From Debaryomyces hansenii CBS767 (taxonomy: Eukaryota; Ascomycota; Pichiomycetes; Serinales; Debaryomycetaceae): 64,000 nt of DNA. The position numbers were made by a program, and so were the translations under genes. Within the stretch, counting starts at the first letter, position 1. Each line of letters starts with the position of its first letter. The stretch covers positions 1,984,001-2,048,000 of the forward strand of contig NC_006048.2 of assembly GCF_000006445.2 (NCBI RefSeq), written 5' to 3'. Below the pieces are notes generated by a model. The model saw nothing but the letters and a program-made list of their open reading frames with translations. It was not told the DNA's origin and made no database searches. Shown one piece after another: positions 1-64,000 of this stretch.

Positions 1-2804
1 ACAACAGCCGGGTAGTAACTACAGCACTGCAGTTGAAGACATTAGAGAATGTACTTGATGATATGTTGATAAAGGCATCTGATCAAATTAGTACTGCTGA
101 AAGTTTAATTATTCAGATTTATATCGATGCTGCACAATTTCAAGAGTATGTTTTGTTGCCAGAGAAAGCATTAGATTTTCTTCAGATAGGTTTGCTTGGA
201 ACAAAACATATTTTATATCGTTTAAAGTTGATACTTGCAAAATACATCAAAGAATATGCGGATTATAGAATGCGTTTTAACTTGAAGCCGATTGATATGG
301 ATGAAGATATCGAGGGAGAAGATGATGATATTGATATAAATGACAGCTATACTTCTTCAATGGATGGAATTCGTGATACTTTGATTAAATACCAAGACAA
401 GATACGGACAACCAGAGTTAGGATCAGATCATCCAAAGTAACGTTGCATAAGTTTTATTTCTTGATTGCCTCTTGTAATTTTCAATGCTATGATGAGGAA
501 TATCGAGAAAAAATCAATAAATTGAAGCTAAGTAATATGCCTCTGTCGGACGCTTTGAATATTTTTGAAAAAGAGAATAAAAATACGAAGGAGATATCTA
601 CCCTCATAAGTGGAATGCCAATTGAAATGTTTAATATTGTAAAAGCAGATGAGTTTGATGGATTCTCACCAGATCCAGATTCACCAGAAAATGAGTTGCA
701 GATCGCAAAGCACAAGTTCTTGGAACTGAAATATTATGAGCTTGCGGAAAAAACTAGACAAGATATATTAAAGGGATCAATTGATGCCGTTAGTAAAACC
801 GTGGATGCTAAAATTACTTCTCGGGTATGGTATAATAAAAGTGGTTCCAAATTTGTTGACACTGGACTATCGTTATTACCAAAGACGTCAAAGAAATTCT
901 TCAATGTATTACCACTCATAGAAATTGACTCATTAAAGAGTTATATTGTCGGAATGAAGTCTAAGTTCTATTTTGAAAAGTTTGAGAAATTGACAGCTCA
1001 GTTAAACGTTCAATGTGAGGTTATTAATAATTGGATGAATGAATTGATCAGAATACTATGTAAACCTTTGTTGAGTCATGATAAAACACCGGATGGTGAA
1101 GAATATGAGGGATCTATTGAAGATCAAGATAAAGCGTCATGTTATTTGAATGTAATATCAGAGATTTTAATAGATCGTAATGAATTTATTGTTGGTGATG
1201 AAAACTCCATTAAGATGAATATTTTAAAAGTAAATCAACTTCCTAATGAATCACATTCTGAGGCCAACAGAATAAATAGTACAATATTCTTAAAAGAACT
1301 CGAGGAAACTAGAAGAAATGTCAAGCCGATATGTAAGAGCTCATTACAAGAGCTTGTTTTCAATATTAAAGATATCGAGGCAGAACTAAAGGATGAGGTG
1401 TTTTTAGACGAAGGTTCTAAACAGATTGAATACGACTTGTTCAAGAAAATAAGTGAAAGAGTTAGGACTATATTTGCAAACCAGAAGCTAGCACAAGTCT
1501 TGTTTCAAAAGGAATTGAATTTGAGTTGTAACTCGGTGTTCAATAGTCGTATTGAATATTTCAAGCAGTTACAACAAATTTCGGATAGTGTTCAACCAAG
1601 AGGGTTTGATTTCCTGCGAGATGATTTATCCTATGACATTATAATAGGAGAGCAAGAGAAACGATTGTTGGACTACACAGAGATTAATTCATCCATGGGT
1701 AAAGCAATTTCTAAATTTAGATATTTGCAAACGTTAATCAAGAAGGATGATAATTTACAAAAAGCGCACCTTAATGAAGAAGAAGAAGAGCTAATGTGTA
1801 TCATTTGCAGATCAACTATTACTATCGGATCGTTGACCCAATGTGGTCATAAATATTGTAAAGAATGTTTAGAGCTTTGGCTAAGGAACCAAAAAACTTG
1901 TCCAATGTGTAAACATGCGATAAATGTATCAACTGTCTACAATTTCACTCACCATAAGCCAAATTTGAAAGCAAATGCTGTGGATAATACAGGAAATCAT
2001 AAAGTTGATGATAACCTACATTCCATTTATAAATCTATTGATGATGTGATAATTGATGATATTCAGCATATGCCCTTAAAGAATTCGTACAGCTCTAAGG
2101 TTGATATGATTGTGAAACAGGTGTTATATCTAAGAAACAAAGATCCCATGGTTCAGATTGTTATCTTCAGTCAATGGCAGGACCTCTTATATATACTTGG
2201 AACAGCTTTTAAGTCTGCGAATATTTCATTCTTAGGATCACATGGTACATTGACCCCAGAGGTTGGAGCAGGCCGTCGCCGTAACAAGTATGATAGTGTT
2301 GAAGAATTCAAGGATCCACAGAACGAAATAACTTGCTTCTTGTTGAATGCTAAGGCACAAGCAAGTGGCTTAACATTAGTAAATGCAACTCATATATTCT
2401 TGTGTGAACCATTAGTGAACACCTCTCTAGAGTTACAAGCTATCTCTAGAATTCACAGAATTGGCCAAAGAAGACACACCACAGTGTGGATGTTTGCAAT
2501 CGAGAATACAGTGGAAGAGAGTATCGTATTAATGTCTACTAACAAGAGATTGCAATACTTTGAGGCAGAGACAACACCAGCAGCAAACCAAGATGGTACA
2601 TCGAAGGTGATATCCAAATCTAAGGAGAAAAATTTGAGTAAGGCAGAATCAATGACGTTGATGAAAAGTGGTGGAATAGATACTTTGGTCAATAAAGGTA
2701 ATGGAGAAGGTGAATCGGTCACTAATGGAGACTTATGGAATGCGTTCTTTTGCGCCCGATCCAATAATACTGGGATTCTGAGGCTAAATGAAGTAAAAAA
2801 TTAA
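1..2804 (+). CDS. IRC20: IRC20-like helicase/RING E3 ligase, 5' truncated by window edge
   Basis: This is the C-terminal part of an Snf2-family ATPase with an embedded RING finger, matching the Irc20 family (E3 ubiquitin ligase and putative helicase in genome maintenance). The frame is open leftwards to base 3, so the gene begins outside the window; the first in-window TTG is not a start. Seen: a C3HC4 RING (CIIC, CGHKYC, CPMC) at about bases 1796-1912, then a helicase C-terminal domain with the FSQW motif near 2170 and the motif VI core AISRIHRIGQ near 2440-2470. The long region before the RING is mostly helical and acidic, as in Irc20. The N-terminal helicase lobe with Walker A/B is not in the window. 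The RING inserted between the helicase lobes makes the assignment fairly secure; other RING-Snf2 proteins (Rad5, Rad16, Uls1) have different spacing. Confidence 0.85.
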   Translation, partial: NSRVVTTALQLKTLENVLDDMLIKASDQISTAESLIIQIYIDAAQFQEYVLLPEKALDFLQIGLLGTKHILYRLKLILAKYIKEYADYRMRFNLKPIDMDEDIEGEDDDIDINDSYTSSMDGIRDTLIKYQDKIRTTRVRIRSSKVTLHKFYFLIASCNFQCYDEEYREKINKLKLSNMPLSDALNIFEKENKNTKEISTLISGMPIEMFNIVKADEFDGFSPDPDSPENELQIAKHKFLELKYYELAEKTRQDILKGSIDAVSKTVDAKITSRVWYNKSGSKFVDTGLSLLPKTSKKFFNVLPLIEIDSLKSYIVGMKSKFYFEKFEKLTAQLNVQCEVINNWMNELIRILCKPLLSHDKTPDGEEYEGSIEDQDKASCYLNVISEILIDRNEFIVGDENSIKMNILKVNQLPNESHSEANRINSTIFLKELEETRRNVKPICKSSLQELVFNIKDIEAELKDEVFLDEGSKQIEYDLFKKISERVRTIFANQKLAQVLFQKELNLSCNSVFNSRIEYFKQLQQISDSVQPRGFDFLRDDLSYDIIIGEQEKRLLDYTEINSSMGKAISKFRYLQTLIKKDDNLQKAHLNEEEEELMCIICRSTITIGSLTQCGHKYCKECLELWLRNQKTCPMCKHAINVSTVYNFTHHKPNLKANAVDNTGNHKVDDNLHSIYKSIDDVIIDDIQHMPLKNSYSSKVDMIVKQVLYLRNKDPMVQIVIFSQWQDLLYILGTAFKSANISFLGSHGTLTPEVGAGRRRNKYDSVEEFKDPQNEITCFLLNAKAQASGLTLVNATHIFLCEPLVNTSLELQAISRIHRIGQRRHTTVWMFAIENTVEESIVLMSTNKRLQYFEAETTPAANQDGTSKVISKSKEKNLSKAESMTLMKSGGIDTLVNKGNGEGESVTNGDLWNAFFCARSNNTGILRLNEVKN

Positions 2805-2936
2805 TCGACATTCTACATACGCAATAAACTATTTGTATATATGTTTTAAGTATAAGTATTATTTTACATTATTATTTCTTAAAAAACCGTAATCAGAACA
2901 TGAACTACTTAGATTGCAATAAATTCACGATGTCCA

Positions 2937-3719
2937 TCAGACAGCCAAATAAGCACTATCATCATATCCGGAATAAATCTTACCGTTATCAATTAATTCA
3001 GAACACTGTTCTAACACAAGGTCGTCCGTCACATTTAACTTTTGAGAAATGAAAGGCACAGGAACACCTTCTTGCATACTGCTGGTGTTATCACGAATAA
3101 CTGTTAAGATCTTATCTTGAATTGAAGTGCCAACGTCCATGCCATGTGGATCCTTAACAAAAAGTCCATTATCTTGAGATTGATTTTGTTCGCCATTAGC
3201 TCTAGCAGACAATCCTTGTGCCTTTAAGTGGTGTGAAATAGCGCTTAAGTGGTGATACAAGATTTCATTATGATCAGTAATTGGTCTCATGGTCGCATGC
3301 TGTAAGTTTTTCTTTCCATTAAATTCCTTCAAAGCACCTGTGACATAAATATACTTGTTCATTTCGTATTTCTCCTGTTCATTTTCATCCATTGCATTGG
3401 AATCATCTATCCATTTACGTACTTCAATCGACCCAGTGCCATCTTCAATTGTAATAAGAATGGCAGAGGTTATGTCCTGCACGTTTCTCACAACTCCTAC
3501 AAACGATACCAAGTTTAAATTAACATTATGGACTTGGAATTCTCCGTCTGGTATTGGTTGTGTAGCTTCTGTAATTTGTTTAATGGTCACTGGCGTTAAG
3601 CTTGAACGTAACTGCTGCTTCTGCGATCCATTATTTTCATTTTGGAATCCGCCATTTCCAATATCTGTATTGAATCCTCCGTCGCCGTAGTTATTATAAT
3701 TTCCTCCAAAATCTGACAT
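2937..3719 (-). CDS. RFA2: Replication protein A 32-kDa subunit
   Basis: A 260-residue protein with the Rfa2/RPA32 layout: a Gly/Asn-rich N-terminus with Ser/Thr sites (residues 1-35), a single OB fold (about 40-165, containing VSFVGVVRNV and the GTGSIEVRKW strand) and a C-terminal winged-helix (about 195-260). It is the middle subunit of the heterotrimeric ssDNA-binding complex used in replication, repair and checkpoint signalling. Length is close to the family norm. The S. cerevisiae gene has an intron near the start codon; here the N-terminus is open from a good ATG and no intron is needed. An MCB box lies 59 bp upstream, as expected for an S-phase gene. It is convergent with IRC20. Confidence 0.93.
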   Translation of the reverse strand: MSDFGGNYNNYGDGGFNTDIGNGGFQNENNGSQKQQLRSSLTPVTIKQITEATQPIPDGEFQVHNVNLNLVSFVGVVRNVQDITSAILITIEDGTGSIEVRKWIDDSNAMDENEQEKYEMNKYIYVTGALKEFNGKKNLQHATMRPITDHNEILYHHLSAISHHLKAQGLSARANGEQNQSQDNGLFVKDPHGMDVGTSIQDKILTVIRDNTSSMQEGVPVPFISQKLNVTDDLVLEQCSELIDNGKIYSGYDDSAYLAV

Positions 3720-3777
3720 ATTCCTATTAGTATTCTATAATATATAACTCTTTTTAGCTTCTAGTGTATTTAAACAA

Positions 3778-3783
3778 ACGCGT
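3778..3783. promoter_or_regulatory. MCB (ACGCGT) element upstream of RFA2
   Basis: A perfect ACGCGT palindrome sits 59 bp before the RFA2 start codon. MCB elements bind MBF (Mbp1-Swi6) and drive G1/S expression of replication genes, RFA2 included, in S. cerevisiae. The role here is inferred from position and gene identity. Confidence 0.6.
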
Positions 3784-4481
3784 GTAGGACGATTATCAAA
3801 ATAATTTTTTGTGTAACTTGCCACCCTATGTATTATTTCTGCTAGAGTCTACAGTTCTTCAAACATCAACAGTTTTGTCCATGAATGTCATCAGATGGTA
3901 ACCATAGACTTGGTAAAGGATGATTCAGGGATATTGAAGTTAATATTTTGTATAGTTCTAATATTTAAAATTTTACATGTAGTTTAGCTCTGTATATGGA
4001 CATATTCTACCGACAATGGACAGTGATCATTCTTGACATTAGACCACCATATCAACCCAAGTAGAACAGCAAACTAAGTAAGTGATATAAACTCTTGGTA
4101 TCCTACCGAGAATAGAGAGCTAAAAAATCTATTTATAATAGTGTTGCACCCAAATCTAAATAGCAATTTGGGGAAGCTTCCAAGTTACCTGCTGCGAAAG
4201 TGGGCTTCGTAGTCTTTTGTTATACATCTTTCTTGTGGTTTAACTTTATCTACACGAAGTCTATCAACCGTGGCATTCGCGCCATTTTCATAGTGAAGCA
4301 CACTAACTCAAGTAATTATTTGACTGATTCAATTAGGATATGTAGCTATAAATGACCTATATTAGCACAATTACAGCAAGGCCTCGTGTTTTTTTATGTG
4401 ATTTTGATCTAGTTTCAGTTTCAAGTTATTTTATTTGCGTCATTATTACGATGGTTTAACCATCAATTCGAGATTCGAAGC
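3784..4481. other. Intergenic stretch upstream of RFA2
   Basis: About 700 bp without a convincing gene. It serves as upstream DNA of RFA2 and lies on the far side of the gag remnant, where the rest of a retrotransposon and its second LTR would be expected. I see no second LTR copy and no pol-like frame. A short palindrome (GATGGTTTAACCATC) lies at about 4450-4464. Confidence 0.4.
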
Positions 4482-4769
4482 TCAATTCTTCCCTCCATTA
4501 TTCTTATTGGATCTTCTTGGTTGATATACCGGCTTCTCAAACGCTAATGCTATATTCTGCGCTTCTACTATATCATCCGGGTATCTGTACTTCACTTCGT
4601 TTCTAACGGGATATTTCAACTTCTGAACATAACTATCTACCTTCGCTTGCTCGGAGAATTGACCGGCTGGCAAATTGGCCACCCCCAGGTCAAATTGTGC
4701 ATTGAAATCTTTAACCTTTCCTGTCTGCTTCAAGCCATCAAAATTCTGGCTTTTATCTTGGCTCGACAT
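4482..4769 (-). pseudogene. Ty3/gypsy-type gag remnant, internally deleted
   Basis: A 95-residue frame from the ATG at 4769. Its middle (about residues 20-80) looks like the capsid part of Ty3-type Gag: an aromatic-rich DFNAQF segment, a short LP step, a VDSYVQKLKYPVRNEV helix, then AQNIALAFE. It ends in a basic Asn/Lys tail. Functional Gag proteins are much longer, with more N-terminal sequence and a zinc knuckle; here only about ten residues precede the capsid-like segment, and no protease or polymerase follows. An LTR-like sequence lies upstream in the same orientation and a tRNA gene beyond that. I read this as a dead element reduced by internal deletion. An alternative is a domesticated small gag-derived gene, since the frame has stayed open. 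Confidence 0.6.
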
Positions 4770-4913
4770 ATTTTTCTGAATTGATCCTATCTGCAATTGA
4801 TACTATCTCTGTATTATATGTGTTCTATTGAAAGTTTTCTTAAGACACTTTTGTTTTAGATATATTTTGTATATCTAAATGCGTATCGTGAAGCTTCGTC
4901 TGAATATGATAAG

Positions 4914-5317
4914 TGTGAGAAGCAATACGGATTTACTATATGGAACTTAACTAATAGATTGAACACTAAATACTCTAATTTAGTTCTCAATTCTCCTGAA
5001 GATTGAAGTGTCCAATTACTCCTATTTATAACTTACTCACATTACTCCAATGTTAGTCAATGGCTCTTGTAACCACTAAATAAATTGACACGCACTGCCT
5101 CTCGGGAATAGATATTCCCTGTATACTTGTGCTCTCTAACAATACTTGTGAGGGAACTGGGTCTAATCCTTAGAACTAACACTTGATATACTATGTAGAT
5201 TCTACTAATCTAATGTTATCTTAACTTTTAGATTGACAACTAACTAATTACTCTCTATTTAGGTCCTAATTCCCTTGATCTCTATTCTGAAATTTCCTAT
5301 TTTGATCGTTTGCAACA
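4914..5317 (-). mobile_element. Probable LTR of a Ty3/Ty5-like element (404 bp)
   Basis: On the minus strand this segment starts TGTTGCAA (at 5317) and ends TTCTCACA (at 4914), giving the TG...CA termini of an LTR. A TATAAATAGG promoter-like motif lies at 5021-5030, about 290 nt into the LTR. It is the right size, lies directly upstream of the gag remnant in the same orientation, and its outer edge is 74 bp from the start of tRNA-Leu, the usual target zone of yeast LTR elements. No second copy is in the window, so the borders rest on the TG/CA rule and context only. I could not recognise a primer binding site beside it. Confidence 0.45.
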
Positions 5318-5390
5318 TTCTAAGCTCGAACTCAAGTACTTAGATATATTGTATACATATGAGCATGCTGTCTTTTGACTTCTATAAAAT

Positions 5391-5474
5391 GGAGGGTTGG
5401 CCGAGTGGTCTAAGGCGGCAGACTTAAGATCTGCTGGACAGTTGTCCGCGCGAGTTCGAACCTCGCATCCTTCA
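5391..5474 (+). tRNA. tRNA-Leu(UAA)
   Basis: An 84-nt class II tRNA. The acceptor stem GGAGGGT pairs with ATCCTTC, discriminator A; the anticodon loop CTTAAGA sits on the stem GCAGA/TCTGC, giving anticodon TAA. There is a long variable arm, and the T-arm is GCGAG-TTCGAAC-CTCGC. No intron. A T-rich Pol III terminator follows (T7 at about 5478-5484). Confidence 0.95.
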
Positions 5475-5707
5475 TTATTTTTTTGTTAAATAGGCTGGAG
5501 TTTTTTTAAAACGCGTATATCAGTCTTGACCGGGTAAATCCATTTATTTAAAAAGCTGCAATATAGTAGCATTGGTTGAATATAGCTATAATTAATCAAG
5601 TACATAATTGACAGTAATTCACAGAACTGGTATCAGGCGATAAGGAGGAAATATCGAGGGAATTTTAATTAAAAAATTTGCTAAAAATACAGAAGAAGAC
5701 GATATAA

Positions 5708-8455
5708 ATGGATTCGAATATCGACCCTTCAATTGCAGAACTGGAGTTATTCCATGTATCACCGTCGCTTGAACGTACAGCTAAACATCACACGGGTATA
5801 TCAGGCGGAGAAGTTGACAGAGCAGAAGATGATCATGTTTCGATACCGAATGTTTTCAGATTGAATGAATATGTTGCAGATCATCACCATGCTGCTAGCA
5901 ACGATCAACATCATGAAGACAACGACTCTACTGCGGCGGCAGCTTTGAATATGATTCAATTCAATAATTTCGAAGACAGTCATGTAGAGGATACAAATAA
6001 TGAGCGTGATGGACATAATAATTTAGGGACAGGGGCACACTTCAACCATTTTTCAGACGAACAAATACTTCCGGATGATACGCATTCCTATGATGTAGGC
6101 CAACCCCAGGCGACATCAGCTGTCAAGGTTGTTCCATATAATCCATCGGAGAAAACAAAAAGGTTGGGAAGACCCCGTAAGAATCTTTCGAATACACTAG
6201 CCACTCCAGAAAACTCATCCTCGCAGAATTATAACGAAGCCGTAGTGTCCAAATTCAGGTTAGATAGATTACCCTTGGAAGGGCCAGGTTCTCGAGGAGG
6301 AAAGCTGGGAGCTAGAAGAAGTCCACGAGGAAGAATTACCTCTGGTTCTATTAAGAAGCGAAAACAACAGGCTTTATTAGGGAGTACGACAAGTGTGGAC
6401 GCTAATGGTAATAAGACATCGATGGTTACTTTAGAAGCAAAGCCATCTACTACACACGATCCGTCTGGAAGCAAGGAAGAAATAACTGACGAAATACTTA
6501 ATTCGACGCAAAATGTTGAAGATGATATCGAAATACTATCGCCGGCGTCTATGCTAGAGAAACTGAAATATGTGATATTTGATTCATATGAAGGTAAACG
6601 CAGTCAAGATGATTCAGGCCACGAAAATTCTGTTAACATTACAAGTTCGAATATAACAGAAGCTGTCAAGGAAGCTCAAAGAGGACTGGTCAGAAGCGAA
6701 CAAAATCTAATTCCACAAGTTAGAAAGCGTATACCGACAACAATAATGCAAAAAAAAAGCCGTCCATTTCGAGGATCTTCTAGAGTAACAAATACAAGTC
6801 GTACTACTGTGCGTAATAATCGTCATAGAGCAACAAGGCATTTACCGGGCCCTCTAATAGGGTTATACTATGATTTATATGATGATAACATCTTGCAAGC
6901 CCAACAGAATGTTGAAGCAGCTTCGGAAAAGCTAGCTCTCGGATTTCCTATAATTAAATCACCATACGCAAGTGAGATATCATACATCATAGCCTATTTG
7001 AACAAATTTAAAGAAGTTATATTTGGTGATAAAGTGGTAAATTTAGGGCCCCAGGATATAGAGTCCGGACTAAGCTTACCTCCTCTTCAAGGAACCGATG
7101 AGATACACGATAGGTTCAATGGCAGGAAGATAGAAACCTCCAACGTGGACGATACGGCGTATACTTCCCCAATAATTAACAAATTATTCTGTCGGTTGCT
7201 AACGTTAGTTTTAAACAGAAAAAAAGAAGTCAACCCAGTATCCCCATCAAAGGCTATTGCTGAGTTAAAGTCGATGTCTTTATATCTTGGACTTCCGAAA
7301 CAATGGAGAGATGATACCGGTATTTTGGACAAAAAGAAAATGCAAGTCGCAATAGATGTCGAACCAGTTGATAAGGGTAACTCAGAAATATTATCTAATG
7401 ATTATTACACTTATGAGTTGCCGTCCGCTAAATCTAATCCATTCAATAGCTCGCCAGATTTTGAATCAATGGGGCTCAAGGGTATTCAAAATCCTATGGA
7501 TAGATTATTAATGCTTCGCTGTTTAATGCAGTGGTCTTTAACGACCTCTGATGTTATCAAACATGTTATTACCCAAAGCCTTCAAAATCAAGATATTTCT
7601 GGAGAGAAAGAAACATCTTACGCTGCAAGATCTATGTTGAAGGGTTTCAAGAATACAGAAGAAGTGAGAAGAGAATGTGAATTAAAGATTAATAAGAAGC
7701 ATACTGGTTCTCAAAATGAAGTTCGTGAATCTTCTGAAAATGATGTTCTTGCAAAATATGTTGATCCTACTTCAGATCCATTGGCCCATAGTATGAGATT
7801 GAGATTAGATGAACTATTTGTTGGAGACATCGGTTTTAATATAGGTCGGTTTTACCTTTGCCGAATGGCTGATACAGACAATGGTGGATTGGCTTCAATA
7901 AAAAAAATGGCATATACGTGGAATAACATAAATGAGATCGCATCTAGTTTGCCGTCAAAGTTTAAGTTATATGTACAAGATGTACATCAAATGCTTACAG
8001 AATCCCTAACAAGAGATGGTGTTGAGTTTGACGAGAATGGTGAAGAATTTGAAATTCCGCCAATCGAAGATTCTATTCATTGGTATGAAGTTGCGTCTAA
8101 TGCGAATGAATTGACAGAATTTATAAAGTTTATATCCATGAAGTTGGATTTAGAACACTCCCCAGAACCGATCTCTCGATTGTCGAAGACGTCAATGATC
8201 TACAAACCAGTTTTAAATATGTATACCTACTTGTCTTCAAGCGTACCTTTACTAGCTAATCAAGAAAAATTGGTTACAGATTCTAGATCATCTAGAAATA
8301 AATCCGTTGACTACAAATATGATTATGCTGCAAATATGGACCAAGAGGAAGATGAAGACGAGATTATTGTAGAGCATGCTGAAGTAGAGAAAGGCGACGA
8401 CGATGATTATGAAGAAGAGGAAGATGGAAACGATGATCAAGATTATTTGGATTAA
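5708..8455 (+). CDS. Chromatin protein, probably Ioc3/Esc8-like (ISW1a-type subunit)
   Basis: A 915-residue nuclear-type protein. Residues 1-140 are acidic and His/Asn-rich. A consensus AT-hook (RLGRPRKN) lies near 152-159, followed by basic patches. A structured core of about 380-830 includes the segments LPGPLIGLYYDLYDD, MDRLLMLRCLMQWSL and RLRLDELFVGDIGFNIGRFY. The tail is a run of Asp/Glu. The MDRLLMLRCLMQW segment resembles the DDT/WHIM-type helices by which ISWI partners such as Ioc3 bind DNA and remodeller. I infer an Ioc3/Esc8-type chromatin-remodeller subunit, but recognition is by pattern only; another DDT/WHIM protein is possible. The next gene is RSC6/SNF12, another remodeller subunit, transcribed convergently. 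Confidence 0.5.
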   Translation: MDSNIDPSIAELELFHVSPSLERTAKHHTGISGGEVDRAEDDHVSIPNVFRLNEYVADHHHAASNDQHHEDNDSTAAAALNMIQFNNFEDSHVEDTNNERDGHNNLGTGAHFNHFSDEQILPDDTHSYDVGQPQATSAVKVVPYNPSEKTKRLGRPRKNLSNTLATPENSSSQNYNEAVVSKFRLDRLPLEGPGSRGGKLGARRSPRGRITSGSIKKRKQQALLGSTTSVDANGNKTSMVTLEAKPSTTHDPSGSKEEITDEILNSTQNVEDDIEILSPASMLEKLKYVIFDSYEGKRSQDDSGHENSVNITSSNITEAVKEAQRGLVRSEQNLIPQVRKRIPTTIMQKKSRPFRGSSRVTNTSRTTVRNNRHRATRHLPGPLIGLYYDLYDDNILQAQQNVEAASEKLALGFPIIKSPYASEISYIIAYLNKFKEVIFGDKVVNLGPQDIESGLSLPPLQGTDEIHDRFNGRKIETSNVDDTAYTSPIINKLFCRLLTLVLNRKKEVNPVSPSKAIAELKSMSLYLGLPKQWRDDTGILDKKKMQVAIDVEPVDKGNSEILSNDYYTYELPSAKSNPFNSSPDFESMGLKGIQNPMDRLLMLRCLMQWSLTTSDVIKHVITQSLQNQDISGEKETSYAARSMLKGFKNTEEVRRECELKINKKHTGSQNEVRESSENDVLAKYVDPTSDPLAHSMRLRLDELFVGDIGFNIGRFYLCRMADTDNGGLASIKKMAYTWNNINEIASSLPSKFKLYVQDVHQMLTESLTRDGVEFDENGEEFEIPPIEDSIHWYEVASNANELTEFIKFISMKLDLEHSPEPISRLSKTSMIYKPVLNMYTYLSSSVPLLANQEKLVTDSRSSRNKSVDYKYDYAANMDQEEDEDEIIVEHAEVEKGDDDDYEEEEDGNDDQDYLD

Positions 8456-8599
8456 TTCCAGTCGTTGGTGTACATAGTATGTATTTTAATTTAATTATAA
8501 TGACAATTTAAAATAAACCTTATGTAATACACAATAGAGATTAACTTTCAAAATATATATTATACTACAAGTGGGAAATAAAGTTCATTATCCGCTAGC

Positions 8600-10054
8600 T
8601 TAGAACCTTCCAGAACCTAATAAAACATCTATCTTTTCTTTCAACATATCCTCGTTATCTTCGAAATATTCAGCTCTTCTAATGACTTCTTCTTCGTATC
8701 CTTCGTCACTCTTTAAGGCCTTGAATGTCTCCAGTTGACTTTCAAGCCAGTTTTCCATGAACTTAACAGGATTCTCACTCAATTCTCTATAGAATGTCTC
8801 TCTGGCATTTGCGTTTTGTAAAGCTACTATACCCATCGAAATTCTAGTGTTCAAGTGCTGAATACTTGCATCTGACTTGGTTAAATTTTCGTACGTTGCT
8901 TTCGTAGATTCAATGATCTCTTTTTGAGTTTTAGATACTGACGATGGCAATGACACAGGAATGTCTACTATTAAGTCACCCAAAGTAGTCGATTTTCTTG
9001 TGTTTATTTCATAATCAATGATGACTGGTTCCCTTGGCTTGAAATGTGGTTGTAATAACCTATAAAGATCAGAAAACTTGAAATTAGGAACTTTTAATAA
9101 TTCGCTCAAAATCAGATCACATTCGATGTTATTAAAATCATCATCTTCGTCGTCTTCAAAATTGCTGGCAACCCCGTTTCCGTTCAAAATGGTTGCAGAA
9201 GAATTCGAAACAGCAGGGACCTTTGTAAAAGCATCTGACTTTCTGAATAAATCCTTATATAATACGTATTGCCAGATTGCATATATTAACTCTTGTTGTG
9301 TAGCTTCTTGTTTGCCGACAAACCGAGACATATCGTCACTTAATTTCAAGCTTGTGGATTGGTCCTTTATCATTATGGCAATTTTAGATTTAATGTTGAA
9401 TATACCGTATCTTTTGACGTCTAAACCGTCGAATTCAGATTGTCTATTATTACCCCCTAATTTCGCGTCTGGTTGTTGATCGATAGATTCATCTCTCCAT
9501 TCGATTATATTGGAAGGGGAGTTTTGCATATCCGGATAGTCGTCATTGGGCAAAATATCAATGGAAATTCCCGACAAGAACGAGCTGAATTTCAAGTTCT
9601 GGCTTACATCATTATCAGTATTATTACTATCGTTTAAAAACCTACCTTCAACCCTCAACGTCCAAGCCGATTCTGCAGAAGTTGGGTCCGGTAACTCCTT
9701 CCCTTCGCTCTGCAACAACTGCTTCTGCCATGGCTGATTCTCGCATGTGTTATAAATAAATACTCTCAAAATTCCCGTTTCCTTTTTCAACGTTGAATGC
9801 TGGTTAATTTTGGCATTAATAGCTTGGAAATCCATCGCCTTTCTTGTAGTCAACAAATCAATATTACGCTCTGCTTCCTTGAGTTTTTTGTACGATTCTA
9901 AGTTTGGTATTTTTTCGTATAATATTGGTGGAATAGTAGTATCTGTTGGTGTATATGATATGGCGGGTGCCGTTGAAGGATTAGGACGTGGTTTTGAACT
10001 AACATCCTGTCCACCAACTGGTGGCTGTTGCTGTGGTGGTACTAGAGGCGCCAT
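8600..10054 (-). CDS. RSC6: Swp73/BAF60-family chromatin remodeller subunit (RSC6/SNF12)
   Basis: A 484-residue protein with a Pro/Gln-rich N-terminus, the family segment around RVFIYNTCENQPWQ and WTLRVEGRFL (about residues 95-150), a degenerate SWIB domain (about 210-330: YGIFNIKSKIAIMI, ATQQELIYAIWQYV, then a FKFSDLYRLLQPHF turn) and C-terminal helices. This is the Swp73/BAF60 family, present in SWI/SNF (Snf12) and RSC (Rsc6). The length matches Rsc6 better than the longer Snf12. In S. cerevisiae RSC6 (YCR052W) and SNF12 (YNR023W) are duplicated genes, and this copy sits in the matching ancestral neighbourhood with MRPL50, ARE, BUD23 and IMG1, so it may represent the common ancestor. The exact symbol is less sure than the family. 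Confidence 0.8.
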   Translation of the reverse strand: MAPLVPPQQQPPVGGQDVSSKPRPNPSTAPAISYTPTDTTIPPILYEKIPNLESYKKLKEAERNIDLLTTRKAMDFQAINAKINQHSTLKKETGILRVFIYNTCENQPWQKQLLQSEGKELPDPTSAESAWTLRVEGRFLNDSNNTDNDVSQNLKFSSFLSGISIDILPNDDYPDMQNSPSNIIEWRDESIDQQPDAKLGGNNRQSEFDGLDVKRYGIFNIKSKIAIMIKDQSTSLKLSDDMSRFVGKQEATQQELIYAIWQYVLYKDLFRKSDAFTKVPAVSNSSATILNGNGVASNFEDDEDDDFNNIECDLILSELLKVPNFKFSDLYRLLQPHFKPREPVIIDYEINTRKSTTLGDLIVDIPVSLPSSVSKTQKEIIESTKATYENLTKSDASIQHLNTRISMGIVALQNANARETFYRELSENPVKFMENWLESQLETFKALKSDEGYEEEVIRRAEYFEDNEDMLKEKIDVLLGSGRF

Positions 10055-10367
10055 ACTGAATACTTTATCGCTTAATCCTAGATTAGATTACACTAGACTC
10101 TGTTTACTATACAATTTTGGTGTCTAGAAAAGTATTTTGTTATTAGAATCAATGAACCGTGAGTAAAAATGTCGCTAATTTTGAAATGTCGTAAAACCAC
10201 TATAATGTCGTATTTATCAAATTTATATAGCCTTACTTGAATGGCTTCTATGGGAACAAGTGTTTAAGCTGGTGAAATCAGGTTAGTAAATTCAAGCTAG
10301 ATCTATCGATTCGTACTTAGAATTTGTATATTGGGTCACATACATAAAAGGTGTCTGCTCATTGTTG
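10055..10367. promoter_or_regulatory. Divergent promoter between RSC6/SNF12 and the OLE2-like gene
   Basis: A 313-bp shared upstream region. Three copies of ATGTCG in the same orientation occur at 10169, 10186 and 10205, spaced 17 and 19 bp. I do not recognise the factor. No other feature is evident. Confidence 0.4.
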
Positions 10368-11981
10368 ATGTCACTGAAAGAAAATGTTAGTACCAGCGGA
10401 GTGTCGCCCAGGAACAGGAAGGTTCTTAAGCGTAAGGTACAGCACAGGGATGATACTACAGCGGGTGGAAATAATAGTCAATTCTTGAACCATGCTTCAC
10501 ATTTGAAGGCTGCTCATATGAACCAGATGAGGAAGAGAAAAAGGGATTTTTTCAATAGAATTAACTACAGCCAGACGCTATCTGTGGTAGTCCTCCCGTT
10601 ATTTGCGTTGGTGTATTTGTTCAAGTATTGTCCAGGATTTGTTCCTGAAAATACGGCCACGTTGATTTTCTCATGTATATATTATAACTTCACGATGTTG
10701 GCGTTCACGGCTGGATACCATAAGTGTTTTGCGCATAATGCGTTCAGGCCACAGTTCATGTTTTTGCAGATGTACTTTGCGGTTTTTGGGAGCAGTCTCG
10801 GGATGGGGTCAATTAAATGGTGGGTATCTTTACACAGATCGCATCACCAGTTCACAGATGACACTGAAAGAGATCCATATCTGATCAAACGGGGGTTCAC
10901 ATGGGCACATTGGGGCTGGTTAATTAAGAAACCAAAAATAGTTACATTTTACGAAGAGTTTATGGAACACGAGTTTCCACAAGAAATTCAGGCCAAGAAG
11001 GATCACCTTGAAGCTAAACGAGCATTGGTAAACGAAGTTGATTTTGACGAGGAATACTGTGACGATGAGTTGGAGATTTTGAAAAATAATTATGAACTTA
11101 GTGTCCACGAGCTTATTTTATGGCAAAATAGGTATTACTTTCTATTCTTCGTACTTTCCACATTAGTTATTCCTGTGGCGATCACTGTTATAATTTGCAA
11201 AGATACTTGGGTAAATGGAATATTATATCCTGGTATTCTTAGAATGTTTTTATGTCAACAACTGATTTTAAGTACAGAATCTGTATGCCATATGAAAGGA
11301 TTAGGTGTATCCATCCCTATGCAGCCCTTCAATGATAAGAATTCCTCGCAAAACTGTATGAATCCTTTGATTAGTTTGCTTACCTATGGCCAGGGGCTGC
11401 AAAATTTTCATCATGAATTTCCCCATGATTATCGCTGTGCACCATCGCTATTCACATTTGATCCGACTAAGTGGTATATATGGACTTTGTCCAAGTTTGG
11501 TTTTGTAAGCGATCTTTGTACAACACCGAAAGACCTTATTACCCAATTAAGGATACAGCAAAAGCAGGAAGTAATCAATAGAATGAAAAGTCAATTAAAC
11601 TGGGGTACACCTATTTCGAAGCTACCATTAATCAAACCAAAAGATTTCAAGAAAATCAGCTCTTCTGCGAGTCACAACAACAGAATATATATTGTCATCC
11701 AAAATATCATTCATGATATTACCTCGTTCATGGACCAACATCCCGGTGGGGTGCCATTATTAAAAGCTTCCCATGGTAAGGATGCAACTAAGGCATTTTA
11801 TGGCGGTGTCTATGGACATCTGACTGCAGCTGCGAACTTATTAGCTACCATGAGAATTGGTGTTCTCGATGTTGGTAATGATGAAGAGGTCTGGAAGAGA
11901 GTGGTACGTGAAGAAGGTGATGTCACTAATGAAAACGAAAGACATGAAAATAAGCTGTACAGATCGGCAGAGGCAGCTTGA
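10368..11981 (+). CDS. OLE2: OLE2-like acyl-CoA desaturase with cytochrome b5 domain
   Basis: A 537-residue endoplasmic reticulum membrane protein from the ATG at 10368. It has the fungal stearoyl-CoA desaturase layout: membrane segments around 75-130 and 250-305, His boxes H118KCFAH123 and H156RSHH160, the downstream SVCH motif, the third box region NFHHEFPHDYR (about 346-356), and a C-terminal cytochrome b5 domain with HPGG at 458-461. The third box, normally HNFHH, reads QNFHH (Gln345), so one expected iron ligand is missing; the preceding GEGYHN pattern is also altered to GQG-S/L-QN. There is a long charged insert (about residues 195-245). These differences from Ole1 suggest the paralogue called OLE2 in Candida, whose substrate is less clear, rather than the essential delta-9 desaturase. 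Confidence 0.8.
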   Translation: MSLKENVSTSGVSPRNRKVLKRKVQHRDDTTAGGNNSQFLNHASHLKAAHMNQMRKRKRDFFNRINYSQTLSVVVLPLFALVYLFKYCPGFVPENTATLIFSCIYYNFTMLAFTAGYHKCFAHNAFRPQFMFLQMYFAVFGSSLGMGSIKWWVSLHRSHHQFTDDTERDPYLIKRGFTWAHWGWLIKKPKIVTFYEEFMEHEFPQEIQAKKDHLEAKRALVNEVDFDEEYCDDELEILKNNYELSVHELILWQNRYYFLFFVLSTLVIPVAITVIICKDTWVNGILYPGILRMFLCQQLILSTESVCHMKGLGVSIPMQPFNDKNSSQNCMNPLISLLTYGQGLQNFHHEFPHDYRCAPSLFTFDPTKWYIWTLSKFGFVSDLCTTPKDLITQLRIQQKQEVINRMKSQLNWGTPISKLPLIKPKDFKKISSSASHNNRIYIVIQNIIHDITSFMDQHPGGVPLLKASHGKDATKAFYGGVYGHLTAAANLLATMRIGVLDVGNDEEVWKRVVREEGDVTNENERHENKLYRSAEAA

Positions 11982-12253
11982 TTACTGCTTTATTAAGCAA
12001 AGTATTAATGCTAATCGCTTGCTTGACACACTATAAGTCATAGGCGAAACAAAACTAACGAATAATCACTATACGAGAACTTTCTATGGTTCATATATAA
12101 TAATAAGACTAATAATAATGATAATGTAAACTGCTATGATATTGTATATTTCTAATACCTGTATATAATGCTCAACATGAGATTTTTCATTACTCATATA
12201 TAGAGGTACTTGATTAGTTCTTCTATAGTATAGGTGTTTTATTTACGTTGAAA

Positions 12254-12787
12254 ATGGCCATCTTAACCATCAGAGACTATCGTGGTGCAACGGTAGAAGA
12301 TTTAGATATTAAACCTGCTATTTCAATTAACCCAACTACTCATTTGAACGAAGCGTTGGAAGTAGCATACGAGCATGAATTCACATACTTACCAGTAATC
12401 CATGAGTCAAATAAGAAGCTTTTAGGAATTTTCAACGTCGAAGACTTGAAAACCACTAGTAATGCAGAGAACAAAGTTCGTTTGGCGCCGCTTGTGAAGA
12501 ACCACATGTTATGGTTCCACCAAAAGGCAAAAGATAACTACGAAAAGGATCATCAAGAACCACAAAAGATTAACAAGACGGCACTTAATACTACAATCTT
12601 GAAACCTCAAACCAAGGGTAAATCGTTCAATATTATAACACCCATGAGTCCTTTGGAGGAGTTGGCTAATTTCTTTGCTGAGGGCGTTTATTTCGCTATT
12701 GTCACCAACGATGAAGGAACCCTTGTTTATGGAGTGGCCACTCCTGAAGACTTAACGAGATATGAAAATTCCAGACCAAGATTATGA
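12254..12787 (+). CDS. CBS-domain protein, unknown role
   Basis: A 177-residue protein; the ATG at 12254 is the first in frame. It carries two cystathionine-beta-synthase (CBS) motifs, about residues 15-70 (THLNEALEVAYEHEFTYLPV, then LLGIFNVEDLK) and about 125-172 (SPLEELANFFAEGVYFAIVT, then YGVATPEDL), joined by a basic linker. Paired CBS motifs usually bind adenine nucleotides or S-adenosylmethionine. There is no catalytic domain, signal peptide or membrane segment. It resembles small stand-alone fungal CBS proteins of unknown function. The neighbouring ZTA1 is convergent. Confidence 0.75.
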   Translation: MAILTIRDYRGATVEDLDIKPAISINPTTHLNEALEVAYEHEFTYLPVIHESNKKLLGIFNVEDLKTTSNAENKVRLAPLVKNHMLWFHQKAKDNYEKDHQEPQKINKTALNTTILKPQTKGKSFNIITPMSPLEELANFFAEGVYFAIVTNDEGTLVYGVATPEDLTRYENSRPRL

Positions 12788-12886
12788 TACATTGTTAGAT
12801 GATGTATTCATTCAGAAGATAGTACTTATATATATACTATATAACATTTAATGAAATATTAGTTTATAAAACAGTGTTTTGGTCAA

Positions 12887-13903
12887 TTATTGTGGAACTT
12901 CCAAAACGAGTTTACCAGTAGTCTTTCTTCCTTCTAAATCAGATGTAGCTTGCTTATACTCAGATAATGGATATGTTTTCAGAATATCAATCTTCAAATC
13001 TCCAGAATCGATTAGCTTGAATAACAAACGAACGTAATGTTCCCATTCTTCGCTTGTGGTAAGATATCCCAACAATTGAGGCCTTAAAACAGTCAAATTC
13101 TTTGGTGACAACCTATTTATAGATAATGGTGGAACAACTCCGGAAGAGTTACCATAACTGACGAATGTACCTTTCCTTGCTAATGACGTAAGAGAAATCT
13201 CTGCCGAGTCCTTTCCAACACTGTCAAAAGACGCATTGACCCCTTTACCGTCGGTAATTTCTTTAACTTTCTCAACAATATCATCAGTAAGGTGGTTCAC
13301 TCCATATTCAGCACCGTACTTTTTAGCTAATGCCAACTTTTCCTCCGTGGATGCAATGGCAATAACATGAGCGCCTTGCTGCGAAATCAATTGAGTCAAG
13401 ATTTTTCCAACTCCACCAGCTGCTGCCCAGACCAAAACATAATCCCCTTTTTTAACGGCATAGGCTTCGTGGATAAATGTGAGTGCCGTTAATCCTTGTA
13501 ACAACGCAGCCGCGTAGAATTTGAGAGATTCATCAGAAGTGCTAGGGTCTAATTTCAAGATCTGAACATAAGAATCTGTCAACTTGGTATACTGAGCAAA
13601 CGTCGATCCCGATAAGTAGGCTACCTTGTCTCCAACAGAAAATTTGGTTACCTTATCACCAACTGCAGCAACTACCCCAACTGCCTCCCTACCAAATATA
13701 TGAGGTTTTTGGGATGGGTAGATTCCCTTACGGAAGTATGAATCAATAAAGTTCACACCAGCAAACTTATTCTTAATAATGATTTCGTTAGGGGCGGCAA
13801 TCTTTGGGGTGTCGAAGTCTGTATATTTTATAACATCAACAGAATCACTATTCTCTTCAAATAAAACTACTTTTTGAGTACTTGGGAGATCATTTGTAGA
13901 CAT
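12887..13903 (-). CDS. ZTA1: Zeta-crystallin-like NADPH:quinone reductase
   Basis: A 338-residue medium-chain reductase of the zeta-crystallin/quinone oxidoreductase type. Seen: the substrate-domain signature NKFAGVNFIDSYFRKG near residue 45-60, a GVVAAVGDKV turn, and the Rossmann motif AAAGGVGKILTQL (about 158-170) of NADPH-binding enzymes. There are no zinc-ligand cysteines, as expected for this subgroup. S. cerevisiae Zta1 is an NADPH-dependent quinone reductase involved in oxidative-stress tolerance and binds AU-rich RNA. Length matches the family (about 330). Confidence 0.9.
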   Translation of the reverse strand: MSTNDLPSTQKVVLFEENSDSVDVIKYTDFDTPKIAAPNEIIIKNKFAGVNFIDSYFRKGIYPSQKPHIFGREAVGVVAAVGDKVTKFSVGDKVAYLSGSTFAQYTKLTDSYVQILKLDPSTSDESLKFYAAALLQGLTALTFIHEAYAVKKGDYVLVWAAAGGVGKILTQLISQQGAHVIAIASTEEKLALAKKYGAEYGVNHLTDDIVEKVKEITDGKGVNASFDSVGKDSAEISLTSLARKGTFVSYGNSSGVVPPLSINRLSPKNLTVLRPQLLGYLTTSEEWEHYVRLLFKLIDSGDLKIDILKTYPLSEYKQATSDLEGRKTTGKLVLEVPQ

Positions 13904-14262
13904 ATTTGATAAATTTACGAATTGGTTAGTTTTTAATTTGAAAATTGATTTCTTTTAAATTCAATATCACTTTTCTTATACTCTATATATTAATATAGTA
14001 CTGATTAATAATTCTTTTTTATGTACTGATTAATATCAACTATGCGTATTTCCGAATTTGCGGAGATAGCGGATATGTCGCAATTTCACTACACTATGGA
14101 GTCTATTGACGTCTTTCAAACACAACCAAAGCAGTATGGCTTATTCACTATGTATAGTTGTGGTCCAAAAAATAAACATGGCTTATTAATTGTCTACAAT
14201 ATGTAATTCATGATTATTAGATATAATGGGGAATGGCGCGAAATCAAGCTTCCGTAAGTTCA
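13904..14262. promoter_or_regulatory. ZTA1 upstream region with a 13-bp direct repeat
   Basis: This region lies 5' of ZTA1 and 3' of HSH49. GTACTGATTAATA occurs twice, at 13998-14010 and 14023-14035, in direct orientation. I found no perfect Yap1 site. The repeat could be a regulatory module or a small duplication. Confidence 0.4.
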
Positions 14263-15021
14263 TTAGTTACCACCTCTTCTGTTCTTCCTGGGTTTAGTGA
14301 CCTTGCCACTCTCATTTTGCTTTGTAGACAATATGTTCAGCACGTTATTTGATTTAGCATTTTCTGCTAGTAACCTTTCCACCTTGTCTCCATGCTTAAC
14401 TTTCATCTGCTGGCCGCTCGTAGGGTCATCTTTAAATGCATAGGTTACTGACACCTTTGAATTCATCAATATTGCACCGTCCATTTTCTCTATTGCGGTA
14501 TCACTGCTGGCAAAATCATTGAAACTTATGAAGCCATAACCTTTAGACTCTCCACTCTCCGGATCCCGAATAATAGATGGAGACCTGACAAGCGTACCAA
14601 ATTTTGAGAAAGTGTCAGCTAACGATTGCTCATCGATCAATGGGTTCAAGTTATTAATGAATATTTTGGCGCCAATATCCATGGCATTGCTTGTGGTGGT
14701 AACTCCAACCAGTTGTTGTGAGCTTCCTTTGAAATTGGGCTCTGCCTTTTTGAGTTTTAGCATTTTACCGTACAACCGTATACCTCTTAAAATATTCAAG
14801 ACATATTCGGCATCCTTAATTGTTCTGAATTCAATAAACCCGTACCCTTGGTGTGTTTTCAAAACTCTATCTTTCGGAAGGTTTAGCGATCGTATTGGAG
14901 CAAATTGAATGAATAATTCATATAAAAGTGGTTCGGTTACCTGAGGATCCAAATTCCCGAAATATAACGATGCTTTAACGTTTCTGTCAGAATCAGGAGG
15001 TTTCCTAAATACACTGGTCAT
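14263..15021 (-). CDS. HSH49: U2 snRNP SF3b subunit Hsh49 (two RRMs)
   Basis: A 252-residue protein with two RNA-recognition motifs: RRM1 about residues 16-93 (RNP2 LYFGNL, RNP1 QGYGFIEF) and RRM2 about 109-190 (RNP2 IFINNL, RNP1 KGYGFISF). The tail is basic (KPRKNRRGGN). The two tightly spaced RRMs with the NLDPQVTEPLLYELFIQFAPI sequence match Hsh49/SF3B4, which acts in the SF3b complex at the branch site during prespliceosome assembly. S. cerevisiae Hsh49 is 213 residues; the extra length here is in the tail. Confidence 0.9.
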   Translation of the reverse strand: MTSVFRKPPDSDRNVKASLYFGNLDPQVTEPLLYELFIQFAPIRSLNLPKDRVLKTHQGYGFIEFRTIKDAEYVLNILRGIRLYGKMLKLKKAEPNFKGSSQQLVGVTTTSNAMDIGAKIFINNLNPLIDEQSLADTFSKFGTLVRSPSIIRDPESGESKGYGFISFNDFASSDTAIEKMDGAILMNSKVSVTYAFKDDPTSGQQMKVKHGDKVERLLAENAKSNNVLNILSTKQNESGKVTKPRKNRRGGN

Positions 15022-15275
15022 TAGTTATATTGCAAATGTATTTCGTTATCTGATGATACCCTCTTTTGATTAGCCTCATCTTAAGAATATCTGGTTTGCG
15101 TGGATAAACCAGATCTTCTAGATGGCTGCAACTAAGTGTTTATGGAACAAACTTCACTCATAGATTGATGAAGAGTCTAGTAACGGGAGATATCTGCCTC
15201 TGGGTATTCCTACTATGAGCTATTCTAGAAACTGCGTTTATAATATACTATGTACAAACTTTATAAAATCATCTA

Positions 15276-16385
15276 CTATTCTTCTGATTTATTCGCTTCG
15301 GGTGCATTCTGTGTTGGGGCTTCAGCATCAAATGTTACTTTGAGAGGTTTGGAAGAAGATTCTTCTGGAGCTTCATCTGAGTCGGTTTCATTATCAGTAT
15401 TCTTTTCATCAGAATCGCTTTCAGAGTCACTATCGGAATCACTATCGCTGGAGTCATCGCTATCGCTATCATCTGAAGAGCCAGATTCAGACAGACTTTC
15501 CGGCTTCGCATAGTTATACGCGTCCTCTTCCTTTATTATACGGTTCTTCCACGTTTCCGCATTGAATGTAATATATATGGTAGGATATTCTAGAACAATC
15601 TTATTGGTAAGGGCGTCGGAGATCAGATCGGCCTCATTCAAGTGAAGGATTGAGTCTTTGGTATTATCATTTCCAACCACATTTGCCAAATAAAAATGCA
15701 ACTGTTCTTTGTCAATATTTCTTGCAGAATCACCCTCTCCGTTGACGGAGACTGCATTACTCAAGATGTTCATTGGGACCGCATCTCTCAATAACAAATG
15801 TTCCTTCAACCTATAACTTATAAACCGATCTTTCTCTTTACCAGCATCATCTATAACAACCCATTCAACAGTCCATATAAACGACCCTACCTTCTTATCA
15901 TAACCAGTTTTATTCGAAGTTGCTCGTGACATCCCCGGTGGTAGTTGAATAATCATGGTATTATTTCTTTTAATCACCGTAGTAGGTTCCTGTAGAAACG
16001 CCTTTTTCACACATTCAATTCTAGTATCTACCGCTTCCTGAGAATCTACATTATTACCCTTGAATCGTTTGTTCTTATTCTGGTTCCCTCCGCCAAACTG
16101 ACGTTTAAATACATTTTTAGCACTACTCTTTATGTCCCCTTTACCCACATGTATTTGTCGTCCCACATTCATGAGAAAATTGTAGTCTCTATTGATGTGG
16201 CTTTCGTCCTGTGACAATATCTTCTTCGGTACGAATTTTGATTGATCTACTAATCCACTGCATTCTGTTTGTCTCTTATGTCTTTTAACGCAGTTTATTG
16301 AGCATGTCTTCACTCCACACGCAGGACATGTATACTTATGTTCGTTTAGATGACATATCGAACAGACTAGGTTCTCTGATACCAT
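15276..16385 (-). CDS. BCD1: Box C/D snoRNP assembly factor Bcd1
   Basis: A 369-residue protein starting with an HIT-type zinc finger (residues about 8-42: CSIC, CPAC, CSINC, then H and C ligands), followed by a KKILSQDESHINRDYNFL segment and a beta-rich region containing TTVIKRNNTMIIQLPPGM. This is the Bcd1/ZNHIT6 arrangement. Bcd1 is needed for stable accumulation of box C/D snoRNAs in the nucleus. The C-terminal 65 residues are almost all Ser, Asp and Glu, a likely casein kinase II target tail. It is divergently transcribed from MRPL50 across a 221-bp spacer. Confidence 0.9.
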   Translation of the reverse strand: MVSENLVCSICHLNEHKYTCPACGVKTCSINCVKRHKRQTECSGLVDQSKFVPKKILSQDESHINRDYNFLMNVGRQIHVGKGDIKSSAKNVFKRQFGGGNQNKNKRFKGNNVDSQEAVDTRIECVKKAFLQEPTTVIKRNNTMIIQLPPGMSRATSNKTGYDKKVGSFIWTVEWVVIDDAGKEKDRFISYRLKEHLLLRDAVPMNILSNAVSVNGEGDSARNIDKEQLHFYLANVVGNDNTKDSILHLNEADLISDALTNKIVLEYPTIYITFNAETWKNRIIKEEDAYNYAKPESLSESGSSDDSDSDDSSDSDSDSDSESDSDEKNTDNETDSDEAPEESSSKPLKVTFDAEAPTQNAPEANKSEE

Positions 16386-16469
16386 TGAATGCCTTTAAAT
16401 CGCCGTAAACACCTTCTTTATGGTCTAGTATATCTATGTCATCAGTATCAAAGTTCTGAATTATTCGCA

Positions 16470-16500
16470 TACCCAAAATTTATTAGCGTAAATTTGGGTA
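16470..16500. repeat. Inverted repeat in the BCD1-MRPL50 divergent promoter
   Basis: TACCCAAAATTTA (16470-16482) is mirrored by TAAATTTGGGTA (16489-16500), with one extra A in the left arm and a 6-nt centre. It sits midway between the two start codons, so it could be a dyad site for a shared regulator. No known factor is recognised. Confidence 0.5.
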
Positions 16501-16606
16501 CTAAAGAATCAATAAATTTTTCGCCCAATTGATTCCAAAGAACCGACTGGTATAGCATAGACAATACCTTCAAATTTCCATATAGTCTAATCAAAAAGTA
16601 GCAGAT

Positions 16607-17350
16607 ATGTTGTTGAATGCTCTAGGGAAGGAAGTGAACTCTTTAATATCAAGACCTTTGATAAGACATGGGTCAAGAAAAATCAAACATAAGGTACCTG
16701 AAAAAATACCTGTTCAATTATTGAAAGATCATCCGGCAGTGGGCTTACAAGGGGAAATAGTGAGAGTCAGGCCAGCATTCATGAGGAACTATTTGCACAG
16801 AGATAATGGTGCTTGTTATCTTACCAAGGACCAAGGACCACGTATTCCGGTTGCTGAAAAATCCAGACAAAAGGAAAGAAAGCCAGTAGTAGAAGCCAAG
16901 ATCGACAACAAGATAGTCGAACAAGTGGAAAGCCAGAAGGATGATGGCAATACTGGAGCCATGTCTTTGGACGAATTATCGAACTTATTTAACACCATGA
17001 AGACTAGCAGAAGGACTAAACAAGGTGCTGAGGCCGACGAACTGAAGCAAGCTTTCGAAGCAAGTACCCAGGAAATTGCATACACCGCATCAGAATTACA
17101 ACAAGCTATTCCAAGGGTACACACTGTTTTGTTGAACGACACTGTCAAGCTTCCTATTGATAAGTCTTATGTATCATCTTTAATCTATGATATGGCTGGG
17201 GTTCAAATTCCACATGCCTCCATCAAGTTGAGCACACTCGCCAATAGTAGGGCATTGCTCAATGAAATCAGTGCTGTTGGTGATTATACGATGACTTTAG
17301 AAGTTCCAGGTGATAGAAACGGTGTTCAGAGAACACTCAGAGTTCAATAG
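16607..17350 (+). CDS. MRPL50: Mitochondrial large-subunit ribosomal protein bL9m
   Basis: A 247-residue protein with the bL9 N-terminal signature at about residues 33-75: VQLLKDHPAVGLQGEIVRV followed by PAFMRNYL and an aromatic/Ala turn. It has a basic N-terminal presequence suited to mitochondrial import. A Lys/Glu linker and a C-terminal domain (about 150-247) follow. In S. cerevisiae MRPL50 is YNR022C, next to YNR021W; the same pair is found here with one gene between. Length is longer than bacterial L9, as usual for the yeast protein. Confidence 0.85.
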   Translation: MLLNALGKEVNSLISRPLIRHGSRKIKHKVPEKIPVQLLKDHPAVGLQGEIVRVRPAFMRNYLHRDNGACYLTKDQGPRIPVAEKSRQKERKPVVEAKIDNKIVEQVESQKDDGNTGAMSLDELSNLFNTMKTSRRTKQGAEADELKQAFEASTQEIAYTASELQQAIPRVHTVLLNDTVKLPIDKSYVSSLIYDMAGVQIPHASIKLSTLANSRALLNEISAVGDYTMTLEVPGDRNGVQRTLRVQ

Positions 17351-17561
17351 TTGCTTATGGCTTTATCATATGTTGGAAATGCTAGAACAATGTATTATTA
17401 ATGCCTATTCTATGTATATAACCATTTTGTAAATATTAAATAAACATTAGATTAATGAATTTAGCAGTGTAGGCATTATCTAAGTGCGGCTCTGAAAAAT
17501 ATATTGGAACCTATATATCTAAGCAAATCGAGTTTGATATTCTTTTCTTTTTCTATAACAA

Positions 17562-18779
17562 ATGGGATCCAATCTTAAGTACAGTGCTGCCAACTCATCA
17601 AGAATAACAAAGAGGACTATCAATACGTCTCCGGTTAAACAGGCGCAAAAAGACTTGAAAAAGTATCTACCTTCGCAGACAAAATATTTGCAGAATTTAA
17701 AGAACAAGAAAGCTTTAAGTCCATCACCCAAAATATCGGAAGGCAAACAAGACGATGTGCCACTTACTGTCCAAGATTATAATGTGCAGCTAGACTACCA
17801 GCTTTCCAAGAAAGATGATATATTGGTAGCGGTCAATACTATTCTTGATAACCAATGGTCCGAATCAACCACTCTTCATTCAAGGTTTCACACGAGGCAA
17901 GAAGTACAAAATTCCCGTAATAACGAAGATCTTTTGTTCCTGTTACCTGGGTTATCCATGAAAGTTAAAGCAGAAGTCATTAAATATAGGACAAATCAAT
18001 TACCTCATGGTTTAATTACGATAAATCAACTTTATTCCATCTACGAACAGCAGGGCAATACATTTGTAGATAGAAATCTAGAAATGAGAATACGAGAAGG
18101 GAAACTTCGAAAGTTTGTTATAACTAATGCATCACCGATTATACTGAGATCGCCTCAAAAATTTCAACATGGCAAAGTAACATATGGCTATGAAAATGTC
18201 GAAGTTATAGTTAAATCTGAAAACTATTTGAATAACATAAAGAGCCAGATAAATATATTGGAGAAGGAAATGAATGTCCAAGACATACTGATAAATGATA
18301 AATCTAATAAGGCGTCCTTGTGTGAATGCTTGCAAAAGTTTCTTAAATTTGTCATCAATCACCCTACTGCCCTTTTCATAAACAATAACCAAGGAATGGA
18401 TAATCAAGAGCTTTCAAAGTTGGTATCTCTAGGGTATATAACCTTAACTTCGAACCATTTGAATGAAATAGAATCGCATCAGTATTCAATATCTTATCCA
18501 AATTGTGGTACTTACCTTAAGCTTATTAATGCAGGGCGTTCATGGTTAGTCAAAAGCTTGAATAAATGTAAATATAAAGAATTACTTGAAGAGCATCTAT
18601 TCAACAGATGGGAAGGTCTTAATACAAGTTTCAATGGGACTTCGAAAATGAACAATTTTAGAAGTCCTTTCTATGGATATGACTTATTTTGGATATTAGC
18701 AGATGCACTCGGGGCAGGAGTTATAGAGGTATTTAACACCCCTGTCGGAAGGGGCTGGCGATTAACAGGGAAGGTTTAA
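17562..18779 (+). CDS. STK19-family winged-helix protein
   Basis: A 405-residue protein. After a basic N-terminal region come segments matching STK19: LLPGLSMKVKAEVIKYR, LPHGLITINQLYSIYEQ, TFVDRNLEMRIREGKLRKFVI (about residues 125-190), then LVSLGYITL, a GRSWLVKSLNKCKYKELLEE helix (about 325-345) and a final YDLFWILADALGAGVIEVF segment. These correspond to the three winged-helix modules of human STK19, once thought a kinase and now regarded as a DNA-binding factor in transcription-coupled repair. There are no kinase motifs, which fits. I am not aware of a clear S. cerevisiae orthologue, so this may be a lineage-retained gene. It sits between MRPL50 and the CCDC47 homologue. Confidence 0.75.
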   Translation: MGSNLKYSAANSSRITKRTINTSPVKQAQKDLKKYLPSQTKYLQNLKNKKALSPSPKISEGKQDDVPLTVQDYNVQLDYQLSKKDDILVAVNTILDNQWSESTTLHSRFHTRQEVQNSRNNEDLLFLLPGLSMKVKAEVIKYRTNQLPHGLITINQLYSIYEQQGNTFVDRNLEMRIREGKLRKFVITNASPIILRSPQKFQHGKVTYGYENVEVIVKSENYLNNIKSQINILEKEMNVQDILINDKSNKASLCECLQKFLKFVINHPTALFINNNQGMDNQELSKLVSLGYITLTSNHLNEIESHQYSISYPNCGTYLKLINAGRSWLVKSLNKCKYKELLEEHLFNRWEGLNTSFNGTSKMNNFRSPFYGYDLFWILADALGAGVIEVFNTPVGRGWRLTGKV

Positions 18780-18885
18780 ACTTTTGATTAACATAAGTAT
18801 TATTATATAAAAAAAATTGTATTTACTAATACAAGATATGAACATTCATGTTCATTGATTCAAAACAAAAGGCTAGAATCAAGTA

Positions 18886-19911
18886 TCACATCTTAACCCG
18901 TTGTTTCCTTTGAGCTTTTCTTTGTTTCTTTTCAGCCTCTTTCTTCTCAAGCTTAATTTGTTCTTCTCTGGACAAATTTCTCAAGTTTGTTCTTTCAGCT
19001 CTCTTTAACTTGGCCTTTTCAGCAGCTAATTCTTCTTGTTTAACATCATCTAAGACCTTCTTAATCTTAGAAATTTCGAGTTCTCTTGTCTTCACGATTT
19101 TCTTTAAGGCATCGGATTTAAAGGTAATCTGCTTAGAGGCTAATTGATCGACTAAATTGAAAATAGCAGCTAATATTTCAGAAAGTTGAGCTAACTGATC
19201 ACCATTACTAGTTAAAGTGGTTGAAATAAGAATTCTTTGCTTTGGTGCACACTCGGCAATTGTTTCTGGTCTTTCAATTGGTTGATCGGTGATAGCAATA
19301 AATTTTAAGAAAGAAGCAGCCTGCAAAGTTAAAGCCTTCTTCAATTCTGGAGTCAAAGTCTTCTCTTGAAATTCGTTCGCTTCACTCATCAACACAAATG
19401 ATTCTGGGATATTAGCAGAATCAGAAGTTCTGGTTAAAGACAAGAAATAATTGAATTTTCTGAAATCATTCATACCAAGCTTAGAGACAACAGCAGAAAT
19501 GAAATTGTCCAAGTTTGCTTCAGGTGAAGGAGTGATTTCAATATTAACTTTATCAGTAGGATAAACAACCGAATCTGTAAAAAACGACATAACAGACTCA
19601 AGGACCCAAACAAAAATATTGTGTCTAGGTTTCAACTTGATATCAATGTTAACCTTAGCAATATTTATTCTTCCAGTTGCATAAGACGAGTAATCTTCTG
19701 AGCTATCCTTGATATATAACTCTTTTTCAGTAACACCATATTGGAAGAAGTTCTTCTTGAAAACGTCACCTAACCCTTTTAAGTAAGAAGTGGTCAAATA
19801 TTGATTATAGACATCACCAGCCTTAAAGAGAATAATAAAAACAATTGTAAACCCAAGAGTAAGGTATTCTAAACCCCAATTGTGGACCTTCAATCTTTCT
19901 ATAAGAGTCAT
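18886..19911 (-). CDS. CCDC47-family ER membrane protein (YNR021W orthologue)
   Basis: A 341-residue protein with an N-terminal membrane segment (about residues 15-31), a lumen- or cytosol-facing domain (about 50-250) and a highly charged coiled-coil tail rich in Lys, Arg and Glu. This is the CCDC47/DUF1682 layout. The animal protein is a ribosome-associated ER factor for multipass membrane-protein insertion; the S. cerevisiae homologue YNR021W is little characterised. The basic tail fits ribosome binding. Synteny with MRPL50, ATP23 and ARE matches the S. cerevisiae YNR019-YNR022 order. Confidence 0.8.
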   Translation of the reverse strand: MTLIERLKVHNWGLEYLTLGFTIVFIILFKAGDVYNQYLTTSYLKGLGDVFKKNFFQYGVTEKELYIKDSSEDYSSYATGRINIAKVNIDIKLKPRHNIFVWVLESVMSFFTDSVVYPTDKVNIEITPSPEANLDNFISAVVSKLGMNDFRKFNYFLSLTRTSDSANIPESFVLMSEANEFQEKTLTPELKKALTLQAASFLKFIAITDQPIERPETIAECAPKQRILISTTLTSNGDQLAQLSEILAAIFNLVDQLASKQITFKSDALKKIVKTRELEISKIKKVLDDVKQEELAAEKAKLKRAERTNLRNLSREEQIKLEKKEAEKKQRKAQRKQRVKM

Positions 19912-20278
19912 TTCGCTAAGTTCAGCAGCATTGAATTTATGGGTAGTACCAAAACTAAAACATGTTAGAAAACATTCACTTCAATCAAATTAAAATCCTT
20001 CAAATTTACATACAGATCAATGGCCATAACCATTGGAGAGAAACCTAAAGCCAAAACTATTCCACTTATCATTTTATTACTAGCTAGTTAAGTAGGCAAT
20101 TATTTCTATTGATATAGTCGATTATTTTTCATTATTATGAACGAATTGTCCACTTACTGCGAAAGGCTTTTGTGTAACTTCGTTTTCCAATATTAGAAAA
20201 GGCATAATAGCCACTGTTTATATCCTAACGTACATTCTTACCTTATATTCTACTATATTATACTACTTCTTCTAGATC
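19912..20278. other. Intergenic, upstream of the CCDC47-family gene
   Basis: A 367-bp AT-rich spacer between the starts of the CCDC47 homologue and the end of the ankyrin gene. I see no RNA gene or recognisable site. Confidence 0.4.
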
Positions 20279-20950
20279 CTAGTCCTTTCTCTTTTTGGAT
20301 GAAGGAGCCTCGACGTCTTCAAGCTCTTGTTCGTTCTGGTATTTAGACATGCCTTCTTGAACAGCACTTTTAACGAGATCTCGTAAGGCCTCTTCTGGGT
20401 TTTCACTATTCAATATCAGCTCAATCTTCTTACGTCTTTCTTCATCGTCAATGCTATCCTCTTCGCTAGGTGCTTCGTTTTCCATAGTATATCTTATCTG
20501 GTGACCATCTATATTTCCTGGAGCTGGTAACGAAGCAAGGGAGTCATCTCCAGAGACACTAGTAGCGTGTGGTTGGTCATGCGATAATGATCTTAAATAA
20601 TGGGCTAGTTCTGGGAATTCATCGTCCTCTTCAATGTATTCTGCTGGTATTTGACCTTCGTTATTCTTAATCTTCCAATCAGCCTTCAACTCCTCTACCA
20701 TTAATTTGGCAGTCTTAATGTCTTCTACATGATGCAATGGAGCATCTCCTTCACTGTCTTGTACGTTGATGTCCCCTCCCCGTTTTATCAATAATTTCAA
20801 TAAGCCTATATGACCATATGATGCTGCTGCATGTATTGGAGTGTATCCATTTGGATCCTTTGAGTTTGGAGTGAAATCGCCACCGTCCAAATATGATTCA
20901 ACAATTTTAACCTGGTTGTCTGCGGCTGCTACCCAGATATTTGAAACCAT
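20279..20950 (-). CDS. Ankyrin-repeat protein (YCR051W-like)
   Basis: A 223-residue protein with ankyrin repeats at about residues 5-100: the NGYTPIHAAASYGHIGLLKLL repeat and the next unit GDINVQDSEGDAPLHHVED, then a looser third. The remaining half is acidic with a basic KKRKD end. The pattern and length match S. cerevisiae YCR051W, a protein of unknown function. Its placement close to ARE and BUD23 agrees with the YCR047-YCR052 order. It is divergent from ATP23. Confidence 0.8.
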   Translation of the reverse strand: MVSNIWVAAADNQVKIVESYLDGGDFTPNSKDPNGYTPIHAAASYGHIGLLKLLIKRGGDINVQDSEGDAPLHHVEDIKTAKLMVEELKADWKIKNNEGQIPAEYIEEDDEFPELAHYLRSLSHDQPHATSVSGDDSLASLPAPGNIDGHQIRYTMENEAPSEEDSIDDEERRKKIELILNSENPEEALRDLVKSAVQEGMSKYQNEQELEDVEAPSSKKRKD

Positions 20951-21123
20951 AGTTACTATAACCTGTCTAATGCAAACGATTGCAAACTGTATGGGGATGA
21001 GCTTCTACTACTTGAAAAAAATTGTCACCCATTTCTCGTTGCGGGCACGATCATAAATTTCCGGGACATAAATATCATTATCGTCCTAAACACACCAACA
21101 ACCATATATACGCTAATAGGACT

Positions 21124-21834
21124 ATGTCAGACCTTACAGACGCCCCTCAGGCTAATACTGATACACTTACGACGTCGGCACCAGATAAATTGTCCGGATT
21201 CGAATGGTGGAGGAGATCATTACAGTATAGAACTGGAATGGGCATATCAGAAGATGAAAAAAAACAGTTTGAACATGACTACAGAGCTAAGAGTTTACCT
21301 AAACAATGCACCGATTGCGTGGCAAACCTCGACTGGATGCTAAATTATTCGCCTTCTGTTATATTTATGATGGACCATGTAAAGAAAATTGGTGGGAATA
21401 TTAGCAAATCCAATATTATCTGCGATGTTTGTGACGACTATAAGGGAGGAGGATTTCATCCAGAAGGTGGAATATTATTGTGCTCTAACTGGATCACTGA
21501 TAAATGGCAATTGGAAGACATCTTGACCCATGAATTGGTGCATGCATATGATTTCCTCAAGTTTAAAGTAGATCTCACCAACTTAAAGCACCATGCGTGT
21601 ACCGAAATCAGAGCCTCGATGTTGAGTGGTGAATGCCGTATATTTAACGAAATCAAGAAAACGGGGTTAGGTGATTTTGGAAAGAAGTTCCAGTCTTGTA
21701 TCAAAAGAAGAGCTATCTTGTCAGTTTCAGCTAATCCTAATTGTAAAGATACCCAGGAAGCAGAAAAGGTAGTGAACACTGTATGGCAGTCTTGTTTCAA
21801 TGATACAAGACCGTTTGAAAGAGTGTATCGTTAG
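21124..21834 (+). CDS. ATP23: Mitochondrial inner-membrane metalloprotease Atp23
   Basis: A 236-residue M76-family metallopeptidase. The zinc motif HELVH lies at residues 136-140. Upstream are the CTDCVANLDWMLNYSPSVIFM segment and the conserved cysteine cluster (CDVCDDYKGGGFHPEGGILLC) that forms disulfides in Atp23. Atp23 processes subunit 6 of mitochondrial ATP synthase and helps assemble it. The start is taken as the ATG at 21124; the frame is open further upstream but only with a non-ATG start. In S. cerevisiae ATP23 is YNR020C, next to ARE2, as here. Confidence 0.93.
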   Translation: MSDLTDAPQANTDTLTTSAPDKLSGFEWWRRSLQYRTGMGISEDEKKQFEHDYRAKSLPKQCTDCVANLDWMLNYSPSVIFMMDHVKKIGGNISKSNIICDVCDDYKGGGFHPEGGILLCSNWITDKWQLEDILTHELVHAYDFLKFKVDLTNLKHHACTEIRASMLSGECRIFNEIKKTGLGDFGKKFQSCIKRRAILSVSANPNCKDTQEAEKVVNTVWQSCFNDTRPFERVYR

Positions 21835-22022
21835 TTTAGAATATATCCAATTGGTTGCCGTGTATATAGAGTATTTAATAATCGATGTTCCATCGTATCG
21901 TGTTCCATGTATGGACTTTTTTCGCATTCGCAAGTAAAGTAGCCGCAACCAAGTTGAAATAATGAAAAAAATCATCCGTCGAACAGAAGAGTCCTAATTG
22001 TTGACAAGGAATCGTTAGCAAG

Positions 22023-23861
22023 ATGGTTGACAAATCCAATACAGATGAAAAGCTCTCAACAATTGTTGATAGAAATGATGGAAGGAGACAATCACTTATT
22101 CTTGATGATGACTATAATGAGAACGAAACACTGCAAGGTTTAGATGATCAATATGAAGCAGCGATCAAATTGCGCAATTCTAAGACATTAGAAGATACCA
22201 GCAACGTTTCTGACACAGAGGATTCGAGATCGACTATTTCCGAAACTATAACTCAGCCAACCGAAGATAACCAGGTCAATGTTGAACCCCTAATGAGAAA
22301 ATTGGACGAAATTCACAATGCAGCTCCTACAAGACTTAGGAGAAGGAAAAGTAAAGGGAAAGGAACGTCTGAAAAGAAACAAGCTACAAATAAAACAGAA
22401 GAGCCAAGATTCAGGTCTGGCTTTGGAGATATCAAATTCTATTCTGTGCTGTCTACTATTTTCGATTCAAGCTATTTTAAAAATTCAGAATTCTTCGGGA
22501 TATATGTGCTCTTCTGGTTAGGCACAGCTTTCCTTATGATGAACAATATTGTTCATTCGTACTTTGAGAGTAACGAGGGATTCTTTCAGACTGCAGTAAT
22601 GAAGACTTTGAGGAAAGATTTAGTGAAAATAGGTTTTACTGATTTAGGGATGTATCTCGGTACATATTTTGCTTTTTTCCTTCAATATGCATGCTTGAAA
22701 GGTTGGATTGTGTGGGATTCAAGTGGTTGGATAATTCAAGCCGTCTACGATTTTATTCATGGTGCTTTCTGGCTCTATTTTGCATCCGACCAGTGTATGT
22801 CTTATCCATGGATTGGTAAGGTGTTTTTAGTATTACACAATCTCGTTTTCATAATGAAAATGCATTCTTATGCATTTTATAATGGCTATTTATGGCGCAT
22901 ATTAAGAGAGTTGGAGTTTTCAGAAGATTATTTGGAAAGGTTAACTAATGGTAAGGTTAGATTGCCAGAGAAATATGACTTGGAAAGAACAAAAAATATT
23001 CTAGATGGTAGTATTCGGTTTTGTAAGTTTGAATTAGAATACCAGTCAAGTGCAACTACCATGTCTAGTGATTCGCCAATCGAGTCATTCGATTTGGAGG
23101 ATGATATCCATGACTTACAAAAAAGGAATATAGTGAAATTTCCAACGAATGTTAATCTATTTAATTTCTTCGAATATTCAATGTTCCCTACATTGGTATA
23201 TACTTTGAACTACCCACGTACACGCAGGATCAGATGGCAATATGTTTTAGAAAAGACTTGCGGTGTTTTTGGTATTATATTTCTCATGATTTTAGTAGCT
23301 CAAAACTGGATGTATCCGATTATTCAACGTGCGATAGCCTTACAAGATATGCCTACTGCAGATAAATGGAGAGGATGTATGTTCATTTTACTTGATATGA
23401 TTCCTCCTTTTCTCATGGAATATCTTTTTACATTCTTTTTAATCTGGGACGCAATTCTAAATGTTATTGCTGAGTTGAGTAGATTTGCAGATAGAGATTT
23501 CTATGGACCATGGTGGTCATGTTCCGACTGGTCGGAATATGCTAGAATTTGGAATCGTCCTGTTCATAAATTCTTACTTAGACACGTCTATCATTCGTCG
23601 ATTAGTGTACTCAAGCTTAACAATCTGAGGGCCATCTTAGGCACTTTTATTTTGTCCAGCTTAGTACATGAGTTGGTTATGTTTGTCATATTTAACAGAT
23701 TGAGAGGTTATCTATTAGTGATGCAAATGTCTCAGCTTCCTCTAGTTGCTCTTTGTAACACAAGATTTATGAAGAATAGAAAAGTATTGGGCAACGTTAT
23801 GTGCTGGTTCGGATTCATTTCGGTACCGAGCATGATTTGCACGTTTTATTTAATATTTTAA
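22023..23861 (+). CDS. ARE2: Sterol O-acyltransferase ARE, tandem copy 1
   Basis: A 612-residue ER acyl-CoA:sterol acyltransferase (MBOAT family) that makes sterol esters for lipid droplets. Residues 1-130 are polar and cytosolic with a LRRRKSKGKG patch; then come multiple membrane segments starting near 160. Conserved landmarks: KMHSYAFYNGYLW near 280, the RIWNRPVHKFLLRHVYHSS block near 508-528, and the active-site His in LVHELVMFVIF (near 547). The so-called FYxDWWN motif reads FYGPWWS (residues 493-499), so both the Asp and the Asn are changed. A highly similar paralogue follows at 24328. The gene is syntenic with ARE2 (YNR019W)/ARE1 (YCR048W). Confidence 0.9.
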   Translation: MVDKSNTDEKLSTIVDRNDGRRQSLILDDDYNENETLQGLDDQYEAAIKLRNSKTLEDTSNVSDTEDSRSTISETITQPTEDNQVNVEPLMRKLDEIHNAAPTRLRRRKSKGKGTSEKKQATNKTEEPRFRSGFGDIKFYSVLSTIFDSSYFKNSEFFGIYVLFWLGTAFLMMNNIVHSYFESNEGFFQTAVMKTLRKDLVKIGFTDLGMYLGTYFAFFLQYACLKGWIVWDSSGWIIQAVYDFIHGAFWLYFASDQCMSYPWIGKVFLVLHNLVFIMKMHSYAFYNGYLWRILRELEFSEDYLERLTNGKVRLPEKYDLERTKNILDGSIRFCKFELEYQSSATTMSSDSPIESFDLEDDIHDLQKRNIVKFPTNVNLFNFFEYSMFPTLVYTLNYPRTRRIRWQYVLEKTCGVFGIIFLMILVAQNWMYPIIQRAIALQDMPTADKWRGCMFILLDMIPPFLMEYLFTFFLIWDAILNVIAELSRFADRDFYGPWWSCSDWSEYARIWNRPVHKFLLRHVYHSSISVLKLNNLRAILGTFILSSLVHELVMFVIFNRLRGYLLVMQMSQLPLVALCNTRFMKNRKVLGNVMCWFGFISVPSMICTFYLIF

Positions 23862-24327
23862 TGGACAGCATCATAGTTGGAATAACTGTGCCACGCTTAA
23901 ACAGTTCATATTTTATCTGTATTTATGTATTATTATTCCAATAGCTATGCTAAGTTTACTATAATTTAGATGTAAGTACTGATTTGGTTCGGTTACTATA
24001 GGGAAACCAAAAGGGCGCTTCTTGCAATAATCTGCGTTAAAACTTGCGACCTGAGCCGCATCATGGACAATCTAAAATCTATTCAAGGTTTAGTGATGCA
24101 TAAACTGATAATTACAAATTAATGCTCTGATGCTCTGAATAATAGCAGACTACAGTTCACAAAAGCGACATTAGATGAGACAATAGGATGAGAATTATAC
24201 ACACGATTAAATAGTAGTCCGCGGTTTTCGCGTTCTCAAATACAAAATAAGTAGGACACCCATGGGCTAATGGAAAACCGGCACCTTACGGATGAAACCG
24301 ATGCATAGACACTGAATTTTCGACAAA
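23862..24327. promoter_or_regulatory. Spacer between the tandem ARE genes
   Basis: A 466-bp spacer serving as the 3' end of copy 1 and the promoter of copy 2. I found no perfect sterol-response element and no repeat shared with the region before copy 1, so the two copies probably have separate control. Confidence 0.4.
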
Positions 24328-26124
24328 ATGATTCGCAATTTCAATGCTGATGGGAAGCTTTCTACAATTATTGATAGAAATAGTGAAAGAAGGAAATCGC
24401 TTAGTCTTGATGATGAGTATCATGACAAGGAACCATTGCATAGTTTAGAATATCAATATGAAAGTGCGACCAAGCTTCATGAAGCAGATGATCCAGTATC
24501 TACTTCATCCGAAAGTATACTTCAGTCTTTTGAAAATGGTGAACTCAACTCAGAGCCACTAATGACGAAGTTGGACCAAATTCACAATGCAGCACACATC
24601 AGACTTCGGAGAAGAAAAATAAAAGACCATGATAGAATCGAAATAAATCCCTCCAAAGTAGAAAAGGATAAATTCAGGTCTGGATTTGGGGACGTCAAGT
24701 TCTACTCTGTGCTGTCAACTATTTTCGATTCTGCTTCTTTTAAAAATTCAGAATTCTATGGCATATATTTACTTTTTTGGATTGGAACAGGATTTCTTAT
24801 GATGAACAATATTGTCCAATCGTATTCTGAAACTAGTGAGGGATTCTTTGAAACTGCAATCATGCGGACTTTAACTAAGGATATAGTAAAGATTGGTTTT
24901 ACTGACTTAGCGATGTATCTCGGTACATATTTTGCCTTTTTCCTTCAATACGCATGTCTGAGGGGCTGGGTTGCGTGGAACTCGAGTGGTTGGATAATTC
25001 AATGTGTCTTCAACTTTATCCATTGCGCATTCTGGCTTTATTTTGCGTCTGATCTGTGTATGTCTTATCCATGGATTGGTAAGGTGTTCTTGGTATTACA
25101 CAATCTCGTATTAATTATGAAAATGCATTCATATGCGTTTTATAATGGTTACTTGTGGAAAATATTGGAAGAGTTGGAATTTTCAGAAAATTATTTACAG
25201 AAACTAACCGATGGTTTGGTTAAGTTGCCTGAAAAGTATGACTTGGAAAGAACAAAAGAGATTTTAGATGGTAGTGTTCGGTTTTGTAAGTTTGAATTAG
25301 AATACCAGTCAAGTGCAACTACCATGTCTAGTGAGTCCCCAATTGAATCATTCGATTTGGAGGATGATATCCATGACTTACAGCAAAAGAACATAGTGAA
25401 ATTTCCACAGAATATTAATTTATTTAATTTCTTCGAATACTCCATGTTCCCTACGTTAGTATATACTTTGAATTTCCCACGTACACGCAGGATCAGATGG
25501 TTGTATGTTTTAGAAAAGACTTGCGGCGTCTTTGGAATTATATTTCTTATGATTCTAGTGGCCCAGAATTGGATATATCCGATTTTGCAACGTGCCATAG
25601 CTATACTGGACTTGCCTACTGAGGAAAAACGGATCCGTGTCGTGTCTATTTTCCTTGACATGCTTCCTCCATTTCTCCTAATTTATATTCTTAATTTCTT
25701 CTTGATTTGGGATACAATTCTAAATGCTATTGCTGAGTTGAGTAGATTTGCGGATAGAGATTTCTATGGACCGTGGTGGTCAAGTGCCGACTGGGCAGAA
25801 TACTCCAGAATCTGGAATCGTCCAGTGCATAAATTCTTACTCAGACATGTGTATCATTCATCTATTAGTTCATTCAATCTCAGCAGATATAAGGCTATGT
25901 TATGCACATTTGTTTTCTCGAGTTTGGTGCACGAATTAGTTATGTATGTTATCTTCAAACGTTTTAGATGCTATATAACATTGTTGCAAATGTCTCAGAT
26001 TCCTCATATCGCCTTGAGTAGCACAAATTTTATGAAAGAGAGAAGGAGATTTGGCAACTTCAATTCCTTGTTCGGTTTGGTTTTGGCTCCAGGCCTTGTT
26101 TGTACCCTTTATTTAGTATTTTAA
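24328..26124 (+). CDS. ARE2: Sterol O-acyltransferase ARE, tandem copy 2
   Basis: A 598-residue paralogue of the preceding gene, in the same orientation. From about residue 115 onwards the two are nearly collinear, with long identical stretches (for example around SSATTMSS and FEYSMFPTLVYTLN); the N-terminal 110 residues are more diverged but still share the TIIDRN and SLDDEY start. The catalytic His in LVHELVMYVIF is kept, and the motif again reads FYGPWWS (479-485). Differences cluster in the N-terminus, around residues 420-445 and in the last 60 residues, which could alter sterol or acyl-CoA preference. Both frames are intact, so both copies are probably functional. Confidence 0.9.
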   Translation: MIRNFNADGKLSTIIDRNSERRKSLSLDDEYHDKEPLHSLEYQYESATKLHEADDPVSTSSESILQSFENGELNSEPLMTKLDQIHNAAHIRLRRRKIKDHDRIEINPSKVEKDKFRSGFGDVKFYSVLSTIFDSASFKNSEFYGIYLLFWIGTGFLMMNNIVQSYSETSEGFFETAIMRTLTKDIVKIGFTDLAMYLGTYFAFFLQYACLRGWVAWNSSGWIIQCVFNFIHCAFWLYFASDLCMSYPWIGKVFLVLHNLVLIMKMHSYAFYNGYLWKILEELEFSENYLQKLTDGLVKLPEKYDLERTKEILDGSVRFCKFELEYQSSATTMSSESPIESFDLEDDIHDLQQKNIVKFPQNINLFNFFEYSMFPTLVYTLNFPRTRRIRWLYVLEKTCGVFGIIFLMILVAQNWIYPILQRAIAILDLPTEEKRIRVVSIFLDMLPPFLLIYILNFFLIWDTILNAIAELSRFADRDFYGPWWSSADWAEYSRIWNRPVHKFLLRHVYHSSISSFNLSRYKAMLCTFVFSSLVHELVMYVIFKRFRCYITLLQMSQIPHIALSSTNFMKERRRFGNFNSLFGLVLAPGLVCTLYLVF

Positions 26125-26194
26125 TGGTACTAGGGTTGTTGGTACAATGTATAAAGTGTATAAAGCTGCAATAATCAGTCACGTGCAGTACAGT

Positions 26195-26212
26195 TCATCT
26201 CATAAATTTTTT
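26195..26212. promoter_or_regulatory. PAC- and RRPE-like elements upstream of BUD23
   Basis: TTCATCTCATAA (reverse ATGAGATGAA, close to the PAC consensus) runs directly into AAATTTTTTT (RRPE-like), about 65-80 bp before the BUD23 start. PAC plus RRPE is the classic pair of ribosome-biogenesis promoters. A CACGTG box lies just upstream at 26180-26185. Confidence 0.5.
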
Positions 26213-26276
26213 TATATAGAATCAATAACTAGACGATAAGATATTACAAACTAAACCATCAAGTAAATAGAACACG

Positions 26277-27086
26277 ATGTCTAGACCAGAACAGCTTGCT
26301 CCACCAGAGGTTTTCTATAACGATACTGAATCGTTTAAATATACCACGTCTACTCGTGTTCAACATATTCAAGCGAAGATGACTTTGAGAGCATTAGAGT
26401 TATTAAATTTAGCAAGAGACGAACCACATTTTATATTAGATTTAGGATGTGGATCTGGCTTGTCCGGAGAAATATTGACCGAAGAAGGTTACAACTGGGT
26501 GGGAATGGATATTTCTCCAAATATGTTGGCGACCGGCTTAGACAGAGGGTTAGAGGGAGATGTATTTTTGAGTGATTTAGGTAATGGAGTACCGTTTAGA
26601 GCAGGTACTTTTGACGCTGCAATCTCCATTTCTGCTATCCAATGGTTATGTAATGCTGATGTTGCCAATGCTGATCCTAAAAAGAGAATGTTGAGATTTT
26701 TCAACTCGTTGTATGCATCTTTAAGAAGAGGAGGAAAATTTGTTGCACAATTTTATCCAATGAATGATTCACAAACCGAATCTATTTTGGATGCGGCTAA
26801 GTTAGCAGGTTTTGGTGGTGGTTTGATCATAGATGAACCTGAATCGAAACGTCACAAGAAGTATTATCTTGTATTAACTGCTGGTCAGTCCGAAAGAAGT
26901 ATAAACTTATCCGGAGCCCAAATGGATGCGCCACAAGCCAACAAGAAAGTGAACAAGAAACTCATGAAGAAATTAGAATCCAAAAAGGAGTTTATCAACA
27001 GAAAGAAGGAAACCATGAGAAGAAGAGGAAGGGACGTCGCTCACGACTCTAAATTCACCGCCAGAAAGAGACGTCCTCGTTTCTAG
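26277..27086 (+). CDS. BUD23: 18S rRNA (guanine-N7) methyltransferase Bud23
   Basis: A 269-residue Rossmann-fold methyltransferase. The SAM motif I is LDLGCGSGLSGE (near residues 51-62), motif II ends in WVGMDIS, and ISAIQWLCNAD near 122 is the motif IV region characteristic of Bud23/WBSCR22. The C-terminal 60 residues are Lys/Arg-rich, used for pre-rRNA binding. Bud23 with Trm112 methylates G1575 of 18S rRNA and aids 40S export. In S. cerevisiae BUD23 (YCR047C) neighbours IMG1 (YCR046C); the same pair is adjacent here. Confidence 0.95.
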   Translation: MSRPEQLAPPEVFYNDTESFKYTTSTRVQHIQAKMTLRALELLNLARDEPHFILDLGCGSGLSGEILTEEGYNWVGMDISPNMLATGLDRGLEGDVFLSDLGNGVPFRAGTFDAAISISAIQWLCNADVANADPKKRMLRFFNSLYASLRRGGKFVAQFYPMNDSQTESILDAAKLAGFGGGLIIDEPESKRHKKYYLVLTAGQSERSINLSGAQMDAPQANKKVNKKLMKKLESKKEFINRKKETMRRRGRDVAHDSKFTARKRRPRF

Positions 27087-27323
27087 TTCCAACTATATCG
27101 AGTTCATTCGCTTTCTGCATCACTATTGGTCATTTGTAAATTATATATAGACATTTAAACGAATTTTAGTCTATACTGACATAATTTTGTAAAGTAATTT
27201 TAGGAACATAAGCGTAATTTTGAACACTAAGAAATTCTCGAAATGAAAATTTCTTGAAAATTAGAAACTTGATTTCAAGATATAATAGCTGTATATACAA
27301 AAATTTCCACATAGATTGGTGAA

Positions 27324-27903
27324 ATGTTCAGTGTTTTAAACAGAGGATTAGCTGTCCGTTCAGGCAGTATATCGTTGCAAGCAGTGAGAACTTTTATTCC
27401 TTTTAAAAAGGGTATGTATGGATTATGTCGACCTCACTTTGAATTAAATACTAACTGTAGCAGATAAACTACCAACTGTATACGAACCATTACCAAAGAA
27501 GAGACATGGTGAAAGCGTTATCCCATATTTGCATAAACAATTACTTCAAAAGTATGATCCAACTGGTAAAAGAAGAGCCCTTGTTGACCAAGACACTGGA
27601 GTACGTTCTGGAGATATTATCAAGGTAACATATCTTGATAGAACAAATGTTACTGGGCAAGTTATTGCTGTTAAGAGATCTGTGAATAGCGTGGGAACAA
27701 ATATATTGCTCAGAAATAAGATGAACAAATTGGGTGTTGAAATGAGAATCCCTCTTTTTAATCCTAACATTAGAAATATTGAAGTTGTTCACAAGCCTAA
27801 GAAGTATTTACCAAGAAGAAAGCAATTCTACATTAGAAACACTAAGTATGATGTTGGTGATGTTGAAAATTTCGTAAGAAAAGAAATTAAAAAACATAAA
27901 TAA
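27324..27903 (+). CDS. IMG1: Mitochondrial ribosomal protein bL19m (Img1), two exons
   Basis: Two exons, 27324-27411 and 27464-27903, join to a 175-residue protein. Exon 1 encodes a basic presequence (MFSVLNRGLAVRSGS...) for mitochondrial import; exon 2 holds the bL19 core, including RSGDIIKVTYLD, the VKRSVNSVGTNILLRN strand and IRNIEVVHKPKKYLPRRK. The join restores a GAT codon and gives ...FIPFKK-DKLPTVYEPLP. Img1 belongs to the mitochondrial large subunit and is needed to keep mtDNA. Without splicing the frame stops early, so the intron is required. Confidence 0.9.
27412..27463 (+). other. Spliceosomal intron in IMG1 (52 nt)
   Basis: The intron begins GTATGT, has a perfect TACTAAC branch site at 27449-27455 and ends at CAG (27461-27463). 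The branch A is only 9 nt from the 3' splice site. Splicing preserves the reading frame. Confidence 0.88.
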
Positions 27904-28012
27904 GTCCACCTCCCCAAAACAATTTACTAGCGAACCCGCATCTTGTATATATATATCATTCTAGGAATACATTCATCTAAATCGTAAAGTCGTGAAATTT
28001 GTAGTTTGACTA

Positions 28013-28420
28013 TTATGCTTGTTCTGAATGCATCTTTTCGCTTATTAGGTTGTGTAATCTATTAGATAATGTATTGCCGAACATGTTTTGGAAACTTCGT
28101 GATCGCTGCATCATCAACGATTCAAACGTTTCATAATGCTTAAATAACTCTGATGTATCATCTTCCGGGATTTCATACCAGCCGGACGTCTCTACCGATA
28201 CTCTAATTGTAACACCTTCTATGGTCTTAAGATGTATATGACTTTCAATATTTTTTTTGCCTCTCCCCGATGCTAATTTTGCATAGTAATCGTCACCCGT
28301 TATTGGTGTTGTATTTGTATTAGGACTGGACAGGTTTAACTTTAGTTCGCATAGCAGAAAGTACTCCTTGTATTCATTATATAGAACGGTTAGCTCATTG
28401 CATTTTGTATCTTCGTCCAT
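28013..28420 (-). CDS. Small conserved-type protein, possibly GSKIP/DUF727-like
   Basis: A 135-residue soluble protein. The second half contains GVTIRVSVETSGWYEI followed by an acidic loop and YETFESLMMQRSRSFQNMFGNTLSNRLHNL. This strand-loop-helix order resembles the GSKIP domain (Pfam DUF727), found in GSK3-interacting protein and in Clu1/TIF31-type proteins. The similarity is by eye only, so the function is uncertain. No signal peptide or membrane segment. It is divergently oriented to MAK31. Confidence 0.5.
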   Translation of the reverse strand: MDEDTKCNELTVLYNEYKEYFLLCELKLNLSSPNTNTTPITGDDYYAKLASGRGKKNIESHIHLKTIEGVTIRVSVETSGWYEIPEDDTSELFKHYETFESLMMQRSRSFQNMFGNTLSNRLHNLISEKMHSEQA

Positions 28421-28960
28421 CGTTAGCCTGCTTTAAACATTAAAAATAACGATACTCCGAATTCGAATTTCAAGAACGAGGATATAGAAGTAATATCAAA
28501 ATTATGATTGCACAAAATATATCACCTAACTCGATTTACGTTCCCTTAACGACGACGAAAGGGTTTCAAAGGAACTTGGAACGCAATTAAACGTATGCAA
28601 GCGTATTACAAATTACAAGTTATGTAGTTTACAAAATATATAGATTTAGTCACAACTGATTCCCAGTATTCCACGATCAATGTCAATACCGGGCGCCCAG
28701 AAACGTGCTCCTTGATGGTTCTTCTACGCTTTCACTCACTGGTAATCCTCCAATCAGAATATTTATATGCGAAAAAGATAAACTGACTTGGTAGAGGGTG
28801 AAGCTGCGATAGATGTTAGGGAAAAAAATTCAAATCTGAACAGAGAGAGGAAAGTTTCGCTAAATTTATACTCAACAGATTCAAAGCCGGGTAACCAGGT
28901 AATAATTATATTTTTCATTCAAATCTAACCTTAGGCCTTAGATGGTAATTACTGGCATTA
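28421..28960. other. Divergent spacer between the GSKIP-like gene and MAK31
   Basis: A 540-bp spacer holding both upstream regions. I see no RNA gene, repeat or recognisable regulatory site in it. Confidence 0.35.
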
Positions 28961-29227
28961 ATGGTAACGAAGGAAATGAAACCAGAAAAGTTCATTGGAG
29001 CACAGCTAAGATTGAAGTTAACTGATTTGAGGGTCCTCGATGGTGTGTTGACGGTTGTTGATCCATTCGGAAATCTTTTACTCACAAACGTTTTTGAAAT
29101 ATCTGAAGATAGATTGGATTCTAAGAACTTACACAAGAGGGAATTGGGATTGGTAAGTGTTCCTAGAGATACTATAACAAATGTACTTGTCGATAGAAAG
29201 ACCCATAAGACGCTTTTAGGGTCGTAG
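28961..29227 (+). CDS. MAK31: NatC auxiliary subunit, LSm-like (Mak31/Naa38)
   Basis: An 88-residue Sm-like protein. Sm1 motif: LRLKLTDLRVLDGVLTVVDPFGNLLL (residues 16-41); Sm2 motif: RELGLVSVPRDTI (about 59-72). The GxLxxxDxxxNLLL and LGLVxVPRDTI forms match Mak31/Naa38 rather than spliceosomal LSm proteins. Mak31 with Mak3 and Mak10 forms the NatC N-terminal acetyltransferase. The length equals that of the S. cerevisiae protein. No intron is needed. Confidence 0.8.
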   Translation: MVTKEMKPEKFIGAQLRLKLTDLRVLDGVLTVVDPFGNLLLTNVFEISEDRLDSKNLHKRELGLVSVPRDTITNVLVDRKTHKTLLGS

Positions 29228-30413
29228 AATCGCAAGACGTTTTTCTGCAAGTTCATTGTTGGGGCCGTTTGCAGAGGTAATATAATGAATGCCTTCATTC
29301 TCATGCTTAAAAAACAAGCACAAAAGAAAGGTCAATAAAGTATGGTATAATCAAGGCTAGTTAGCCTATTCTGTCCTGATTCGGTTCACGTTAATATCAG
29401 GTTCATGTTAGGGTTTAGGTCTGATTATGTGAGGTCCTGCATGATTAATTGTATATACGTATGATTATTTGGTGGTATAAGGCATACAAGATAAATTGTG
29501 TACATATATTAAGGATAACAGCCTTGTTTCGTTATAGACATTCAACAGCATGATTTATGTATAATATACATTTGTATAGTTACACGATATTAAAACTAGA
29601 CATATTATCACTTAATTCCAATGCTACTGTAATATCACAGCAAGCCAACTTTCATATAAAATGCAAGTCTCCATACTATTCGTGGTTTTGGAAGTACTAT
29701 AATATACACAATTTCCTTGACTCGATTTGCGGTTATGGGTGATGCGGCTCGTGTCGCAAGATTATTGCAAATCGATTAAGCTTAATACAAACAGTCCTTT
29801 TACTCTTCTTCGAGCCATCAACCAAAGTAGTAATTCATGCAACTACTATTTTGTATTTGTATAATTGTGTGTTTATATAATTTATATAAGTGTATGTTAT
29901 AATTTTTTATATGTATGACATTTTTAATTTTCAGTGATTATTGTTGAATTAGCAAAAATATGACATATGAGAAAATCATTACTTTCCAAATACCTGTAGT
30001 GTAGGAAATGGGTTGAACAATGATAATTTACGTTGTACAGAATAATAAAACCAGAGCTATTCGATTGACTGCTATAGCATCCAACGGCTTGTTCACAAAG
30101 AGTTCGTTTTGAGTTTTTGTTGAATAGGTTTACAAAGAGATGAATTATGATAATAGAAGCAAAGCAATTAAGGCAAATGACAGATGAATGGCGATCAGAA
30201 ACTAAATCAAAGCGGTTTTTAATAAAACTCTCCATTACCAGTTCATTCTAATGTCCTTGGTCACTTAGTAGTTGTGAACACTCGATTACATAAGCAAAGA
30301 ATTCGCAAAGTGATATCAAAAAGAAGTCAAAATACCAGTTGTTTAACAGCTACATGTTTAGGTGTTGCCACGAAAGAGACTGCCAATAGTAACAGAATAT
30401 AAAGAGTGTCAGG
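29228..30413. other. Long intergenic region without a supported gene
   Basis: Almost 1.2 kb of AT-rich DNA between MAK31 and the small membrane-protein gene. Short frames on both strands have no family-like features. I cannot recognise a tRNA, snRNA or LTR; an unannotated noncoding RNA is possible but unsupported. Confidence 0.4.
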
Positions 30414-30875
30414 ATGCAAGGTAGTTATAAAAACAACGGTTTACCAAGGCCATATTATATGAAACCGTCCCTGAAATTTTCACCTTACAATCAGAGAGCA
30501 AGATCATTTTTCACTTCTCCAAGTCGAAAAGTGGTTGGATATACGATCCTATTAATATTATTTGGCACTTGTATGTATTGGATATCGCAAGATTTGAAGG
30601 AGTCGATGGAACAACCATCTTATGAAATTATTCAGCCGGACCTTGAATATAACAAGAACCTAGATGACATAGTTGGAATCGGAAATGCAGACAAGGAATC
30701 AGAAAACATTGGATTGGCCGGAAATCTTGCCCAGGGATCAAAGGGTGATATTGGTGTAGGAGTTGCGGAAGCTCCGAAAGGAGGCATGGCTAATGAAGCA
30801 CCAGTGGTTGGCAATGAGAATCCTGATGGTGTCAAGAAGCCAAAACAAGGTCTCAACGTAGAGGATAAATTATGA
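30414..30875 (+). CDS. Small type II membrane protein, unknown
   Basis: A 153-residue protein with a short basic cytosolic N-terminus, one membrane segment at about residues 39-56 (VVGYTILLILFGTCMYWI) and a Gly/Asn/Glu-rich luminal part. This type II layout with an aromatic YW border is typical of Golgi proteins. I do not recognise the family with confidence. Since IMG1 and BUD23 lie close by, an orthologue of the nearby S. cerevisiae Golgi protein YCR043C is a possibility, but that is inference from order only. Confidence 0.65.
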   Translation: MQGSYKNNGLPRPYYMKPSLKFSPYNQRARSFFTSPSRKVVGYTILLILFGTCMYWISQDLKESMEQPSYEIIQPDLEYNKNLDDIVGIGNADKESENIGLAGNLAQGSKGDIGVGVAEAPKGGMANEAPVVGNENPDGVKKPKQGLNVEDKL

Positions 30876-31199
30876 TCAACATTACTTCCTCGATAGTTTA
30901 AATAGAATTACACGTGTATATTAATTTTACGTCGCTACGTTTAGAGTTTTAGTAGATTGTGTCCAACAGGTTGTGGCTGCTAGAGTGATCTTCCCTATAT
31001 CCTGAAAATTTCTAAAGAAAGGTCAAAAAACAACAGGTTTTCTAGGAATATAAACCTCACTTTATCATTCACCAACAAGCAATGAAAAACCTCGTCAAGC
31101 TTGTGAATAAATATGTAGATCAAATTTGGTAGTTCTCCAGCTTCTATCACAAACTGGAGAAAAAAAAAATGTCGCGGTTTGACATAGCACAAAAAAGAA
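30876..31199. other. Intergenic between the membrane-protein gene and tRNA-Gln
   Basis: A 324-bp spacer. It contains one CACGTG-type box (ACACGTGT, about 30910-30917) near the end of the upstream gene, and the T-rich terminator of the minus-strand tRNA at its right end. Nothing else is recognised. Confidence 0.4.
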
Positions 31200-31271
31200 A
31201 GGTCCTGCTGGGAATCGAACCCAGGTCACCAGTATCAGAAACTAGTGTGATAACCACTACACTACAAGACC
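31200..31271 (-). tRNA. tRNA-Gln(CUG)
   Basis: A 72-nt tRNA on the minus strand. The acceptor arms GGTCTTG and CAGGACC pair, discriminator T. The anticodon arm is CTAGT-TTCTGAT-ACTGG, giving anticodon CTG. T-loop GTTCGATTC is standard. No intron; a run of T follows on the minus strand (31191-31199). Confidence 0.93.
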
Positions 31272-31381
31272 TGTTAGTACAGACTGTTAACATTATTATT
31301 TGACCTATAAGTTGAGTTTCATAGGTGTTCCACCTGTCTCCACAGACGTATCTCGACCTATGATTAGAAAGCTCATATCAT

Positions 31382-31875
31382 ATGTCGATATCGTCGTTCC
31401 ACCAGCGACCCCAGTATCAGTTACACGATGATAATACCCACTGCGGATCTTCCCTACAGTCTCTACGGAACATTTTCAGTTGGAGGAACTTTAATCTGGA
31501 GCCGGATCATTTCTCATCCCAATCGGTACCTCATCGCAACCGTATCAACCACCCCAGACTACGAACAACCCTGTTAAAGCCCTCGTATTGGCTACACCAC
31601 CCTGAAAACCAATATAGAAGGCCGCATACCCTCCAGATCGTCCATATTGTTCGTCCACTTTGTCTTGCGTTCTCTACTTCCATACGTCCTCTGCGTGGCC
31701 TCATGCACGATGGTTCCAGCCATGCTGCTCTTCGCTCTCATTTTTCTTTCCTAATGCTCGGCCTCCATGTGCCTACTCATCTTCCCTCCTACTTTCCTAC
31801 TTCTCTCTGTCATTCCCATTAGGCTCCTACTGTCTCTACATTTTCTCATGTCAAGTGTGCATATATTCCCGCTAG
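31382..31875. other. C/T-rich, GC-raised segment of unknown nature
   Basis: About 500 bp between tRNA-Gln and TEF3 that is more GC-rich than the surrounding intergenic DNA and strongly pyrimidine-biased on the plus strand. All three plus frames have long open runs, which compositional bias alone could cause. I see no domain or tRNA/snRNA signature in them. A decayed gene or a noncoding RNA transcribed from either strand are both possible. Confidence 0.35.
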
Positions 31876-31951
31876 TCATCAGCCTAAACTCTAACCCAAT
31901 CACGGTAGAACCGTTTAAAATCCTAACCGGGTAACTGAGAAATCCCAGCGT

Positions 31952-31989
31952 AAATGTCGGTATACACTTACATTTGCATACTGACATTT
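31952..31989. repeat. Hairpin-forming inverted repeat upstream of TEF3
   Basis: AAATGTCGGTAT (31952-31963) pairs with ATACTGACATTT (31978-31989) with a single G-U type mismatch and a 14-nt loop. It lies about 200 bp before the TEF3 start, at the end of the C/T-rich segment. Confidence 0.55.
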
Positions 31990-32186
31990 ACAGTCTCAAG
32001 ATAAGTCAAAAACGAGGTAGATGGAACAGAAACAACAAAAAGCATTTCTGTTGCGCCGCACCAAATTTTTTGTGCAGCGAAGAGATTCCGTTATGTGAAA
32101 ATTTTTTTTAGTTGGCCACTAATATATTTAATAAGAATTCTGAAGAATTTTTTTTATTCTTTTCTTGTTCTAACTAACATTGGAAA

Positions 32187-35100
32187 ATGTCTGCTGCCAG
32201 TGAATCTAAATACTCTGCTGAAGTGCTTTCCGAATTATTAAGCAAACTTCAAGTTGCTGATAATAAGGAAGAAGCTGCTGCTAATGTTGCTTCTTTCTTG
32301 AATTCGTCGATTGTCGAACATGATGTTCCAGAACAATTCTTCCAAGATTTGAAGAAACAAATTGGTAACAAGAAAGATGACAAGATCAGCATTGCTGCTT
32401 TGTCTGCTTACCAACACATTGCTTCATCCAACGCATTATCACCATCTGTTGAACCATACGTTGTCAATTTGGTTACTGATGTTTCTGCTAAGGCTGGTGA
32501 CAAGAACAAGGACGTTCAAGCTGCTGCCTCAGATGCTTTGTTCGCCATCGCTCAAGCTGTTACCCCAACTGCTGTCAAGGCTTTATTACCAGCCTTATTG
32601 GACAGCTTGGTTAACACCAACAAGTGGACTGAAAAGATTGCCATTTTAAGATCTCTCTCCCAATTGGTTGACACCGCTAAGGCCCAAGTTGCTTTAAGAA
32701 TGCCGGAATTAATTCCAGTCTTATCTGAAGCTATGTGGGATACCAAGAAGGAAGTCAAGGAAGCTGCTACCAACACCATGACCAAGTCCACCGAAACCAT
32801 TGATAACAAGGATATCGAAAAGTTTATTCCAAAGTTGATCGAATGTATTGCCAAGCCAACTGAAGTTCCAGAAACCGTCCACATCTTGGGTTCCACCACC
32901 TTCGTTTCCGAAGTTACCATGGCTACTTTATCCATCATGGCCCCATTATTGTCTAGAGGTTTAGCTGAACGTGATACCGCTATCAAGCGTAAGGCTGCTG
33001 TCATTGTTGATAACATGTGTAAATTAGTCGATGATCCACAAGTTGTTGCTCCATTCATGGATAAATTATTACCAGCTTTAAAGTCTAACTTCTCCACCAT
33101 GGCTGACCCAGAAGCCCGTGAAGTTACTAACAGAGCTTTGAGCACCTTAAGAAGAGTTGGTGATATCAAGGAAGATGACGTTATTCCAGAAGTCTCCACC
33201 GCCGGTGATATTCCAGTTACCTTAGGTGTCTTCCAAGAATTATTGAAGGGTAAGAACATTGCTTCAAGATTTGACCCAGCCTTGAACTATATTGCTGCCA
33301 TTGCTGGTGACTTGATCGATGAAAGAGCCATCAACCCAGACACCTGGATCCAAAACTTATTGCCATTTGCTACTATTTTCTTACACGAAAATGAAGCTAA
33401 GGAAATCATTGAAGAATTCAGAAAGAGAGCTATTGACAACATTCCAGCTCCACCATCATTCGAAGATGAAGAAGATGAAGGTGAAGACTTATGTAACTGT
33501 GAGTTCTCGTTAGCTTATGGTGCTAAGATCTTGTTGAACAAGACTCAATTCAGATTAAAGAGAAACAGAAGATATGGTTTATGTGGTCCAAATGGTGCTG
33601 GTAAGTCTACCTTGATGAGAGCTATTGCTAACGGTCAAGTCGAGGGTTTCCCAACCCAAGAAGAATGTAAGACTGTTTACGTCGAACACGATATCGATGG
33701 TACTCACGCTGACACCACCGTTGCCCAATTCGTTCTTGAAGATGGTGAAGTCGGTTTAACCGAAGAAGTTGTTAAAGCCAAATTAACCGAATTCAACTTC
33801 TCTGACGAAATGATCGCCATGCCAATTCAATCCTTATCTGGTGGTTGGAAGATGAAGTTAGCTTTAGCCAGAGCTGTCTTAAAGAACGCTGATATCTTAT
33901 TATTGGATGAACCAACTAACCATTTGGATACCGTTAACGTTGCTTGGTTAGTCAACTACTTACAAACATGTGGTATTACTTCTATCATTGTTTCTCACGA
34001 TTCCGGTTTCTTAGATAATGTTACTCAATACATTATCCACTACGAAGGTTTCAAGTTAAGAAAGTACAAGGGTAACTTATCCGAATTCGTCAAGAAGTGT
34101 CCATCCGCTCAATCTTACTACGAATTAGGTGCCTCTGACTTAGAATTCAGCTTCCCAGAACCAGGTTTCTTAGAAGGTGTTAAGACTAAGCAAAAGGCTA
34201 TTGTCAAGGTTTCCAACATGACTTTCCAATACCCAGGTACCAACAAACCTCAAATTAGAGATATTAATTTCCAATGTTCTTTATCTTCTAGAATTGCCGT
34301 TATTGGTCCAAATGGTGCTGGTAAATCTACCTTGATTAACGTCTTAACTGGTGAATTATTACCAACTGAAGGTGAAGTTTACGTCCATGAAAACTGTCGT
34401 ATTGCTTACATTAAACAACACGCTTTCGCCCATATTGATAACCATTTAGACAAGACTCCATCTGAATATATCCAATGGAGATTCCAAACTGGTGAAGATA
34501 GAGAAACTATGGACAGAGCCTCCAGACAAATCAACGAAGATGATGAAACTTCTATGAACAAGATCTTCAAGATTGAAGGTACTCCAAGAAGAATCGCTGG
34601 TATCCACGCCAGAAGAAAGTTCAAGAACTCTTACGAGTATGAATGTTCTTGGATGTTGGGTGAAAACATCGGTATGAAGAACGAAAGATGGGTCCCAATG
34701 ATGTCTGTTGATAACGCTTGGTTACCAAGAGGTGAAATCATGGAAACTCACTCCAAGTTAGTCGCCGAAGTCGATATGAAGGAAGCTTTAGCCTCTGGTC
34801 AATTCAGACCATTAACCAGAAAAGAAATCGAAGAGCACTGTGCTATGTTGGGTTTGGAAACTGAATTAGTTTCTCACTCCAGAATCAGAGGTTTATCTGG
34901 TGGTCAAAAGGTTAAGTTAGTCTTAGCTGCTTGTACATGGCAAAGACCTCATTTAATCGTCTTAGATGAACCAACTAACTATTTGGATCGTGACTCCTTA
35001 GGTGCTTTATCCAAGGCTTTGAAGGCTTTCGCTGGTGGTATTGTTATCATTACTCATTCTGCTGAATTCACCAAGGACATTACTGAAGAAGTGTGGGCTG

Positions 35101-35339
35101 TCGTAGACGGTGTGATGACTCCATCCGGTCACAACTGGGTTCAAGGTCAAGGTGCAGGTCCAAGACTTGAAAAGAAGGAAGACGAAGAAGACAAATTCGA
35201 TGCTATGGGTAATAAGATTGCTGCTGCTAAGAAGAAGACTAAGTTATCTTCTGCTGAATTAAGAAAGAAGAAGAAGGAAAGAATGAAGAAGAAGAAGGAA
35301 TTAGGTGATGCCTACGTTTCTGAAGAAGAAGATTTCTAA
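32187..35339 (+). CDS. TEF3: Translation elongation factor 3 (eEF3)
   Basis: A 1050-residue fungal eEF3. N-terminal HEAT repeats (to about 320), then two ABC cassettes: Walker [10 protein letters not shown] near residues 467 and 707, signatures LSGGW (about 551) and LSGGQ (about 903), Walker [11 protein letters not shown] (about 572) and [10 protein letters not shown] (about 925). A chromodomain-like insert sits in the second cassette ([11 protein letters not shown] region) and a Lys-rich tail ends the protein. eEF3 binds the ribosome and drives E-site tRNA release. The codon bias is extreme (heavy use of GGT, AAG, GCT, TTA/TTG), unlike the neighbours, as expected for one of the most expressed proteins; this bias also leaves long spurious frames on the opposite strand. 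Confidence 0.98.
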
Positions 35340-35596
35340 GTTATTTCCAATGGTTTTAGCTTGGTTTTTTTGTAGTCTTTAGTTTTCTTTTCTTTTTATA
35401 CATATACGTGAATTTTTCTGAATTATTCCAGTAAATTTTAATTTAGTCTAATTGTTTATTTCTATATTAATAGATATTTATTTAAAAAAGAATTGATGTA
35501 GGTCGGTGTAATTTTGAACGTCCACAAGCATATTTTGCGGCCATTTTGGAAATATTTCATTAATGACTTTTTGAGAAGAACCACATAAACTAAATT

Positions 35597-38072
35597 ATGT
35601 TGCAATATACCTGGGAATATGTATTCTTCCTTGCAATTAGTTTAGTAGTATGTGGAATGCCAACGGAGAATAAGCGTGTAAAAAACTTTGGAATTGAATT
35701 GGACAGAACAGTATCGGAGCGGTTACAGACGTATATAGATAGTCCGCTAACATTACTGAATTATGATGCGAGCCTTCAGAAGGAACAATACCTTTGGAAT
35801 TTGTCGTATGCTCCGTACAAAACCCAATGTCCATCATTCCTGCTAGTACGGACAGCAAATCAAGTAAGATAACTTTAATATGTTACTCATGGAGGAAGCT
35901 CAATACTAACAGGATTAGGAATTATGCGAAGAAGAAGAGAGGTACATGAGACAAAGGAAAAAATTGACAGATGTAGCTTTAAGAGATCTATTGTCACGAA
36001 ATAAAATACCAGACTTTGATTATCAATCGTTTTTAGCAAATTCAACAAAATGCATTACTATAGCCCTTGCTATTTCGGGAGGTGGATACAGATCAATGTT
36101 GACCGGAGCAGGTGTCATGGCTGCTTATGATGCCCGAACATCAAACTCTACAGAAGACGGTAAATTGGGAGGGCTTTTGCAAGCTTTATCGTATATTGGT
36201 GGAATATCTGGAGGTTCATGGCTAGTCATGAGCAACTTAATAAACGACTTTAAACCAATAAACGAACTACGAAACGATCCTAGTTCATGGGCTTTACAAG
36301 ACCAGCTTTTGGCTGGTATACCCAATTTTGATCCTACGGCTATACAAAATGCAATATCAGAGATACCCACCAGCAACCAAACTAATCCAAATTCTTCAAC
36401 CAAACAAAAGGATAAATGGCCCGCCTTCATGAAAACTATTATAGAATGGTTTGATTCTGGGAAAGGTACTTCAGGAAGCACTGAACTTCAACTGCAGGTA
36501 TTGTCAAAAATGAAAAGAGAAGTAAAGACTGTAAACAAAAGTTCAACAGTAAGTGAATTCTTTAAATCTTTGTTCTTTAAAGCACCAGACCCGAAGGCAT
36601 CAAAAAACAATCAAGAACTGTTTAAATTGGGAGGATTAGCAACATGGAAGGAAGTTTTTAGCTACTATAAAGAATTGAATATCGAAGTACGGGCAAAGCG
36701 CATAGCAGGCTATCACTTATCTTTTACTGACTATTGGGGTAGGGTGCTAGCCCGTAGAATTTTTCCCAACTCTGCAAGAAGTCCAGGTGCCACTGTAACA
36801 GCAAGTACACTTATGCCTTCATTTCAAAAAAATGAACAGCCTTTCCCAATAATATGTGCTGTTGAAAAGGTACCGACAAAAGATATGACCTGTAAGGATT
36901 CACACTTATTTGAGTTCACACCGTACGAATTTGGATCTTGGGACTCATACTTAAATGCATTCGTGCCGATGAAATATCTCGGATCTTCGTTATTTGGAGG
37001 GAAATCTACGATTCGGACTCAGAATCCAAATATATCAATATGTGTTTCAGGGTTCGACAATATTGGCTTTATCACCGGGACTTCATCTTGCTTATTCAGT
37101 CACATATTCGTCTACGTGTATCAATTCCTTTTAGGACTAAATCTGGAAGCATCCACAGCTATAAATACTATACTTAAATCGTTTGGATTAAGTTCCGATT
37201 TTAAATCATTCGAGTTTCCTCTGCATCATCCTGACTATGCATCCTTTTCACCGAATCCATTTTATGGATACAACCATTCTCAAACTAGTCAAGAAGAAAT
37301 TTCAAAAAGTAAAGCCATCTATCTTGTAGATGGTGGAGACGATGGCCAAAATATACCTTTTCAGCCGTTCTTACAGAGTGCAAGGGAAGTGGATGTCATA
37401 CTATCGTTCGACATGACTTCAGATTTATTTAACTACCCAAATGGAACAACTTTGGTGAAATCCTCCGAAAGGTTTCATAATAGACACACCAGTTTCTCTC
37501 TCCCAACATTTAGCTTAAGCTCAAGTATACCAAACAATTTTTCGTCCGAAAGTGTGGGTCGTGGTGTACGTTACAACGACACCAAAACGAAAAAATTGAC
37601 AACTACCGAAAGCAGATCTGTTTTCCCTAAAGTACCTGATACTCAGACCATGTTGAAATTAAATTTAAACAATAAACCTGTATTTTTTGGTTGCAATCTC
37701 TCTAAAGATTATCCTAAAATGAGAACCGTTGAACATAGAGACCCAAACCAAACATTCACTCATTCATCCACACACAACCACTACCTACCACCCCTTATTA
37801 TTTACACAGCAAATTCAAATTATTCTTTTCCGTCAAATACATCGACATTCAAGCTAAGCTATACTCCTGAAGAAGCATCTGGAATGATCGAAAATGGTTA
37901 TAATTTAGCCACGTACATGAACTCCACACAATATTCAATTTGTATTGGATGCGCCATTTTAAAACGACAATTCGATCAAATAGAACTTGGGCTTAATACT
38001 TTATACCAAGATAACTTTAAAGTACCCGCAGCATGTCAAGAATGCTTTGATCTGTTTTGTTGGAGTGAATAG
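35597..38072 (+). CDS. Secreted phospholipase B (lysophospholipase), two exons
   Basis: Two exons, 35597-35863 and 35919-38072, give an 806-residue protein. Exon 1 supplies a signal peptide (about residues 1-20) and the YAPYKTQCPSF segment typical of fungal PLB. Exon 2 carries the SGGGYRSM oxyanion motif (about 142-149), the nucleophile motif GISGGSW (Ser about 186) and the catalytic Asp in LVDGGDDGQNIPF. The end, CQECFDLFCWSE, matches the Cys-rich PLB terminus; no GPI tail is visible, so it is probably secreted. The enzyme releases fatty acids from phospho- and lysophospholipids. At 806 residues it is longer than most PLBs because of an insert of about 80-100 residues after the nucleophile. 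It may serve in phosphate or fatty-acid scavenging; which PLB paralogue is unclear. Confidence 0.87.
35864..35918 (+). other. Spliceosomal intron in the phospholipase B gene (55 nt)
   Basis: Begins GTAAGA, contains TACTAAC at 35904-35910 and ends at TAG (35916-35918). It is phase 0 and removes in-frame stops that would separate the signal peptide from the catalytic domain. The branch A is 9 nt from the 3' splice site, the same as in the IMG1 intron. Confidence 0.88.
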
Positions 38073-38281
38073 CGATTTTGCTTTAGATAAGAAATATTTT
38101 AATCACCTGCTCGATTTTATCAATATTTTTTTTTTCGTCATATAATCAAACAATAGAAAACTGAAAAATTAGTATATCGTTCAAAAACTTGTTAATATTA
38201 GAGAACTAACGACTTGATGGGATCGTTATAGTCGTAGGTCCATAATAACATACAGAATTGTCATTGTAATATACTTTTACT

Positions 38282-40027
38282 ATGAATAGTCTGCATTATC
38301 AGGTGCTGACAAGTATAGAAGATGTGTGGACCATAATTAATTCATTGTACATGATCTACTGTACCTCATTACTTCCGTTGGCTATGATTGGTATAGCACT
38401 TTTCTATTCAGGCTTGACGCAACGGAGATCGTCTTTGACTATGCTTGCCCTCCCGGTATTCCTCACACCGTTTATATTGATAGAGTGGTTTATTTGGGGG
38501 TATTCATTGTGTTATTCCAGTTCTTCCAATCATTTCATAGGTGACTTGAATTTTGCAGTTTTACGTCATATGAGAGATTCAGTTACAAACAATTATAACA
38601 CACCTAGGGGTGAAATATGGCTGATAAATCATTTTTTGTTTAATGGGTTTATGAAGGTTATATGCGTGTGCTTGACGTTTCCAGGGTGTATTGCTGAAAG
38701 AGGAAGAATACTACCTATGGTTGTTTTCCTATTCTTTTGGTCGGTCATTATATACAATCCCGTAACATATTGGTTTTGGAATAGAGAAGGGTGGTTGTCC
38801 GTTGAATTAAATAGCCTTCCAGTATTGGATTTTGCTGGTGGTAATTGTGTGCATATTGTTAGTGGGTTTACGGCCTTAGCATATTCTTACATTTTAGGGC
38901 CAAGAAACCCAAAAATTCTTTATGATTATCGAAGCACTAACACAGGCTATATTATCATAGGAACATTTTTCATGATATGCGGCTGGTGTGGGTTCGTTGC
39001 TGGGTGCGATTACAAGTTCACAATTGAATGTTTATACATTATCTTGAATGTACTCTTATGTGCATCAACAAGCGGAATAATCTGGATGCTCATTGATTAT
39101 TACTTTTCCGCAATTCCATTAGAAGGTGCACCTATAGAAAGTGCTCTTTCAAATCATAGGGATAAGATCCATGTCTTACGAATATCATCAACAAATATTA
39201 GAACAATTCCATCTGTTACTGGTGCTTCAATAAACCAACATTACCACGATACGAAATCCAACTTTGTTCAACGTAGAAAGATATCGATTATATCGTTTTC
39301 ATCGGGTATTGTGACAGGGTTAGCGGTGATAACACCTGGAGGAGGATACGTTTCTTCTCCCACAGATTTCTGGAAGAGTTTTGTATTCGGAGTACTTGGT
39401 GGAATAATCGTTAATTTGTCTACAAGACTTAAATATTTTGTTCAGATTGATGACGCCTTAGATATTTTTGCTATTCATGGAGTGGCAGGTATACTCGGGT
39501 CATTGCTTACAGGAATATTTGCAAACCAAAGGTATAATTCAAAAGGTGGCTGGGTGAAGGGTCATTGGATCCAATTAGGATATCAGTTATTAGGGTGTAC
39601 GGTTACGGCAGCATACGTCTTTGTTTTGAGTTGCGTATTTTTATATTGCATTGATCTTATACCGGGTTTACATTTAAGAATGGATAAGACCTTTAACCAA
39701 CGAATGAGGGAAGAGAGAGAAAGAGTACAAGCAGAATCTACGGAATCACCCACCAGTGTAGACATAGAGGAGCAATTCGTACCCCATAATACGAATGAGA
39801 TTACTTATCTGGAGAAACTTGAATTATTGGGTACAGACTGTTATGAATTTAATGGGGAATATTTTATGGATTTTATGGAATTTATAAAAGTTATACGACC
39901 TCAGGACTATCCATTTGATCAGTTTACAGAGGAGACAGAAACTCAGTATGATAGTGTTAATGCTATAGGTTCTGATTATCAGTTACACCCCGAAGGAGTA
40001 AACCACCTTGCAAGAAAAGGTGAATGA
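38282..40027 (+). CDS. Divergent ammonium transporter (MEP/AMT family)
   Basis: A 581-residue, roughly 11-segment plasma-membrane protein of the Mep/Amt family. Seen: the LFYSGL segment near 40-45, CIAERGRI near 136-143, the signature DFAGGNCVHIVSG (pore Asp183 and His191) and DDALDIFAIHGVAG with the second pore His399. The first pore His is kept, as in Mep2 rather than Mep1/3. Unusual: the conserved GFNAG motif reads GFVAG (Val239), and a polar loop (about residues 283-331) is inserted between two membrane segments where the family normally has only a short turn. The C-terminus is long and acidic. A single GATAAG site lies about 190 bp upstream. Probably an ammonium importer or a sensor-like paralogue. 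Confidence 0.85.
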   Translation: MNSLHYQVLTSIEDVWTIINSLYMIYCTSLLPLAMIGIALFYSGLTQRRSSLTMLALPVFLTPFILIEWFIWGYSLCYSSSSNHFIGDLNFAVLRHMRDSVTNNYNTPRGEIWLINHFLFNGFMKVICVCLTFPGCIAERGRILPMVVFLFFWSVIIYNPVTYWFWNREGWLSVELNSLPVLDFAGGNCVHIVSGFTALAYSYILGPRNPKILYDYRSTNTGYIIIGTFFMICGWCGFVAGCDYKFTIECLYIILNVLLCASTSGIIWMLIDYYFSAIPLEGAPIESALSNHRDKIHVLRISSTNIRTIPSVTGASINQHYHDTKSNFVQRRKISIISFSSGIVTGLAVITPGGGYVSSPTDFWKSFVFGVLGGIIVNLSTRLKYFVQIDDALDIFAIHGVAGILGSLLTGIFANQRYNSKGGWVKGHWIQLGYQLLGCTVTAAYVFVLSCVFLYCIDLIPGLHLRMDKTFNQRMREERERVQAESTESPTSVDIEEQFVPHNTNEITYLEKLELLGTDCYEFNGEYFMDFMEFIKVIRPQDYPFDQFTEETETQYDSVNAIGSDYQLHPEGVNHLARKGE

Positions 40028-40350
40028 GATGATTAGTCGTTGGAAGTTTATGAGCTAACAAGTCTAATTAGTATCTAGGCTTGCTGATTTAAGGCATTAA
40101 AGCATCATTTTCATATTATGTGTATATGACATGTATTTCACGAGGCGTTCTTGATTGGTTTCTATTTATTTTATAGTTCATTTAGTTGTGAATATACTAC
40201 ATATATATTGGCAGAGATAATTCTCATAATACTAGTAACGGAATATTAAACATTATCTATAGCTTCTATTTTATGTTGAAATAAATAAAAGGGTAACAGC
40301 TTTCAAACTGGTAATACGTAGGAATTCGATCAACGTTGTTTCCTTGTAAC
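40028..40350. terminator. Convergent 3' region between the MEP-like gene and YMC1
   Basis: A 323-bp AT-rich spacer between two convergent genes, holding both 3' ends and poly(A) signals (TATATA-rich around 40190-40210). No gene is evident. Confidence 0.35.
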
Positions 40351-41253
40351 TTAATTGATCATTCTCATTGTTGTTTCAAACGCAGCGAATGTAGCACCAT
40401 TAGCTGGGGCAGCTCTTAAAATGGTTGGAACAAAGCCCTTGTAGAAACCCTTGATACCGTTCTTGATCCAAATGTCTCTTATGACACTCAATGATCCTCT
40501 GTAAGTTGGCTTACTCAAAGAGTCGGTTTGCAACTTAGATTTCACAACATCAACTGGATAGATACCACCCCATAATGCGTACCCAGATAAACCACCAAAA
40601 GCACATAATTTCCATCCTGGAATGTCGGTACGAACAATATCCTTCTTCTTTTCCAATTCCTTGCTTATAAGGGCTTCATATGTTGCAAAGTAGATACCTA
40701 AACCAACTGATTCTCTGAACAAAGTTGGTCCTATACCTTTAAATATACCTTGCATTAAACCACCAGTTTGGTATACCTTTTTAGCACAACCAATAGGCCC
40801 GCTGAACGACTTGTCAGCTCCGGTTTGGGTTTGCAATCTGATACGGATATGTTCGATTGGAGATGCTAAGAAACCGTTGGCAAAACCTGCGACTGCACCA
40901 CAATTGAAGTATTGTCCTAAACTTAAAGCTTGGCCGTCCAAAGCTCTATCGTAGTATCTCTTCATGAATTCATTCACTGAAAATTGCACAGAAACACATG
41001 CACCAACCCCAATTAATGGGGTTAATGTCCCTTTGTAGAACCCCATAGGACCTTCATTCGCAATCAACTTCTTCACAACATCTAATGCTCCAGTATATGT
41101 ACCTTCTGGGGCTGATTGCAATCTAACTTTAACTGTATCAAATGGTTGCCCCACCAAGACTTGAGTAATACCACCGATAGTACCACCAAACAAATCTTTA
41201 TAAACCTGGGAGTTCTCTTGTGTAAGTATTGGTTCCTCTAACTCGATCGTCAT
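40351..41253 (-). CDS. YMC1: Mitochondrial carrier, Ymc1/Ymc2-like
   Basis: A 300-residue mitochondrial carrier protein with three repeats, each with the PX[DE]XX[KR] signature: QPFDTVKVRLQ, SPIEHIRIRLQ and YPVDVVKSKLQ. Six membrane segments are expected. The SPIEHIRIRLQTQT second signature is the form found in Ymc1/Ymc2, inner-membrane carriers implicated in amino-acid (glutamate/glycine) handling. The exact substrate cannot be read from the sequence. Confidence 0.85.
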   Translation of the reverse strand: MTIELEEPILTQENSQVYKDLFGGTIGGITQVLVGQPFDTVKVRLQSAPEGTYTGALDVVKKLIANEGPMGFYKGTLTPLIGVGACVSVQFSVNEFMKRYYDRALDGQALSLGQYFNCGAVAGFANGFLASPIEHIRIRLQTQTGADKSFSGPIGCAKKVYQTGGLMQGIFKGIGPTLFRESVGLGIYFATYEALISKELEKKKDIVRTDIPGWKLCAFGGLSGYALWGGIYPVDVVKSKLQTDSLSKPTYRGSLSVIRDIWIKNGIKGFYKGFVPTILRAAPANGATFAAFETTMRMIN

Positions 41254-41446
41254 TCTGATTATAATATATGTATATATAACTTTCTATTACTATTGGTACA
41301 ATCTGATTCTTTTAACTAAATTCAAGCGAAAAATCTGAAAAATTATAGTGGAGAAGAAATTGACTCTTCTCATCGCTCAGAGTAAATATTGAGTTACAAA
41401 CGAAATATCACCGGAAGTTCTTACCATGCATTTTACTATATATTTC

Positions 41447-44256
41447 CTATTCATAAGTGCGAGTGGTTGCTCGGTCCTTATCACTATTTGCCAAAATGAG
41501 GCCATCAAAAGGATTCATGCCATTTTTTGCGTAGTATTGGCCTGTAGAATGAGCGGGTGCGGTGACACTTGCCCCACCGGTTATCGAATTAGCATTTAAC
41601 ATCGAATTGGAATGACCAGAGGGTGGTTCAGTCAGCGTAGGGGGACATGAAGGGTTGGGAAGTGGTGTACGCGTGGCAAACAGACCTTGCTGAGTATTCG
41701 CTAAAATTGGGTTACTCATCTGAACCAAGTTTGCCAGAGAATGCGAATGGACGGAATTTGGCATTGGAGGATGAGGAGATATAGGGGTGAATATGTTGGA
41801 AACACTGGCGATGGAAGGTAATTGGGGTGGAAGTGTAGACGTTGATGATGATAATGATTCAGAAGACATTGATCTGTATGACGAGGCCTCCAACATGATG
41901 GTGACATCTTTGGTAGTTTTGGTCAAATTAGCCATGAATGATCTAACGTCGTTCAAAATCGGCAAGTCCTTCATGACACCCTTAACGGAAGAAAATGTCT
42001 GGATGATTGCCTTTAGGAATAGATTAATATCGTCCCAGAATAGTTTTTTGGTTGTTTGTGAAGGATTATTTCTAATGGTGATTAGTTTGGTTTTAAGCCT
42101 TTTGGTGATGTCCATCGACGATACACATACATTAGTCAATTCCTTGACTTTAGTAGCTACTGTATGGTTATTGGACTGACCAGAAGTTGTAGAATTACTG
42201 ACGGCACTAGCTGTTGATGTTTTGCTAAGAGCTTTCGTTAACTCGCTGAAAACGATTTGAGCATTAGAAGTTGCAATTTCAATGCTCCCATATAGTTTTT
42301 CATCTATATCATCAGTGTCGCTCCCGATGTTGCTAGTGTTTATTGACAATGGTTTAGTTGAGTGTTTTGAATCCAAAGAAGGTGGTTGGCTAGTAGAAAT
42401 AGCATTTGAATATGTTGTGGTAGAAGCTTGTAATCCCAGGGTAGAAGCAAGTATTTTGTGAGCGTTCAATAGTTCATTGAACGAGCCATAAAGTGTCAAA
42501 TAAAGCATTCTGATAAAGCAAACATCGATTTTCATCACAAATGTTGAGAAGTTCTCACTTAATAAATCCATAATTGATTTAAACGAGGAAATGCAGGCAT
42601 GGAGATGAACGTTGATTTGATCGATATTATCACCATTCTCTTCAACTATTTCTAAATTCTCCACTAGAGAATCAATATTTGATTTTGTAGTGTACAAGTA
42701 GGAAACCATCTTAATGGTTATTTTCTTGTCAACGCAGAAACCTGTAAACCTACGCACAGAAGAATGAAGTTCACTGAAGGAGAAAAGAATCTTTCTAGAA
42801 GCTTTTATTAATGTTGCAGTATAAGCACTTTTCTTAGAACTAGTGTCTTTCAACTGGAATGACGTCCTCGACGGTGAAACATCACCTTTATGAGAGCCCG
42901 TCTTTGACGAAACTCTTAATGCAGACTTGCTGGCTGATTGAGGTACTTCATGTATTGTCTCGGAGGTGTCAAGATTATTCATTGATTGACTTATGCCACT
43001 TTTGTACTGCTGGCTCACACTATTATTCCTAGATGTAGATGATGAGTGAGGAACAGTGCTACCGGATGCAATGTTGACAGAAATGCTTTCATCAGTAGGT
43101 AATTCTTGTAAGGTAGAAAGTCGTCTAAAATAAGCTCCAGATTTATGTTCAGTATCGACCGTATCATTTTTCTCGAGAATCCTATCTATTTCTCTTAAAG
43201 TGTTAGACCTGGACCTATTACGGCTTGAAGTTCTACTTGTGGTAGGGGTGCTAGATGCTTGTGGGTATTGTGCATTTGCCTGCGTGCCCGGGTTCGTGGA
43301 GACCGTAGTGATTGAAGGAACTGGAGGAGGTGTTGATATGCTGAAAGCAGTTTGACTCGCAGATGCAGATAATGATTGTTGGGGCAATGGCAGGGGCGAG
43401 GAATATCCAGGAGCGAAACCTGAAAGTCCCCAAAATGGTATTGCGAGTCAGAAGAGTCATTGCTGGTATTGGAGGTATCATTAGATTTTGTTTCCTCGGG
43501 TTTTCTAATAATTAGCCCCATTCTTCTAGCAGCCCTCGATGCACTGGTTCTTGTTTCAGATATACTCTTTGACCTAGATATTGCGGGTGGTAAATGGGGT
43601 ACATGTTCCTGCTCCCTGAAAAGATCAGCTTGTTCAGCAAGCTTCATTTCCAATATTGAGCTATTTGTGTTAAGGTAATTTTTCAACTCATTCACCCAGT
43701 CAAGGTCAGGAGACTGCATTTGGAAGTTTCGTATTACTTCGGGAGATGGCATCACTAGCGGGTTCTCAGTCACTTCTATCAAATGCAAGCTGCCGAGCTT
43801 ACCGAGAACAGGTGGCAAATATTTGAACCTATTCTCTTTCAATGATAATACTCTCAAATTCTGAAGCCTGGCTACATTGGATGATGGCAATGTATACATC
43901 ATATTTTTTGACATGTCCAAAATCTCCAAATTTGGTATATCATCTATCACTTCAGGAAACACCGTGAACTTGTTATCATGGAGATCCAAATATCGAATGC
44001 TACTGGAAATTATCGAAAAATTATTGGGTAATTTAGTGAGCTGATTTCCCTGGAGCGACAACCTCTCGAGCTCCAAATACGGCTCATGTGAATGTAAAAA
44101 CTCATGGAGACACTCTATAACCTCCGACAATGTTACATTCGGTATTTCCTGTAAAATGTTGTTCAATTTCACGGCATTATTATATTTAATCTGTTCGAGC
44201 TGATCCTTGATCACCTGTAGTATATGTGACTTCTGCGATAGATACGGTTGATGCAT
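41447..44256 (-). CDS. SOG2: RAM-network LRR protein Sog2, with an apparent frameshift
   Basis: Two overlapping minus-strand frames together make one Sog2-like protein of about 935 residues. The first (44256 to about 43432) encodes leucine-rich repeats at residues 55-190 (for example LERLSLQGNQLTKLP and LRVLSLKENRFKYLP). The second (about 43431 to 41447) encodes the Ser/Thr-rich linker and the helical Sog2 domain. Sog2 acts with Cbk1, Mob2, Kic1, Hym1 and Tao3 in polarised growth and cell separation. The frame changes in a 4-A/4-C run at 43428-43435; restoring the frame needs one extra base there. No splice signals are present. A base error, a real strain mutation or a programmed shift are all possible; I favour the first. 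Confidence 0.8.
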
Positions 44257-44510
44257 GGTTCAAATATGTGTTGAAATCCTTAAAACCTTAACGTATGAAA
44301 TAATGAAGCGATTGGTGATTCATTAACACTGTCAATTATATAGCGGTACTAATGTATATTCATACAATATACAACAAAATACAGGTTTGATTCAGATCAA
44401 TAGATAAAAAAATTTGAGAGCATGTGTATTCTCAAGTTTACGCCAGAAATGATCAAATCTGAGCATATTGGTAGTAAGTATTATAGAAACAGCTACCATA
44501 TATACATTAT

Positions 44511-45263
44511 TTACAGTTTCAAGCCTTTGGCAAGAGCTTCAGACCTCTCCTGCCATACGGTTTTACCTGAGCAACTACAAACTTGTTTATCGTTCTCCCA
44601 AGCTCCAGCACTACGAGCGATGACCCCACACAACGAGTCTGGAGCAGTTTTGTCTTTCAACTTCGACAAGATGACACTTCTGCCGATCAAGTCAGATATA
44701 TTTAAGTCAGCATGTAGAAAACCTTGACCAGCGTACAAAGAGCCTTCTTCGACGGTAGGAGAGGCGGCTCCAAGCGAATTTATGGTTGTAGATTCAGAAA
44801 CAGGTTGGTCAACTTCCAACGGACCTAACGGGTAGAAACATTCACCAGTGGACAAAGCACCCTTGGACAAATTGCCTGATTTACGAATGGATGGGTAGTA
44901 TACACCTTGGGGCAAACCATTGACAGTTAAATCAACGACTAGGTCATTGGCACCCACGCTCACAATTCTGGCCAAACCTTTAACTGGTTGTTGAATATCT
45001 TTAGGATCAAACGACTCCAAAATACACACGGCCGCCGAATTGGGAGCTCCTGTACCACGTATGATAGCATCCTTTCCGGTACTCTGAATAGCTTTCACGA
45101 TTTCGGATGGTGGCACCGACCCCTCTGTGGTGACCAAGTTTGATTTTAAATCAATGTCATATTTAGATATACCGTTCAACGACTTTAATGACAGTGATAC
45201 GGAATCAACACACGATTGACATTCCATAGGAACAGCAAACACAATTTCAAACGATTTCGTCAT
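44511..45263 (-). CDS. CCS1: Copper chaperone for superoxide dismutase
   Basis: A 250-residue protein with the Ccs1 three-domain layout: an Atx1-like domain with MECQSC (Met13-Cys18), a central SOD-like domain (about 75-220; ends in the PDSLCGVIARSAG segment that contains the conserved Cys), and a short C-terminal domain with CSC (about 229-231). It delivers copper to Sod1 and forms its disulfide, in the cytosol and mitochondrial intermembrane space. All known copper-binding Cys residues are in place. Confidence 0.95.
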   Translation of the reverse strand: MTKSFEIVFAVPMECQSCVDSVSLSLKSLNGISKYDIDLKSNLVTTEGSVPPSEIVKAIQSTGKDAIIRGTGAPNSAAVCILESFDPKDIQQPVKGLARIVSVGANDLVVDLTVNGLPQGVYYPSIRKSGNLSKGALSTGECFYPLGPLEVDQPVSESTTINSLGAASPTVEEGSLYAGQGFLHADLNISDLIGRSVILSKLKDKTAPDSLCGVIARSAGAWENDKQVCSCSGKTVWQERSEALAKGLKL

Positions 45264-45483
45264 GTTTTAATGCCTAGTTTCTTGAAAAAAAGACTTATTG
45301 AACATATATTGTAGAATTACTAATCGATCGCGATTCATATTCATATTGGACTATGTTGAGTAAATTTCACAACCAATATAGAAATCTAATTAGCTCTACA
45401 ATATGGGCCAATAATACTGTAATATATGTATATATATAGATATCTAAATACAAACTATTGCCAGACTAATTATTACAGGGCTT

Positions 45484-47775
45484 CTAGATTTTTAAACTAC
45501 TCATACGACGACGGTTAGTTGGAATTTGGTCGTCGATCTTTGTACAAACCCAGGTTGACGCATACATGTTGATTCTGTCAATCGAAATACCGGTATCTCT
45601 AATACCAGCAGCCTTACAGGTGAAGCCGAGGTCTTCGAACGTTTTAATGTACCATGGGTTTGTAGAAGCAGATCTCAATAAGACTCTGCCATTGGTGTTT
45701 AAACAGCTTTTCAAAGCAGTTATTTCGTTCAAAGCATCTTCACCGTTTGGATCGAACCAGTCCATATGATCCATAATGATTGCAATGGATAACGATTTCT
45801 TGCTCAATCTAGCAAAAACATCGTTAAGCATGTCTGTATGTAACCTTATATTGTCAATTGGTGCCTCTTTAGACTTTCTGTTGATAGTGGTTAGGCTTTT
45901 ATAACCTTTTTCTGTCAAATAATCAGGGCAATTTTGGGGGGTATACTTACCTTTCAATGTCAAGTAGTAGAAATAGTTATCTTCAGATATAAGTGATCTT
46001 TTAATGACTGGGTCGAAGGTATCGACGACGTATTTTAAAATAGAATTGCCCATCATTGCAGCTTGGTTAGCAGGAACACCCAATGCCTTCCATAAAAATA
46101 TAGGGTTACCTATAAGCAAGGAACTGACGAATGGGTTAAATAAGGTTGGCTTGATGTTTTCATTCCAAATCCTCTGTTGTTCTTCCAATGTGTCACACTC
46201 ACAGAGCATGTCAACATACTTGGTAATACCGCAGATCTTAAACACCCATTTTGCCAATCTTAATGCCCACCTGGTGGAACCTGTATCATACAATCCCTTT
46301 CCTTTAGGATTGAATGTCTTGTCCCCCCTGTCCATCCAATATTGGAAAGTGTTGGAGGAGACATGGGGACTCAATTTGTCAACTAATAAATCCTTAAAGT
46401 TTTTAATTTTACCTTCACCAAAAATAGACCATATCTGATTCTTCGATAAGGCTCTAAATGAGGCAAGTTTCAATTCTAAGAGATGGTTTTGACATGGATT
46501 CAAATCAACGGCATGTATTCTCTTTGGAGGATTTGGCAAAGTGGCGTAGGACAAGATGTTGTCCCCAGCAGAAGTGATAGCCAAAACGGTATCCTCTGAA
46601 GTAAACTTCAAGATGTTATGATCCTCACGAGGATCTTCCCAAGTAAATGCATACACATATTGATTTTTAAACTGTAAATATTGATCTCTAATTTCATCGA
46701 AGTATACTCTCCAGATTTCTCTTTGGTAGTAGATAGATGGGTAAGGCAAATTTTTTTGGAAATTCATGAGGGCAGCCTCGTGACCCTTAGATATAGGAAT
46801 ATCGATATCTTTGTTCTTATCATCAGAAGGAGCAAGATATGGGGATTCAGTTGCCAAACAATTGATTCTATTTAATAAAGATGACGATTTTGATTTGTCA
46901 CAGCCAACCCAAATATAATACGGAATACGTCCCAATTTGTTATTGTAGCAGTTGAGGGATTTGATGGTACCAAATTTGTACTCAAGATAATGTCTTCTCG
47001 ACAGGTCTAAAAAAACCTTATCGGCTTCAAACCAAATACGCCAGAAGTTCCTCAAGACCCATGGGATGTTTCTATTAACAATACCTCCTAAGGTATTCAC
47101 TCTACCAACCGAAGACTCCTCGGTTTGCACACCGAAGTCTACACAGGCGATAACACCTGTTTTGTCTAATAACTTGACAGCATGATCAACAGCACCATGG
47201 AAAGTTGGAATCATAGACAATGAGTAGGAGAAGGTCACCAAATCGGCCTTTTCATACCCAATACCGAAATCACAAGCATCTGCAACTAGAACATGCACAT
47301 TGCTCCATCTCTTATCAGCGAACCTTTTTTTCGCAACTTCGCACAACGATGGTGATAAATCAACAAGATAAACAGCCTTGAAATTCTTGGAGATCGACAT
47401 TACCTGGTCCATGTACTCGATATTGGAGCCAGTTCCCCCTCCAATGTCTACCCACACAAGATCTTTCTTCTTAGAGAGATGTGCGGTGGCCAACCTCAAG
47501 CATTCTTTACGTCCTTTTAACAATACTTCTCTAGTCTTATCATACACATGTGCCTGGTTTTTATAGAAAAGTTCTAACGACTGTTGTTGCTCAGTGGGCT
47601 TTTTCGTTACCTTAGTTATGATAGGCTTGACGAAGCATGCCCAAGCAAACACCAAGGCTGAGTGAACTTTTTCATTGATCCTAGATATCACCAAAACAGC
47701 ACAAACGAGCGAGATGCTGGTGAAAATACACACATTGGAGAAACCAATTGGTTGTTCAATAATTATTTCTAACAT
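45484..47775 (-). CDS. BTA1: Betaine lipid synthase Bta1 (DGTS synthase)
   Basis: A 763-residue bifunctional enzyme. After an N-terminal membrane segment (about 15-33), the first half is a SAM methyltransferase of BtaB type (VDIGGGTGSN near 108-117), which methylates the head-group amine. The second half is BtaA-like (YAFTWEDPRED near 375-385, then TSAGDNILSYA), which transfers the homoserine moiety from SAM to diacylglycerol. The product, DGTS, is a phosphorus-free membrane lipid replacing phosphatidylcholine under phosphate shortage in several fungi. S. cerevisiae lacks this gene. Two CACGTT sites upstream fit Pho4 control. Confidence 0.93.
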   Translation of the reverse strand: MLEIIIEQPIGFSNVCIFTSISLVCAVLVISRINEKVHSALVFAWACFVKPIITKVTKKPTEQQQSLELFYKNQAHVYDKTREVLLKGRKECLRLATAHLSKKKDLVWVDIGGGTGSNIEYMDQVMSISKNFKAVYLVDLSPSLCEVAKKRFADKRWSNVHVLVADACDFGIGYEKADLVTFSYSLSMIPTFHGAVDHAVKLLDKTGVIACVDFGVQTEESSVGRVNTLGGIVNRNIPWVLRNFWRIWFEADKVFLDLSRRHYLEYKFGTIKSLNCYNNKLGRIPYYIWVGCDKSKSSSLLNRINCLATESPYLAPSDDKNKDIDIPISKGHEAALMNFQKNLPYPSIYYQREIWRVYFDEIRDQYLQFKNQYVYAFTWEDPREDHNILKFTSEDTVLAITSAGDNILSYATLPNPPKRIHAVDLNPCQNHLLELKLASFRALSKNQIWSIFGEGKIKNFKDLLVDKLSPHVSSNTFQYWMDRGDKTFNPKGKGLYDTGSTRWALRLAKWVFKICGITKYVDMLCECDTLEEQQRIWNENIKPTLFNPFVSSLLIGNPIFLWKALGVPANQAAMMGNSILKYVVDTFDPVIKRSLISEDNYFYYLTLKGKYTPQNCPDYLTEKGYKSLTTINRKSKEAPIDNIRLHTDMLNDVFARLSKKSLSIAIIMDHMDWFDPNGEDALNEITALKSCLNTNGRVLLRSASTNPWYIKTFEDLGFTCKAAGIRDTGISIDRINMYASTWVCTKIDDQIPTNRRRMSSLKI

Positions 47776-48268
47776 ATTGAAGTTCTAATGGTTAAGGGGA
47801 GCTCATATTGGTGCCTTATGGATCAAGAGCACTATTTATATACCCAGTTAAAATGGCTGTTAAATTCTCTCGGGTGCGCACATGTACACAAAGAACGTGG
47901 TTGTAAACGTGGAAAACTGGGTTAATGGACCAGATGATAGTTCAAAGACTCAGGAGTACGTGTCTATTGTTTAATATCAGGTTGCACCTTTGCGTGTTCA
48001 AACGGGTAAAATAATCATGAAAACGTACATGTAGATGCTAGTGTAGGTGTCATCAACGGTATTTAAAGCGCATTGTTATTGATTTTATGAGCTAATGAAA
48101 TATATATTCGAACAGAGAGTATGGAAATAAGTAACTGATAACAATTATTAGTACCACATAGATATAGGTATATAGGGCAAAAGAGACCAGTTGTTATTTA
48201 TGTATCGAATGTGTTGATGATATGAAAATTAATGTTCGCATCGTTGGGGTGTATCGAGAACAAGGAAA
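47776..48268. promoter_or_regulatory. BTA1 upstream region with two Pho4-like sites
   Basis: Two direct copies of AACGTG (CACGTT on the gene's strand) lie at 47894-47899 and 47906-47911, 119-137 bp before the BTA1 start codon. Pho4 binds CACGTG and CACGTT. The remaining DNA to 48268 is the 3' side of ARO7 and shows nothing recognisable. Confidence 0.5.
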
Positions 48269-49072
48269 TTACTCGTACTTGGCCAATTCTTCCTCTGATT
48301 CATCTTCAAGTCTCCTGAGTAAGTAATCCACTTCCACAACCTTTGTCAAAGGGATAACAAAGTCCTTGTAAATTTTGGCGATAATTTCGGGTTGGATTTT
48401 TGATTGAGGGTTCTGCGAGTATTTCAACGATGGGTCCACCCCGTATGAATGGCCCTTTTCAATCAAACGGTCTAAAATTTTAGCCTCAACAGCTGAGTTA
48501 GTGATGGACGCCTCAATAGCTTTTACATCTTTAGCTCTGATGAGTTTGATATACATAGCTTTGTCCGATTGATATTTAGCCTCTGCTACAAACTTTCCGA
48601 AATGTATTCTTCTCGACAAAGTCTGTAAGCAATTGACATCACAAACCGATACTGATCCCAAGTTCTCTTGTTGTTCACCAGTCTTGCAGGAGATCTGCGG
48701 TACAATTTGTTCAACATATGTCTTCAAGATTTGATCATTGGCAGTGACTTCGTCTGAGTATGATGCAAGAATCTTGGGGTACTTTATTGAAGGTAAGAAA
48801 GAGGGTAAAAGTTCGCTAGGAAAGAAAGGAGTTTCATCCGGAGCTTCGTATCTTCTAACCTGTGAATGAGTCTTTTCCATTTGCAATAAAGACCATGCCA
48901 AAAAAGACCTATTGAAGTTAGGAATTTGGAATTTGTTAGGTTCGTAGACGGAAGGTGACGAGTAAAACTGAGATCTTTCGATCAAATCAAAGACTATCGA
49001 GTCTTCCATCCTCATAAGAGCGTGGCGGATATTGTTCAAATCCAATACGGTTTCTGGTTTCATAAAATCCAT
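48269..49072 (-). CDS. ARO7: Chorismate mutase
   Basis: A 267-residue protein from the ATG at 49072, where the sequence begins MDFMKPETVLDLNNIRHALMRMEDSI, the Aro7 start. Conserved catalytic residues are present: Arg in NIRHAL, and Arg/Lys in LSRRIHFGKFVAEAKYQ. The central PNFNRSFLAWSLLQMEKTHSQVRRYEAPDETPFFP block is the family signature. It converts chorismate to prephenate in Phe/Tyr synthesis and is inhibited by Tyr and activated by Trp. The frame is open for 34 more codons to an ATG at 49174; that extension is basic and lacks acidic residues, so a mitochondrial isoform is conceivable, but the shorter start fits the family. Confidence 0.92.
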   Translation of the reverse strand: MDFMKPETVLDLNNIRHALMRMEDSIVFDLIERSQFYSSPSVYEPNKFQIPNFNRSFLAWSLLQMEKTHSQVRRYEAPDETPFFPSELLPSFLPSIKYPKILASYSDEVTANDQILKTYVEQIVPQISCKTGEQQENLGSVSVCDVNCLQTLSRRIHFGKFVAEAKYQSDKAMYIKLIRAKDVKAIEASITNSAVEAKILDRLIEKGHSYGVDPSLKYSQNPQSKIQPEIIAKIYKDFVIPLTKVVEVDYLLRRLEDESEEELAKYE

Positions 49073-49267
49073 TTTGACTATGTGGTTTAGTCTAGTTTTC
49101 ATCAATGAACTCAATTCAAGTTTACTTATTTGCGGACGAGATTTTGAAAAATATCGACCAGCGATGCGGGACATAAAGAATACAAAATGGGTTTATCAAA
49201 TTCATTGTCTAAAGACATCATATAAAACGTATACATTATTCATGGTTCATTAATCATTCTATCAGTG

Positions 49268-50167
49268 CTAGAACTTATCGACTTGCTGCTGGGCGTACTT
49301 TCTTAAAACTCTGCTATCTTCATTCTTAAGTTTTTCAAAATTTGCATCATCGGCATTTACAAAAGCGGATCTTCTCTGTAACAAAAACCGCCTGATTCTC
49401 AGGAAACGAGTAGTATCTTCTCCATAGTTGTCTTGGCTTCTTTGCAAGTCTTGCATTGATCTCAAGTTCAGTAGCGTGTTCTGACGCTGCACTTCTTTCG
49501 TTTTGTTCAACGCAAGCATTACTTCCAATCCAGACGTAAGACCTACAACGGCAAGGACTCCGGCGAGGATCTTATACTTGTTTTTGTTTAGTTCTTCCTT
49601 TGTGGGTGGTTTACGTTTAAATTTCATCTTGTAGTAATCTTCCCAAGTCCCAGCTCGCCAGAACTCCTCGTCATTCTCAAATTTATATTTCTGCCTATGG
49701 GCGTTGGCCATACGGTACGAATCCCATGACGTACTCTTCTGTGTCAGATATGAATCCCACGACGTGCCCTTATATCTATTGTACGCCGTTCTTCTTCTTG
49801 GGTCTTTCAAAAGTTCGTAAGCAGTCATTATCTGATCAAATCTATCCCTTTTCATCTGCAGTGTCAATGGCTGCTGCTTGGAATCAAGGATTTCGATATT
49901 ACTTGATATGTCAGGATGATAAATCTTCACGTAGTTGGAGTGTATTCTCTTCAAAATCTTATTGAATTCCAACACAGAAAGATTCTCATCCTTCGGATCA
50001 ATTTGAAATATTTCGTAAGGTGTAGGCTTCTTTGAAGTGGGCCAAGGCTGTAAATTGTTCTTAGAATGATGGTCTATAGGTTCGCTCGCAGTGGCATATG
50101 TTCTAACCATAATCAAATTGCTACGAATATATGACCTTCGCATAATGCAATGGATATTAACTACCAT
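49268..50167 (-). CDS. JID1: Mitochondrial J-domain protein, Jid1-like
   Basis: A 299-residue protein with a basic Ser-rich presequence, a J domain at about residues 48-130 carrying the HPD motif (KIYHPDIS), and a membrane segment near 203-220 (YKILAGVLAVVGLTSGLEVML) followed by a basic Arg-rich tail. The layout matches S. cerevisiae Jid1, an inner-membrane J-protein of unclear role. A small internal duplication TSWDSY...TSWDSY occurs near residues 134-152. Assignment to Jid1 is likely but other mitochondrial J-proteins were not excluded. Confidence 0.75.
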   Translation of the reverse strand: MVVNIHCIMRRSYIRSNLIMVRTYATASEPIDHHSKNNLQPWPTSKKPTPYEIFQIDPKDENLSVLEFNKILKRIHSNYVKIYHPDISSNIEILDSKQQPLTLQMKRDRFDQIMTAYELLKDPRRRTAYNRYKGTSWDSYLTQKSTSWDSYRMANAHRQKYKFENDEEFWRAGTWEDYYKMKFKRKPPTKEELNKNKYKILAGVLAVVGLTSGLEVMLALNKTKEVQRQNTLLNLRSMQDLQRSQDNYGEDTTRFLRIRRFLLQRRSAFVNADDANFEKLKNEDSRVLRKYAQQQVDKF

Positions 50168-50377
50168 CCTGATACTTGATTCTCAATATCCTGACTATCT
50201 GTTGTAGCGTATCCTTCTTTACTGACAATTTAATTAAAAAGTAGTAAATAGCGGTTTAAATCCATATCGGATTCCGTCACACAAATTGCTCTGTCACTTT
50301 TATTAGGTATGATTCATTATATAAGTCTACTTAAAAATATTTAGTATACGATAGTTAGGATGGGGGCTTGAAACACA

Positions 50378-51616
50378 TTATAATGCAGCCATTAACTTGG
50401 AAGGCTGGTTCTCGTCTGATGTTTTAATTGGTTTGCCCAATTTATAGACATTCTTTACAAACCCTTTTTTGTCTAAAACGACCAAATCGGCATCACAGTC
50501 TACATTTAAGAAGCCCTTCCTTTTCTCTACACCGATTGACTTGGCTGGATTATTAGTAACCGTTTTAATTGCTTCTGGAAGCGAAATATTGGCCCAGGCC
50601 ATCAAATTCCGCATGCATTGAGGCAAAGTGGTTGCAGCACCAGCCAAAGTCTTAGTTCCCTTCAAATATAATCTAGGGCCTGTCTTCGTTATGTATTGAT
50701 TATCCCACTTGTAAGTCCCGTCTGGTAGACCTATCAAATGCATTGCATCGGTGACCACTATGCACTTATCTGGCCTCGATCTATATGCTATTGTGGCCAT
50801 GGAAGGGTCAACATGGACTCCATCTGTTATCAAACCGAAATAAGGCGCGTCCTTAGCAATTGGCGATGTTATCAACCCCACAACCCCGACATCCCGGTGA
50901 TGTGGTTGTGGCATGGCATTGTATAAATGAGTGACCATGGTAGCACCATTTTCAATTGCCTGCAACCCCGTCTCGTAGCCTGCAGTGGTATGGCCAATGG
51001 ATACAGTGATATTCTTCTCTTTCAAGACTGCAATCACATCCAAGACTCCTTCGATTTCGGGGGCTGCGGTTACTATGGCCACATACTCGGAAAGGTTGTT
51101 CTCGCCATACACTTTTGTGATATCTCTGTAGCCCCCCTTGGCATCTGTAAATGTCTCAGGAGGATGGCATCCTTTCTTCTGGACATTTATAAATGGTCCC
51201 TCACAGTGTGCTCCAAGAGAGTCTGTTTGCACTTTCGAACGGCTGACCTTATACACCGGCAAGACCTTCTCATACACCTCTGGAAAGTTCGATGTTACCG
51301 TAGGACAAATAGCCGTCACTCCTGTAGCTAAATATTTAGCCATAGCATCACGATAATGATTTCTGAACCCTTCAACATCCTCTTCACTCGAATTTCCATT
51401 CAAAGAAGAGAAATTCAACCCGAATATTCCGTTGTTCTGGATATCAATAAACCCTGGGGCTAGTATATTACCTTCCAAATCAACAACTTCAATTTTTGCA
51501 CCTTTTTCCGGCCTACTAGCAATTCTACCGGTGGAATTATCAACGTATAGCTCTCCATCGTAGTATATAATACCCTGGTCACATAACTGGCAATTGGTAA
51601 ATTTTGTAAACGACAT
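50378..51616 (-). CDS. DAC1: N-acetylglucosamine-6-phosphate deacetylase
   Basis: A 412-residue NagA-type amidohydrolase. Landmarks: LAPGFIDIQNNGIFG (near 56), the metal-binding Glu in HCEGPFIN (near 138), His in SIGHTTAGY, His in VTHLYNAM, and the catalytic Asp in VVTDAMHLIG (near 290). It removes acetate from GlcNAc-6-phosphate, the second step of GlcNAc catabolism. It is divergently transcribed from NAG1 with a 326-bp shared promoter and near the kinase HXK1, forming the NAG cluster of Candida-type yeasts. Confidence 0.95.
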   Translation of the reverse strand: MSFTKFTNCQLCDQGIIYYDGELYVDNSTGRIASRPEKGAKIEVVDLEGNILAPGFIDIQNNGIFGLNFSSLNGNSSEEDVEGFRNHYRDAMAKYLATGVTAICPTVTSNFPEVYEKVLPVYKVSRSKVQTDSLGAHCEGPFINVQKKGCHPPETFTDAKGGYRDITKVYGENNLSEYVAIVTAAPEIEGVLDVIAVLKEKNITVSIGHTTAGYETGLQAIENGATMVTHLYNAMPQPHHRDVGVVGLITSPIAKDAPYFGLITDGVHVDPSMATIAYRSRPDKCIVVTDAMHLIGLPDGTYKWDNQYITKTGPRLYLKGTKTLAGAATTLPQCMRNLMAWANISLPEAIKTVTNNPAKSIGVEKRKGFLNVDCDADLVVLDKKGFVKNVYKLGKPIKTSDENQPSKLMAAL

Positions 51617-51942
51617 ATTGTAGTTAACTCTATCGACAAATACTTCTCATCATATAAACTATATCTTATTATACTTATATATGATTTTATCTCGAATATT
51701 CAAGCCCTTTATACTATGTTGCATTGCAACCTTAGGTATGTTACATTATGTGAGATAAAAAACGTGTAATGCGCAATGATAAGAGATGGAAATTAAATTC
51801 GCAATGTAACGTTACTATGAAAAATGATGTTCGTGAATAAGAACACTACAAATAGCTATATAACTCGATACATACGAATATTAATGGAAAGTACAAACTA
51901 AAGTAATTAATTCATGGAAATTAGAAATTATATAGGTTAATA
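51617..51942. promoter_or_regulatory. DAC1-NAG1 divergent promoter with GTTACAT-type elements
   Basis: Contains the palindrome GTTGCATTGCAAC (51718-51730), GTTACATTATG (51740-51750) and AATGTAACGTTAC (51803-51815, with the palindrome GTAACGTTAC). GTT[AG]CATT is thus present several times in both orientations. The same elements recur upstream of HXK1. Confidence 0.5.
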
Positions 51943-52701
51943 ATGAAGCAAGTTACATTTAGCTCGAAGGAGGACGCATCATCATATTTGGCGAAATACA
52001 TTATTGATAGAATCAACCAATTTGCACCTACACCATCCAAGCCGTTTGTTTTAGGTCTTCCCACCGGTTCATCGCCAGAAGGTGTATATGGCAAGCTAAT
52101 TGAGGCGTATAAAGAGGGGAAAGTATCGTTCAAAAATGTTGTGACATTCAATATGGACGAGTATATCGGATTGAAACCTTCGAACCAACAATCGTACCAC
52201 TATTTCATGTTTAACAAATTTTTCAACCATATCGACATACCCCGCGAGAATATCAATATATTGAATGGTTTGGCAAACAATATTGAAGAAGAATGTCATA
52301 GGTATGAGGCTAAGATCAAAAGTGTGGGGTGCATTCATCTCTTCATGGGAGGATTAGGGGCCGAGGGGCATTTGGCATTCAACGAAGCTGGTTCGGTTAG
52401 AGAATCGATAACTCGGAAGGTGGCTTTGGTCGAATCAACTCTCAAAGCTAATTCCAGGTTTTTCAATAATGACACATCTAAGGTTCCGTCGCATGCATTA
52501 TCTGTGGGGATCTCTACCATTTTGGATAATTCGGATGAAATCGTCATTATTGTATTGGGAAAAAGTAAGACGTTTGCATTGGAAAAGACTCTATATGGTA
52601 CGAAGAACGATGCTAACTACCCATCTTCGTATTTGCAGGATCACCACAACGTGATGGTCGTTTGCGATAACGAAGCTGCTGGCCTTAGAGCCAAGTTGTA
52701 A
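51943..52701 (+). CDS. NAG1: Glucosamine-6-phosphate deaminase
   Basis: A 252-residue NagB-type isomerase/deaminase that converts glucosamine-6-phosphate to fructose-6-phosphate and ammonia, the third step of GlcNAc catabolism. Seen: the sugar-phosphate loop GLPTGSSPEG (near 37), TFNMDEYIGL with the catalytic Asp (near 72), GGLGAEGHLAFNEAGS with His143 and Glu148, and NSRFFNND. In bacterial NagB the residue at 141 is Asp; here it is Glu (codon GAG at 52363). It is convergent with HXK1 and divergent from DAC1. Confidence 0.94.
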   Translation: MKQVTFSSKEDASSYLAKYIIDRINQFAPTPSKPFVLGLPTGSSPEGVYGKLIEAYKEGKVSFKNVVTFNMDEYIGLKPSNQQSYHYFMFNKFFNHIDIPRENINILNGLANNIEEECHRYEAKIKSVGCIHLFMGGLGAEGHLAFNEAGSVRESITRKVALVESTLKANSRFFNNDTSKVPSHALSVGISTILDNSDEIVIIVLGKSKTFALEKTLYGTKNDANYPSSYLQDHHNVMVVCDNEAAGLRAKL

Positions 52702-52976
52702 TTTCAGCATACTCCTGTGTTATTTGGTTTATATTACACTTTTTAATAATATACGTTAGAATGTATTTTGCATCATCGTAGTCTGTGTTTGTTTAATCTA
52801 TAAAATGTAATGAAAATTCCTAGCAAAATTCCTGCCAAGCCAAAGCTCTCATGCTTCTTCACACTAGATCCGTCGATTAAGAGGGAAACCTTCCGATAGT
52901 ATTAGGAGGATCTAATTATGTCTGACAAGGTTTGGCTACATGGTGTAAACTGATATAAATCTATGCATTAATTAAC

Positions 52977-54599
52977 TTATTTATAATATGCTGCGCCAAT
53001 TGCAGCACCAACAATCGAACTGTTGTCGATTGATTTAAAATCTATTTTGATATTCAACCGTTTAATATCCTCATTGTCGTTTACATATTTCAATATTAAC
53101 TTCCGATAATTCTTAAAGTGTAGTAATACCGATCCGACGTATCCTATTGTAAGTAGGTCTTGTCCGTAGCACCCATTATGATGGTCTAATAGTTTTATGA
53201 AACTAACCATCGTGATTGCTACAATAAATGCAGCCCTTTGAATGACACTATTAACAACCACTTTTAACTTACTTATATCAGAAAGTGTAATCAAAGATTT
53301 GTTCCAGCCAAATTCTTCGCATACCTTTTCAGTGATCAATACTTCATCCTCAACTTCTGATATGTAACACATTAATTGACCAGTGATACCCTCATAATTC
53401 TTAAAAATCGGACATAAGTCATTATCATCCAATTCAGCGAAAATTTCCTTTGCTTCAATCAAATCAATTAAAATTAACCTAGTTAATTCAGATAAGTATC
53501 TACCACTAGTCATTAACTCACAAGGTTGAAAAATATCATTTGTTAATGGATCAACCGTCATATGCGGCTTGAAGTTAAGATCGCCACCCTTAAAATCAAA
53601 TCTTTTATCAATTTTACTATCATATTTATTTGCTAAGTCAGAAATCAATGTGTGTCCGAAAAGAGATAACTCTGTATTAAGAAGTATCGCATCCTGATTT
53701 AATTTCTTCTGCTCATGCAAATTACCAGTACGTAAAGAACAACACATGTTGAATCCAGTTCCTAAAACAAGCGCTAATTTCATATGCTTATCCATGAATG
53801 AACCGGCAGAATACACTGCTAACGAATCATTGATGATAGTTTTGATATCGATAGTAATGTTGTAATTGTCCGATAATGATTTCTCTAATATGAATTTTAA
53901 ATCTTGATTGTAAATATCAGATGCAATGGTGTAACCCTTTCCAACGTACACGATTTTCCCAGAATTGTGAGAAACCTGCTCCAAAGGAAACGACCAAGAG
54001 ATACCCGTGTTAATTACCAAATCTTCAGCCCTTATCAAATCTTGCTCTTCTAAAGTTTCATATACTTTTGAACTGACCCATCTAAAAAACTCTGAATCGA
54101 TAGTTTTCGACGAGTCACTAATGTGCCATTTCTTCTCGATGATAATGTGAACCCGTTCAGAACGATCTTCTGATTCATTGACAAATGGATCGATTCGTAT
54201 AACCGCCACACGAAGAGTTGACCCTCCTACATCTATGATTAGGTAGTTTCCCTCTTCGTTGCCTGTTGGACTAATATTGTAGTTCGGCAACATAGTCAAC
54301 TTCGAATTTTCCGATAGCGATTCGTTAAAGTCGTCTAATAAACAGTCTGAGTGATGCTTCAAGCTGCATGGGTCCACATTCTGAGTAAGTCCTTCTACTG
54401 CCTTCTGTAACATTGTCTTTGATGTAACTGGTAAGTCGCTACTAACCGAACTTGGCGAAGTCGATAAATCACCCGTATCTGAGTCTATCGATGCCATTTC
54501 CTCAACGACAGGGTGTAGCAGGTGCTCTTTCAACAGACCAGTCGCTCCCACACCCGATAATGTAGAAGAAAATGCCGGTGTCACAATCGTATGTATCAT
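52977..54599 (-). CDS. HXK1: N-acetylglucosamine kinase (HXK1/NAG5)
   Basis: A 540-residue sugar kinase of the hexokinase/actin fold from the ATG at 54599 (the frame extends 8 codons further only with a GTG). Motifs: phosphate-1 IIDVGGSTLRVAVIR (about 120-134), the sugar-binding INTGISWSFPLEQ, the catalytic-Asp segment INDSLAVYSAGSF, and LGTGFNMC. In Candida this enzyme (Hxk1/Nag5) phosphorylates GlcNAc at C6, the first step of the pathway. It completes the gene trio with NAG1 and DAC1. The N-terminal 100 residues are Ser-rich and poorly conserved. Confidence 0.88.
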   Translation of the reverse strand: MIHTIVTPAFSSTLSGVGATGLLKEHLLHPVVEEMASIDSDTGDLSTSPSSVSSDLPVTSKTMLQKAVEGLTQNVDPCSLKHHSDCLLDDFNESLSENSKLTMLPNYNISPTGNEEGNYLIIDVGGSTLRVAVIRIDPFVNESEDRSERVHIIIEKKWHISDSSKTIDSEFFRWVSSKVYETLEEQDLIRAEDLVINTGISWSFPLEQVSHNSGKIVYVGKGYTIASDIYNQDLKFILEKSLSDNYNITIDIKTIINDSLAVYSAGSFMDKHMKLALVLGTGFNMCCSLRTGNLHEQKKLNQDAILLNTELSLFGHTLISDLANKYDSKIDKRFDFKGGDLNFKPHMTVDPLTNDIFQPCELMTSGRYLSELTRLILIDLIEAKEIFAELDDNDLCPIFKNYEGITGQLMCYISEVEDEVLITEKVCEEFGWNKSLITLSDISKLKVVVNSVIQRAAFIVAITMVSFIKLLDHHNGCYGQDLLTIGYVGSVLLHFKNYRKLILKYVNDNEDIKRLNIKIDFKSIDNSSIVGAAIGAAYYK

Positions 54600-55681
54600 T
54601 TTTGCTATTATAGATATTTTCACGTCTTATTTGTATTGCGAGCAAATTATCACCACATATAGTATATTGAATGATTGAATCTAAAGGTGTAAAATAACCA
54701 CTTGCTTGTGTCTTTTGTTACTATTAAACCGTAGTATTTCCACGCTTTTGGAAATATAAATATATGTCGTTTCCTATAACAATGGCCTATCTTAAGTTAG
54801 ACCAGTAAACACAGTACTTAGATGCAAAAATAAGCTAATAATATCGATGAATTTTACCAACAATTTATTAGAAACGGGTACTTTGTCCAATTTATATTAT
54901 CACCTTGCCCGGGTATATTTATGTTGTTGCAACTACAAAACCGCTAACAATACAAGCCTTGGTTAGTACATTTTCAGGATGTAACATCACTAGTAGTATT
55001 TGTTCGACTGTTACATTGATTCAACCGTTTTTGTGTAATATTTTTTCTGGTTACATTATGTCGTTCAACTTCATTCAATGTCGTTCGAAATATCTCTTGC
55101 TACGTCCCATAGTACATTATCTACGACATGTAGGTTAATGTAACGGGAATACGAAGGTTTTTGAAGGCCTAGAATGTGTCATTACATTCATATTCATGTA
55201 ACTAGATACTATATTTAACGTAACGTTAAACGAGAAAGAATTGGATAAAATTGTGTGGTCGAGTGTGGTGCAACCATTCTGAATGCGGCAATAAAACAAG
55301 CCGAAATGGATTGGATAATTGTAATCGTTGATGAATACGACGTGTAGGTGTTGTAGACTGGATTATACTTCTGGTGACTTTAATGGTGAAACTATGGTGT
55401 AGAAACTGTATTCGGGTACGATGTGATCAGGGAGTGGTATGTGTAGTGTTGTGGCCGTGCCGTTATGTTTTGGTACGATAGGGTTCGGTTGAGAAGCCGG
55501 TTGCAGGGAAATTTTTGGAACAATAGGGGAATTGTGATACTGTAACCCACGGCTACTATTGGGGTGCCATATTCAAGATTTCTGTGCCTGTCTTGCAATG
55601 GGCACTGAATTTGCATCTACCGATCGAGAGTAGAAAGTCTAAAATTAAATAAATGAGTTGGCATTAAATATATAGAGAGAA
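54600..55681. promoter_or_regulatory. Long HXK1 upstream region with clustered GTTACAT elements
   Basis: About 1.1 kb between the HXK1 start and the end of SEY1. GTTACAT-type elements occur at 54979-54985, 55010-55020, 55050-55060, 55137-55144 and 55197-55203, with a near-palindrome AACGTAACGTTAA around 55217-55229. From about 55250 to 55640 the plus strand is unusually G/T-rich with no recognisable gene. Confidence 0.5.
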
Positions 55682-58225
55682 TTACTTAGGATCTAAGTTA
55701 TCTAATTCGATTGACTCGTCTTCGGGTGGAGTTTTGTTACCACTGATCTTGTTCAAGTTATGTCCATGGGTTTCGGGTTCGTCAAGTAAGAACTCTTTTA
55801 GTTTTTGTTTGGCCAATACAATCGATTCATCGATCATCCTTTGTGCCACTATGCTAGCTGGTTTCAATAAATTCAAATGGTACATCACGTATGCACCAGC
55901 TCCTAATAGTAATGCCAACGTGAAAAATAATGGATTGCGAATAATGGCCATAAATTCGTTCCATCCTAAAACCAAAATAACCAAATATATGTAGTAAGGA
56001 ATCTGGGTAACGTTTTGAATAATAGACCTCTTTGTCTCGACAAATTTGGCGTTAATTTCTTTCTTAAATTTAGCTAATATAGCGGCCTTATCAGATTCTG
56101 ATAAGATTTCAGCAAAGCATGGATTTTCTTCTTCTTCGTCTTCACTATCAGTATCAATACTGATCTGTTGGTCATCAGCAGTAACCACTGAAGCACCTCC
56201 GTATTGGTTTCTCAAGCGCTTATCAAAAATATCATAATCTGGCAAAATTTCAGTTCCATCACTCAATTTAGCAATAGTTAACACTGGTAAGATATCCATT
56301 GCATAAGATTTGGATTCATTGAAGCTATTGTCTAACTCGTGACCATTTTGATATAATCTTGGTAATCCATTTTCATCATATCTAAATTTATCGTCAAATC
56401 TGTCCTTCAACAGGTTTAATACGTTATCTTTTGAAATATACTTATGAATCAATTCATGGAAACTAACCCATGATTTATACTTAAACTTATTTATTGCACC
56501 AATATTTGATTGCAATGAAGTTCCTAAACCAAAGTCATATTCACCAGCACCAACTTCATATTTAGATACCGTACTATCTACGTACAGTTTAAACTTTTCC
56601 AAAATATTATCCCAAGTATCACTTTTTGGATCATTCAACTCCTCAACGATAACCTTACCTAAACCATTATTTAGTTTTTTCAACGATTTAGTTATAATCG
56701 AATTGAGTTCAACGATTTGTTGTTTAGAAACCATTTGCTCCAATTTTAATTGTAATCCTTTTACGTGATTATCGTATTCCAAGTCACCATTCAAAGAAAT
56801 CAATGCTATATTTTGAGAAAATTCTTGAAAGATAGATTCTTGCAAATTGGTAATACCCTCATGGAATGTATTACCTTGTAATTTTTTCTTTCCGAAAGAT
56901 ACCGTATCAGTAAATGATTTGGTGTATTTATCCACTAAGTCTTTGACATAAATCTCGAAAAGCTCGCTAAATTTATTATTAATCTTCAATGATAAGGCAG
57001 CTCGTTTTTGTTCATAAACGGATTGGTTGTACTTGGAGGCCGCCAATTCAAAATTTTCGAGTGTAGCGTTTCTCATTTGCATAAAGGATAACCCCAACTC
57101 ACTATAATCAATACTAGTCTCAGTATCCGAGGACTTTGAAGGGGCATCTGCCAATAAATGTTCATTAAATCCTAAAACGAATTCGTCATACACAAGATTC
57201 AAAATTTCGTCACACTTGAATTTTGCTACCAAGATCTGTTGAGTAGGCAAATCTAAATCTTTATTATTGTCAATCTGGTTCCAACAGCTTTCTGCATACA
57301 TAGTCCAACCATCAACTGGTATATTGTGGTGATAATTCTTCTTGAATAAGTAACCACTATCATGCATATCAATAATTTTATTTCCCAAGAGTTTTATATC
57401 ATCGGTGAACTTTTCTGGTTGTAAAACTTTATGGCCTAGGGTATGGAACGCAATGTCGAAAAAATCTTGAAATTGTAAGTGAGACAATTCTGGTGGAATG
57501 TTTAAACTATCCCACATTGCAACCAAATCTTGGGTTAATGTGGCAGCCAAATTCTCCAATGGAGTCACTCCGATATGATCTCTAATGACAAATAGCAACA
57601 ACACCTTGTGATCATTTTTGTCCAACTTCGACTTACCGAACAACGAGAGGTTGACTTCAAACACAGTTTTCAACAACCCCATATTCGCTCCCTGATACAA
57701 CCCAACTTGGGTCTCCCATATATTGATAATCAAGATTTCAGACGTGGATAACGCAAACAACGCTGCTTTTCTCTCGAAATCCTGGTCCTCACCTCTTTCC
57801 CTACCATCTGTACCTTCGACGTCCATAACAAATATATTTTCTTCCAGCTTAGACCCATTTGTTAAAGTTGAAGATACCAATGGAGAATGAGCCATCCAGA
57901 TACCCTTGGTAGTCTGCTGACGCTTTGATTCATCCATAACGTCAAAATTGGTATTGAATAGGTGATTCAACAAAGTTGATTTACCAGTTGATTGCGATCC
58001 AAAAACTGAAATAATATGATAATTATTGCCGATATCAGATGAGCTGGTAGACTTCTCGATATAATTTAAGATACTTTCATTGAATTGCTTATTTTCATTA
58101 ATCATCTGAATGGCATTCTCTGAATTCTGTTCAACAGGAACAAATGACGATGAAGACGATCCAACTGATTGATTTTCATCATTAACGAAATCAGATGGCG
58201 AAAGAGATTTGTGGCCGGTAGACAT
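55682..58225 (-). CDS. SEY1: ER-fusion dynamin-like GTPase Sey1
   Basis: An 847-residue atlastin-class GTPase. P-loop GSQSTGKST at residues 76-84, the G3 region [20 protein letters not shown], then a long helical middle domain (about 320-730) and a C-terminal membrane hairpin (about 742-785). It tethers and fuses ER tubules in a GTP-dependent manner; RHD3/Sey1 is the yeast and plant form. Length is close to S. cerevisiae Sey1 (776), with a longer N-terminus. Its 3' end faces the HXK1 upstream region. Confidence 0.96.
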
Positions 58226-58383
58226 GATTGTAGATTACTTCCAATTATACTATACGTTTATCCGAAGCTATATTCAATGATTCTGAACTAATATCACTAT
58301 TAAGATTTGAACACCTGGGGAAATGGTCCAAAATTATGATGCACGTGAATTCTATTAAAGAATCTATCTACTACTATTTACAA

Positions 58384-60966
58384 TTACATGAAATTAAATT
58401 CATTGGATATACTAGCCAATCTTGACTTGATTACCCTTTTCATACCAAGATAACTCATATCAAATACCCCTCTTCCTTGAGTGATTGATCTCAAACGAGA
58501 TAAATAGCCAATCATTTCTCTCAAAGGTGTTTCTGCAACTATCACCTTTTTATTTCTCAATTCAACCTGAAGATTATTTGTATTCTTCATGGTGTAGTCA
58601 GGAGGTACGTAGACCCTTTCTGACTCTTCGTTAGCCCAGTTCAATGCGTCCATATTTTCGGATTCGTCATCGATCGAGGTAATGGTAGCCTGACATCTAT
58701 GAGTTAAGTCGTGAACAACCTCACCTAACGAGTCAGAATTAATATACACTTTTGTTTGCATAATAGGTTCTAAGAGGCTGAATAAGTCCTTTTCTGATTC
58801 CCCAAGATCCTTTATATTCTTAGTAACTGCCCGTCTGCTAATATCCAATAATGAGGACGAATTGTAGTCTTTCGAATCAACCGGGAAATGCCAGTTTTTG
58901 ATCCGGATGACAGTGGAATGCAAAGCAAAACCAAATACAGGCCCACCTAATTGTAACGCAGTGATACATCCGTGGACCAAGCTTTCTTGAAGATCTTCCA
59001 AAGAATGGTCAGATTTCCAACGCCTTTCATCAATGGCAGTTTGCATATATTCAGGCGTAGCCGAAGGTTCCAAAATAACAATATTATTTTCATGCTCTAA
59101 CACTATTGCACCATCTTCATCAGCAAAACTAGACTCTTCAGCCAATCCTTCGAAAGAATCCATAGAAATTTCTATTGAAACACACCCATTGTCTCCAGTA
59201 GATTGTGTGACCAGTTTATAGTTTGGTTTCCCTAATGTTTCTTTGTAAGAGACTGCAACATCTCTTAATCTAGCATTAGCTTTCATATCAGTAACCAACC
59301 GTTCTTTGATAATTTCTAAATGTAATTCTCCCATTCCACTCAAAATTATTTGACCAAGATCTTCATCAACGCTCACCTTTAAGGAGGGATCCTCTCTTAA
59401 TAATATCTGTATACAACTATTCAAATGTCTCGTGTCACCTGCAGTCAATGGTTCTATTGATGAATTAAATAGTGGTGGCGGAATTTCAATTGGTAACATT
59501 TTCAAACTGGATTCCAAATCATTAAACGGTTTATTTACTGGGCCATGAGAAACTATCGTATCACCGGTAACGATATCATCATCGGTACCGGAAATAACAC
59601 CTATATTACCTGCACTAATCAGCGGTACGACTTCCGGTTCATCACCATGCATCAATAGCAACTTTCTAAGGTTAAGTTTCTTACCAGTTCGAGTATTCAT
59701 GATAGTTGTATTGGAAGTCAACTTACCACTGTAAACCCTGAAGAAGGTCATAACACCACGAGTGGGATGGGTGATAACTTTGAAAGCTAATGCGGTAGTT
59801 AAATTTGGATTCTTGTTAATAACTAAACCATGCTTTGGATCCATAGATAAAGGAACATCAGTGGGCTCCGAGGTTACTTTCTTCTTACGATTTTTGCCTT
59901 TCATCTTAGCTAAGGCTTTTGGAGCGTTAGAACTGATGTCAGGAACTTTAGTTTCCAATGGAGAAGGTAAAAAGTTCACAACTGCGTCCATGAGAGGTTG
60001 CACACCTATATTCCTGAAGGATGAACCACAAAATACTGGAGTAACATAATTAGCGAGCGTACCCCTTTTGATAGCAGAATTTAACACAGCTACAGGGATT
60101 TTCATATAATCTTCATCGTTCTCTAAAAATGAATCTATAATAGTTTCGTCAAATTCACCCAACGTTTCAACCATTGATTCACGACTCTTACTAACCATCT
60201 CGTACAATTCTGGGTATTTATCCATTTCTTTTTCTAAGTCAGTGACACTAATATCAGTCCCATTTGCATTTGAATCAGAATTCCACTTTAAAAGCTTTTT
60301 ATTTAATACATCTAGAACACCTTTGAAGATGGGCACATCATTTACAGGAGTCTCCCAGTATGGGATATTACATAAAACCACCCGAGTTTGCAACTTCTGG
60401 ATAATTTCTTTCACTGTTCTACTAAATCCTGCACCATCCCTATCCATCTTATTGACATAGGCAATCTTTGGAATCCCTAATGCTTGTGCTTGCTTCCAAA
60501 CCTTCTCAGTCTGTGCCTCGACTCCTGCAACAGCATCTAATATAGTCACACAACTATCCAAAACTCTCAAAGACCTTGTGACTTCAAATGTAAAATCCGC
60601 ATGCCCTGGAGTATCTATTATGTTAATTTTGTTCTTATTCCAAGGAATTGTAATGGCTGCCAGCTGGATTGTGATACCACGTTCCCTTTCAGATGGTAAA
60701 TAATCGGTCACCGTATCTCCTTCGTCCACATTTCCAATCCGACGAGTTTTCCCACTATAGAAAAGCATTCTTTCAGTTGTTGTTGTCTTCCCTGCATCAA
60801 TATGGGCAATAATACCTATATTTCTGGTACGATCTGGAGGGACTGAATTTAAGCGACTTTCGCTCAAAAGGGCTCTCGACAGATGTATCCCTCTCTTGTA
60901 GCAGATAGTATCTAATACTGAAGCGTATCGGAACACTCTTCTGACTATGGGGCCGGTGTTGGTCAT
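58384..60966 (-). CDS. MEF2: Mitochondrial elongation factor G2 (ribosome recycling)
   Basis: An 860-residue EF-G-type GTPase from the ATG at 60966; the frame upstream has no ATG. The N-terminus (MTNTGPIVRRVFRYASVL...) is basic, as a mitochondrial presequence. G1 AHIDAGKT at 54-61, IIDTPGHADFTFEV and YVNKMDRDGA follow, then domains II-V. It is Mef2 rather than Mef1 by its longer linker (about 340-360) and the divergent middle. Mef2/EF-G2mt works with the mitochondrial ribosome recycling factor. It is co-oriented with SEY1, 158 bp upstream. Confidence 0.92.
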   Translation of the reverse strand: MTNTGPIVRRVFRYASVLDTICYKRGIHLSRALLSESRLNSVPPDRTRNIGIIAHIDAGKTTTTERMLFYSGKTRRIGNVDEGDTVTDYLPSERERGITIQLAAITIPWNKNKINIIDTPGHADFTFEVTRSLRVLDSCVTILDAVAGVEAQTEKVWKQAQALGIPKIAYVNKMDRDGAGFSRTVKEIIQKLQTRVVLCNIPYWETPVNDVPIFKGVLDVLNKKLLKWNSDSNANGTDISVTDLEKEMDKYPELYEMVSKSRESMVETLGEFDETIIDSFLENDEDYMKIPVAVLNSAIKRGTLANYVTPVFCGSSFRNIGVQPLMDAVVNFLPSPLETKVPDISSNAPKALAKMKGKNRKKKVTSEPTDVPLSMDPKHGLVINKNPNLTTALAFKVITHPTRGVMTFFRVYSGKLTSNTTIMNTRTGKKLNLRKLLLMHGDEPEVVPLISAGNIGVISGTDDDIVTGDTIVSHGPVNKPFNDLESSLKMLPIEIPPPLFNSSIEPLTAGDTRHLNSCIQILLREDPSLKVSVDEDLGQIILSGMGELHLEIIKERLVTDMKANARLRDVAVSYKETLGKPNYKLVTQSTGDNGCVSIEISMDSFEGLAEESSFADEDGAIVLEHENNIVILEPSATPEYMQTAIDERRWKSDHSLEDLQESLVHGCITALQLGGPVFGFALHSTVIRIKNWHFPVDSKDYNSSSLLDISRRAVTKNIKDLGESEKDLFSLLEPIMQTKVYINSDSLGEVVHDLTHRCQATITSIDDESENMDALNWANEESERVYVPPDYTMKNTNNLQVELRNKKVIVAETPLREMIGYLSRLRSITQGRGVFDMSYLGMKRVIKSRLASISNEFNFM

Positions 60967-61424
60967 AGAAAACGTACTAATGTCGAGATAATGGAGTTCG
61001 TATACCTCCAAGTTAACTTCTTTCAATGGATCAAATAATGTCGCACATGGAAATGTCTGTCGACCAAAAAAACTCCTAGTTTTCCAACCAAAGATACAAC
61101 AGGACAGACTAGTTTCCACAGCTCAATTGATGGAAGCAGGTTCAGACTAATCTACATCAATATCGTGAGCTCATATAAAATCCAATTTATTTGTTCCTTT
61201 CGTTCCTAGGATGAGGCCACATATGTCACAATCTGGTCTGTGATTCGGGAAAATTAATTATTATTGGCATTATTAAGACCCTTTCTTTAACGAAACATAT
61301 AATTCAACAGTATTAGGAACATCCTATAGCCCAAATTATTCGGTATTCCTTCGAATAAACATAATGTCGCTGGCGTTCCCATAACTCCTTTTATGTAACC
61401 ATTTTTTTAAAATTACTTGCAAGA
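60967..61424. other. Intergenic upstream of MEF2
   Basis: A 458-bp region between the MEF2 start and tRNA-Pro. The first 150 bp remain open in the MEF2 frame but without an ATG. I see no other feature. Confidence 0.4.
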
Positions 61425-61496
61425 GGGCATGTGGTCTAGTGGTATGATTCTCGCTTAGGGTGCGGGAGGTCCTGGGTTCAATTCCCAGCTTGCCCC
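61425..61496 (+). tRNA. tRNA-Pro(AGG)
   Basis: A 72-nt tRNA. Acceptor arms GGGCATG and CTTGCCC pair (with the U-U pair usual in yeast tRNA-Pro), discriminator C. The anticodon arm CTCGC-TTAGGGT-GCGGG gives anticodon AGG. T-loop GTTCAATTC. Followed by TTTT, a Pol III terminator. No intron. Confidence 0.94.
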
Positions 61497-61560
61497 TTTT
61501 GTACTGTTTTTTTTATTTTTAATATGCTCTTCTCTTTTTCAACTGTACCTTTTTGTTAAG

Positions 61561-61593
61561 GCTTCGACATCCGTCTCTACTGCAGGTCGAAGC
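61561..61593. repeat. Perfect 8-bp inverted repeat downstream of tRNA-Pro
   Basis: GCTTCGAC (61561-61568) and GTCGAAGC (61586-61593) pair perfectly around a 17-nt loop. It lies 65 bp past the tRNA, in the 492-bp gap before the transporter gene. A CGGTCCGG element (a possible zinc-cluster site) lies further on, near 61846. Confidence 0.5.
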
Positions 61594-61988
61594 GCAAATG
61601 GCACTTGTCGTATGAGTAATCAGTCAATTATTTGTACTATTATTATATTTCCCATATATCCTTTTTCGTACCAAACTTACGCTAAATCTAATTCGTACTA
61701 CATACTTTATCCGGTTGGCTACATGGACTATTCAATGTAGTCTAAGATATGTAACTCAAGCACATCAGAAATGACAGGATGATGTCTGTATGGTTGTTGT
61801 AAACCCTATAAACGGCGTTCTATAATTTCGCACCGGTAGCTGAATCGGTCCGGTAAAAAAAATCAAAAGTCAATTGTGCATTATCTGCATTGTAATGACT
61901 AATGACTATAATAATGTTCTGATATAAAGTGCCTTATTAAAGAAGTAAATCCTCAAATTAGCATTAGCCGCTTGGAGAATTTGGAGAT
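61594..61988. promoter_or_regulatory. Upstream region of the MCH-like transporter
   Basis: AT-rich promoter region with a CGGTCCGG motif near 61846 (CGG-N-CCG type) and a poly(A) tract just after it. No gene is evident. Confidence 0.35.
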
Positions 61989-63473
61989 ATGAACATGGAA
62001 GAAGGACTGACTGAGTCGTTAAAGAACGACAAAATCAACCAACAACATTCGATGAGTCAAGACGAAAGCGAGCCAAATGTGGAGAGTCTTAGTACAAACT
62101 CGGAAAAAAATATGATACCTTCAGACTTGGAAAAGGATAAACCGTTGACAGATGAGAACGAGTTTCAATATGATGTTGGGTATGCTTGGGTAATAGTGTT
62201 TGGGGTATTTTTGCTTAATTTTTCAACCTGGGGTATGAACTCAGGATTTGCGATTTATTTTTCGTACTATTTGAATAACGATACGTTCGAGGGAGCATCA
62301 AAGTTAGATTATAGTGCTATAGGAGGGATAGCATTTGGAGGGGGGTTGCTATTTTCACCATTTATCAACTATTTACAAGGTCGGATCGGAACCAGACCTC
62401 TAATCATGCTCGGTAATTGCTTGCAGTTTATGGGCCTAATGATGGCGAGTTTTTCAGTAAGCCGCTGGCAATTATACATGACACAAGGGGTCATAAATAG
62501 TTTTGGGTTAGCTTGCATCTCTCTCCCCGGAATAACGTTACTTCCTCAATATTTCAAAAAGAGAAGGACCTTGCTGGGAGGTTTGGCGACAGCAGGATCC
62601 GGGGTTGGTGGTATTGTGTTCAACCTTGGTATGCAAAAGGTCATTCAGACTAGAGATGTTTTCTGGGCCCTCAGATGTCAGAGTATTATAGCATTCGGTT
62701 TGGTATGGATTGCCGTAGCAATTCTTAGATCTCGTTCCAAAAATGCTAAGATTGAGTTCACCATCATCGACATGCAATGTTTGAGGTGTACGGGGTTCTG
62801 GTTTTTCGTCTTATATGTGATAACATGTATGTTTGCATATGTGGTCGTATTGTATACTTTGGTTAACTTTACTACATCATTAGGCTACAGCGAATATGAA
62901 GGGTCTATTGTGTCTGCAATGGTTCAATTGGGTTCTTGTATAGGAAGACCCTTAGTTGGTCTCACTGCTGACAAAATTGGTTCCATCACTATGGCACTTA
63001 TCGCATATACCTTATGCGCAATATTTGCTTTGGCAATGTGGATTCCTGCCAGGAACTACGCAACCATTATCGTATTTGCCTTAATCATGGGTTCTTTAAT
63101 GGGTTCTATATACGGTACCGTCGCACCTTCTATTGCAAGGCTTGTTGGCATGAATAAGCTAAATGTCACTTTCTGCATGTTGTGGATGTTCTTAGGCGGT
63201 GCCGGGATTGCATCTCCTGTTATAGGAGTGTCGTTGAAAACCGGAGGTGGGGGTTTTGTCGATGCTACACAATATGTCTACTGTTCTGTGTTTGCTGGTG
63301 TATCGTTTGCGGTATGTGCCTTATCATTATTATTATTAAGAGGTTACGTTTTGGGCCGTGATACTTTGGTTGACGCTGAATCTGATTCGGATTACGGTGG
63401 ACATTTATCAGTAAGAGTTCCTTTAGGTCTTGCTTTAAGAAGTTGTTTCAAATGGACCCCTAGAAGGGCTTGA
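61989..63473 (+). CDS. Monocarboxylate-transporter-like protein (MCH family)
   Basis: A 494-residue major-facilitator protein with about 12 membrane segments. After a polar N-terminus (1-65) comes the signature DVGYAWVIVFGVFLLNFSTWGMNSGFAIYF (66-95), the typical start of MCT/MCH transporters, and RRTLLGGLATAGSGVGG between segments 4 and 5. The Mch1-5/Esb6 family in yeast does not all carry monocarboxylates: Mch5 takes up riboflavin. The substrate here is unknown. The family is clear; the exact orthologue (Mch2, Mch4 or Esbp6) is not. Confidence 0.82.
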   Translation: MNMEEGLTESLKNDKINQQHSMSQDESEPNVESLSTNSEKNMIPSDLEKDKPLTDENEFQYDVGYAWVIVFGVFLLNFSTWGMNSGFAIYFSYYLNNDTFEGASKLDYSAIGGIAFGGGLLFSPFINYLQGRIGTRPLIMLGNCLQFMGLMMASFSVSRWQLYMTQGVINSFGLACISLPGITLLPQYFKKRRTLLGGLATAGSGVGGIVFNLGMQKVIQTRDVFWALRCQSIIAFGLVWIAVAILRSRSKNAKIEFTIIDMQCLRCTGFWFFVLYVITCMFAYVVVLYTLVNFTTSLGYSEYEGSIVSAMVQLGSCIGRPLVGLTADKIGSITMALIAYTLCAIFALAMWIPARNYATIIVFALIMGSLMGSIYGTVAPSIARLVGMNKLNVTFCMLWMFLGGAGIASPVIGVSLKTGGGGFVDATQYVYCSVFAGVSFAVCALSLLLLRGYVLGRDTLVDAESDSDYGGHLSVRVPLGLALRSCFKWTPRRA

Positions 63474-63519
63474 ATTTAATATACATAGTTGTAGATTATA
63501 CCATAGATCTAAGACATAC

Positions 63520-63610
63520 TAATTGCATATGATACATGATAAACATAATATACATATATACGTAACATACATAATATACATGATACACATAATCTAAATA
63601 TTCATTTCAT
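63520..63610. repeat. ACATAATATACAT-like low-complexity repeat
   Basis: Imperfect tandem copies of a CATAATATACAT/TGATACA motif follow the transporter gene. It is an AT-rich simple-sequence tract with alternating A/T and CA steps. Confidence 0.5.
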
Positions 63611-63717
63611 CTGCACTTTTTTGATAGCGAAGCGGTGAGCATAAATGTTACAAAAAAAATTCAAATATGAAAATACGAACAGTGTTTGTTTATATAGAAT
63701 TAATAGGTACTAAATAA

Positions 63718-64000
63718 ATGGAGGAGGCATCTAGTACACGTATACCACCGAGTTATAATGCAAGTTATAATGCAGATAAAATACCGACTGTATCAGAACA
63801 TATAATAGATCCTGATATACTACCGGGCGAAGAAACGAAATCATCAAATTTAAGTAACGAGACTATACATTCACCTGTCACATCTATACATGCATCACCA
63901 ATTAAGAAGATAAAGTTAGAAGAACCAGTCAAGAACTATGCAACTAATTCTACTCAATCGCCTAATCGTTCAATAGTAAAGAAAAATAGACTTGTTATCG
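63718..64000 (+). CDS. Start of an unidentified gene, 3' truncated by window edge
   Basis: An open frame of 94 codons from the ATG at 63718 to the window end. The first part is Ser/Thr/Pro-rich (MEEASSTRIPPSYNASYNAD...), with a repeated SYNA, and later a basic KKIKLEEPVK patch. No domain is visible in this fragment. Codon usage and the absence of stops support a real gene, but the product cannot be named. Confidence 0.6.
   Translation, partial: MEEASSTRIPPSYNASYNADKIPTVSEHIIDPDILPGEETKSSNLSNETIHSPVTSIHASPIKKIKLEEPVKNYATNSTQSPNRSIVKKNRLVI

Follow-up and report, generated by a model that had tools for sequence, protein, structure and literature searches.

Galactose (GAL) genes of the CTG-clade yeasts carry a 12-bp palindrome, TGTAACGTTACA, which was published as the 'Rtg1-Rtg3 motif' and was the top GAL motif across six CTG species, Debaryomyces not among them (Dalal et al. 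2016, PMC5067116). In Candida albicans a reporter with two TGTAACGTTACA copies is induced by galactose and by GlcNAc, and the induction is lost without RTG1/RTG3; GAL1 induction itself partly remains in the RTG1/RTG3 double mutant (PMC5067116), and it is reported elsewhere that GAL1/GAL10 induction is normal in the rtg1 and rtg3 mutants (PMC9925049). A search of the main text of PMC5067116 for NAG1, DAC1 and HXK1 gave no mention of them. The GlcNAc catabolic genes of C. albicans are linked to a different regulator: Ngs1 is brought to NAG1/DAC1 by Rep1 (PMC5063960), Rep1 has been located by ChIP at both the GAL and the GlcNAc gene sets (Sun et al. 2023), with ChIP-seq peaks at GAL1/7/10 and DAC1/NAG1, and deletion of REP1 raised the other Rep1 targets tested but not the GlcNAc and galactose genes (PMC9925049). 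The motif published from Rep1 ChIP is rich in adenine and is not described as the GAL palindrome (PMC9925049). The Rtg1-Rtg3 site of S. cerevisiae, the R-box GTCAC, is one base from GTTAC (PMC12862490, PMC12781876), and CaRtg1/CaRtg3 bind fragments containing GTCA, GTGAC or CATGTG (PMC12862490), none of which is contained in TGTAACGTTACA.

The window, by which we mean the whole 64-kb stretch of Debaryomyces hansenii DNA that was analysed, holds DAC1, NAG1 and HXK1 side by side, and the three genes likewise form a cluster in C. albicans.

50378..51616, minus strand: DAC1, GlcNAc-6-phosphate deacetylase (Pfam Amidohydro_1, 1.6e-16), adjoining NAG1 and HXK1
51943..52701, plus strand: NAG1, glucosamine-6-phosphate deaminase (Pfam Glucosamine_iso, 1.4e-16)
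52977..54599, minus strand: HXK1, GlcNAc kinase (Pfam Hexokinase_1/2; named relatives)

As predictions from sequence, these three gene calls hold. The NAG1 protein is 51-55% identical to the bacterial relatives listed, of which there are at least 80; the search for relatives covered prokaryote genomes and plasmids, which returned bacterial relatives only, and viral contigs, which returned none. HXK1 is a two-domain hexokinase by Pfam, and several of its relatives are named 'N-acetylglucosamine kinase 1', 'NAG5' or 'HXK1', others 'hexokinase I' or 'phosphotransferase'. Since HXK1 and SEY1 are both minus-strand genes, 54600-55681 is upstream of HXK1 and on the 3' side of SEY1. An MFS gene at 61989-63473 was considered as an NGT1 or NAG3/4 GlcNAc transporter and rejected, its named relatives being mostly monocarboxylate (MCH2-type) transporters, and its two upstream half-sites are for that reason left out as support.

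The divergent DAC1/NAG1 promoter (326 bp) contains GTTACAT twice, GTTGCAT once and a near-perfect palindrome, TGTAACGTTACt, while the HXK1 upstream region contains GTTACAT, on either strand, five times in 224 bp together with a 17-bp palindrome.

51718..51730, no strand: GTTGCATTGCAAC, half-site GTTGCAT and perfect 13-bp odd-centred palindrome, DAC1 ATG 102 bp away
51740..51750, plus strand: GTTACATTATG, half-site, NAG1 ATG 203 bp downstream
51803: AATGTAACGTTAC, DAC1/NAG1 promoter, a string listed in the preliminary description
51805..51816, no strand: TGTAACGTTACT, the main dyad, TGTAACGTTACA with one mismatch
54979..54985, minus strand: ATGTAAC half-site, HXK1 promoter
55010..55016, plus strand: GTTACAT half-site, HXK1 promoter
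55050..55060, plus strand: second copy of GTTACATTATG, HXK1 promoter
55138..55144, minus strand: ATGTAAC half-site, HXK1 promoter
55196..55202, minus strand: ATGTAAC half-site, HXK1 promoter
55214..55230, no strand: TTTAACGTAACGTTAAA, perfect 17-bp palindrome, HXK1 promoter
55219-55230: CGTAACGTTAAA, degenerate dyad inside TTTAACGTAACGTTAAA, two mismatches from TGTAACGTTACA
55220: GTAACGTTA, upstream of HXK1, within the 17-bp palindrome

The preliminary description of this DNA had listed GTTGCATTGCAAC, GTTACATTATG and AATGTAACGTTAC between DAC1 and NAG1, at least five copies of GTTACAT or its reverse in about 225 bp upstream of HXK1, an exact second GTTACATTATG there, and a core like that of the divergent promoter; all are present, at 51718, 51740 and 51803, at 54979, 55010, 55050, 55138 and 55196, at 55050, and as GTAACGTTA at 55220, respectively. 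The main dyad, TGTAACGTTACT, is upstream of both genes, at a distance of about 139 bp from NAG1 and 188 bp from DAC1, and is one of 37 places within one mismatch of TGTAACGTTACA in 12.18 Mb. The half-sites upstream of HXK1 stand singly and in either orientation, with start-to-start spacings of 31-88 bp; the region has no dyad of GAL quality, and instead has these half-sites and the two-mismatch dyad at 55219, one of 10 places in 194 kb with at most two mismatches to TGTAACGTTACA and the best upstream of HXK1. The DAC1/NAG1 promoter has no GTCA on either strand, and thus no GTCAC; it also has no E-box (CANNTG) and no Ndt80 core (CACAAA), whereas the 1082 bp upstream of HXK1 contain one GTGAC (the R-box reverse) and one CACAAA.

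Elements resembling these are found on the galactose genes of the same genome, in a stretch comprising GAL7, an epimerase-like gene, GAL10 (epimerase-mutarotase) and GAL1. Its two divergent promoters (GAL7; GAL10/GAL1) hold five dyads, three of them exactly ATGYAACGTTRCAT and two with one deviation, and the GTTACAT half-sites look like parts of this palindrome. TGTAACGTTACA thus occurs both upstream of DAC1/NAG1, with one mismatch, and on the GAL genes of this yeast. When the window is scored with a matrix derived from the five GAL dyads, the DAC1/NAG1 site comes second (13.9) and the HXK1 site fourth (11.1), and the top position, 436 (18.0), falls within a reading frame; across all 194 kb, three positions score at least 13.9 and seven at least 11.1, the two GlcNAc-gene sites included. 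This test is partly circular, since the GAL locus was located with the half-site pattern from the GlcNAc promoters, so the new information lies only in the abutting arrangement and the gene identity. Because the promoter palindrome matches the GlcNAc-responsive GAL element of the CTG clade, the GlcNAc genes most likely carry that known element, and from the sequences compared here GAL and GlcNAc genes very probably share one element in this yeast. The agreement with the published system covers the 12-bp palindrome, its presence on GAL7 and GAL10/GAL1, and the GlcNAc response of the published element (PMC5067116); the differences are that here the palindrome also stands on GlcNAc catabolic genes, with one (DAC1/NAG1) or two (HXK1) mismatches, and that HXK1 has half-sites in addition. 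No report of the element in GlcNAc-gene promoters was found in full-text literature searches. The proposal in the preliminary description of a regulator with a dyad GTTACAT site is partly supported, as to a shared dyad element that coordinates the three genes, but the element had already been described as the CTG-clade GAL palindrome.

That the word was simply picked out after the fact in AT-rich DNA is very improbable, although some counts are compatible with it. Background regions were called mechanically (gaps of at least 100 bp between ATG-to-stop ORFs of at least 100 aa) in the window and in 13 stretches chosen by gene family or adjacency, both test promoters and seven motif-picked stretches being excluded. 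These regions total 48,797 intergenic bp and contain 11 copies of GTTACAT (0.225/kb), which gives an expectation of about 0.05 per 225 bp, a little lower than the roughly 0.1 per stretch given earlier. For the 1082-bp HXK1 region, the Poisson P of at least five copies is 5.9e-6; for the 326-bp DAC1/NAG1 region, that of at least two is 2.6e-3, which taken alone leaves room for chance. The post hoc choice of word is offset by asking for the maximum number of copies per 225 bp of any 7-mer with at least two G/C: four copies occur in 0 of 94 background regions and three in 12, and HXK1 has five. Between DAC1 and NAG1 a different 7-mer of this kind is the most frequent, with three copies, so that promoter is not distinguished by the 7-mer test alone. 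The sample of 94 regions gave no sign that the element is equally common in unrelated promoters, a possibility raised at the outset. Genome-wide, no enrichment over reversed controls was found for GTTACATT (593 vs 636), for TGTAACGTTACA with at most one mismatch (37 vs 47), or for pairs of GTTACAT on one strand separated by 30-60 bases (6 vs 8), all of which favors chance; the HXK1 and GAL7 promoters, however, hold two and one of those six pairs. GTTACATTATG alone was rejected as the element, its seven copies being unremarkable against eight in the control; five lie elsewhere, and at three of these a scan of the gene beside or across the copy gave a GTPase, a tRNA synthetase and a glycosyltransferase-like gene. 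Arrangement speaks against chance: converging half-site pairs number 20 vs 8 in the control (the other two orientations, 32 vs 29 and 12 vs 7), and ATGYAAC and GTTRCAT abut in eight of the 20 places with gaps of 0-30 (binomial 1e-7, with all 31 gaps assumed equally likely) or, minus the three GAL places, in five of 17 (1.6e-4). The signal is thus local clustering and palindromic arrangement rather than the word by itself. GTTRCAT is absent from the promoters of HEX1, which is GlcNAc-induced in C. albicans, of NGS1 and of the three NDT80-family genes of this genome, which counts against one circuit built on the element. A phosphoglycerate mutase-like gene is preceded by three half-sites within 37 bp, and a gene at C2:323.9 kb that weakly resembles PEX11, with a near-dyad upstream, was set aside for want of an evident link.

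We also consider it rather improbable that two elements are involved, the DAC1/NAG1 dyad being GAL-type and the HXK1 array belonging to another factor with the same half-site; the scattered HXK1 half-sites, unlike the abutting dyads of the GAL promoters, and the triplet before the phosphoglycerate mutase-like gene are in its favor, but GTAACGTTA within the 17-bp palindrome is also upstream of HXK1, and one of the four same-strand pairs outside HXK1 is in GAL7. As to the protein, the genome has eight HLH loci, five of which were read in part, two with bHLH segments that, by sequence signature, are putatively Rtg3- and Rtg1-like. Somewhat less unlikely than two elements is that Rep1, of the Ndt80 family, reads the palindrome directly or in a complex and that Rtg1-Rtg3 does not, in which case the palindrome would be common to GAL and GlcNAc genes because Rep1 activates both sets. 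This genome has genes that fit such a role, three of the NDT80 family and one Ngs1-like gene of the GH3 type (with no acetyltransferase domain by Pfam), but Ndt80 binds DNA as a monomer, and an abutting palindrome is better suited to a dimer such as a bHLH. The C. albicans Rep1/Ngs1 circuit has the same target genes, with Rep1 also at GAL promoters and recruiting Ngs1 to NAG1/DAC1 (PMC5063960, PMC9925049), and the selective effect of REP1 deletion points the same way; the adenine-rich Rep1 motif (PMC9925049), however, is not described as the palindrome seen here, and the loss of TGTAACGTTACA reporter induction without RTG1/RTG3 (PMC5067116) argues against Rep1 as the reader. Binder identity is thus contested between reporter genetics (Rtg1-Rtg3) and ChIP (Rep1). 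In our assessment the published evidence on TGTAACGTTACA bears more directly on Rtg1-Rtg3; the preliminary description named only Ngs1 and Rep1, and Rep1 is still a live candidate.

We prefer, with a probability of about 0.6, the reading that GAL-type palindromes place GAL and GlcNAc genes in one sugar-response circuit with Rtg1-Rtg3 as the likely binder. The GTTACAT elements would be whole and half copies of TGTAACGTTACA, with one nearly complete dyad flanked by half-sites at DAC1/NAG1 and a degenerate dyad plus a functional array of five half-sites at HXK1. The regulator that acts on GAL7, GAL10 and GAL1 through TGTAACGTTACA would also read the three GlcNAc genes, and the same regulator on both sets would make a single circuit. 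The bHLH heterodimer Rtg1-Rtg3 of this yeast would most likely bind the GlcNAc promoters, with Rep1 (and Ngs1 through Rep1) at the same promoters; that it is the direct binder we regard as an even call. More speculatively, TGTAACGTTACA dyads and half-site arrays might be the galactose/GlcNAc response element of the CTG clade and the true site of a Rep1 scaffold, perhaps with Rtg1-Rtg3, on which Rep1 swaps partners, Ngs1 for GlcNAc and Cga1 for galactose; such a scaffold with sugar-specific partners would bring the conflicting findings on Rtg1-Rtg3 and Rep1 into agreement.

Together, these results connect the genes for the two sugars through a common DNA element on which experiments have already been done in C. 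albicans. Published studies conflict over Rtg1-Rtg3 and Rep1 (PMC5067116, PMC9925049), and the DAC1/NAG1 promoter, being compact and having one dyad with no R-box, E-box or Ndt80 core, would allow a clean test between them. One regulator for both sugars is suggested, and the element offers a route to identifying the protein.

The strings that the preliminary description had listed as shared elements in the promoters of the three GlcNAc-catabolic genes were all found at DAC1/NAG1 and HXK1 in the window, which corresponds to bases 1,984,001-2,048,000 of contig C6 (12.18-Mb genome, 8 contigs). The genes and half-sites are as follows:

50378-51616, minus strand, DAC1
51718, half-site GTTGCAT, DAC1/NAG1 promoter
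51740, half-site GTTACAT, DAC1/NAG1 promoter
51804, half-site ATGTAAC, DAC1/NAG1 promoter
51943-52701, plus strand, NAG1
52977-54599, minus strand, HXK1
54979, 55010, 55050, 55138 and 55196, five GTTACAT copies (either orientation), HXK1 upstream

The divergent DAC1 and NAG1 are 326 bp apart, and 1082 bp lie upstream of HXK1, ending at the SEY1 stop; the nearest named relative of this HXK1 is a Debaryomyces fabryi protein (85% identity). The half-sites are locally in excess of a background of 94 intergenic regions totalling 48,797 bp. There, GTTACAT occurs 11 times and never more than once within 225 bp, so in this sample the element is not equally common in unrelated promoters. For the HXK1 upstream region 0.24 copies are expected per 1082 bp (Poisson P(≥5) = 5.9e-6); for DAC1/NAG1 the expectation is 0.07 (P(≥2) = 2.6e-3, or P(≥3) = 2.6e-4 when scored with GTTRCAT). 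When all 7-mers with at least two G/C were scored for copies per 225 bp, HXK1 upstream reached five; four copies of any such word were seen in none of the 94 background regions and three in 12, while DAC1/NAG1 reached three, but of a word other than GTTACAT. The sole background region with two copies (1/94) lies upstream of an MCH2-like transporter at 61989, with ATGTAAC at 61393 and 61749, 356 bp apart. Protein P0166, a yeast-like MCT transporter filed under Acetobacter pasteurianus, scores equally with a Lodderomyces elongisporus protein; that public entry is probably yeast contamination.

Genome-wide, the arrangement of the half-sites is less ordinary than the word itself, since GTTACATT is no more frequent than its reversed pattern (593 occurrences vs 636). 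Converging pairs (ATGYAAC, gap 0-30, GTTRCAT) occur at 20 places vs 8 in the control; in 8 of the 20 the two half-sites adjoin without a gap and form the palindrome ATGYAACGTTRCAT (binomial 1e-7, assuming 31 equally likely gaps); same-strand pairs number 32 vs 29 and diverging pairs 12 vs 7. Places within one mismatch of TGTAACGTTACA number 37 vs 47 for the reversed control, which counts against the reading; four of the 37 are in GAL promoters and one is in DAC1/NAG1. GTTACAT pairs on the same strand, separated by 30-60 bases, are not enriched as a class (6 genome-wide vs 8 for the reversed control); of the six, the HXK1 promoter holds two and the GAL7 promoter one. In the DAC1/NAG1 promoter GTTGCATTGCAAC is a perfect 13-bp palindrome, and a perfect 17-bp palindrome encloses the HXK1 dyad-like site; other palindromes of such length are present in the window as well.

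Of the eight abutting dyads, three fall within a 5.1-kb stretch of contig C3 (L039), which carries GAL7 (galactose-1-phosphate uridylyltransferase), an epimerase-like protein, GAL10 (fused epimerase-mutarotase) and GAL1 (galactokinase). The two divergent promoters of this stretch contain five dyads in total; three match exactly and two deviate once. A matrix built from these five was run over the 64-kb window and 194 kb in all. In the window, the DAC1/NAG1 site came second with a score of 13.9 and the HXK1 site fourth with 11.1. With these two sites counted in, 3 positions in the 194 kb score at least 13.9 and 7 at least 11.1; the highest window match (436, 18.0) falls within a reading frame. 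The test is not fully independent, because the GAL locus surfaced from a search using the GlcNAc-promoter half-site; the abutting arrangement and the GAL cluster being the richest place were not built into that search. This partial circularity, together with a spaced-pair count that does not exceed its control, makes chance as the origin of the pattern slightly more and the overall account given below slightly less probable; we judge chance very improbable.

Other occurrences were noted. A Zn-cluster regulator gene has a perfect ATGTAACGTTACAT ~305 bp upstream, where a sugar kinase (FGGY) gene ends (L042:1554-1567, C4:1269853). A nucleoside hydrolase gene has one ~117 bp upstream (L041:1504-1517, C3:880003), and another lies ~434 bp upstream of a reading frame that runs off its stretch and has no Pfam match (L040:1537-1550, C2:888736). 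Three half-sites within 37 bp (L045:509-545, C4:1076208-1076244) lie 132-168 bp upstream of what by eye is a phosphoglycerate mutase-like gene (253 aa), which may be another member of the GAL/GlcNAc circuit; three within 36 bp (L046:701-736, C4:1548700-1548735) lie between divergent genes resembling, by eye, a phytanoyl-CoA dioxygenase and a Gfo/Idh/MocA-like dehydrogenase. Eight GTTRCAT copies spaced 99-141 bp apart in a 634-aa reading frame (L034:4139-6043, C1:118 kb) probably represent a repeat within the coding sequence rather than regulatory sites.

The genome has three NDT80-family genes, an Ngs1-like GH3 gene (1044 aa; no acetyltransferase domain by Pfam) and eight HLH loci. By their signatures, we take the bHLH segments at C7:1232853 and C5:1081785 to resemble Rtg3 and Rtg1, and two further loci presumably resemble Cbf1 and Pho4. 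GTTRCAT is absent from the promoters of HEX1 (which holds a single AACGTT core and a single GTTGCA), NGS1 and the three NDT80-family genes, so the element is no general mark of GlcNAc-regulated genes. The DAC1/NAG1 promoter contains none of GTCA, CANNTG or CACAAA, leaving the palindrome as its obvious candidate site.

Among the papers searched, the exact string TGTAACGTTACA occurs in one (Dalal et al. 2016, PMC5067116), which describes a palindrome resembling the Rtg1-Rtg3 motif as the highest-ranking motif of the GAL promoters of six CTG-clade species (C. albicans, C. dubliniensis, C. tropicalis, C. parapsilosis, C. lusitaniae and C. guilliermondii). There, two copies conferred galactose and GlcNAc induction on a C. 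albicans test promoter; this induction was gone without RTG1 and RTG3. In their absence, the intact GAL1 promoter was still induced by galactose to some extent. Sun et al. 2023 (PMC9925049) dispute the Rtg1/Rtg3 role in GAL induction and locate Rep1, with an adenine-rich motif, on GAL1/7/10 and DAC1/NAG1; a 2026 study (PMC12862490) reports CaRtg1/CaRtg3 binding to fragments with GTCA, GTGAC or CATGTG, and Su et al. 2016 (PMC5063960) report that Rep1 brings Ngs1 to NAG1/DAC1. Thus, there is evidence that the element responds to GlcNAc, and the identity of the factor that binds it is disputed. Searches of listings and abstract openings yielded no report of the palindrome in GlcNAc-gene promoters; Perez et al. 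2013, with the Rtg1/3 ChIP data, and Kumar et al. 2000, on factors acting at the NAG1 promoter, could each bear on novelty.

Together, these results are best accounted for by the palindrome being a sugar-response element common to the GAL and GlcNAc genes. A dimer, most likely Rtg1-Rtg3, would bind it, and Rep1/Ngs1 would act at these promoters too; this factor would also recognise the half-sites of the HXK1 array, each with lower affinity. We give this account as a whole a probability of roughly 0.6, with Rtg1-Rtg3 as the factor meant.
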